Program-made: the position numbers and the translations under genes
In this document: piece after piece, positions 1 through 33,597 of the stretch
Layout: the number at the start of each line of letters is the position of its first letter
Numbering within the stretch: the stretch's first letter is position 1
From: a virus
IMG/VR virus record: IMGVR_UViG_3300046451_000628
Location: 1 to 33,597 of that record
Strand: one strand, 5' to 3'
DNA length: 33,597 nt
The notes under the pieces: generated by a model
The model's input: only the letters and a program-made list of their open reading frames with translations
The model's database searches: none
Told to the model about the DNA's origin: nothing

Positions 1-183
1 AGAAATATGACTAAGTATTGCGAAGGTAACTGGCCTTCTGATTTCTTACAAAGGGAATTGGAAGCAGGTAAAGACTTAGTAGTAGTCTCTACTTATAGTG
101 ATACTATCAAGGTTCCATTCTTTGTTAAGAATTGGCAAGCTATGGTAGTAGATAAGTGGGAGTTTAAAGACTTTCCACTTTAA
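1..183 (+). CDS. C-terminal part of an unrecognised protein (5' end outside the window)
   Basis: An open frame runs from base 1 to a TAA at 181-183 and gives 60 residues. An internal ATG at 7-9 could be a start, but the frame is open to the left edge, so this is probably the tail of a longer gene. The residues include a V/T/Y-rich strand-like segment (KDLVVVSTYSDTIKVPFF) and end in an aromatic, acidic tail (KWEFKDFPL). I recognise no family. It lies on the same strand as the replication module and is followed by a long non-coding stretch, so it is probably the last gene of its own transcript. Confidence 0.6.
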   Translation, partial: RNMTKYCEGNWPSDFLQRELEAGKDLVVVSTYSDTIKVPFFVKNWQAMVVDKWEFKDFPL

Positions 184-348
184 ATTATTGCTTCTCTCAG
201 TACCACATTGTGATACAACATCAGTGATACATGTGCATTGAGTAACCTTATTTACTTCAGATGATCCTAGTTGATCAAGGACTATGAAGACTAATAACCT
301 CATGATTGCACAGTATTAAACTGGTGTTGTATTGCTTCCTTTACAGGT

Positions 349-374
349 GTTATAATCAATGCATTGGTTGTAAC
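349..374. repeat. 26-base near-perfect palindrome
   Basis: The two halves pair around a central TGCA, with 9 Watson-Crick and 2 G-U pairs when read as RNA. The core CAATGCATTG is a perfect 10-base DNA palindrome. It could be a dimeric protein binding site or an RNA hairpin. Confidence 0.6.
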
Positions 375-517
375 GAGCTGTCTCACTAACAGTATGCCGA
401 CACAGTAGAAGAGTGTAGTTCACTCAGTTGATATACCATCTACGTACAAAGAGTAGCTTGCGAGATAACAAGCAACAATACCTAACAAGAAGGTTTCATC
501 TAACGTAAACTTGTAGT

Positions 518-537
518 CCTAAGAGTATATTCTTAGG
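518..537 (+). repeat. 7-bp hairpin in the non-coding leader
   Basis: CCTAAGA pairs perfectly with TCTTAGG across a 6-base loop. No T-run follows, so it is not a typical intrinsic terminator. Function unknown. Confidence 0.5.
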
Positions 538-601
538 CAAACATTAGAAAGGACGTGATCATCGTCGTATTCCTTAGCATGAAGACAAACTGCTAACACA
601 T

Positions 602-689
602 TACACGTAATTCACGGTGGTTCGTGAATGGATTATTAAACAGTTGCATAATATGTTTAAATAATGAGGTTCGACTCCTCTACGTGTAC
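602..689 (+). ncRNA. tRNA-like element lacking a standard anticodon arm
   Basis: The ends pair as an acceptor-like stem of 8 bp (TACACGTA, 602-609, with TACGTGTA, 681-688). It stacks directly on a 4-bp T-like arm (GAGG/CCTC) with a canonical TTCGACT loop, 12 bp in all as in a normal tRNA. A D-like arm (ATTCAC/GTGAAT) carries GG in its loop, as needed for the D-loop/T-loop contact. In place of a 5-bp/7-nt anticodon arm, the best pairing is a roughly 10-bp hairpin (632-641 with 655-665, one bulge) with a 13-nt loop. A strained alternative gives a Leu(UAA)-like anticodon loop with one mismatch and two wobble pairs. No CCA is encoded. A start codon follows 25 nt downstream. It could be a decayed tRNA-Leu or a dedicated tRNA-like RNA. 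Confidence 0.55.
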
Positions 690-714
690 TAATTATTAAT
701 TAAACCCAATTCAT

Positions 715-900
715 ATGTCTAAAAACATTCAGTTAACCCCAATCCAACAGGATTACAATCAACATCTTACTAATCAAGCAGAGCTTAGAGATAGTTCATT
801 AAATAGAATTACTCAGATACGTAAAGAAGTAGATAAATTACATGTAGAAGAAACTAAGCTTGAAGAAATAGTTCAAGCACTTAATACTCAAACATCATGA
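715..900 (+). CDS. Small helical protein, unknown function (61 aa)
   Basis: A 61-residue, charged, mostly helical protein. Residues from about 20 to 57 have heptad-like spacing (AELRDSSLNRITQIRKEVDK) and probably form a coiled coil. The ATG follows an A/T-rich leader 25 nt after the tRNA-like element. Its TGA overlaps the ATG of the next small gene, so the two are probably translated together. I recognise no family. A small coiled-coil partner of a larger phage or host protein is possible, but that is inference. Confidence 0.6.
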   Translation: MSKNIQLTPIQQDYNQHLTNQAELRDSSLNRITQIRKEVDKLHVEETKLEEIVQALNTQTS

Positions 901-1052
901 ACAATACTTCCTCTACTCAGTATAAGATTACAACTGCTATCATATTTGTAACCGGTCTTCTAATGGTTATGACATTATTTGCGTCTTGCACCACAACTGG
1001 GCATACAACGACGTACGGTAATCAGAATAGCAATTGTGCAGCATACTTATAA
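897..1052 (+). CDS. Small probable lipoprotein or membrane-anchored protein (51 aa)
   Basis: The ATG overlaps the stop of the preceding gene (ATGA). The frame gives 51 residues: a polar start, a hydrophobic segment at about residues 11-30 (TTAIIFVTGLLMVMTLFAS), then Cys and a Thr/Asn/Gly-rich tail. L-F-A-S-C resembles a lipobox, with Phe at the usually aliphatic -3 position, so signal peptidase II processing is plausible but unproven. If cleaved, the mature peptide would be about 20 residues on the membrane surface. Small phage lipoproteins often alter the host envelope or block superinfection; that role here is inference. The alternative is a plain single-pass membrane peptide. Confidence 0.6.
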   Translation: MNNTSSTQYKITTAIIFVTGLLMVMTLFASCTTTGHTTTYGNQNSNCAAYL

Positions 1053-1063
1053 TACATTAAAGT

Positions 1064-1155
1064 CATCTCGTCGGGTCGTTCCCTAATCCCTTGGTAATTC
1101 TTTGGAGCGAGATGCTTTTCTCTTATGGTCAAGAGGACAACCATCAATAGTCCTC
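1064..1155 (+). promoter_or_regulatory. Structured 5' leader of the 193-aa gene
   Basis: Two inverted repeats fill the gap before the next gene. CATCTCG (1064-1070) pairs with CGAGATG (1108-1114) around an internally paired segment (GGG/CCC), and is followed by CTTTTCTCTT. GAGGAC (1133-1138) pairs with GTCCTC (1150-1155) over an 11-nt loop. The first could be a weak terminator for the small genes upstream or a stabilising leader; the second sits 33 nt before the start codon. I found no known riboswitch pattern. Confidence 0.4.
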
Positions 1156-1188
1156 AACATTTAAATACATGTAATACACCATAACATC

Positions 1189-1770
1189 ATGGCAAATACA
1201 TTAAATACAGGTTCTTTGGAGACCTTAACTCCAGGTAATAGCCTCTTAGTCCAAGCGATTGAGGTGGCTAATGGTAAAATCCAGTTAGAAATTGCTGAAC
1301 GTCTCGAAGGAGGTTCGCAAAGCAATAACGTACTGGGTATGTTTAACAAATCTGACGAACGTTTCTCTTCGGGGGGAGCACGTAGAGCTTGGCTTACTTG
1401 TGAGCCTAGTGATGCGAGCGAACTCTTAGGGGTTGATGTAAGTTCAGATTATACTACGGATGAGCGTGGCAGAAGTGTCAAAGCTCTTAATATTCTAAAC
1501 CCTGCAGTGGGTGATGTAGTTCTTCACGTTCAAGTGAATGAAACTACTGAGCCTTCTGAGTATCAGGCTATGAATGTTGAGACTGCTGCTAAACGCCGTG
1601 GTAAGGATGGGGATTTTATCACCCATCAAGGTATGTACATCTTCGCTAACACTATAGCTGTTAGTGGGGAAGCTACACATACATTTCTAGAGAGTGATGC
1701 ACCTGCAACAACAGGTGGTATCATTGCTGCTCAGAATGTAAATGTTGAGACTGGGGAGATCCTGTCTTAA
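1189..1770 (+). CDS. Unknown 193-aa protein, single-gene transcription unit
   Basis: A 193-residue soluble protein with alternating strand-like hydrophobic segments and many G, T, S and N residues, so probably mostly beta. Examples are GDVVLHVQVNET and GMYIFANTIAV. There is no signal peptide or membrane segment, and the C-terminus is polar (NVETGEILS). I recognise no family; a small nucleic-acid-binding beta-barrel would fit, but no motif proves it. The gene has a structured leader upstream and a perfect intrinsic terminator 22 bases after its stop. That isolates it as its own transcript, an arrangement typical of genes needed in large amounts. Start chosen at the first ATG after the hairpins. 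Confidence 0.75.
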   Translation: MANTLNTGSLETLTPGNSLLVQAIEVANGKIQLEIAERLEGGSQSNNVLGMFNKSDERFSSGGARRAWLTCEPSDASELLGVDVSSDYTTDERGRSVKALNILNPAVGDVVLHVQVNETTEPSEYQAMNVETAAKRRGKDGDFITHQGMYIFANTIAVSGEATHTFLESDAPATTGGIIAAQNVNVETGEILS

Positions 1771-1790
1771 ATACATACTAAGTTGTTATG

Positions 1791-1820
1791 AAGGGTGAGT
1801 GTAAAAGCTCACCCTTTTTT
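1791..1820 (+). terminator. Intrinsic terminator after the 193-aa gene
   Basis: A perfect stem (AAGGGTGAG, 1791-1799, with CTCACCCTT, 1808-1816) and an 8-nt loop run into six T residues (1815-1820). The tRNA-like element at 1823 starts just after it, so that RNA must come from read-through, processing, or a promoter inside this short gap. Confidence 0.85.
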
Positions 1821-1822
1821 AT

Positions 1823-1923
1823 AACCACGACTCATAAGGTGAGGTACTAGGGGGTTTGATTACTTATTGGATGTAGGATTAAGTAATTAAAACTAGTATA
1901 AGGTTCGATTCCTTTCGTGGTTA
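1823..1923 (+). ncRNA. Second tRNA-like element with an extended central stem
   Basis: AACCACGA (1823-1830) pairs perfectly with TCGTGGTT (1915-1922) as an 8-bp acceptor-like stem. It stacks on a 4-bp AAGG/CCTT arm with a canonical TTCGATT T-loop, and A1923 lies at the discriminator position. A D-like arm (CTCA/TGAG, 1831-1843) has a short loop containing GG. The anticodon arm is replaced by a long two-part hairpin: TACTAG/CTAGTA (1845-1850 with 1893-1898) enclosing ATTACTTA/TAAGTAAT (1859-1866 with 1880-1887). I could place no 7-nt anticodon loop. The 8+4 stacking matches the element at 602-689, so the two are probably one RNA family. The next start codon is 28 nt downstream. Confidence 0.55.
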
Positions 1924-1951
1924 CAATTTATAAACCAAAATATATACTACA

Positions 1952-2200
1952 ATGAGTAGAATGAAACAAATAGCTATGCTTGTAAGAGATAATGAAGCGC
2001 ATGTGTTACACAGGCTTATTAAAACAAGTGAGAAAGCTGATAGAAATGAGGTAAACTTTCTTGGGAAGTCCTACTCTCTTAATGATGCAAGATTAATCCT
2101 TTTATATATGTACAATGAACAAGCCAAACAAAATAAGATTCGTAGGATCGAAAAATCTCTTGACGAGTCTTTCGAAAGCCCACGAGATTCAAATAGCTGA
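1952..2200 (+). CDS. Small charged protein upstream of DNA polymerase (82 aa)
   Basis: An 82-residue, basic, helical protein (MSRMKQIAMLVRDNEAHVLHRL). A segment at about residues 35-55 (NFLGKSYSLNDARLILLYMY) resembles a small helical domain. The start follows an A-rich leader after the second tRNA-like element. Its last 86 bases overlap the polymerase gene in another frame, so the C-terminal tail (RRIEKSLDESFESPRDSNS) is probably dictated by the polymerase coding sequence. Function unknown; the coupling suggests expression together with the polymerase. Confidence 0.65.
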   Translation: MSRMKQIAMLVRDNEAHVLHRLIKTSEKADRNEVNFLGKSYSLNDARLILLYMYNEQAKQNKIRRIEKSLDESFESPRDSNS

Positions 2201-3995
2201 TATTGAAGAGTGTGTGTCATATTGTAAGGACAAGTCTGTTCTTGGGGTAGACACAGAGACTGAAGGCTTTGACTTCACCTGTAAGAAGATGATAATGCTT
2301 CAGATAGGGGATAAAGAAAGACAGTATGTAATAGACACGAGAGTTATAGATATTTCCTCATTAAAACAAATACTAGAAGATGAAAAGATTACTAAGATAT
2401 TTCATAACGCCAAGTTCGACTATAAGTTCATCAAGCGATGGGCTAATATCGAGGTTCAAGGAATATACGATACGTTTCTTACGGAAAGAGTTATTCATTG
2501 CGGTAAACAAGACCACGGTTACTCATTGGCAAGGTGTGTCAATAGGTACATCGGTGTTACTTTGGACAAGACGACGAGAAATAAATTCATCGGACTCAAA
2601 GGTCAACCGTATACTATCGACCAGATTACGTATGGGGCAAACGATGTTATTTATTTGCTTGACATCAGGGCGAAGCAGTTACCGTTATTACAAACGTATA
2701 ACTTGGAACAGACTGCCCGTCTCGAAAACGAAGTAGTTAAAGTATTTGCTGAGGTAGAGTACGAAGGCTTAGCTATTGATAAGGATAAGTGGACAGCAAT
2801 GGCTAAAGACAATTTAGAACTAGCTCGTGTTAAAGAGTTAGAGTTAGATGTAATGGTTACGGCTGACCCTAGACTAATCAAGTACAAACTCCCAATGCAA
2901 GTAGATATGTTTACAGATCCCAAGGATCTTAGACGTACACATATTAACTGGAGCTCACCTTTACAAGTGCTTAGATTATTTAAGAACTTTGTACCATCTC
3001 TTGAAGATGTAAACGGTAAGAATTTAAATAAATATAGATATAAAAACAATCTTATAGATGAGTACATTAAATATAAAGAGTGCACCAAACTTGCTAACGC
3101 ATACGGTATTAAGTTCTTCAATTACGTCAACGCAGATGGGAGAGTCCATACAAATTTCTCACAAATACTTGATACAGGACGAGTTTCCTCTAGTAAGCCA
3201 AACATGCAACAAATACCTAGTAACAATACCTTTAGAAACTGTTTCATTACTGAGGAAGGATGGGTCTTTGTCTCTAGTGATTACTCTAGTCAGGAATTAA
3301 ATGTCATCGCATATGGGAGTAAAGATCCAGTATGGCTTGATGCTCTCTCCAAAGGCATGGATTTACACGGAGTATGTGCGGATCTCGTATTTGAGGACAG
3401 GTGGAGAGACGCTGACGCTGATGCACGGAAGGAGCTTAGAACTCAAATCAAAACAATCAACTTCGGTTTGGCCTACGGAATGGGCCCTTTCAAATTAGCA
3501 GAGAATCTTCAAATATCTAAGAAAGAAGCAGAGCTACTTATAGAGAAATACTTTACAGAGTTTCCTAATATTAGAGAGTTTCTAAACAAACTAGGTACAT
3601 ACGGTAAACGTAATGGTTATATACAGACCTTTGCTCCTTTTTATAGGAGAAGATGGTTTGATACCTGGTATCCTAGAATGTATGATGATAAGAGTAAGAT
3701 GATTGAGCTTGGGAGTATAGAACGTGCGTCTAAAAACACCCCAATTCAAGGGTCAAGCGCTGATATGACTAAGCTTGCACTTGTCTATGTACACAGAGAT
3801 ATTCAAAAGTCTTGGAAGGATACTGTGAAAATTGTAATGACTGTACATGATCAAATAGATACTGTATGTCGTGAAGATGTAGCCGAAGATTGGGCTATTC
3901 GTATGACTGAACTAATGGAGAAGGCCGCTAAGGTTGTTATCCCTAACGGTTTGCTTAAAGCAGACACAAATATCTCGAAAACATGGGAGAAATAA
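2115..3995 (+). CDS. Family A DNA polymerase with 3'-5' proofreading exonuclease
   Basis: Replicative phage DNA polymerase of the Pol I/T7 type (626 aa). The N-terminal DnaQ-like exonuclease shows Exo I D46-T-E48, Exo II N98-x-x-F-D102 and Exo III Y173-x3-D177. The polymerase domain shows the GRVSSSKPNMQQIP motif, motif A (SDYSSQE, catalytic D389), motif B (K446-TINFGLAYG) and motif C V-H578-D579-Q580. Motif C normally reads HDE, so the last position is Glu to Gln here. There is no N-terminal 5' nuclease domain; that activity is a separate gene at 16864. The start at 2115 is the only ATG before Exo I, which makes the 86-base overlap with the previous gene real unless a rare start is used. Its stop overlaps the next small gene by 13 bases. 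Confidence 0.95.
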   Translation: MNKPNKIRFVGSKNLLTSLSKAHEIQIADIEECVSYCKDKSVLGVDTETEGFDFTCKKMIMLQIGDKERQYVIDTRVIDISSLKQILEDEKITKIFHNAKFDYKFIKRWANIEVQGIYDTFLTERVIHCGKQDHGYSLARCVNRYIGVTLDKTTRNKFIGLKGQPYTIDQITYGANDVIYLLDIRAKQLPLLQTYNLEQTARLENEVVKVFAEVEYEGLAIDKDKWTAMAKDNLELARVKELELDVMVTADPRLIKYKLPMQVDMFTDPKDLRRTHINWSSPLQVLRLFKNFVPSLEDVNGKNLNKYRYKNNLIDEYIKYKECTKLANAYGIKFFNYVNADGRVHTNFSQILDTGRVSSSKPNMQQIPSNNTFRNCFITEEGWVFVSSDYSSQELNVIAYGSKDPVWLDALSKGMDLHGVCADLVFEDRWRDADADARKELRTQIKTINFGLAYGMGPFKLAENLQISKKEAELLIEKYFTEFPNIREFLNKLGTYGKRNGYIQTFAPFYRRRWFDTWYPRMYDDKSKMIELGSIERASKNTPIQGSSADMTKLALVYVHRDIQKSWKDTVKIVMTVHDQIDTVCREDVAEDWAIRMTELMEKAAKVVIPNGLLKADTNISKTWEK

Positions 3996-4183
3996 ATATT
4001 AAATATAACTGGTATGTAAGAATAGTAATTATTATTCTAACTCTATATATGGTTTTTATAACCTTAATGTGTTTAAAGCATAAAAAGAAATCCGAGCAAG
4101 ACATAACATTGACAACGAAAACTCATGTTATAACTGAGATGGATGGAGATAGAGAAATCAATTGGTATTCAGAAAGTGAATAA
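3983..4183 (+). CDS. Small single-pass membrane protein (66 aa)
   Basis: The ATG lies within the last codons of the polymerase gene. The 66-residue product has one strong hydrophobic segment at about residues 9-30 (WYVRIVIIILTLYMVFITLM). A basic stretch (KHKKKSE) follows, then a polar acidic tail ending in WYSESE. The basic residues after the segment favour that side facing the cytoplasm. No lipobox or known family is seen. Translational coupling to the polymerase is likely. A function at the membrane is inference only. Confidence 0.65.
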   Translation: MGEINIKYNWYVRIVIIILTLYMVFITLMCLKHKKKSEQDITLTTKTHVITEMDGDREINWYSESE

Positions 4184-4212
4184 ACTCACCTAATAGCATA
4201 ACTAAAAGTGAA
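4174..4212 (+). repeat. 39-bp direct repeat, left copy
   Basis: This copy matches 4877-4915 at 37 of 39 positions. It contains the stop of the membrane-protein gene and most of the leader before the first ABA-sandwich gene, and includes a small GTGA/TCAC inverted repeat. Confidence 0.85.
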
Positions 4213-4218
4213 AATAAA

Positions 4219-4581
4219 ATGAAAGACGACAATAAACTAATAGCAGAATTTATGGGGGTGCATGATGAGATATCATTAGACTCCATTGCGGGTAACATAC
4301 ACTCTTGGAGTGATGCCCCATTCTTCTACATAACGGAAGATAGCAAAGAGAAAGTAATAGAGGGTATTGCTAAGTATTCAAAGTATCGCACCTCATGGGA
4401 TTGGTTAATCCCCGTAGTACAGAAGATAGAGGAAGAGTACGAAGGTGTACCTGAGCAATTGCTTGACGTCAGTTTCTATAATACACTCCCACTTGTACAC
4501 AAAGCAGTAGTAGAATTTATTGAAGAACACAATGTTCAATTAGAAAAAGATATTAAAAATGGATTATATGGAGAACAATAA
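4219..4581 (+). CDS. Phage ABA-sandwich domain protein, first paralogue (120 aa)
   Basis: The start (NKLIAEFMG), the central TSWDWLIPVVQKIEEE motif and the C-terminal AVVEFIEEHN are the hallmarks of the small phage alpha-beta-alpha sandwich proteins, common in Bacteroidetes phages and of unknown biochemical role. It is 120 aa, a usual size for the family. The downstream gene shares all three blocks, and 27 consecutive bases at the starts of both (4231-4257 and 4577-4603) are identical. The pair therefore arose by duplication. The start follows an A-rich leader that is part of the flanking 39-bp repeat. The family assignment comes from recalled motif similarity, not a search. Confidence 0.8.
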   Translation: MKDDNKLIAEFMGVHDEISLDSIAGNIHSWSDAPFFYITEDSKEKVIEGIAKYSKYRTSWDWLIPVVQKIEEEYEGVPEQLLDVSFYNTLPLVHKAVVEFIEEHNVQLEKDIKNGLYGEQ

Positions 4582-4882
4582 ACTAATAGCAGAATTTATG
4601 GGGTATAAATTAACTAAGTGTAACAGAGGTCAGGCTTGGGAAAGACCAACACTTTCAAGCATACACGATGACTATAAATTACATGGTCGATTATGGGTAG
4701 AAAAGGATTCTTATTATAAATGGGACACATCATGGGATTGGTTGATGCCCGTAGTCCAAGAGTGCTTAACAAAAGGGGAGGATGAGCATGAGTGGGATGC
4801 TATATACAACGCAGTAGGTACAATAGATATAGAGGACGTATACCAAGCAGTAGTAGAATTTATTAAAGAATACAATAAGTGA
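4568..4882 (+). CDS. Phage ABA-sandwich domain protein, second paralogue (104 aa)
   Basis: It carries the same blocks as the preceding gene: NNKLIAEFMGYKL, TSWDWLMPVVQE and QAVVEFIKEYNK. I chose the ATG at 4568 because it aligns with the start of the first paralogue (MKDDNKLIAEF against MENNKLIAEF). An in-frame ATG at 4559 would add MDY. The gene overlaps the first by 14 bases. It lacks the first copy's 12-residue tail, and the segment between blocks differs strongly (CNRGQAWERPTLSSIHDDY), so the copies have diverged outside the core. The TGA lies inside the right copy of the 39-bp repeat. Confidence 0.8.
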   Translation: MENNKLIAEFMGYKLTKCNRGQAWERPTLSSIHDDYKLHGRLWVEKDSYYKWDTSWDWLMPVVQECLTKGEDEHEWDAIYNAVGTIDIEDVYQAVVEFIKEYNK

Positions 4883-4915
4883 ATAAACTCACCTAATAGT
4901 ATAACGAAAAGTGAA
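4877..4915 (+). repeat. 39-bp direct repeat, right copy
   Basis: This copy differs from the one at 4174-4212 at two positions (C/T and T/G). It contains the stop of the second ABA gene and the leader of the next small gene. The two copies bracket the paralogue pair. Confidence 0.85.
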
Positions 4916-4931
4916 CTAAAATTTAAATAAA

Positions 4932-5048
4932 ATGGAAGAAGAATTATTTAGTGACTGCTGTGGAATAAGTACCATAGAGACTGAGATGGGTATATGCCCT
5001 GACTGTTTAGAACATTGTGAATTTATAACTGGGGAAGAAGATGATTAA
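4932..5048 (+). CDS. Zinc-ribbon microprotein (38 aa)
   Basis: A 38-residue acidic peptide with a CC...CPDC...C pattern (DCCGIS, then GICPDCLEHC), consistent with a single small zinc ribbon. It follows an A-rich leader 16 bases after the right 39-bp repeat. Its end overlaps the ATG of the next small gene by 8 bases. No family recognised. The regular cysteine spacing and the tight packing between genes support it as real coding sequence. Confidence 0.55.
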   Translation: MEEELFSDCCGISTIETEMGICPDCLEHCEFITGEEDD

Positions 5049-5220
5049 TTTTATATGTCCGTCATGTAAGGCGGAAAAATCTCAAGACGGTGTTACCATT
5101 AAAATGATTGATGGTAAAGTAAGACACGACGTTCAATGTGAATGTGGGGAATATATGGAGTTAAGAGACCCTAAAACAGGGTGTGCAAACTTTTCATCAA
5201 ATTCAATGGGACAATTATGA
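5041..5220 (+). CDS. Zinc-ribbon microprotein (59 aa)
   Basis: The ATG lies inside the end of the previous gene. The 59-residue product has CPSC at residues 6-9 and CECG at 33-36, separated by strand-like sequence (GVTIKMIDGKVRHDVQ). This is a typical zinc-ribbon layout. Such small ribbons in phages often bind nucleic acid or polymerase; which applies here is unknown. Its TGA overlaps the next ATG (ATGA), so it is probably co-translated with that gene. Confidence 0.6.
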   Translation: MINFICPSCKAEKSQDGVTIKMIDGKVRHDVQCECGEYMELRDPKTGCANFSSNSMGQL

Positions 5221-5450
5221 AGCAAGATAATTTAGAATTGAAAATATTTGCCGCAGCATTATTACTGCAAGAGCTATTAGATGAGACCGTAGGAGAAACA
5301 CGGTTTAAACATAAGATGAGACACAGTATTAATGTTATGTCTAAGGAATTAGATAAAGTATTAACAGTAGAAGTAGCTAATGACGTAAGTATACTAGTAA
5401 ACAAAGTTATACAAGCTATAGATGATACTATTGAAAAAGAATTGCAGTAG
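5217..5450 (+). CDS. Small helical protein, unknown function (77 aa)
   Basis: I chose the ATG at 5217 because it forms an ATGA overlap with the preceding stop. An in-frame ATG at 5181 would run through that zinc-ribbon gene. The product (77 aa) is strongly helical and amphipathic (LKIFAAALLLQELLDETVG, then KELDKVLTVEVANDVSILVNKV) and ends in TIEKELQ. It has no membrane segment or known motif. It is the last gene before tRNA-Lys, which begins six bases after its stop. Confidence 0.6.
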   Translation: MKQDNLELKIFAAALLLQELLDETVGETRFKHKMRHSINVMSKELDKVLTVEVANDVSILVNKVIQAIDDTIEKELQ

Positions 5451-5455
5451 TATAT

Positions 5456-5529
5456 GCTTTCGTAGCTCAGCTGGTTAGAGCATCTCACTTTTAATGAGAG
5501 GGTCCTGGGTTCGAGTCCCAGCGAGAGTA
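5456..5529 (+). tRNA. tRNA-Lys (anticodon UUU)
   Basis: A canonical cloverleaf of 74 nt. Acceptor GCTTTCG pairs with CGAGAGT (two wobble pairs), with discriminator A5529. The D-arm is GCTC/GAGC-like with an AGCTGGTTAGA loop. The anticodon arm TCTCA/TGAGA has loop CTTTTAA (anticodon TTT), and the T-arm CTGGG/CCCAG has loop TTCGAGT. CCA is not encoded. Decoding AAA suits this AT-rich genome. Unlike the elements at 602 and 1823, every arm here is standard. Confidence 0.95.
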
Positions 5530-5561
5530 CATTATTTATTAACATATTAAAACCAAACATA

Positions 5562-6017
5562 ATGGGAGTAGCATCAGAAGAATTAAATGAACAGCTACAA
5601 GGTGATGTAGAACAAGTAATAGAATCTGTACAAATTATAACAGGTATTACATACACTCAAATATTATCTACTAAACGAAGTAGACATTTAGTAGATGCAA
5701 GAAAGATATTAGTTAATGTGATGCGTAAGCATCTTAGACTTACCTGCTATCAAGTAGGTAAGGTTATAGACAAAGATCATTCGAGCGTAATATATTATGA
5801 AAAACAACACCCTATCCACATGGGGGAGACGGAATATAGGAGACTATACTCTGCAGTCAGTGGAACTTTCTTGATCAGTAAAAGTGTGCGAGATGAAGAA
5901 AGATTACAAGATCAGTTTCGAAACCTTCAACGTAGAACTAGAGTTCTTTTAAATGCCTTAGAAGGGCAAGGAGAAAGCCTCAACAGGGGAATGCGTGAAG
6001 TTAAAAACAGTGTTTAG
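5562..6017 (+). CDS. DnaA domain IV-like DNA-binding protein (151 aa)
   Basis: Residues 40-85 match the DNA-binding domain of the bacterial initiator DnaA: R-x-x-LVDARKI, MRKHLRLTCYQVGKVIDKDHSSVIYY. DHSSV at 72-76 corresponds to the DnaA DHTTV signature that reads the DnaA box. The AAA+ ATPase domain is absent, so the protein can bind DNA but cannot itself form an ATP-dependent initiation filament. Residues 100-151 form a basic helical tail (RNLQRRTRVLL). The gene starts 32 nt after tRNA-Lys and heads the replication gene block. An initiator-like origin binder or a decoy for host DnaA sites is a reasonable inference. Confidence 0.85.
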   Translation: MGVASEELNEQLQGDVEQVIESVQIITGITYTQILSTKRSRHLVDARKILVNVMRKHLRLTCYQVGKVIDKDHSSVIYYEKQHPIHMGETEYRRLYSAVSGTFLISKSVRDEERLQDQFRNLQRRTRVLLNALEGQGESLNRGMREVKNSV

Positions 6018-6041
6018 CACATGTAATTAAATTAAATAGTA

Positions 6042-6245
6042 ATGAGTAATTCAGATCCAACGTTAACGTTTGATGTTGAACGTATTAAAATGGAGCAGGA
6101 TAATCTTAGAAATGAGATGAACTATCTCCGAAGACAAGTCATTAAATTAAACATTAAAATAATAGAAAATGAAAGAATTAACATGGGAGGTCGAGATAGA
6201 CTCCGACTTAGGGTTCTTGACAGCGACAATAAAATACGAAGTTAA
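6042..6245 (+). CDS. Small coiled-coil protein (67 aa)
   Basis: A 67-residue charged protein with a coiled-coil segment at about residues 13-45 (EQDNLRNEMNYLRRQVIKLN). Its last 26 codons overlap the next gene by 77 bases in another frame, and that end is Arg-rich (GGRDRLRLRVLDSDNKIRS). The start lies 24 bases after the DnaA-like gene, with an A-rich leader. No family recognised. Confidence 0.55.
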   Translation: MSNSDPTLTFDVERIKMEQDNLRNEMNYLRRQVIKLNIKIIENERINMGGRDRLRLRVLDSDNKIRS

Positions 6246-6411
6246 TTCTGGTTCCGAAGGTGATTATGATACACCTGGGGAAAGAGCAAGTATTAACTTC
6301 TTAGAAATAAACTTTGAGCCGTTGAAATATGATCTTGATGAAAAGATTATGTTAGAGGAACTCGCAAAGGAAATCCTTGAGTCTCACTATACAAAACAAG
6401 ATTATGAATAA
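6169..6411 (+). CDS. Small acidic protein before the SF2 helicase (80 aa)
   Basis: An 80-residue acidic protein. The first half is strand-rich (ELTWEVEIDSDLGFLTATIKYEV) and the second half helical (DEKIMLEELAKEILESHYTK). The start lies inside the previous small gene, and the end overlaps the helicase start at 6404 by 8 bases. The strand/helix pattern suggests a compact alpha/beta fold. Function unknown. Confidence 0.6.
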   Translation: MKELTWEVEIDSDLGFLTATIKYEVNSGSEGDYDTPGERASINFLEINFEPLKYDLDEKIMLEELAKEILESHYTKQDYE

Positions 6412-7594
6412 GGTTGCATCAACTTCTAGAGATAAAGCTCAAACGGAAGCACTTAACAAATGGGCAAAAGCTAGATTCAAGGGCAGTATTATTGCTGCTA
6501 CTGGATTTGGGAAGAGTCGTGTTGGTGTGCTTGCAATTGGGCATTCTTTAGAAGAGAACACAGATAAGGAAGCCAAAGCATTAGTGCTTGTCCCTACTAT
6601 ACAGTTACAAGATCAGTTTAAAGAAGAGCTCATTAAATGGGGCTTTGAACTGTATTTGGACAGGGTAGAGATAATATGCTATCAGTCTGCGCATAAGTTT
6701 GTGGGTGAACATTATCACATTGTATTATGTGATGAGATACATTTAGGCTTATCTCCTATATACAGGGAATTCTTTACTAAGAACACCTACGATAGGATAC
6801 TGTGCATGACAGCTACATTACCTGAAGAACCTGAATATCGTCAAGTTCTTATCAATCTTGCCCCACCTATATACAAGATAAGCTTGGATGAGTGTGTTAA
6901 GAATGGGTATGTTGCTGAATATCAGATATATTGCTTTGGGGTGCCTTTAACAAACGAAGAGAAAGCTGAGTACGATGGGTATCAGAAGCTCTTTGTTAAG
7001 ATGAAGATGGCACTTGGGGGTTATGATGCTTTCACTAAGGCTCAAGCAATTTTAGCTGGGACAGCTGGAGGTAACAAAGGCTTAGCTGCACAGTTTATGA
7101 ATTCTATACGTGGGAGAAAGAAAGTTGTACAACATGCTGCATCTAAAATTACAGATACAATGCGAATTGTAGATCATCATGAGGACCAGAAAATCCTCAC
7201 CTTTGGTGGTACTAATTCTTTTGCAGATGAAATGGCTGAAGCAACAGAGGGTATATCATATCATTCTGGGAAGACAGCTAAACAAAGAGTAGAAATACTT
7301 AAGTGTTTTACAGAAGGAGACTGTCGTGTGCTCTGCTCTACTAAAGCGTTAAATCAAGGTTTTAATATCCCTAATGTGGGTATTGGGGTTATTGTAGGAT
7401 TAGACAGTAAGGCTCTTCCTATGATTCAGCGTATTGGTAGATTACTTCGTAAAAGCGAAGATAAAATAGGGAAAATATACATTCTCTATGTTAAAGACTC
7501 TCAAGAAGAGAAATGGCTTAACAATGCTATTAAAGATTTAAATAATATAAACCGAGACATAGATCTCACAACACATTTTAACAATGCATGTTAA
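6404..7594 (+). CDS. Superfamily 2 DNA helicase (396 aa)
   Basis: An ATP-dependent helicase or translocase of SF2. Visible motifs are a Q-rich start (TEALNKW), Walker A ATGFGKS at residues 32-38, VLVPTIQLQDQF (motif Ia), D110-E-I-H (motif II), TATLP (motif III), and QRIGRLLRK from residue 342 (motif VI). About 400 aa with both RecA folds and no extra domain, which fits the small phage recombination/replication helicases (RadD/UvsW-like). I chose the ATG at 6404 because it overlaps the previous stop by 8 bases; an ATG at 6377 would give a poorer N-terminus. The end overlaps the next gene by 11 bases. Likely roles are branch migration or fork remodelling. Confidence 0.9.
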   Translation: MNKVASTSRDKAQTEALNKWAKARFKGSIIAATGFGKSRVGVLAIGHSLEENTDKEAKALVLVPTIQLQDQFKEELIKWGFELYLDRVEIICYQSAHKFVGEHYHIVLCDEIHLGLSPIYREFFTKNTYDRILCMTATLPEEPEYRQVLINLAPPIYKISLDECVKNGYVAEYQIYCFGVPLTNEEKAEYDGYQKLFVKMKMALGGYDAFTKAQAILAGTAGGNKGLAAQFMNSIRGRKKVVQHAASKITDTMRIVDHHEDQKILTFGGTNSFADEMAEATEGISYHSGKTAKQRVEILKCFTEGDCRVLCSTKALNQGFNIPNVGIGVIVGLDSKALPMIQRIGRLLRKSEDKIGKIYILYVKDSQEEKWLNNAIKDLNNINRDIDLTTHFNNAC

Positions 7595-7922
7595 ATACAC
7601 TAAAAAGATGGAGGACATGATCCTCAGTAGGTACAGATCTAGTAAGACTGTACAAATTGAAACAGCTAAAGAACTTTTAGTTGATTTTAAAAGTATGTTT
7701 TCTACGGAAGCACTGAAGAATATGACTGCTCTTAGAATTAGAAGTAAGTTTCAGACTATGCAAAAGCTTAGAAGAGATAAACAGAGTAATCCTGGTAGTT
7801 TTATTACAAAGACTCCAGTACCAATTATCCCATTTAAAGATTCTTTAATTGGGTTAATGAGACAGTCAGATAACATGACTATAACAGTAAAAGGTACAGA
7901 GATAACCGTAGTGTTTAAATAA
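7584..7922 (+). CDS. Unknown basic protein (112 aa)
   Basis: A 112-residue basic, mostly helical protein (KYTKKMEDMILSRYRSS ... ALRIRSKFQTMQKLRRD) with a strand-like end (NMTITVKGTEITVVFK). Its ATG lies inside the end of the helicase gene, so the two are probably coupled. The Lys/Arg-rich centre could contact nucleic acid, but I see no defined motif and recognise no family. Confidence 0.65.
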   Translation: MHVKYTKKMEDMILSRYRSSKTVQIETAKELLVDFKSMFSTEALKNMTALRIRSKFQTMQKLRRDKQSNPGSFITKTPVPIIPFKDSLIGLMRQSDNMTITVKGTEITVVFK

Positions 7923-7927
7923 TTGAT

Positions 7928-8482
7928 ATGATATTAGAAATTAATACAGAAACTCTTGAAAAATTTGGGATAACTGCAGATGATTTCTTATATTTGTATC
8001 TCTTGTATAGTGAGTGTTATGATTTAATAGAAAAGTTAGAACTTCAACCAAACACAAACTCTCTGCAAACCAAAGGTTTAATAAAGCTGGGGGAGGAGAC
8101 TCAAGACCATATAATACGACAGAAATTCTTGGATTTATTCCAGACTTCTTTCGATCAACTATGGTCTGAGCTTCTCTCCCACTTTCCTATTAGAGTATAT
8201 AACAATGGAAATACGCGGGTATTACGTGCTAAAGATGCACACGCTAAAGCCAATGACAAAGCTAAAGAGAAATATAAAAAGATTCTCAATGGTAGTAAAA
8301 TGCTCCACGATAGAATAATCAAAAATTTACAGAGTGAACTAGTGCTAAGGAAGTCTTCTGACTCCTTGGGTTGGATGCAGATGCTTCCTACTTGGATAAA
8401 TAACTATACATGGGAGAAATATGAAGACATAGAACATGAAGGATCTCCCGAAGAGCAAAGAAGAATCACACGTAAGCTATGA
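7928..8482 (+). CDS. Unknown replication-associated protein upstream of DnaB-like helicase (184 aa)
   Basis: A 184-residue protein. It has a helical N-terminal half (TLEKFGITADDFLYLYLLYSE) that looks like a small winged-helix or helical domain, and a Lys/Ala-rich helix at about residues 105-125 (AHAKANDKAKEKYKKI). It sits directly upstream of the DnaB-like helicase and overlaps it by 47 bases. Helicase loaders and replication accessory proteins often occupy this place in phage genomes, so that role is a guess from context; no ATPase motif is present. Confidence 0.65.
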   Translation: MILEINTETLEKFGITADDFLYLYLLYSECYDLIEKLELQPNTNSLQTKGLIKLGEETQDHIIRQKFLDLFQTSFDQLWSELLSHFPIRVYNNGNTRVLRAKDAHAKANDKAKEKYKKILNGSKMLHDRIIKNLQSELVLRKSSDSLGWMQMLPTWINNYTWEKYEDIEHEGSPEEQRRITRKL

Positions 8483-9401
8483 TATTACTAATATCTCTGC
8501 ATTGCGGCACATTTCTAAATCAGTTGAACGTTCTATTAGAGACGTTAATACAGGGATGCAGGGCAGACGCTCTATATTCCCTACTAAGTGGGACAGACTG
8601 AATAGAAATCTTATGGGCGGACTGCAGCCTGGTAAGATGTATGTTGTAGCAGGACGGCCCGGTGTAGGCAAATCAGCTTTCTCAAACCAATTAATCTTTG
8701 ACGTTTTAGATAAGAATATAGGGAAAGAAATGATTGTATTGTATTGGAGCTTTGAGATGCCTGGGGAACAGCAAATATTAAGAGCTGGCTCTAAGGACAC
8801 CAAGCTTCAAACCTTTGAGTTACTATCTGTAGAACAGAAACTTTCGAAGGATAAATACGAAGCATATATAAATGCAGTACAGAAGTATAAGAAATATCCT
8901 ATATACTTCTGCTCCATACCTAAAGATATGGAATCGATTACAAAGATTAATGAAGAGGTATTTACACGTCACCCTGGTGCTCGTGTTATTAATCTTATTG
9001 ATCATTCTCGGCTAGTTATTGGTAAAGCAGAGACAGAGTTACAAAGACTTAATGTATTATCTAAGTCCTGTATGTTCTTACAGGCTAAGATGGGGTGCAT
9101 TACTATACTCTTGTCCCAGCTTAATAGAAATATTGAGCAGGAATACAGAGCTAAACAGCAGTATCAACCTTTATTAACAGATTTATTTGGGGGTGATTCT
9201 ATTGGTCAGGACGCACATGTAGTAATGATGCTACAACGTCCGTATGATTTATATGGAATTACTGATAAGTATTGCGATGAAGACCCTGTAGGGTTGATGG
9301 CAGTGCATATTGAAAAGAATAGAGATGGGTTATTAGGTATGATACCATTTGAAACAGATTTATCAACATTTACAATTAATGAAAGAGAAACTAAGTCGTA
9401 G
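8436..9401 (+). CDS. dnaB: DnaB-like replicative helicase, C-terminal RecA domain only (321 aa)
   Basis: It unwinds DNA ahead of the polymerase. Residues 50-75 resemble the DnaB linker (FPTKWDRLNRNLMGGLQPGK). Walker A GRPGVGKS lies at 73-80, followed by the SFEMP motif, a LIDHSRL Walker B-like strand, ILLSQLNR and an Arg-finger region near GLLGMIPFE. The DnaB N-terminal collar domain is missing, and at 321 aa the protein matches stand-alone phage RecA-fold helicases. No closer start than 8436 is available without losing the linker, so the 47-base overlap with the previous gene appears real. The protein probably acts with the primase at 11465, which has no helicase domain of its own. Confidence 0.9.
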   Translation: MKDLPKSKEESHVSYDITNISALRHISKSVERSIRDVNTGMQGRRSIFPTKWDRLNRNLMGGLQPGKMYVVAGRPGVGKSAFSNQLIFDVLDKNIGKEMIVLYWSFEMPGEQQILRAGSKDTKLQTFELLSVEQKLSKDKYEAYINAVQKYKKYPIYFCSIPKDMESITKINEEVFTRHPGARVINLIDHSRLVIGKAETELQRLNVLSKSCMFLQAKMGCITILLSQLNRNIEQEYRAKQQYQPLLTDLFGGDSIGQDAHVVMMLQRPYDLYGITDKYCDEDPVGLMAVHIEKNRDGLLGMIPFETDLSTFTINERETKS

Positions 9402-9516
9402 AGCGACTCTAAAAAAGAAACGAGAAACAGGTGTTAAACCTGCTACTAAAACTGTTAAGAAGTCAGTAGCTCATTGGTTTGATTATTATAAACTAAATTA
9501 TAACTCCTTTAACTGA
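9379..9516 (+). CDS. Basic microprotein between helicase and Sak4-like gene (45 aa)
   Basis: The start lies inside the end of the helicase gene (23-base overlap), and the TGA overlaps the next ATG (TGATG), so it bridges two coupled genes. The 45 residues are strongly basic in the first two thirds (KLSRRATLKKKRETG, KPATKTVKKS), with an aromatic end (HWFDYYKLNYNSFN). This fits a small nucleic-acid- or protein-binding peptide. The perfect stop/start coupling on both sides is the main argument that it is real. Confidence 0.6.
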   Translation: MKEKLSRRATLKKKRETGVKPATKTVKKSVAHWFDYYKLNYNSFN

Positions 9517-10214
9517 TGGAACTACCTACAGATGTGATTAAAGCGTCTCGCAAATCACCAAAAAACATGATTATATATGGTGCTCCCAAGATTGGGAAGA
9601 CCACGTCTCTCTCAGAACTTGAGGGTTGTCTTATCATTGACCTAGAAGATGGGTCTGACATGGTAAACGCTCTTAAGGTTAAAGCAAACTCCCTCGCTGA
9701 GCTTGCTGAGATTGGGAAGGCTATTATTAGCGAAGGAAAACCTTATAAATACATTGCTATTGACACTATTACTCAACTTGAGGTGTGGTGTGAAGAAGAT
9801 GCTAAACAGTTATACAGACTTACCCCGATGGGTAAAAACTTTGATAAAGACAATAAAGGTTTATCTGTGTTAACTCTCCCTAATGGGGCAGGCTACTTGT
9901 ATTTACGTAGGGCTTTTATGAAATGGTTTAATCGTCTATCGCAGTTGGCTCCTCATGTCATCTTTGTAGGTCACTTGAAAGACAAGTACCTAACTAAGAA
10001 TGGTAAGGAGGTTAAAGCTAACGATTTGTCACTATCTGGTAAACTAAGAGAAATTGCATGTGCAAACTCTGACGCTATCGGTTATGTGTACAGGGGAGAT
10101 AATGCAACTAAGATTTCGTTTGACTCAACAAACGACGACACAGCAGGTTCACGTTGTGAGCATCTAAGAGGATTAGATGCTGAATTGGAGTGGACAAATA
10201 TTTTTATCGATTAA
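9516..10214 (+). CDS. Sak4-like RecA-fold ATPase (AAA_24 type, 232 aa)
   Basis: A single-strand annealing/recombination ATPase of the kind common in phages next to an SSB. Walker A GAPKIGKTT lies at residues 22-30. CLIIDLEDGSD follows (an acidic strand typical of the family). Walker B AID83 is in a YIAIDTITQL strand, and a VIFVGHLKDK strand matches the Sak4 sensor region. At 232 aa it has the usual size. The two genes after it (possible HTH protein and possible ssDNA-binding protein) fit a recombination cassette. Expected role: ATP-dependent strand annealing or exchange during replication-linked repair. Confidence 0.85.
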   Translation: MELPTDVIKASRKSPKNMIIYGAPKIGKTTSLSELEGCLIIDLEDGSDMVNALKVKANSLAELAEIGKAIISEGKPYKYIAIDTITQLEVWCEEDAKQLYRLTPMGKNFDKDNKGLSVLTLPNGAGYLYLRRAFMKWFNRLSQLAPHVIFVGHLKDKYLTKNGKEVKANDLSLSGKLREIACANSDAIGYVYRGDNATKISFDSTNDDTAGSRCEHLRGLDAELEWTNIFID

Positions 10215-10224
10215 TTAATTAAAC

Positions 10225-10629
10225 ATGTCATTTGACGCAAGAGTAGAGGTTACCCCGGAGGTAACTCAAGAAGAAACACCCCAAACTTTGACGGTGTCCC
10301 AGATAATAATAGATCTCGGTAACGGTATAGACCGTGCAGGTATACGTAAGAAATACGGATTAACTACAGCAGAATTAAAGATGGTATTTTCTCATCCTAA
10401 ACTAAGTAAGCTTAGAGTTAGGAAGCACCAAGTAATACGTGTGCAACTTATAGACGATACTGTAGATGTTAATCAAACTTCTATTCCTGTAGAAACAGAA
10501 AATGTAACTGCAGTTGTAGATGTTCAAAGCTTCCCAAACTCAGGAGGGTGGGACAACCAAACAAGAGTAGAAGAGGGACTAGATCACAAAGGAGATAATA
10601 ATTCATATAACACAGAAATTCAAGACTAA
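10225..10629 (+). CDS. Small protein with a helix-turn-helix-like segment (134 aa)
   Basis: Residues about 25-70 (SQIIIDLGNGIDRAGIRKK, YGLTTAELKMVFSHPKLS) resemble a helix-turn-helix in which a short first helix precedes IRKKYGLTTAEL. The rest is acidic and polar (TVDVNQTSIPVETENV, HKGDNNSYNTEIQD) and probably disordered. It lies 10 bases after the Sak4-like gene, and its TAA overlaps the next ATG (TAATG). The context suggests a DNA-binding accessory of the recombination genes or a regulator. The family is not identified. Confidence 0.65.
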   Translation: MSFDARVEVTPEVTQEETPQTLTVSQIIIDLGNGIDRAGIRKKYGLTTAELKMVFSHPKLSKLRVRKHQVIRVQLIDDTVDVNQTSIPVETENVTAVVDVQSFPNSGGWDNQTRVEEGLDHKGDNNSYNTEIQD

Positions 10630-11393
10630 TGGCTATTCAATCTAATTCTTCCGACAAGGAAGTAAGCGGGGGAGGTATTCCCCTATTCACAGGTATTGCA
10701 CCTGTATCTGTAATCGCAGTTAACCCTAATCTTGCGGAACTCAATTCTCTTGGGATTCAAATGAAGACTGAACCTAATTATACAGGTATTCAGCTTGGGG
10801 ATAATGTTAAAAATAAAATCGTATTCTGGATTAAGAATGACGAGCATGATTTTAGCACTAAGGTAGAAATTCTTATCGGTGATGAGGTTCGTCCTGCATC
10901 TAAGACTGGGAAATTTCAGATTACTAATAACTTAGGACAAGTAACTTGGGCTACAAAACCTGAGTCTGCACCTGATTGGTTTAAGACTGACGGTATACGT
11001 CGTACGTACCCCGGTGAAGAAACTCTTATCAATTTTATAAAAGCTTGGGCTAATATTCCTAGCGATGGAGAGTGTTACTTTGAAACTATTGATGAGATTG
11101 TCAAAGGCAATGTAAAAGAGCTGAAGGATTTATCAGCTTCGTTAGTAGATAACAAGCTTCGAGTTATGCTTGGGGTTAAAGATGGTAAGTACCAGCAAAC
11201 ATATAATCGTTACTTTGGCAGACTGAAGCCTAAGCGTGATGATGTGTTTGTGCGTTCATTAAATGATGAGTATGGTACGTTTAACGCTGAGTACAATGCT
11301 GATCTACTCTTACAGAGTTATAGTCCTGAAGTTGTAACCCCTACGGCAGAAGTTGTAGGTGCTGCAGCCCCAGTTACTAATGATTGGTTATAA
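10629..11393 (+). CDS. Candidate ssDNA-binding/recombination accessory protein (254 aa)
   Basis: A 254-residue protein. The start is Gly/Ser-rich and disordered; a strand-rich core follows (GDNVKNKIVFWIKNDEHDFSTKVEILIG), then aromatic and basic stretches (QQTYNRYFGRLKPKRDDVFV). The tail is Pro/Ala-rich and ends in PVTNDWL. The core plus a flexible tail with a hydrophobic tip resembles the architecture of ssDNA-binding proteins, and it sits directly after the Sak4-like ATPase, where phage SSBs are common. No OB-fold motif can be proved by eye. The next gene follows a possible terminator, so it may be the last gene of this sub-operon. Confidence 0.55.
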   Translation: MAIQSNSSDKEVSGGGIPLFTGIAPVSVIAVNPNLAELNSLGIQMKTEPNYTGIQLGDNVKNKIVFWIKNDEHDFSTKVEILIGDEVRPASKTGKFQITNNLGQVTWATKPESAPDWFKTDGIRRTYPGEETLINFIKAWANIPSDGECYFETIDEIVKGNVKELKDLSASLVDNKLRVMLGVKDGKYQQTYNRYFGRLKPKRDDVFVRSLNDEYGTFNAEYNADLLLQSYSPEVVTPTAEVVGAAAPVTNDWL

Positions 11394-11400
11394 ATAATAT

Positions 11401-11457
11401 AGGAGGTATGGGTATTCCCTATTAAGATAGATCTAGACAACTAGCGCACCTCTTTTT
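11401..11457 (+). terminator. Possible weak terminator or leader hairpin
   Basis: AGGAGGT (11401-11407) pairs with ACCTCTT (11448-11454) with one wobble pair, followed by five T residues. The loop is 40 nt and carries GGG/CCC inside, so the terminator would be weak. A tiny ORF (ATG at 11408, MGIPY) lies in the loop. The following start codon is only 8 nt away. Confidence 0.35.
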
Positions 11458-11464
11458 ATTTACT

Positions 11465-12520
11465 ATGATACATACAAGACACAGCGAAGATAGCTTAACA
11501 AAAGATGTGCTACTTAGTAAAGTATCTGAGTACCAGATATTTAAATACTATTGCTCTACTTTTCAAGAACTTAATAAAAAGTTTAAAAGTGATCTTCGCA
11601 AGGATAATAATCCTACAGTCTCTATAGCTCTGATTAACGGTAGATTACGTTACACAGACTTTGGTTACCCTGAACAACATAGTTTTGATTGTTTCTCATA
11701 TATTAGTTATAAATATAAATTAAATTTTCGTGAAACACTTAGGCATATTGATGGGAGTTTTAATTTGGGGCTTTCTGGTGGTGTACATATACCACGGGCT
11801 GTACCAAAGATGGAAGAAGAACCAACGTTAGTAGAGCATGTACCTGCTGCTATTAAAGTTAAACTTAGAAATTGGGATAAAGAAGACGCTACTTTCTGGA
11901 AACAGTTTAATATAAGTAAACGGATTCTTTGTATATTTGATGTTTTACCTATAACACATTATTGGATCAATGAAAAACGTTTTTCGTGTGGTAGTATCAG
12001 CTATCGTTACCGCTTTGACTGCGGTTATAAGATTTATCGTCCGCTTGAAGCAGATTTTAAATGGAGTTCTAACGTGGGTAGTAGCTGCGTTCAAGGCTAT
12101 AATCAACTTCCTAAGACTGGTGGGGAAATATTTCTCACAAGTTCCCTCAAGGATATCATGTGTTTGGCGATGCTTGGTTATCCATCCATTGCTTTACAAT
12201 CAGAAATGCTTATGCCAAGCGACCAAACCATTGAGGAAATTCAAACGCGCTTCAAAGAAGTAATTGTACTTTACGACAATGACTATCACAAGTCCAGTAA
12301 TCCTGGACAAACGATGGCTAAGAAAATTTGTCGTAAGTTTGGGTTATTAAATCTATGTATTCCTGACAAGTATAAGTCAAAGGATATATCAGACTTAGTA
12401 AAACATCACAGTTTAAAAGAAGCACAGAATGTCATCAAGAACGTGGAAAGGACGAGCCAAGAGAGGCGCAAAGATAAAGTCGAAGCCAACGGAAGTGGAC
12501 GGGATCAAATTCCGTTCTAA
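11465..12520 (+). CDS. DnaG-like primase with Toprim domain (351 aa)
   Basis: It makes RNA primers. The N-terminal third resembles the CHC2/DnaG substrate-binding fold (DLRKDNNPTVSIALINGRLR, then DFG and DCFSYISYKYKLNFRETL), but the zinc-binding cysteines are not in the usual pattern. The Toprim part shows TSSLKD at residues 225-230 in place of the usual EGxxD, and a VLYDND strand (D271, D273). The canonical catalytic Glu therefore appears to be Ser226. No helicase domain is present. The last 92 bases overlap the nuclease gene in another frame and encode a basic tail (ERTSQERRKDKVEANGSGR). Confidence 0.85.
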   Translation: MIHTRHSEDSLTKDVLLSKVSEYQIFKYYCSTFQELNKKFKSDLRKDNNPTVSIALINGRLRYTDFGYPEQHSFDCFSYISYKYKLNFRETLRHIDGSFNLGLSGGVHIPRAVPKMEEEPTLVEHVPAAIKVKLRNWDKEDATFWKQFNISKRILCIFDVLPITHYWINEKRFSCGSISYRYRFDCGYKIYRPLEADFKWSSNVGSSCVQGYNQLPKTGGEIFLTSSLKDIMCLAMLGYPSIALQSEMLMPSDQTIEEIQTRFKEVIVLYDNDYHKSSNPGQTMAKKICRKFGLLNLCIPDKYKSKDISDLVKHHSLKEAQNVIKNVERTSQERRKDKVEANGSGRDQIPF

Positions 12521-12905
12521 ACTAGAGGCTCATTGTTATCGTATGCTAAAGGATGCAGGTATTGCAGCTGATTATGAAAAGCATAAGTATGTACTATTAA
12601 AAGGGTTTCATTATCCTGTAAGTAGATATGAAGATAATGGTAAGACAGGTTATCAAGATAAGCTTAAACATAAAGTTCGAGATATTACGTATACCCCTGA
12701 TTTTGTAGATCCACATGGTAAGTGGGTTATAGAATGTAAAGGGTATGCGAACGAACGTTTCCCATTAAAGTGGAAGATGTTCTTAGATCTGCTAATGAAA
12801 CAAGAAGATCCGCCTGTGTTATTTGTCCCTAGAAATCAAGGACAAAATATAACTACAGTTGCGGAAATACTGGAGCTTATGTCTCCAGTGGCTACTGTTT
12901 TATAA
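12429..12905 (+). CDS. PD-(D/E)XK nuclease, DUF1064-like (158 aa)
   Basis: A small endonuclease related to Holliday-junction-resolving or recombination nucleases of phages. The DUF1064 pattern is visible: VDGIKFRSKLEA (E33), ITYTPDF (D91) and IECKGY (E102-x-K104), which together form the D...E-x-K metal site. The first 20 residues are very basic (KGRAKRGAKIKSK). The ATG at 12429 is the only one before the nuclease core, so the 92-base overlap with the primase gene is needed for a complete protein. A terminator follows 20 bases after the stop. Confidence 0.85.
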   Translation: MSSRTWKGRAKRGAKIKSKPTEVDGIKFRSKLEAHCYRMLKDAGIAADYEKHKYVLLKGFHYPVSRYEDNGKTGYQDKLKHKVRDITYTPDFVDPHGKWVIECKGYANERFPLKWKMFLDLLMKQEDPPVLFVPRNQGQNITTVAEILELMSPVATVL

Positions 12906-12925
12906 ATCGTATTAAATATTAATTT

Positions 12926-12954
12926 AAAAGCCTTAGCTAATGCTAGGGCTTTTT
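12926..12954 (+). terminator. Intrinsic terminator after the nuclease gene
   Basis: A stem of AAAAGCCTTAGC with GCTAGGGCTTTT (one wobble pair) and a TAAT loop, then T residues. The rIIA start codon is only 20 bases downstream, so rIIA expression must rely on read-through or on a promoter overlapping this site. Confidence 0.85.
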
Positions 12955-12974
12955 GCATATAACAAAATTAAATC

Positions 12975-15716
12975 ATGAGTATAAGAACCATTGACGGCAA
13001 TGTTACTACAAACACAGGTGGTGTTGCCAAGAAAATCAATAAAGGTGCTGAGAAGATGGTGTTTGACATCTTACAGTCTACACAATATTCTACCCCTATA
13101 CCTTCATCTGTACGTGAGCTGGTGACAAACGCCTGCGATTCACAGCGGGAGAAGGAGATGGCTGTAGAAATATTGAAAGGTCAAAAGACCAGTGCAGATT
13201 ATTATATAGAAAGGAACGGTGAGGCATATACTGACTCTAATTTCGATCCTACTTATTATAAGTTAGAAACACTTAACCGGATAAAGAATCACATAGACAT
13301 TAAGTATAAAAGAAACGAAGGAATAGGTTTCTGCGATACGTTTAGTGTAACAGACTATGGTGTTGGGATTGGGGAAAGACGATTAGAAGGTATCCTAGAG
13401 TTAGGGTATTCAACTAAGCGTAATACTTCTGAGAACTTCGGTGCGTTTGGGTTAGGTGCTAAAGTAGCCCTGTCTACAGGTGTAGATTTCTATAACATTA
13501 CTACTGTGCATAACGGTAAAAAGTTTAAGTTAAGCTGCTACCCGTATACTACTAAGTTTAATGTGCCTTCGTTTAATCCGTTTGTTACATTCTCTGATGG
13601 GACTAAAGTTCACTACGAGGAAACTAATGAGTTAAACTACACTGAAGTTTCATTTGGAGTTAAGAAACACAATCGTAACAGGTTTGAGGAAGCTGTTGAA
13701 GAACAGCTTATGTACTTAAGCAATGTTAAGTTTGAAGTTATTAATGAAGATGGATTTGTATCTCCTAGAAGTTTCTTATCTGAGGTAATACACAATTCTA
13801 ATTCCTTGCTTGTAGCAGATAGCTATATGTACTCTAGACCTCATATTGTAATAGTAAAAGCTCCTGGGGCAACCACAGGTATTAACTATGGGTATGTAGA
13901 CTTCAGAGAGCTTGAGATGGAACAACTGTGGGGCTCTGTAGGTCTTAAATGTCCTATGCGTCAAGTCTTAAAAGACGAGACAGGTAAAGAGATAGTCCTT
14001 CAGGAAGGTGTAGAGGTTACTCCTTCGCGTGAGAAAGTTATTTGGAATGAGCACACTAAGAATTTTGTTCAAAACTTAATATTTCAAGCTGCTGAAGAAG
14101 CTGTAGACTTAGTACAAGATCAGCTGCAAAGTACTGATCTCTTAGAATGGATTAAGGCATGCAGAGATGTATTGACTGACTCTATAAGAGGAGACAATTC
14201 AGCACTGCGTCAGATTTCTAAGATCATTGATACTAATAACATGAAGCCTAAGTTCTCGGATACTACTATACAGTATGCAGGACCTAAAGGATTGTTTAAA
14301 GCTTTTAATGTTACTAGAGTTACTGCTCTTGTTAAGGGAGGTAAGTTGTCTATTGAAACTAATCCTGCAGAAAGCTGGTCAGATATTGATTTTGATAAAG
14401 TATACTTTAGACAAGAAGGCGCTCCTAGAAATAACTTAAGAGATCATTTTATTATTGGTAAAGACAGATCTTTTACGCTTATTACTCCTAAGAGTCTAGA
14501 TACTCTTACGTTGAAAGCTCAAAGTCATGACATGGATATGCTTCAGCTAGCTAAGATGCAGGCCAATAAAGACTTGTTGGTTCCGCTATGTAAGGCTTCA
14601 AAACTATTTAACGACTACTCACTTATAGAGCCAGACGATGAATGGCTTGAGGCGTTTAAAGAAAGAGAGATAGAAGTATCTGAGTTACAGGCTACTGAAG
14701 GTTTATCTTCTGCTGAGATACGTATGATTGAAAAGCGCATAGTTGCCTTCTCTCTTAGGAATAACGGCAGTTGGTGTCAAAGTGATGATGAAACAGTTTC
14801 TACACTTACGTGGGATAAAGTTGAGCCTAAACTAAAGACTGTAATGACTAGTGATCGTGTGACTTACTATTGTACTCGTGAAGATGAGTTGTGGATGAAG
14901 TTAGCTGCAGAAATTATGCGGAACCAGTCTCCTTCAATAGAACAAGTATATCAGAATTGTAGTTACGATGGTTATGGAGATACACGAGGGTCTAATAACA
15001 ACGCTGTGTATTATTACGATGAAGCACCTGCAATATTAGGTAGACATTATGCTGGAACAAATCTTAAAGGTTTTAAAGAAGATTTGTCTTTTATAACTAC
15101 GCCTCAGCTGTTAAGAGTTGCAGAGAATAAAATCAAATATGTTCAGAAGAATCCTAATTGTTACCCAATAAAAGATTTCTTTCTACAAGTAACAAGTGAA
15201 GGTAAATATACTATGAATAAAGAAGTAAAAAATTGGATGAATTCCAGGATAGCAGGTAAAACTCCTGACTGGGTGTGGAAATTAAATGAAGTTGACCCTA
15301 GATTTAAAGATCTAGCACAATTTCTAGAAGAAGTACACTCAAAAGGAGAAAACATGTACATTCGAAGCTTAGAGCTTAAAGATGTATTTATTGAATTCAG
15401 AGAGCAAGCTAGTAGGTTAAAAAAGTTTCAAGAATACTGTACGTCAGTGCAGAATGATGATAACTCTGAAGCCCTAATTGCCTCTAAATCAGCAGAATTG
15501 TTTATCTTAGCAGATATACCAGGAGCTGACATCTTTGATGAAACTGTTGCAGAATATGCAGCAATACGTGATGAGATTGTGGATGAAGTAGATATATTCT
15601 TAGGTGATATGAACTTTTACCAAAGAGACAATTCAGATTTTACAAGAGAGTTAACTATTTATTTAAAAGCCAAAGGGAAGCTGGCTATTGAGCTACCCAC
15701 AATTATAAATTCATAA
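12975..15716 (+). CDS. rIIA: rIIA-like protein with GHKL ATPase domain (913 aa)
   Basis: Homologue of T4 rIIA, a membrane-associated protein affecting lysis timing and exclusion by resident prophages; the exact role in crAss-like phages is not known. The N-terminal GHKL (histidine-kinase/MutL-type) ATPase is clear: N-box E48-x3-N52-x2-D55 (RELVTNACDS), G1 box D127-Y-G-V-G131, and G2 box GAFGLGA at 156-162. The remaining 700 residues have no recognised domain. They include a CSYDGYGDTRGSNNNAVYYY stretch around residue 665. At 913 aa it is longer than T4 rIIA (725 aa). The stop lies 3 bases before the rIIB start, so the two are certainly co-transcribed. Confidence 0.85.
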   Translation: MSIRTIDGNVTTNTGGVAKKINKGAEKMVFDILQSTQYSTPIPSSVRELVTNACDSQREKEMAVEILKGQKTSADYYIERNGEAYTDSNFDPTYYKLETLNRIKNHIDIKYKRNEGIGFCDTFSVTDYGVGIGERRLEGILELGYSTKRNTSENFGAFGLGAKVALSTGVDFYNITTVHNGKKFKLSCYPYTTKFNVPSFNPFVTFSDGTKVHYEETNELNYTEVSFGVKKHNRNRFEEAVEEQLMYLSNVKFEVINEDGFVSPRSFLSEVIHNSNSLLVADSYMYSRPHIVIVKAPGATTGINYGYVDFRELEMEQLWGSVGLKCPMRQVLKDETGKEIVLQEGVEVTPSREKVIWNEHTKNFVQNLIFQAAEEAVDLVQDQLQSTDLLEWIKACRDVLTDSIRGDNSALRQISKIIDTNNMKPKFSDTTIQYAGPKGLFKAFNVTRVTALVKGGKLSIETNPAESWSDIDFDKVYFRQEGAPRNNLRDHFIIGKDRSFTLITPKSLDTLTLKAQSHDMDMLQLAKMQANKDLLVPLCKASKLFNDYSLIEPDDEWLEAFKEREIEVSELQATEGLSSAEIRMIEKRIVAFSLRNNGSWCQSDDETVSTLTWDKVEPKLKTVMTSDRVTYYCTREDELWMKLAAEIMRNQSPSIEQVYQNCSYDGYGDTRGSNNNAVYYYDEAPAILGRHYAGTNLKGFKEDLSFITTPQLLRVAENKIKYVQKNPNCYPIKDFFLQVTSEGKYTMNKEVKNWMNSRIAGKTPDWVWKLNEVDPRFKDLAQFLEEVHSKGENMYIRSLELKDVFIEFREQASRLKKFQEYCTSVQNDDNSEALIASKSAELFILADIPGADIFDETVAEYAAIRDEIVDEVDIFLGDMNFYQRDNSDFTRELTIYLKAKGKLAIELPTIINS

Positions 15717-15719
15717 CCA

Positions 15720-16871
15720 ATGATACATGTAAGTATTATAGACGATAACATCGTCGGTTCATATGGGGATACACCATTCTCTGTACCTATGGACATTGAT
15801 CTCTACGGTGAACTAACAACATTAGCTGAAAAAGCTAATAGCGTGGAAACTGTAGAGGAATACAATAACTGTTTATCTGCTTGCCACGATCTCGTGCAAG
15901 TAGACTACACTAAAGTTATTGAAGATGGGGCCAATGGTCTTATCTATATTAACCCTGTAACTAAAGAATTTTTCCTTAAACAAGGAGATAAAGTTTCTGT
16001 AGTTCCTATGCCTTTCGCGTTAGTAGATAGAATTTATGAGTCTATTGATGCTGGAGTTGATTACTCACCGCTCATTAAGATGTGGACTCGTTGGTTGCGC
16101 AACCCTGTTCTTATGGATAAGAAAGGAACTGATTTCTCTAACCGGTTCTTTAACTTTGTAAATATGAAGTATGTTCATCCTAAGCTTAAAGCAGAGCTTA
16201 TGGAAGAGCATGGATTATCTGAAGAAGTAGCTGAAAGACGAGCTACTATGTATCAGATGAAGATTACTAAAGAAGGGCTTCTTAATGGTTATAAAGTTTC
16301 TAAAGAAGTTCTTCATTCGTATGACACCGAGACTGGGGAAGAAATTGATCGTTACAAGCGTACGTTTAACCCTAACACAGGAGAGATAGACTCAGAAGGT
16401 GTACCAGATACTGTAGAAGAAAGACTCTTTGAACCTTCTATGATGGGGGATAGAGGAGATGCTTTCCACTGTGAAGGTATTAATGGTACAGGTCTTGGAC
16501 ACTTTATTCGTGTTGGGTGTACTCATTATCTTGACTCTTGGAGCCAAGTAAATACTGATGACAATCAATCTTGTGTAAAAGGTTTACACGTTGGGGGTCT
16601 TAAGTATATCGCTTGGTATAGTGGGGAGATTCACAATGTCTTTATCGATCCTATGCACATCGGGGCTGTTCCTGATGATGAAGATGGAGCTATAAGATGT
16701 AAGCAATACTTTGTACACTCTAGCTTGTCTGGGGTGAATGGGAGTATATATCATAGTTCAACTTATGCTGCAAAAACTGACGAAGAATGGAGAGAAATGA
16801 GAGAAGAACTAATCACAGAATGGAATAAAGAAGCAAAAACCGCCGCAGAATACCTGCCGGCCAATGTCTGA
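15720..16871 (+). CDS. rIIB: rIIB-like protein (383 aa)
   Basis: Partner of the rIIA-like protein. It has the rIIB pattern of an FAL-VDRIYESIDAG block, a KMWTRWLRNP helix, NGYKVSKEV, and the late NQSCVKGLHVGGLKYIAWYS motif that matches the C-S-x-GLHV block of T4 rIIB. At 383 aa it is somewhat longer than T4 rIIB (312 aa). It starts 3 bases after rIIA and its end overlaps the exonuclease gene by 8 bases. No membrane segment is present, so membrane association would be peripheral or through rIIA. Confidence 0.85.
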   Translation: MIHVSIIDDNIVGSYGDTPFSVPMDIDLYGELTTLAEKANSVETVEEYNNCLSACHDLVQVDYTKVIEDGANGLIYINPVTKEFFLKQGDKVSVVPMPFALVDRIYESIDAGVDYSPLIKMWTRWLRNPVLMDKKGTDFSNRFFNFVNMKYVHPKLKAELMEEHGLSEEVAERRATMYQMKITKEGLLNGYKVSKEVLHSYDTETGEEIDRYKRTFNPNTGEIDSEGVPDTVEERLFEPSMMGDRGDAFHCEGINGTGLGHFIRVGCTHYLDSWSQVNTDDNQSCVKGLHVGGLKYIAWYSGEIHNVFIDPMHIGAVPDDEDGAIRCKQYFVHSSLSGVNGSIYHSSTYAAKTDEEWREMREELITEWNKEAKTAAEYLPANV

Positions 16872-17637
16872 TGTAACTCGACTTCCAAAAGATGGTAACA
16901 TTTGCCTTATAGATGCAGATTCTCTAGTATACTACGAAATGGATAAGCCTACTCTTGAGTTGGCTATACAAGGAATAGATGCTAGAATAAAGAATATGCT
17001 TGATGTATGTAATACTACCTTGTTTGCAGGGTTTATGACTGAAGGACGTTGTTTTAGATATAAAGTAACATCTTCATATAAAGGAAACAGGAAAGGCCGT
17101 CCAAAGCCTCCTATCTTTTATGCGTTAAAAGCTCATCTTAAACAGAAGTATGGATTCTGGGCATTGTCTGCTTTAGAAGCAGATGATTTAGTGTGTTATT
17201 ATTCTTTTACAGATAATCGTAAAACAATAGTATGCTCACCAGATAAAGATGTTCTTTACCAGTGTATAGGTATGCATTATAATTACCAAAAAGCACATTT
17301 TCAACATACTACCCCTGAAGAGGCTCTTAAGTTTCTTTGGAAACAGGTCTTAATGGGGGATAGTACTGATGGAATTCCTGGTCTTCCAGGGGTAGGGAGT
17401 AAAACTTCTGACAATTGGTTAAAAACAAGAGTTACAGACTTTGAAGGCTTTGCTCTTAAAAAGTATGTAGAAAAATTCGGTATGGTAGAAGGAGTGTTTA
17501 AATTTCATGAAACTTTTAGGCTTGTATATTTATTACGAAGCTCAGAAGATATTACTCGTGAAACAGGACTTGTTTTACCAGCTCTTGAAGTTTCCCAGTT
17601 AGAACCACAACGAGGATCCGATGGTGACGTGTGGTAA
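16864..17637 (+). CDS. 5'-3' exonuclease / flap endonuclease (257 aa)
   Basis: Removes RNA primers and flaps, supplying the 5' nuclease missing from the polymerase. The family acids are visible: CLID17AD19, LEADD (E105, D107, D108), SPDKD (D127, D129) and the metal-binding GDSTDGIPG block (D166, D169) leading into the helix-3-turn-helix GVGSKT. The arch region has the KVTSSYKGNRKGRPKP basic segment that grips ssDNA. About 257 aa, close to T4 RNase H-like and T5-type phage enzymes. It overlaps rIIB by 8 bases and the next gene by up to 17. Confidence 0.92.
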   Translation: MSDVTRLPKDGNICLIDADSLVYYEMDKPTLELAIQGIDARIKNMLDVCNTTLFAGFMTEGRCFRYKVTSSYKGNRKGRPKPPIFYALKAHLKQKYGFWALSALEADDLVCYYSFTDNRKTIVCSPDKDVLYQCIGMHYNYQKAHFQHTTPEEALKFLWKQVLMGDSTDGIPGLPGVGSKTSDNWLKTRVTDFEGFALKKYVEKFGMVEGVFKFHETFRLVYLLRSSEDITRETGLVLPALEVSQLEPQRGSDGDVW

Positions 17638-18397
17638 AATAACAATGACCCCTCAAAATGGGAGAACTGTTAGACTAACAGGAGATTTGACGAATTGTAC
17701 GATAAAGAAGAATAAGAATAAGGAAATAGAAAAACTTACTTGTACGTATGATGATTGTGAATTTACTATAATAACAGGAGATACTATATGGCCTCGTGCT
17801 AAGTCTCCTCATAGAGTAAATCACATTATAGCGAGATACCATGAACATAAGTTGTTATGTTACGATTTAATTAATGCTAATACTAATAGCACTAGTATAT
17901 TTGCTCTCCCGTTTCTTGGAGGGAATCGTAAATTGTTTATGTGGGATCGCTTGTTTATTAATGCGTTTATAGGAACTCCTAAAGATAAAGACGGACTGTC
18001 TTTGTTGTATAGGTATTCAGGGGAAGCTATATTCTTAAAATTTGAAGCGGCTTTGTGTTCTTTTAAAAACTTTAGACACAAATACGATCCAGATCCTTAT
18101 CATGTAATGTTTGTTTTTGACATACCGAAAGCATGCAAAGCTTCATATAAACACTATATTAATGGTAGATACTCACAGATTGATGACATATGGAAACTAA
18201 AGATTTTAGAATTCCATGGATTTGATATTGATGGGCATACTGGTAAAATATTGTTTCAAGCAGATAATTTAAGACGCGAAATGGAATCGAATCTTGATGT
18301 TATTTTGCCTGCAAACAGTGAATTACACAGCAAACCGGATAAAGTTAAAGAAGTATTTGATCCGCAGTACTATTCTCTGCAGAAGAAAATAATATAA
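17621..18397 (+). CDS. Unknown protein, last gene of the + strand block (258 aa)
   Basis: A 258-residue protein with a strand-rich N-terminal half (TPQNGRTVRLTGDLTNCTIK, then KLTCTYDDCEFTIITGD) and a mixed second half (YHVMFVFDIPKACKASYKHY). The first ATG (17621) overlaps the exonuclease by 17 bases. A second in-frame ATG at 17645 would start at MTPQNG, 7 bases after that stop, and is equally possible. I recognise no family. Its place after the flap exonuclease and before the closing terminator suggests a replication- or nucleotide-related role, but no motif supports this. Confidence 0.7.
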   Translation: MVTCGKITMTPQNGRTVRLTGDLTNCTIKKNKNKEIEKLTCTYDDCEFTIITGDTIWPRAKSPHRVNHIIARYHEHKLLCYDLINANTNSTSIFALPFLGGNRKLFMWDRLFINAFIGTPKDKDGLSLLYRYSGEAIFLKFEAALCSFKNFRHKYDPDPYHVMFVFDIPKACKASYKHYINGRYSQIDDIWKLKILEFHGFDIDGHTGKILFQADNLRREMESNLDVILPANSELHSKPDKVKEVFDPQYYSLQKKII

Positions 18398-18401
18398 AAA
18401 G

Positions 18402-18429
18402 AAAAAGGGGCTAACGCCCCCTTTTTTTT
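18402..18429. terminator. Bidirectional intrinsic terminator between convergent gene blocks
   Basis: GGGGC (18407-18411) pairs with GCCCC (18416-18420) over a TAAC loop. Five A residues lie on the left and eight T residues (18422-18429) on the right. T-runs on both strands let it stop + strand transcription from the exonuclease side and - strand transcription from the giant genes. Confidence 0.88.
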
Positions 18430-18442
18430 GGCCCCTCAAATG

Positions 18443-21400
18443 TTATTTAAGATCGTAGTACTTTCTTGCTTCTTCTGGGTCTGTAGATGTAAACGAACCT
18501 CTAAGTACCGGTACAAAATCAGATGTTTCTTTTAAAAATTTAGCATCTCCTTTTCTCCATCTTCCTGCTCGTTTTTGATAATAAACTTCTTTCTCTTCTA
18601 TCCCAGGAAAACCTGCATGGTAACCTCCGTAAAGCCACATTGAATGTAACATTTCTGCTAAATGTCGTACAGGGTTTGCTGCAGCTGTTGGGTCTTGTAC
18701 AATATCTATAAAGTCAGTAGATCTAAATTGAGTCCACTCAGATTGTAGTCTAAGAAGTTGGTAAACTGCAAAGGAACCTGCGTAAGACTCTTCATCATCG
18801 TCATCCATTAGTCCTATAAGAGCCATAGCGAGCATTGCAGTTACTTTGGCTATGATGAGCTCAAAATACATACGACGCATGTTAGCTTTAACTCTGTTGT
18901 CAGTTTTACTTTTAAAGAATATACCTGGACGTGCTACTCGACCGAAGGCTTTTCCAAACTTTCCTTCTTTCATATCTAACCCAGCGTTAATGAGCTCATT
19001 CATAGTTGTAGCGTAATAACCCTCATTCACTGCGGCCATCTCTACATCTATCATAGCTCCATCAAAATTACCAAATCTTTTTCTTAAACCTGGTACTAGA
19101 TAGTTTCTAAATAATGTAACAAGTTTTGAGAAGGCCCCACGCTGTGCACGTACTCTATCAAAGTTACCTTTCAGCTGGTTGGTACGTTTCATCATACCAT
19201 GTAGCTTTGCTATAAACTTATCTTTATTAAAATTAGCTACTCTAGGATCTAAAACTAAACGTCCTTTGCTGTTTTCTATTAGAAGATCATATAGATGTGC
19301 TTCTTTCCCATCTTTATTAAGGAGAACTTTCCCACTACTGTCTTTAAGCTGTCCTTTAGTGGCATGAGCCATAGCTAAAGCTCTTTCTGATACAACTAAC
19401 ATCTCTGCAGTCTGCTGAAGTACCATGAAAGAATCTTTCTTCAAAGCTTTTTTCTTAGCTGTACCCGCTTCTTGCCCAAACTCGTTACCAAAGGATTGTA
19501 AAGCATCAAAAGCTTCAAGAAATTTAGCAAGTTTATTTTTCTTACCAAATTTTGGTAAAAACTTATCATTTAATAAAGCGAACTGGCCCCCACCTAAAGA
19601 CATTTTATACCTAGCCCATGCAAGATCACTTACAGTATAGAAATCCCCAGCTATTGCTTCCTGTGTCCCTGTTAGTTTATCTAGTACGAGCTGATTAGTT
19701 GCTTGCAACCAGTTAGTAGACAGTGTACTGAGAGCGGTTAAAGTAATTGCAGCACTACTTATCTTACCTGCATTAATCTTGTTTGTTTTATTTGCAAACA
19801 TCTTACTTTCCTCTTCACTGAGACCATACACAATATTGTCTACAAAAGACTTTAATTGCTTATACGTATTTGTTTCTGCATTATCAGTTGCCTCGTGCTG
19901 AGCTCCTTTAAAGCCAAGTTTTTTTGCAGTAGCTTCTAAGACATAATTGCCTGAGCTTTGCATAATCTTCTTCTTTCTGCTCTTTATAGCAATTTCCATC
20001 ATAGTAACTACACCTAGTATTTCTGATTTAGCTTTGTACCGGTTAGCCATATCATTGAACTTAATCATACTGTTAGTTACATCTTTTGATATATCCGCCG
20101 CATTAACTAGATTAGTAAAATATTGAGGTATAAGACGCTGTGCTTCCCCATTAGCCTCTAGAAGAGCTCCAAATTCTGTATCAGTTTCTGTTTTTCTAGT
20201 ACCATCTACAAATAAATCTTTAGCAGCACTGTATATATTCTTCTCAACAGCTCTGTCATATGTTGACTTTCTTACGCTTGGGAGGATATATGAGAAATCT
20301 TCCCAGCTGTTACGTCGTAATGAACTTCTCCCAAGTCGTTTTTGATCTTGCTTGTATTGTGTAAGTAATACATCGTAATACTTTTTTGCTTGGGCAGGCA
20401 TTGCCTTGAACTTAGGGTTACTGTATTCTTTTTTTAATGGTCTAGACAGTTTACCTATATATGTCCCATTTCTATAAGACTTTTGTATCTCATATTTAAC
20501 ATTATTATACTGTAAGTATAGAGAAGATAAATGATCAGAATGTTCTGCATTCTTAAGTCTCTGTATATCTTTCCAAATATTATTACGTTCTTCTTTAAGA
20601 GCTACTAATATTTTATAGGCATCATCAATTTGTTCTGTATTCTCCCTGTACCACATAGAAGTAGCTTGAGAATATGCTTTGCCTGCATCACTTTCCCAGA
20701 ATTCATTGTATTCAGCAGGATCTGTAGGAAATCCATACAACTCTTTCATCTCATCAAAAGCAAGTCCTTTTGCAGCATTAAACTTGTTCATTGCATACTC
20801 TTGTACAAATGTAAGAGTTTCTACTTCTACTCTATTTCCTTCAGCATCCACAGTAGAAACCATAATTGTTTCTATTATAGGGTCATACAGCTTAGCTACA
20901 TTGTCTTCCCCAATATTAGCTGATCCCATTCTCCAAGCTTTGTACTCAAGAAATTCGCTTTGGAGCACATCATACTTAAACTCTAATGTCTCATCATGTG
21001 CTTGAGTTAAAGCTTTTCTTACAGCTTCAGCAAATAACTGAATAGATGCTTCTTTATTATACACAAGAGGGGAGAAAAAAGCACTTAAAGCACTTTGATC
21101 TTTGTGAGTTTCTCTTAACTCGCGGAGTATAGACTCTCTCCCAATCATTTTTTCCTTAAGCTGTAATATGTTTAACTCAAGTACAGAAGGCATGCCTTTT
21201 AATCTAGCAGGTGCGTATCTAGGATCCCATCGACTAAGTCCATCAATACGCTTATGCTGTTCAATTCCTGCTATTCTACTGGCTAGTTCTTTATTTATTT
21301 CCGGGGGAGAAAATGATAGAAGATAGTCGGTTTGTATTTCAAGACCTGATTCCAAAAATTGTTCATTAGCACGTTGCATTCTACGTGCTGCTTCATCAAG

Positions 21401-22294
21401 TAGATATACTGTTTCTTCTATGTCCCCTTCTTCCCTTTCCTCCATTTCTATTATTACATCCTGTAGGTGGAAGATTAAAGATCTTGCGTCATCCCTGTCA
21501 TAGAAAGTGTCTATAGTCTTTTTAAGTTCTGAAAGAGTTTTAAGCATTTCAACTCTTTTTTCATTAGGTACGTTTTTATAATTTTCAGTATAATCGTCTG
21601 TAATCCTACCCATCAATCTTTCAGCTCTCTCTGAAGTACGTACTACAAAATCTACAAAATCCATATAATCATCAAGCGTAGCTTTCTCGGACTTTACTTT
21701 TTCCAATTCTCTTCTAAGAACTTCCATTTCAGCAATTTTTGAAGCAGTTAATTTACTTTCAGGAAGTCGTTCAAGTCTGTCAACCTGTTGCTGTAATCCC
21801 ACCATAAACTGCTGTGTAGCTTGTTTTATATTATTTCTTCTAGCTTCTACTATTACTGTATCTTCCCCTGTTTCCTCATCCTCCACAGTATCTTCCTCTT
21901 CTTCTTGAGCCATATTATCCTCATCCTGCTGTGATTGCGAGGGGGATTGTGTAGAGCTATTTTCAGTAGCAGTCATGTCTTTTAAAACAGACGTATTAAA
22001 ATTAAGTTTGTTTACAGAGCCAACCTTTTCTACTGTGATAAGATCTTCAGTTACCCCAAAGAATTCTTTAGCTCCTAGATTTATATCTTTAATAGATTCT
22101 AACCGATCATTGGTAAGCGTGTCAGATATAACAATAGCGCTATTTTCATCTGCCATTACGATTACCTCGTTATCTTCGAGTATTTTAGAAATACCCTGGA
22201 CAGAGCGTTCTTCAGATGCAACATCTTCTACGTACTTAAGTGTTTCATCAAGTACTTTAGATTCTCTATTATTTACTATATACCTACAAGCCAT
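18443..22294 (-). CDS. Large putative virion protein downstream of the RNA polymerase gene (1283 aa)
   Basis: A 1283-residue protein, probably packaged with or attached to the virion polymerase. An acidic low-complexity stretch lies at about residues 125-150 (EEEEDTVEDEETGED). Long helical, coiled-coil-prone segments follow at about 150-340 and again in the middle. The C-terminal third has the basic FRNYLVPGLRKRFG block (about residue 1065), a short hydrophobic segment near residue 1150 (MLAMALIGLM) followed by DDDDEE, and an aromatic end (HSMWLYGGYHAGFPG). The start codon lies 2 bases after the stop of the giant gene, so expression is coupled. It resembles the cargo/ejection proteins found beside the polymerase in crAss-like phages; that match is from memory. 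No enzymatic motif seen. Confidence 0.75.
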   Translation of the reverse strand: MACRYIVNNRESKVLDETLKYVEDVASEERSVQGISKILEDNEVIVMADENSAIVISDTLTNDRLESIKDINLGAKEFFGVTEDLITVEKVGSVNKLNFNTSVLKDMTATENSSTQSPSQSQQDEDNMAQEEEEDTVEDEETGEDTVIVEARRNNIKQATQQFMVGLQQQVDRLERLPESKLTASKIAEMEVLRRELEKVKSEKATLDDYMDFVDFVVRTSERAERLMGRITDDYTENYKNVPNEKRVEMLKTLSELKKTIDTFYDRDDARSLIFHLQDVIIEMEEREEGDIEETVYLLDEAARRMQRANEQFLESGLEIQTDYLLSFSPPEINKELASRIAGIEQHKRIDGLSRWDPRYAPARLKGMPSVLELNILQLKEKMIGRESILRELRETHKDQSALSAFFSPLVYNKEASIQLFAEAVRKALTQAHDETLEFKYDVLQSEFLEYKAWRMGSANIGEDNVAKLYDPIIETIMVSTVDAEGNRVEVETLTFVQEYAMNKFNAAKGLAFDEMKELYGFPTDPAEYNEFWESDAGKAYSQATSMWYRENTEQIDDAYKILVALKEERNNIWKDIQRLKNAEHSDHLSSLYLQYNNVKYEIQKSYRNGTYIGKLSRPLKKEYSNPKFKAMPAQAKKYYDVLLTQYKQDQKRLGRSSLRRNSWEDFSYILPSVRKSTYDRAVEKNIYSAAKDLFVDGTRKTETDTEFGALLEANGEAQRLIPQYFTNLVNAADISKDVTNSMIKFNDMANRYKAKSEILGVVTMMEIAIKSRKKKIMQSSGNYVLEATAKKLGFKGAQHEATDNAETNTYKQLKSFVDNIVYGLSEEESKMFANKTNKINAGKISSAAITLTALSTLSTNWLQATNQLVLDKLTGTQEAIAGDFYTVSDLAWARYKMSLGGGQFALLNDKFLPKFGKKNKLAKFLEAFDALQSFGNEFGQEAGTAKKKALKKDSFMVLQQTAEMLVVSERALAMAHATKGQLKDSSGKVLLNKDGKEAHLYDLLIENSKGRLVLDPRVANFNKDKFIAKLHGMMKRTNQLKGNFDRVRAQRGAFSKLVTLFRNYLVPGLRKRFGNFDGAMIDVEMAAVNEGYYATTMNELINAGLDMKEGKFGKAFGRVARPGIFFKSKTDNRVKANMRRMYFELIIAKVTAMLAMALIGLMDDDDEESYAGSFAVYQLLRLQSEWTQFRSTDFIDIVQDPTAAANPVRHLAEMLHSMWLYGGYHAGFPGIEEKEVYYQKRAGRWRKGDAKFLKETSDFVPVLRGSFTSTDPEEARKYYDLK

Positions 22295-22296
22295 TA

Positions 22297-25200
22297 TTAA
22301 CAGTCTTCTTTAGTGATAACACGCTGATCTTTCTGAGAATTAGAAATAATACTAAGTTCTGTTTGTCTCCCCGCAGTTGCTTGAGCGTCTATAATTGCTT
22401 TCATTAAAGCTGGGTATTCTGTAACATTACTTATTCTATTCCCATTTCTAACATCTCCTGAGTTAGGTGCTAAAGATACAACAGAATTTTCTCCCGTATT
22501 AATCTCATTAAGTTGTCCTGTAAGCCCGGATTGATTAACTTTTTGATATAGATTATCTCGCATCTGAACGTATATATCAATCTTATCTACTTTGTTATTT
22601 TTGCGTTTCATAGTTATAACTGGGGCAAGCTTTAGACCTTTTTTAGTAAACCCTATAATATCATTAGCATATGCTTGAAAAGGTTCATTTATAGGACTAA
22701 TCATAGCCATGCCTTTAGTCCTAGTTGCACCCAATGCTCTTACCATTTCTATAATTGCATTATCAAAGTAGTTAGGATTTTGCTGAGCTTCTCGTATCTG
22801 AGCTCTTGAGTACTCTGCTACACTTTGTTCGTGCCATGAAAACTTCTGTGTAAATGTATCAACAGGGATCATATCATGATAAGCACCATACCCTGGACTA
22901 AACCCTGTAGTCATAAGCTGAGTTCTAATTAATCTATACCCAAGCTGTTTGATTTCAACGTCATCGTTGGTAAGGATTTCATTAAATGCCCTAGTCATAT
23001 CATTACTAAGATCTGGAGTCATTGTTTGCATGTTCTCAAACTGAATATTAAATACTCTATTTAACTCACTTTCATTCGAAGACGCAGCAACAAGTCGCAT
23101 TATAAATGGATTATTTTTAACTTCAGGATGCTTTTCCCTCATCTCCTCTAAACGTGTAAAGGTGTTTTTAGTAGGGTCAACCATATTCTTTACCCAGTCT
23201 CCTGCTATTAATTTATTAAGAGGAGATCCTTCTTTTGTGGCCATCCAATAGAACAAAGCTCTATCCATAACTCTGTGCTCATCCGGTGTAAAGAATTCCT
23301 TACCCGTAAGAGATTTAAACTGATCTTTAAAGTTCTTTACTGCTGGAGTAGCGCCTAAGAATAGATCCGAAGACAAGCTTAGTATTTCTTGGAAAGCATT
23401 AAAGAATGAACGAGAAAGCTTAAAGGAGTCTTCTCTTAAGAACTGCTTTACAGATGCTTCCCCAAACATGTTATCACTTTTACTAAATTTCTCAATAAGC
23501 TCTACTAACGATTGCATAGGTGCAAGATCGGAAAGAGAGTCAGCAGTATCTGGAGTAATAGCTGTAAAAAACTCTTTAAGATCTGCACCTTTGAAATAAC
23601 TAATAGCAAAGTTTTTGAGAACCTTTAATTCCTCACCTCTATATATTCCATTTTTAGGACGTTCAGCTGTTATCATATCTTTTAACCCCGATGTAGTCAT
23701 TGGGGTAGATACAGCCGCCTCTTTCTCACTGTTTTGTTTAATAAGTTTTTGAGTTGAACTATATAATCCTAATTTCTCAAATGCTTTACTTGGGTAAAGA
23801 CCGTCAATAGTTATCAACTTTACAAAATCCATAACCATGGGAGTTCTGTGAAGCAACGTTACAACTAAGGGATCTACACCAAGCGAGTAAAGAAGTATTT
23901 TAGAATTAACAGTCTGCGGGTTATCGTTTAACTGCGGTCCTAGAATTTTATTTGCAGCATCAAGATTTGCTGATAAGTGCTCAACAAGAACTTTAAAGTT
24001 TTCAGGAGAACCATGCACTGTGTGATAAGTATTTCCGTCTATAGTGAATTGAGCGGTAGATGGTATTGATACACCATTTCCTTTATTTCCTGCAGATGCT
24101 ACAGACAACCCGGCTAATGCGTTAGAATACTTTCCAACCATTTTAGTTGCGTTCTTGTAATTCTCCTCCATCTCTAGATCTTTTAGAGGGGAATCAAAAG
24201 GTTGTCCTTCTACATCTAAAAACAAAACTTCATCTAGAATATCTACAATAGCTTCTAACCTCCTAGTATCAAGTGGGGTAATAGATTCATTAAAGTGAAC
24301 AGGAGAAGAAGATATAGCTTCTATTGTATCTAGCATCTTGTTCTGCAAAGCCATCTTACGAAGATTCTCTCCTGGAGATCCTTTTAAAGACTTATAGTTT
24401 TCTAAAGTTACTTTAACAAAGTCATCTGATAACTCAGAGGCTTTGGTAAACTCTGGAAACATTACAAATATCTTGTCTACGTCAAAGTCAGATCCCATCA
24501 TCACAGTAATGTTACCTGGGACAATAATAGCTTTATTATAAGACATTGGGAGTATCCCAGCTATCTTCATAATAAGTGTTGATGACTTATCTTGGTGCGG
24601 TATACGATACCCAACTGCTCTAAGAAGCTCTTCTGGTATCTTAGAGAGATCGTCTCCTGGCTTTAACCCAAACCTCTTAGCAATTTCAGCATTAACCATA
24701 ACTTCTGCATGCCCAATCTTTTTACCGTGCTTGTCTGTTTCTACGGATAAAAACTTAAGCTCTCTAGATACACCATTGATGTCTGTAATTGTTCCTCCTA
24801 TGGACGCTACCTGCACAACTTCCTTACCTTTCATCATTGTTTTAAGAACACGATTCTTAAATATTGATAAAAATAGATTCTGGAATTTATCCTGATACGC
24901 AGGGAAAGCAATTGGGAGAGCAAAATCAACTACACCATTGTCATATACTAACTGTAGTTGTTTCTCAATATTGTCTGTAAGCCTGTCACGTTTAATATTC
25001 TCTTTAAGAAATAGATTACGTAGCTTTTTAAATATTTCTTTTCCCGCCTCCTTCATAGCTTTAGGATCATTAGCAGCTTTGGCAGTTAAAAGCTGAGTAT
25101 ATCCTAAGTCTGTTTTTAACTCTGACATTTGAATCTGTAAGAGGGTTTCAAAAGAATCATGATAATCTTCTAGCATCTGCTCTCCAGAAACTTCTGTTTC

Positions 25201-28200
25201 TAAGCCTTCTATGCCTCTATTAAGATAGTATCTAGCTTCTCTGTTGACAAGGTTGAGTGCGTCTTTACGAATCTGTCTGTTAAGTCGTACAGAGTCGTAC
25301 TTCTTATCATTAATTGTCTGAGGTTTGTAAAAATCAGTTCCCTGTTGCTTAGTAACTACTAAGTTATCAAAAGCTGTTTCCGGGGAAGCTAGGTCTAAAG
25401 GCATGACATTTTGCTTAGCTCCTTTCTTTGCAGATACAACGTTTATTAGATGTACATTCTCTGATTCCATTTTGTCCAGCATTGCTGTTAAGAATGGTTT
25501 TCCTTCTACAAGATCTCTTGTAAGGAATACGTAAGAGTTTTTATCCATTTCAGAGATGTACTGTTTCTCTGTCTGCTCTTTTTGATTCTCATTCATAGTT
25601 GTAAACTCTACAAGCTTTTGAGATTCATGATATAATTTATAAGGTGCTGTATAAGGGGCTTTCCATTCTCCTCCTTTCTTATACTCATCAAACCATACAG
25701 CATCTTCTTCTGTAAACAATCCTTCTCCTTCTCTTAAGGCTTTCCATAAATTTGGGGATCCCCAAGCTTGTCCATCAGCAGCTGCAGCTTGTCCCGCTCT
25801 ATAGCCTTTAGTTTTTTCTTCTGCTTCTTCTTCCGATATTCCTTGTTCTATAAGTTCTGCTTTATAGCTTTCAGCTTGTTCAGTGTGTATTCCTTCAACG
25901 ATTCTAACTTCGTCTATAACGCCTTGGTTAACTTCGTTCACCATTCCGTAATCAGGATCTAATTTAGAATCCCCTTGCATAAAGAATTTACTTCCTGGAG
26001 TATTAAACAAACCCATACGTTTGTAAAAATCCGTAACACTTTTATTTAAAGAGATCCCCCCACGAAATACCTTAGCCATTTCTAATCGAGCTACTGTTTC
26101 GTTGATAGTGTATGTAGTTAAGAACTTATTTAAACCCCCTAACTTATTAATAGCTGCTAGAGGTAGCCTGGATGCTCCCTTTTGATTAAGATTATATTCG
26201 TTAATCTTATCTTCTAAAGACTTTACTTTATTTTTTACATGCTCATTTAAATAAGTTTTCACCATCTTATCTACAGCTTGATGAAATTCTGCATAGCTGT
26301 CATCTTTATTCGTATCATCTAATACATCTCTAGCTATGTATGTGCTTAGTCTAGTACCGTCTATAGATAGGTTTTCTACTCCTGTGAGTTGAAATGCTTT
26401 ATACCGCTCTCTCCCATCATGATAATCTTTTATCAGATCTTTGCCTTCACGTATTACCCTTTCATCTCTAGAAATACGTATAAGATCTTGAATAATGAGA
26501 CCTTTAATTATAGCTTCTGCACCTTTTATATTACCTACCCCAGCTGCAAGCATTTCTTTCTGATCAGTAAACCTAGGCATGTTTATAAAGTCCATACGAC
26601 TTCTAGTTTCCTGCGTAGGTACAGCGTAGTTTGCAGAAGAATTACCCCCATTAGCGTATTGCTCTAATCTCATAATAAGTGAGTCCCTAGAACTAGCATT
26701 TTCGTAATCTATTTTACTTACCTCGTCTTCTTCTGACTTTAAAACATCTAGTCCATGCGATGTTATCTGAAACTTACCACTTTTAATTAAACGAAGTAGA
26801 ATTGATTTGTATTTTGCCTGGCCCAAAGCATTGAAAAACTCATCTTTAGTCATCATTTCTACAATGTCACGCGCCTCTCTGTACGAAGAATTTGTTGTAT
26901 CCTGTTTATTCTGCATCTGATGCAATATTGCATCCATTGGCGTTGGGAGATTGTATGGCCATACAACTTTACCCGCTCCATTTACTGTAGACATAGCTAC
27001 TGAAGACTCAAAGTTTGCTTTAATCTCAGCAATTTCTTTAATTCTATTACTTTGAGCTACAAAGAAATTAACAGGGTTTTCTTTTACTTCTGTCTTTGCA
27101 GAAGAATCTATTACTGCTTTTGTGCTAGCATCTACATTTAATGTAAAAGCAGCATTTACAATTCGAGAAGGTTGTATTGTTTCTATTAAAGAAATTAACT
27201 CCGCTTTAGGATTTGAAAATGTATTTAAATAATCATTAAGTCTTAACCTAGACTCCCCAACAGTAGGCCCTAAGTTGAGTCCCATGTAATGTAGTACATC
27301 AGCAAAACCCCTGATCCTATCTTCTACAGCATTATCTAAATTACTCATGGCTAAGTACGCCTGTGTAACTAGTTCTCCCCTGTTTTGTCCTTCGTACTCT
27401 TCATTTACAGTAAGCTTACCATCAACTAGTTTAAAAATAGCATTAGGCTTACTAGAAGTTTTTTGAATGCCTCCGTGATTCCAATCGTCAATAGCATTAT
27501 TCTTTGCCCCTTTACGATTAGAGTTGATTAGCTTAGTTGTCTTTACATTGTTATCGTACGACTCTTCAATGATTCTTAGTTCACTGTAGTTAAGTGCGTA
27601 CGTAGTATAAAATGCAGCTTGCTGTGGTGCTGAATAAGTTTTTTCAAGAGCTTCTACAACAGGGGCAAGTTCAGGAAAAACTTTAACTCTTTCCTTTAAC
27701 CCAATAAGCATTTCCTTTAAGTTATTTTTATTAGCTACAGCAGGAATAATAAGTCGTTCTAATGTACCAAGATCAACATATGTAGTTAATCCTAAATCAT
27801 TAGGTTCATGTGCTTTAATACCCGCAAGAATTCGTCTAGTTTCATCACTAGCCCTATCCATTGGGTTTTGCTCCATAGCACTCAAATTATATATCTTATC
27901 AAACTGTGATTGCTCATCATTAGCATCTTCTCTATTAGCTTGTTTTTGATCTAATGTATCAAACTGAACGTTGTACCCGTGAACTGAAAGTCCCTGGATC
28001 ATTATTGTTCGCATCCCAAACTTACGTATGTTATCAAGACCGTCAGTTGTTACATCATCAAACCAATTTGTATACATGTATCTAAACCATCCCGCTGTAT
28101 TTTCCTGCAGCTCTTCCTGCTCCTGTTGTTCTAGAGAAGTAAGAGTATTAAAGTCGGGATTAAGTGATTGAGGTAAACCTGTGTCTATTGGAATCTGATC

Positions 28201-31200
28201 CTCCATACCAAGTTCTGCAAACAGTGCACCCAGGTCTTCATTAGCATCTAGCTTGTTTCTAACTTTAACTAGATCTGCGAGACTTAATGCTTTTTTAGAG
28301 TCTTTGTATCTAAAAGAATTCTTTAAAAAAGTTTTAGCTACTTGCCCTTTATCTTTCCCATGCCCTATCAGCTGTCTAAATTCAGTTAAAGATAGTTCTT
28401 TCCCAATAGCTTCCTCTTTAGTTCTATGCCCCTCTACAAAAAAGGAAACCATAGTCTTTTGCAAAGCTTTATGGAAATCAGAGTCTACTATGTCTTCATT
28501 ATAGGCAAACGCTGTGGCCTCTACTCCAAACTTTTCAGTATTTCTAAGATACTTTTTTGGTAAGTTGTTTGCTTCTATCAGAGAATAGAGCTGTTTCATA
28601 CCCACAGGGTTAATGAATAGAGATTTAATAAAGCTATATAAGTCTTTAAAGAACTTTCTAATTCTTTGTGGAATAGTCTTTGCAGTCTCCTCCAGAGTCA
28701 TTACGTAATCTCTAAACTCTTCCGCCATACTCTCTTCAAGAGCAAGTTCCATAATCTCTCTACTAGATAATTCTGGATTAAGTTTTCTTAAACTCTTAAG
28801 TTCTGCTGTAGATGGTTTAAAGTTCTTCTTAGCTTCAGCATATAATGCGTCACGTTGTTTTTTATTTAGAAGTGTTCTAAATACATAGTGAAATGACTCG
28901 TGGTATTCAGTACCTACTTCACCCTGAGTCCATAGATTTACCCCTGCTTGCGTCATGTATCCGTGTACAGTACCCCCGCCTATACGTATAGCCTGGTCAT
29001 AGAAATCTACTGGTATTCCTCTTTCTTTAAGCCAAGCTGTTGCTTGAGCTTTATTTAATAAAGTTGTGGGTCTTCCGCTTGAAAGTATAGTTTGTTGTTG
29101 TGAAAGGTATCTAAATGGGTTTTTCTTAACTATTCTAAATGCACCTCCGTCGAACGGTGCTAAAAAACCATCATCATCTAATTTATCTATTAATTTTCCT
29201 GCTTCAGCATAAGTTACTTCAAGTTCTTTCTGCAGCATTAAAATATTTATTCTTCCTTTTTTTTCTGCTAGTGCAATTGCTGAGAATAAGGCAAACGTTC
29301 CGTCTTTAAGCAAGATCTTATTCGTACTTCTATCACTAGCTGGTTGAGCAGAAGTGATTTCACGTAGCAGCCCTGTTTCAGGGTCTAACTCATAATTATC
29401 CGCATTTAATATATTACCAGTTTCTGGATCTACTTGATTAGTAAGGTCGAGATCTTCTCCCCAAGAAGGTTGCGGGCTTTCAGTTGGTGCTACTTGTGTT
29501 TTTGATTTAGGAGCTGTATCATTTTTTTGCCCAGGAGCAACTTGCTTCGTCTTTTTAGTAGTAGTTTTTGCAGGTTTAACTTCTGGATTTTGAGCAGGTA
29601 TAATAGGTTTTTCCGCAGTATTTGTTGTCTCCCCATCAACCTCACCCTCAGCTTGAAGATCTAAACCAATGTCAATAAACGCAGACCCATTTAGAATTCT
29701 AGTAGTAGTTCCTAGTATACCTTTAGAACCTTGACCTCCAGGTCTTTGAGTTCCTTCAGTTAAGTATCTAACATATCCTGATACCCCATCCTTAGCTACA
29801 ATTTCATTGTTGTTAGCATCTACGAATCCTCCCTCGACAGTAAGAGCCTCAAGCGATACTTGATATTTTTTAGCCGCTACTATGTTTTTTAATAACTGCG
29901 CTAAGTTGTCAGCTACATAAGCAGCTGCAATGGAGTTTTCTTGAGTTGCTGCTGTCTCATCTGTTAACTCAGCCCCTGTTTCACCTATAGTTACAGATGG
30001 TTTAACAAGAAGAGTGTTCCTTTCTACACCAGCAGTAAGATCGTTTAATGTTATTTTTTCCCCGTTAAGAACACGTTTTGCAAGTTTATCATTAATTCTA
30101 ATGAGTAATCCGTTAGGAATATTAGGATCTAATTTACCATAGGCATCAACTGCATTAAAAGAATACAATACATTCTCCCCAGATTGTTTACCTAAAAGAA
30201 CTTTTGTGCTGTTTCCTTTATCTAAACCTTCTACAGAGTATAGTACATTAGTACCTACAAGTATATTAAGTTCCTCAAGACTACCTTCCTGAATAAGCTC
30301 TAACGCTCTTGTTTGATCACTTTCTGAAAGATTAGCAGTAGACGCAGCTGCTGCAATATATTTCCCATGTGGGTTCTTTAACGCAAAGAATACTTGACCT
30401 GGGGTCATATTTTGAGGTCCTGATTCTAGATCTTCTGTAATCTGACCTTCATCAATTGTACCTTCAGGTACAGTATATCTTTTCTTCCCGTTCTCTCCCA
30501 GTGTTACTACACCTATAATAGGATTGTTAAGAGCTTCTACTGGATTGTAAAAATAGAACTCTTCAAACATCCCAAGCTTATTAGAAGTAGCAGATGTATA
30601 GAAGTTATTAGCATGCTTTTTCTTAATAGTTGTAGTAACCGCTTCAGCATTACCATCTTTTAGATAAGCATTTACTGCTGCTTCTCTTAAAGAAGTCTGT
30701 GCACCTGCTAGTACCCCTACAATATCATCTCCTATTTTTACATAGACAGGCATATTCTTAACTGGGTCGTTTTTCTGCTCTTCAGTAGCCTCGTTGTTCC
30801 ACCAGTCAGTTTCTATAACAGACAGTGTAACTTCTGCTCCTGCTATAACTTCAGGATCTGCAAGTTTACTTCTCCCTTTTATAATAGGTTCCCCGTTTAC
30901 ACGATGGCTTGCTTCAAACATACCTGGGGTAGGGTTTCCTTCAGAATCTACTGCTACAAATGGGCTGTTAGTATCATCCTTATTTGGAATTAATTGATAC
31001 TCACCACTTGTTCCTTCTGCATTTCGAGTAACTATGTTATTAGATCTTGACTGAGATTCTTGCTTTTCATTTTTTTGACCCTTACCGTATCTACTTCTGA
31101 CTCCGTCTTTTTTCCTATTATTTTTTGTATTTACTTTCCTTTCATTGGCTTTGTCTACTGTATTGTCTTTTGTATTTTGACTAACTACAGGCTTTGAAGC

Positions 31201-33591
31201 AACTTTTCTTTTCCCAGATTTAATATTTGCTACGTCTTTACCCCAAGCTTCTTTCTCTATAGCACTCATTTTTGATGTATCCATCTTTAAGACATCATCA
31301 GGATTCATGCTTCGAAACTCTAAGTACTTTTCTCTCCCTTCTTTTCTTCTTCTTACAATCTCATCCTCAACTTTGTTTAGTGCAAATGGACTTACTACTT
31401 CTGCTCCTTCTTCTAGTTTTTCCCCCTTTTCTAAAGTTGGGACTAATTGCTTCTTTGCTTTTTCTAAGTCAGCTATATTTTCAGTGTTCGCAATAATATC
31501 ATCTGCTTGCTTATCAATACGTTTTTGATTTTCTGCTGTTGCTTTTGCTTTTTCGCGTGATACAAATATGTCTCTTTCTTCAGGAGAGCTTTCTAAGTTA
31601 GTGTACGCACGTAAAGCATCGTTGCTGTCTGTTAACGTTTGGTATATACTTGCAACAAGTTTTTGTGCTTTTATAGCAGAGTTTCCATTAGCTATAGCTC
31701 GTGCATACGATTCACTAAGTGCTTTTTGAATTTTTTTCTGAGCTTCAACATTCTTAGTTATTTTTTCTTCAGCTGTTCCAGGATTTATAGAAACATCTGC
31801 GAAGTTTTTATTATGAATGTCAAGTATAGTTTCTACATTTAACTCTGGATCTAGCTTATTAAGCTCTGTAAGATTTTTTCTAGCCCTGCTATGAGCGTTT
31901 TTACTTGTAGTTAAATTTTTAACAAGCTCATTTTTGTATATAGCTAAATCTGAATCTTGTTCTTTAAGTTCTTTTAACCGCTCTTTTCCCCCAAGAGCCC
32001 TAGTAAGACCTTTAAGTATAGCTCCTTTAGGTGATTTAGAAGGATACAGTTCTTCTACCATTTCGTAGGTAGACTTAAGATCTTGGACTCTATCTATAAG
32101 TTCTGTTACCCTATCTTTATTTCCTCTTTCTACAGTATTAAATTGTCCATTTTTCTGTCTATTAATTACACTTTCTCTCCCAAACAATGAATCAAAATCT
32201 TCTTTAGACAGATCTGAAGAATCTTCTAGCCTTTCAATAAAAGCATCAAATGTCCCATTCCTAGCATGCATCAGTGCATACTCTCTTATTAACCCAAACT
32301 GAGCATCTTCATACGCTTGAGTGTCATTAGCTGCTTCTGCTGCCTCCATAAGCTGCATATACATTTCCCCGTTTGCATTTGATTTTGCTAAAGATTGTAG
32401 TTTTACATCTTGACCAAAATTAGCAAATGTTGTAAGAGCATCTTTTGTGAGTTTATCTTTAGCTTTTTTACCTTTTATTCCCCCAAATCCCCCAGTAAGC
32501 AAACCTATTATACCCCCAACCATAGCTTGCTCTCTCCCTTCTGGGGTAGATACATTCTTTTCGTAATCTTTAAGTACTTTTCCTATTGCTGTATTTTGGT
32601 AACGTGATTTGTCAAACCAACCTTTAGCTGCTCTCCCGCTACGCATAGCATTAAACCTTTCAACACTCCCAAGCTCCCCAACCTGCTCAGCAGCATAATC
32701 TTTAATACCCTCAGTAATTGCGTATTGTGAAGATTCTTGAAATGTTTCTGTAGCAGCTCCTTTAATTGCGGGCTTTACATACGATCTTATACCTTTACCT
32801 GCTCTTGAAGCCCACCCAGGTAAAGCATCTAAGTTATCTTTAAGTACTTTTTTACCCCCTTCTTTTACATAACCTGTTCCGTGTATAGCATTCTTTCCTG
32901 TTTGCATAGGACGTAATAAGCCATGAAACATAAAGAGATTAGTAGGCATTAAAACAGCTAGATTGGCATCAAATGCAGCTGAAGCCATATCTGAAGAAGC
33001 TATTTTCATATCGTTTAAAGTAACTTCCGGAATTTTATCTTCTACTCCTAGCCCATTCTTAAGACGGAACTCATGTTGCATTTGATCAAAAACTTGTTCC
33101 TGAGTTTCTCGTGCTTCTACTGCAGACTCTGCGATAGACATCATAGCTCCTCCCTCTAAGTACCCAATAGCTCTACTCCCTCTTGCAACTCCTGTACGCA
33201 TTTTTCTACCAACTTTTAGAGCTTCTGCTATTCCTTTACCATTTTGTAAGGCTTTTGCTGCTCTGTACGAAGCTAAGCCTTTACTAACTCTTGCTCCTAC
33301 TCCTGCTGCTTTTAACCCACCTGTAACTAATCCTACTCCTCCTGTAAGATACATAGTAGCAATACTACCTAATGAGTATGCTCCACCATTTGCTACGGTG
33401 TCTGCCCAAAAGTTAGCATTACCTAATTGACTAAGAGTACCTTGCTCTGATCGTTCCTGAGCTGTCTGAAAGTTTGGGAATGATTCCCGCATTTGATCAT
33501 TTGCTTTGTCAAAAAACTGACCTACAGGATTATTGATCATAGATGCATCAAAATCCTCAAAGCCACTAGCTATGTAGTCAGCTAATCCCAT
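22297..33591 (-). CDS. Giant virion RNA polymerase polyprotein with zincin and winged-helix domains (at least 3764 aa)
   Basis: A protein of at least 3764 residues. The frame stays open to the right edge (YA before M1), so the true start may lie outside the window. In order: hydrophobic Gly/Ala-rich segments at about 70-115 and 365-385; helical repeats; a Lys/Asn/Gln-rich linker at about 797-855; beta-rich sequence; a second Lys/Thr/Pro-rich linker at about 1327-1380; an FtsK-gamma-like winged helix at about 1424-1490; a zincin with HESFH at 1564-1568 and a downstream EEF near 1620; and the RNA polymerase core. There, GYRIPHQDKSSTLIMKI precedes the double-psi barrel loop GSDFDVDK (D3035, D3037, D3039), the metal-binding DxDxD of crAss-like virion polymerases. 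Such polymerases are packaged and ejected to transcribe early genes. Confidence 0.9.
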   Translation of the reverse strand: MGLADYIASGFEDFDASMINNPVGQFFDKANDQMRESFPNFQTAQERSEQGTLSQLGNANFWADTVANGGAYSLGSIATMYLTGGVGLVTGGLKAAGVGARVSKGLASYRAAKALQNGKGIAEALKVGRKMRTGVARGSRAIGYLEGGAMMSIAESAVEARETQEQVFDQMQHEFRLKNGLGVEDKIPEVTLNDMKIASSDMASAAFDANLAVLMPTNLFMFHGLLRPMQTGKNAIHGTGYVKEGGKKVLKDNLDALPGWASRAGKGIRSYVKPAIKGAATETFQESSQYAITEGIKDYAAEQVGELGSVERFNAMRSGRAAKGWFDKSRYQNTAIGKVLKDYEKNVSTPEGREQAMVGGIIGLLTGGFGGIKGKKAKDKLTKDALTTFANFGQDVKLQSLAKSNANGEMYMQLMEAAEAANDTQAYEDAQFGLIREYALMHARNGTFDAFIERLEDSSDLSKEDFDSLFGRESVINRQKNGQFNTVERGNKDRVTELIDRVQDLKSTYEMVEELYPSKSPKGAILKGLTRALGGKERLKELKEQDSDLAIYKNELVKNLTTSKNAHSRARKNLTELNKLDPELNVETILDIHNKNFADVSINPGTAEEKITKNVEAQKKIQKALSESYARAIANGNSAIKAQKLVASIYQTLTDSNDALRAYTNLESSPEERDIFVSREKAKATAENQKRIDKQADDIIANTENIADLEKAKKQLVPTLEKGEKLEEGAEVVSPFALNKVEDEIVRRRKEGREKYLEFRSMNPDDVLKMDTSKMSAIEKEAWGKDVANIKSGKRKVASKPVVSQNTKDNTVDKANERKVNTKNNRKKDGVRSRYGKGQKNEKQESQSRSNNIVTRNAEGTSGEYQLIPNKDDTNSPFVAVDSEGNPTPGMFEASHRVNGEPIIKGRSKLADPEVIAGAEVTLSVIETDWWNNEATEEQKNDPVKNMPVYVKIGDDIVGVLAGAQTSLREAAVNAYLKDGNAEAVTTTIKKKHANNFYTSATSNKLGMFEEFYFYNPVEALNNPIIGVVTLGENGKKRYTVPEGTIDEGQITEDLESGPQNMTPGQVFFALKNPHGKYIAAAASTANLSESDQTRALELIQEGSLEELNILVGTNVLYSVEGLDKGNSTKVLLGKQSGENVLYSFNAVDAYGKLDPNIPNGLLIRINDKLAKRVLNGEKITLNDLTAGVERNTLLVKPSVTIGETGAELTDETAATQENSIAAAYVADNLAQLLKNIVAAKKYQVSLEALTVEGGFVDANNNEIVAKDGVSGYVRYLTEGTQRPGGQGSKGILGTTTRILNGSAFIDIGLDLQAEGEVDGETTNTAEKPIIPAQNPEVKPAKTTTKKTKQVAPGQKNDTAPKSKTQVAPTESPQPSWGEDLDLTNQVDPETGNILNADNYELDPETGLLREITSAQPASDRSTNKILLKDGTFALFSAIALAEKKGRINILMLQKELEVTYAEAGKLIDKLDDDGFLAPFDGGAFRIVKKNPFRYLSQQQTILSSGRPTTLLNKAQATAWLKERGIPVDFYDQAIRIGGGTVHGYMTQAGVNLWTQGEVGTEYHESFHYVFRTLLNKKQRDALYAEAKKNFKPSTAELKSLRKLNPELSSREIMELALEESMAEEFRDYVMTLEETAKTIPQRIRKFFKDLYSFIKSLFINPVGMKQLYSLIEANNLPKKYLRNTEKFGVEATAFAYNEDIVDSDFHKALQKTMVSFFVEGHRTKEEAIGKELSLTEFRQLIGHGKDKGQVAKTFLKNSFRYKDSKKALSLADLVKVRNKLDANEDLGALFAELGMEDQIPIDTGLPQSLNPDFNTLTSLEQQEQEELQENTAGWFRYMYTNWFDDVTTDGLDNIRKFGMRTIMIQGLSVHGYNVQFDTLDQKQANREDANDEQSQFDKIYNLSAMEQNPMDRASDETRRILAGIKAHEPNDLGLTTYVDLGTLERLIIPAVANKNNLKEMLIGLKERVKVFPELAPVVEALEKTYSAPQQAAFYTTYALNYSELRIIEESYDNNVKTTKLINSNRKGAKNNAIDDWNHGGIQKTSSKPNAIFKLVDGKLTVNEEYEGQNRGELVTQAYLAMSNLDNAVEDRIRGFADVLHYMGLNLGPTVGESRLRLNDYLNTFSNPKAELISLIETIQPSRIVNAAFTLNVDASTKAVIDSSAKTEVKENPVNFFVAQSNRIKEIAEIKANFESSVAMSTVNGAGKVVWPYNLPTPMDAILHQMQNKQDTTNSSYREARDIVEMMTKDEFFNALGQAKYKSILLRLIKSGKFQITSHGLDVLKSEEDEVSKIDYENASSRDSLIMRLEQYANGGNSSANYAVPTQETRSRMDFINMPRFTDQKEMLAAGVGNIKGAEAIIKGLIIQDLIRISRDERVIREGKDLIKDYHDGRERYKAFQLTGVENLSIDGTRLSTYIARDVLDDTNKDDSYAEFHQAVDKMVKTYLNEHVKNKVKSLEDKINEYNLNQKGASRLPLAAINKLGGLNKFLTTYTINETVARLEMAKVFRGGISLNKSVTDFYKRMGLFNTPGSKFFMQGDSKLDPDYGMVNEVNQGVIDEVRIVEGIHTEQAESYKAELIEQGISEEEAEEKTKGYRAGQAAAADGQAWGSPNLWKALREGEGLFTEEDAVWFDEYKKGGEWKAPYTAPYKLYHESQKLVEFTTMNENQKEQTEKQYISEMDKNSYVFLTRDLVEGKPFLTAMLDKMESENVHLINVVSAKKGAKQNVMPLDLASPETAFDNLVVTKQQGTDFYKPQTINDKKYDSVRLNRQIRKDALNLVNREARYYLNRGIEGLETEVSGEQMLEDYHDSFETLLQIQMSELKTDLGYTQLLTAKAANDPKAMKEAGKEIFKKLRNLFLKENIKRDRLTDNIEKQLQLVYDNGVVDFALPIAFPAYQDKFQNLFLSIFKNRVLKTMMKGKEVVQVASIGGTITDINGVSRELKFLSVETDKHGKKIGHAEVMVNAEIAKRFGLKPGDDLSKIPEELLRAVGYRIPHQDKSSTLIMKIAGILPMSYNKAIIVPGNITVMMGSDFDVDKIFVMFPEFTKASELSDDFVKVTLENYKSLKGSPGENLRKMALQNKMLDTIEAISSSPVHFNESITPLDTRRLEAIVDILDEVLFLDVEGQPFDSPLKDLEMEENYKNATKMVGKYSNALAGLSVASAGNKGNGVSIPSTAQFTIDGNTYHTVHGSPENFKVLVEHLSANLDAANKILGPQLNDNPQTVNSKILLYSLGVDPLVVTLLHRTPMVMDFVKLITIDGLYPSKAFEKLGLYSSTQKLIKQNSEKEAAVSTPMTTSGLKDMITAERPKNGIYRGEELKVLKNFAISYFKGADLKEFFTAITPDTADSLSDLAPMQSLVELIEKFSKSDNMFGEASVKQFLREDSFKLSRSFFNAFQEILSLSSDLFLGATPAVKNFKDQFKSLTGKEFFTPDEHRVMDRALFYWMATKEGSPLNKLIAGDWVKNMVDPTKNTFTRLEEMREKHPEVKNNPFIMRLVAASSNESELNRVFNIQFENMQTMTPDLSNDMTRAFNEILTNDDVEIKQLGYRLIRTQLMTTGFSPGYGAYHDMIPVDTFTQKFSWHEQSVAEYSRAQIREAQQNPNYFDNAIIEMVRALGATRTKGMAMISPINEPFQAYANDIIGFTKKGLKLAPVITMKRKNNKVDKIDIYVQMRDNLYQKVNQSGLTGQLNEINTGENSVVSLAPNSGDVRNGNRISNVTEYPALMKAIIDAQATAGRQTELSIISNSQKDQRVITKEDC

Positions 33592-33597
33592 AGCATA

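Follow-up and report, generated by a model that had tools for sequence, protein, structure and literature searches.

Non-decoding tRNA-like elements recur at gene borders in a phage lineage and may act as cutting points in its transcripts

Two RNA elements in the IMG/VR virus record IMGVR_UViG_3300046451_000628 (33,597 bases, all of which were analyzed and are here called the window) keep the acceptor/T stack and the elbow of a tRNA, and carry unrelated hairpins at the place of the anticodon arm. Compensatory changes among relatives preserve their fold, elements of the same kind recur in related phages at the borders of one conserved gene, and one relative has an ordinary tRNA gene at the site of the second element. 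From these properties we consider it probable that the elements are cut by tRNA-processing enzymes if they are transcribed. That cutting is the function for which they were selected, as punctuation of a transcript in the manner of the t-elements of plant mitochondria, is a more tentative proposal, to which we give somewhat less than an even chance. The window encodes a family A DNA polymerase whose best named matches include crAss-like phages, at about 27–31% identity.

The first element, e1, occupies positions 601 to 689 on the + strand, with a paired part from 602 to 688 (+C689). Its 8-bp acceptor stem (602–609/681–688), after which 689 is the first unpaired base, encloses a D arm (610–617/622–629) with the loop UGGU, an extra arm (632–642/654–665) in place of the anticodon arm, and a 4-bp T arm (666–669/677–680) with the loop TTCGACT (670–676). 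The second element, e2, lies on the same strand at 1822–1924, the element itself ending at 1923 and position 74 being C1924. It has an 8-bp acceptor stem (1823–1830/1915–1922), extended to 9 bp by T1822-A1923; a D arm (1831–1835/1839–1843) with AAGG; a two-part extra arm (1844–1850/1893–1899 and 1855–1866/1880–1891); and a 4-bp T arm (1900–1903/1911–1914) with the loop TTCGATT (1904–1910). The replacement hairpins of the two elements are unrelated to each other, and the folding z-scores were −3.9 for e1 and −3.7 for e2. Both elements thus have the geometry given in the original prediction, namely an 8-bp stem, a 4-bp T arm with a TTCGAYT loop, and a D arm with GG. Its extents, 602–689 and 1823–1923, needed small corrections, because pairing in e1 stops at 688 and e2 gains the T1822-A1923 pair. 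Its description of the elements as having no anticodon arm was right in that they cannot decode, but the third arm is replaced, and is gone only in the shortest relatives.

Neither element could be assigned to a known RNA class. The only call that ARAGORN made in the window was a tRNA-Lys at 5456–5530; it called neither e1 nor e2. Both lack the 7-nt anticodon loop on a 5-bp stem of a canonical tRNA, their extra arms being 11–12 bp long with apical loops of 11–13 nt. A covariance search with the tRNA family RF00005 gave no match above the gathering cut-off at e1 or e2; some of the relatives at the e2 site exceeded that cut-off, with 52–55 bits. The only Rfam match to e1 (601–689) was tRNA-Sec (RF01852), at 31.4 bits against a cut-off of 47. 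This identity was rejected because the match is below threshold, there is no UCA anticodon, and the anticodon and variable arms fail to align. Identity with tmRNA was also rejected, since ARAGORN found no tmRNA and the best Rfam tmRNA match reached 7.1 bits over 11 positions.

Homologues of e1 were found at L050 179–268, at L086 8935–9021 (on a contig shared with L130), and at L129 36–123; the last was found by a pattern that held no more than the D-arm end and the T loop, and the other two also came up in the descriptor scan presented below. In the alignment of these with the window e1 (n = 4), 97.5% of the cells were paired and 8 pairs had changed on both sides, compared with a mean of 3.5 in shuffled alignments and at most 5 in slid versions. 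The extra arm, for example, changes from ATTATT/AATAAT to ATTATC/GGTAAT and to ATTGTT/AGCAAT, and the T arm from GAGG/CCTC to GGGG/CCCC. For the e2 site nine sequences were aligned, eight elements and one canonical tRNA. They had 12 doubly changed pairs, in 24 cells, distributed over the acceptor, the extra arm, and the T arm, whereas the shuffled controls had 4.4 pairs and 6.5 cells and slid versions at most 7. Because members of this group were picked in part for pairing acceptor and T stems, the four pairs in the extra arm are the cleaner evidence. The original prediction had proposed a maintained structure rather than decay, and had named a lack of compensatory changes in related phages as evidence to the contrary; such changes were plentiful, and we conclude that the fold of e1 and e2 is maintained. 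Whereas it had suggested a covariance model of both elements, one built from e1 alone recovered e2 and other such elements. With E allowed up to 1 the model gave 15 matches, the weakest two or three of them doubtful, including e2 of the window (20.5 bits, E 0.12) and L014 (30.2 bits, E 4e-4). Only one of the 15, the L014 element at the e2 site, was called by ARAGORN, which labelled it tRNA-Thr(agt).

The relatives comprised 117 related IMG/VR loci, some from the same contig, and the scan covered 119 sequences (1.48 Mb). The descriptor required a 4–5 bp T arm with a T-loop-like heptamer, stacked directly on 7–9 acceptor pairs, within 35–160 nt; it left the D loop and the bases 3' of the stem unconstrained. 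In Markov sequence it matched by chance 1.75 times per Mb-strand, so that about 0.1 chance matches are expected in both strands of the window. The window had two matches other than the tRNA, both intergenic and on the gene strand. In the 1.48 Mb of related sequence the gene strand had 100 distinct matches, and the opposite strand, for which about 2.6 were expected, had none. Ordinary tRNAs accounted for 55 of the matches. Of the other 45, three were dropped: one falls within a coding ORF, and two we took for mis-registered tRNAs. This leaves 42 non-decoding elements of 48–146 nt, which form 23 sequence families and without exception lie on the gene strand. The two copies noticed originally are therefore both real but not a lone pair; they belong to a class with at least 42 members.

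Features that the descriptor left free were constant in this class. All 42 elements have GG in the D-loop position, at most 19 nt past the 5' strand of the acceptor, compared with a mean of 28.7 (sd 2.9) in shuffled controls; none of 500 shuffles reached 42. A C at position 74 or directly next to it is likewise present in all 42 (chance 0.34 each; p 1.6e-20, or p 1.4e-11 with one element per family), and in strict register this C is present in 19 of 23 families (p 5e-11). Because the elements are related and not independent, the per-family figures are the safer ones. Among the ordinary tRNAs of these phages, 53 of 55 have C after the discriminator. The acceptor and T stems add up to 12 bp, as in tRNA, in 34 of 42 elements. 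ACCA follows the element in L050, L086, and L129 (8+4 pairs, A73, CCA); by homology with these the window e1 has C73 and T74, and thus conforms to the C74 rule only in an alternative register. CCA is encoded at positions 74–76 of 6 of the 42 elements and of none of the 55 ordinary tRNAs. The motif GGGGT was found in the replacement arms of 6 of 23 families (shuffled mean 1.5, p 0.005), but it was one of four motifs tried and the p value is uncorrected, so we do not rely on it. A minimal element of about 46 nt, TGAAGAG..GGGGTTCGATTCCCCCCTCTTCA, which the strict descriptor misses, is present at L006 4306–4350 (contig shared with L022), directly 5' of a lipoprotein-like ORF. Of the control phages, Cellulophaga phage phi14:2 and the tRNA array of PA5oct had no such element; Myrna had four matches not called by ARAGORN, two of which are annotated tRNAs.

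The elements appear to derive from tRNA genes. In L087 the e2 site, which lies between the polymerase gene and the 193-aa gene described below, is occupied by a canonical tRNA-Thr(UGU). The elements of the L030–L046 group have the same 19-nt D arm as this tRNA, and the loop of the L035 element retains TTTGTAC, its anticodon loop. Together these observations suggest that the e2-site elements descend from a tRNA that lost decoding and kept the part needed for processing. A second group, with the acceptor AGTCAGG, has a D arm of the tRNA-Leu type and adjoins a tRNA-Arg(UCU); a tRNA-Leu type D arm marks the TAGTCAGG group. Such clear ancestry is what would be seen if the elements were functionless, decaying tRNA genes. 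We consider that explanation improbable, given the compensatory changes in the acceptor, T, and extra arms, the perfect acceptor and T stems with GG in 42 of 42 elements, and the C at or beside position 74; moreover, the phage of record G012 retains two elements and has no tRNA gene.

By coordinates, 28 of the 42 elements flank a conserved gene that encodes a 193-aa protein (1189–1770 in the window, + strand). Pfam and PHROG searches with this protein gave no match, and its AlphaFold model, which is β-rich (pLDDT 69), had no match in the PDB and one unnamed viral match. Just 3' of this gene, at the e2 site, relatives carry several unrelated families of elements. In the L030–L046 group the element starts 12–22 nt past that gene's stop codon, a position that an intrinsic terminator occupies in relatives. 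Both are present in L014, L019, and L082 and in the window, in which a terminator-like hairpin, AAGGGTGAGTGTAAAAGCTCACCCTT followed by a T run, lies directly 5' of e2 (1790–1820, + strand). Nearly all elements are intergenic and on the coding strand. Each of four long records (67–88 kb) has one to three, all between replication-side genes, one of them overlapping a short ORF on the opposite strand. Tandem arrays occur as well: in L071 a tRNA-Arg is followed by two elements with 4-nt gaps, and L030 and L042 have elements in tandem with ordinary tRNAs.

The leader of the 193-aa gene contains an H-type pseudoknot (1125–1155, + strand; S1 1125–1129/1140–1144, S2 1133–1138/1150–1155), located 30–42 nt upstream of the start codon. 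Both of its stems covary in more than 10 relatives, with variants such as ATGGT/ACCAT with GAGGAC/GTCCTC and GGTCT/GGACC with GTGGCA/TGCCAC, and it recalls the autoregulatory leader of T4 gene 32 (PMC3014915). In the same spacer, at 1063–1117, there is a hairpin CATCTCGTCGGG...GAGCGAGATG, whose counterpart in L013 is conserved with changes, CATTTCGTCGGG...GAGCGAATG.

Downstream of the elements there is an A+T-rich stretch, often with an ATG 15–35 nt further. In the window, a 61-aa ORF (715–900, + strand), which has a homologue in L129, starts 26 nt past e1, and an 82-aa ORF (1952–2200, + strand), followed by the DNA polymerase A gene (2115–3995), starts 28 nt past e2. The spacing alone is no proof of a relation to these ORFs, because ordinary tRNAs here lie at similar distances from the next ATG. 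It would fit an uncut leader that controls the downstream ORF (the 61-aa ORF, or the 82-aa and polymerase ORFs) in cis, like a riboswitch. That reading is very unlikely, however: the elements of many relatives are far from any start codon or directly follow a stop codon, no features of an expression platform are shared, and a conserved 55-nt block has e1 on one side in the window and on the other side in L129, yet within the same spacer (window 513–601; L129 5–232). The block itself (window 542–596, also L026 4142–4196) may be a structured RNA. Window positions 184–600 form a 400-nt spacer whose + strand has no plausible gene; the matching spacers in L019, L052, L082, and L086 contain further tRNA-like elements.

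Bacterial RNase P accepts extensive truncations of tRNA (review, PMC4919922), and in plant mitochondria t-elements set the ends of mRNAs by way of RNase P and RNase Z and are not charged (review, PMC11658184). Because the conserved part of the phage elements is what bacterial RNase P and the enzymes acting on tRNA 3' ends recognize, and because of these precedents, we propose cutting as their role. The original prediction had suggested three jobs, namely RNA processing site, decoy, and regulatory leader; each is kept here as an alternative, and comparison among relatives points toward recognition by enzymes that process the ends of tRNAs. The elements derive from tRNA and keep the acceptor/T stack, the elbow of D loop and T loop and, in most members, the base after the discriminator. 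Transcription would pass through e1 and e2, which lie on the coding strand in spacers of the early/replication operon. Host RNase P would then cut the polycistronic transcript at their 5' ends, at about 602 and 1822/1823, and a 3' tRNA-processing enzyme at their 3' ends, at about 689 and 1923. The cuts would free the mRNA bearing the 193-aa gene, around which the elements would act as cutting points, and would leave the downstream mRNAs with short, A+T-rich, unstructured leaders of 26 nt (61-aa ORF) and 28 nt (82-aa and polymerase ORFs). Selection would maintain the cut rather than the RNA that is released. Since e2 of the window comes right after a terminator, a cut there would matter only for read-through RNA.

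Two observations fit this proposal less well. Where elements stand in tandem with ordinary tRNAs (L071, L030, L042), an extra cutting site would add little, and the apical loop of e1, UUUACGCAU, is conserved in three of four sequences although cutting alone would not need it. Both would be accommodated by the main rival reading, in which the released RNA itself is what matters, as a small, stable, tRNA-like RNA that acts in trans. It might be a decoy that binds host proteins which target tRNAs (e.g., anticodon nucleases) but offers them no anticodon loop to cut, or a scaffold by way of its apical loop. We regard such a product as possible, at about one chance in three. It is favored by the preservation of the e1 apical loop while the stem below changes by compensation, by the CCA encoded after 6 of 42 elements and 0 of 55 tRNAs, by the tandems with tRNAs (L071, L030), tRNA-Arg(UCU) among them, and by RNA C of phage T4, a known small stable RNA beside a tRNA-Arg with the same architecture. 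On the other hand, the 23 families have no sequence in common in their replacement arms, whose length varies from almost nothing (the 48-nt element of L084) to more than 100 nt, and unrelated elements reuse the same gene border. Antisense pairing of the e1 loop with a target was considered and rejected: among the e1-bearing loci, a complement to TTACGCAT was found only as the reverse-strand copy in L130 and at window position 5721, and the loop of the window's own e1 differs from TTACGCAT.

A further reading was considered because of two long tRNA-like elements (140 and 143 nt) in Bacteroides phage crAss001, which come immediately 3' of gp96, an early gene for a TROVE (Ro60-like) protein; these two are possibly phage Y RNAs. 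They are at 96203–96342 and 96454–96596 (L134 43524–43663 and 43775–43917) and share GAGTTACTTCAA. A passage of PMC7790460 describes bacterial Y RNAs as mimics of tRNAs (Chen et al. 2014), and e1 and e2 could likewise be YrlA-like partners of a Ro60/TROVE protein. Neither matched the YrlA family, and a search that detected the crAss001 gene as a control revealed no Ro60/TROVE gene in the window or in any of 22 related records, which are fragments of 24–88 kb. YrlA identity was rejected on these grounds, and a Y-RNA role in this lineage is extremely improbable. The window elements resemble YrlA in being tRNA mimics that do not decode, but the records searched from their clade showed neither the protein partner nor the family match.

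In crAss001, the annotated pseudo-tRNA crAss001_t25 (101478–101569) and the two unannotated elements by gp96 have the acceptor, D, and T arms of a tRNA and an expanded anticodon region. Unlike e1 and e2, they belong to a distant phage, whose polymerase is only 27% identical to that of the window, and they are at other sites and linked to TROVE. At the 3' ends of MALAT1 and MEN β, RNase P and RNase Z cut the tRNA-like mascRNA and menRNA, which creates a transcript end (PMC4919922); these are parts of eukaryotic lncRNAs and are unrelated to e1 and e2. No paper on such a tRNA-like class in crAss-like phages was found in the literature searched, which included few subscription journals; we attribute this to tRNA finders, which skip the elements or mislabel them (no call, or 'tRNA-???').

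Plant mitochondrial t-elements are the closest parallel in function. They are said to have been described by Hanic-Joyce in 1990 and by Forner in 2007. Like the phage elements, they are derived from tRNA, lie at mRNA ends, keep the secondary structure of a tRNA, and have no role in translation; for the phage elements the location at putative mRNA ends was judged from gene positions. In plants, cleavage by RNase P and RNase Z sets the mRNA ends, whereas in the phage elements cleavage is predicted. The phage elements also differ in residing in phage DNA and in having a decoding arm that is lost or exchanged for unrelated hairpins, in elements as short as 48 nt. As far as sequence can indicate, e1 and e2 behave like t-elements.

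The closest parallel in architecture is RNA C of T4 (rnaC, or species 1 RNA; L131 1410–1502), which the same descriptor finds. It has a 7–8 bp acceptor stem, a 5-bp T arm, and a hairpin that replaces the anticodon arm, and like e1 it gives a weak match to tRNA-Sec, at its tRNA-like ends. Its 3' end as annotated coincides with the discriminator, and it is clustered with tRNA-Arg(UCU). In contrast to e1 and e2, it is a 139-nt RNA with a 45-nt 5' extension, present as a single copy in a tRNA array, and the likeness is one of fold. Since its tRNA-like part begins 45 nt past the annotated 5' end, cutting by RNase P need not apply to all elements of this kind. We see an even chance that the lineage of the window has repeatedly made non-decoding tRNA-like RNAs out of tRNA genes, in at least 23 families, for a shared purpose, either punctuation of mRNAs by host machinery or cleavage-proof decoys, and that T4 RNA C is in the same functional class. 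If the elements are cutting points, these phages would use the trick of tRNA punctuation known from mitochondria; if they act in trans, they would be candidates for countering defenses that target tRNAs. The links to crAss001, which is cultured, and to T4 RNA C make both ideas testable.
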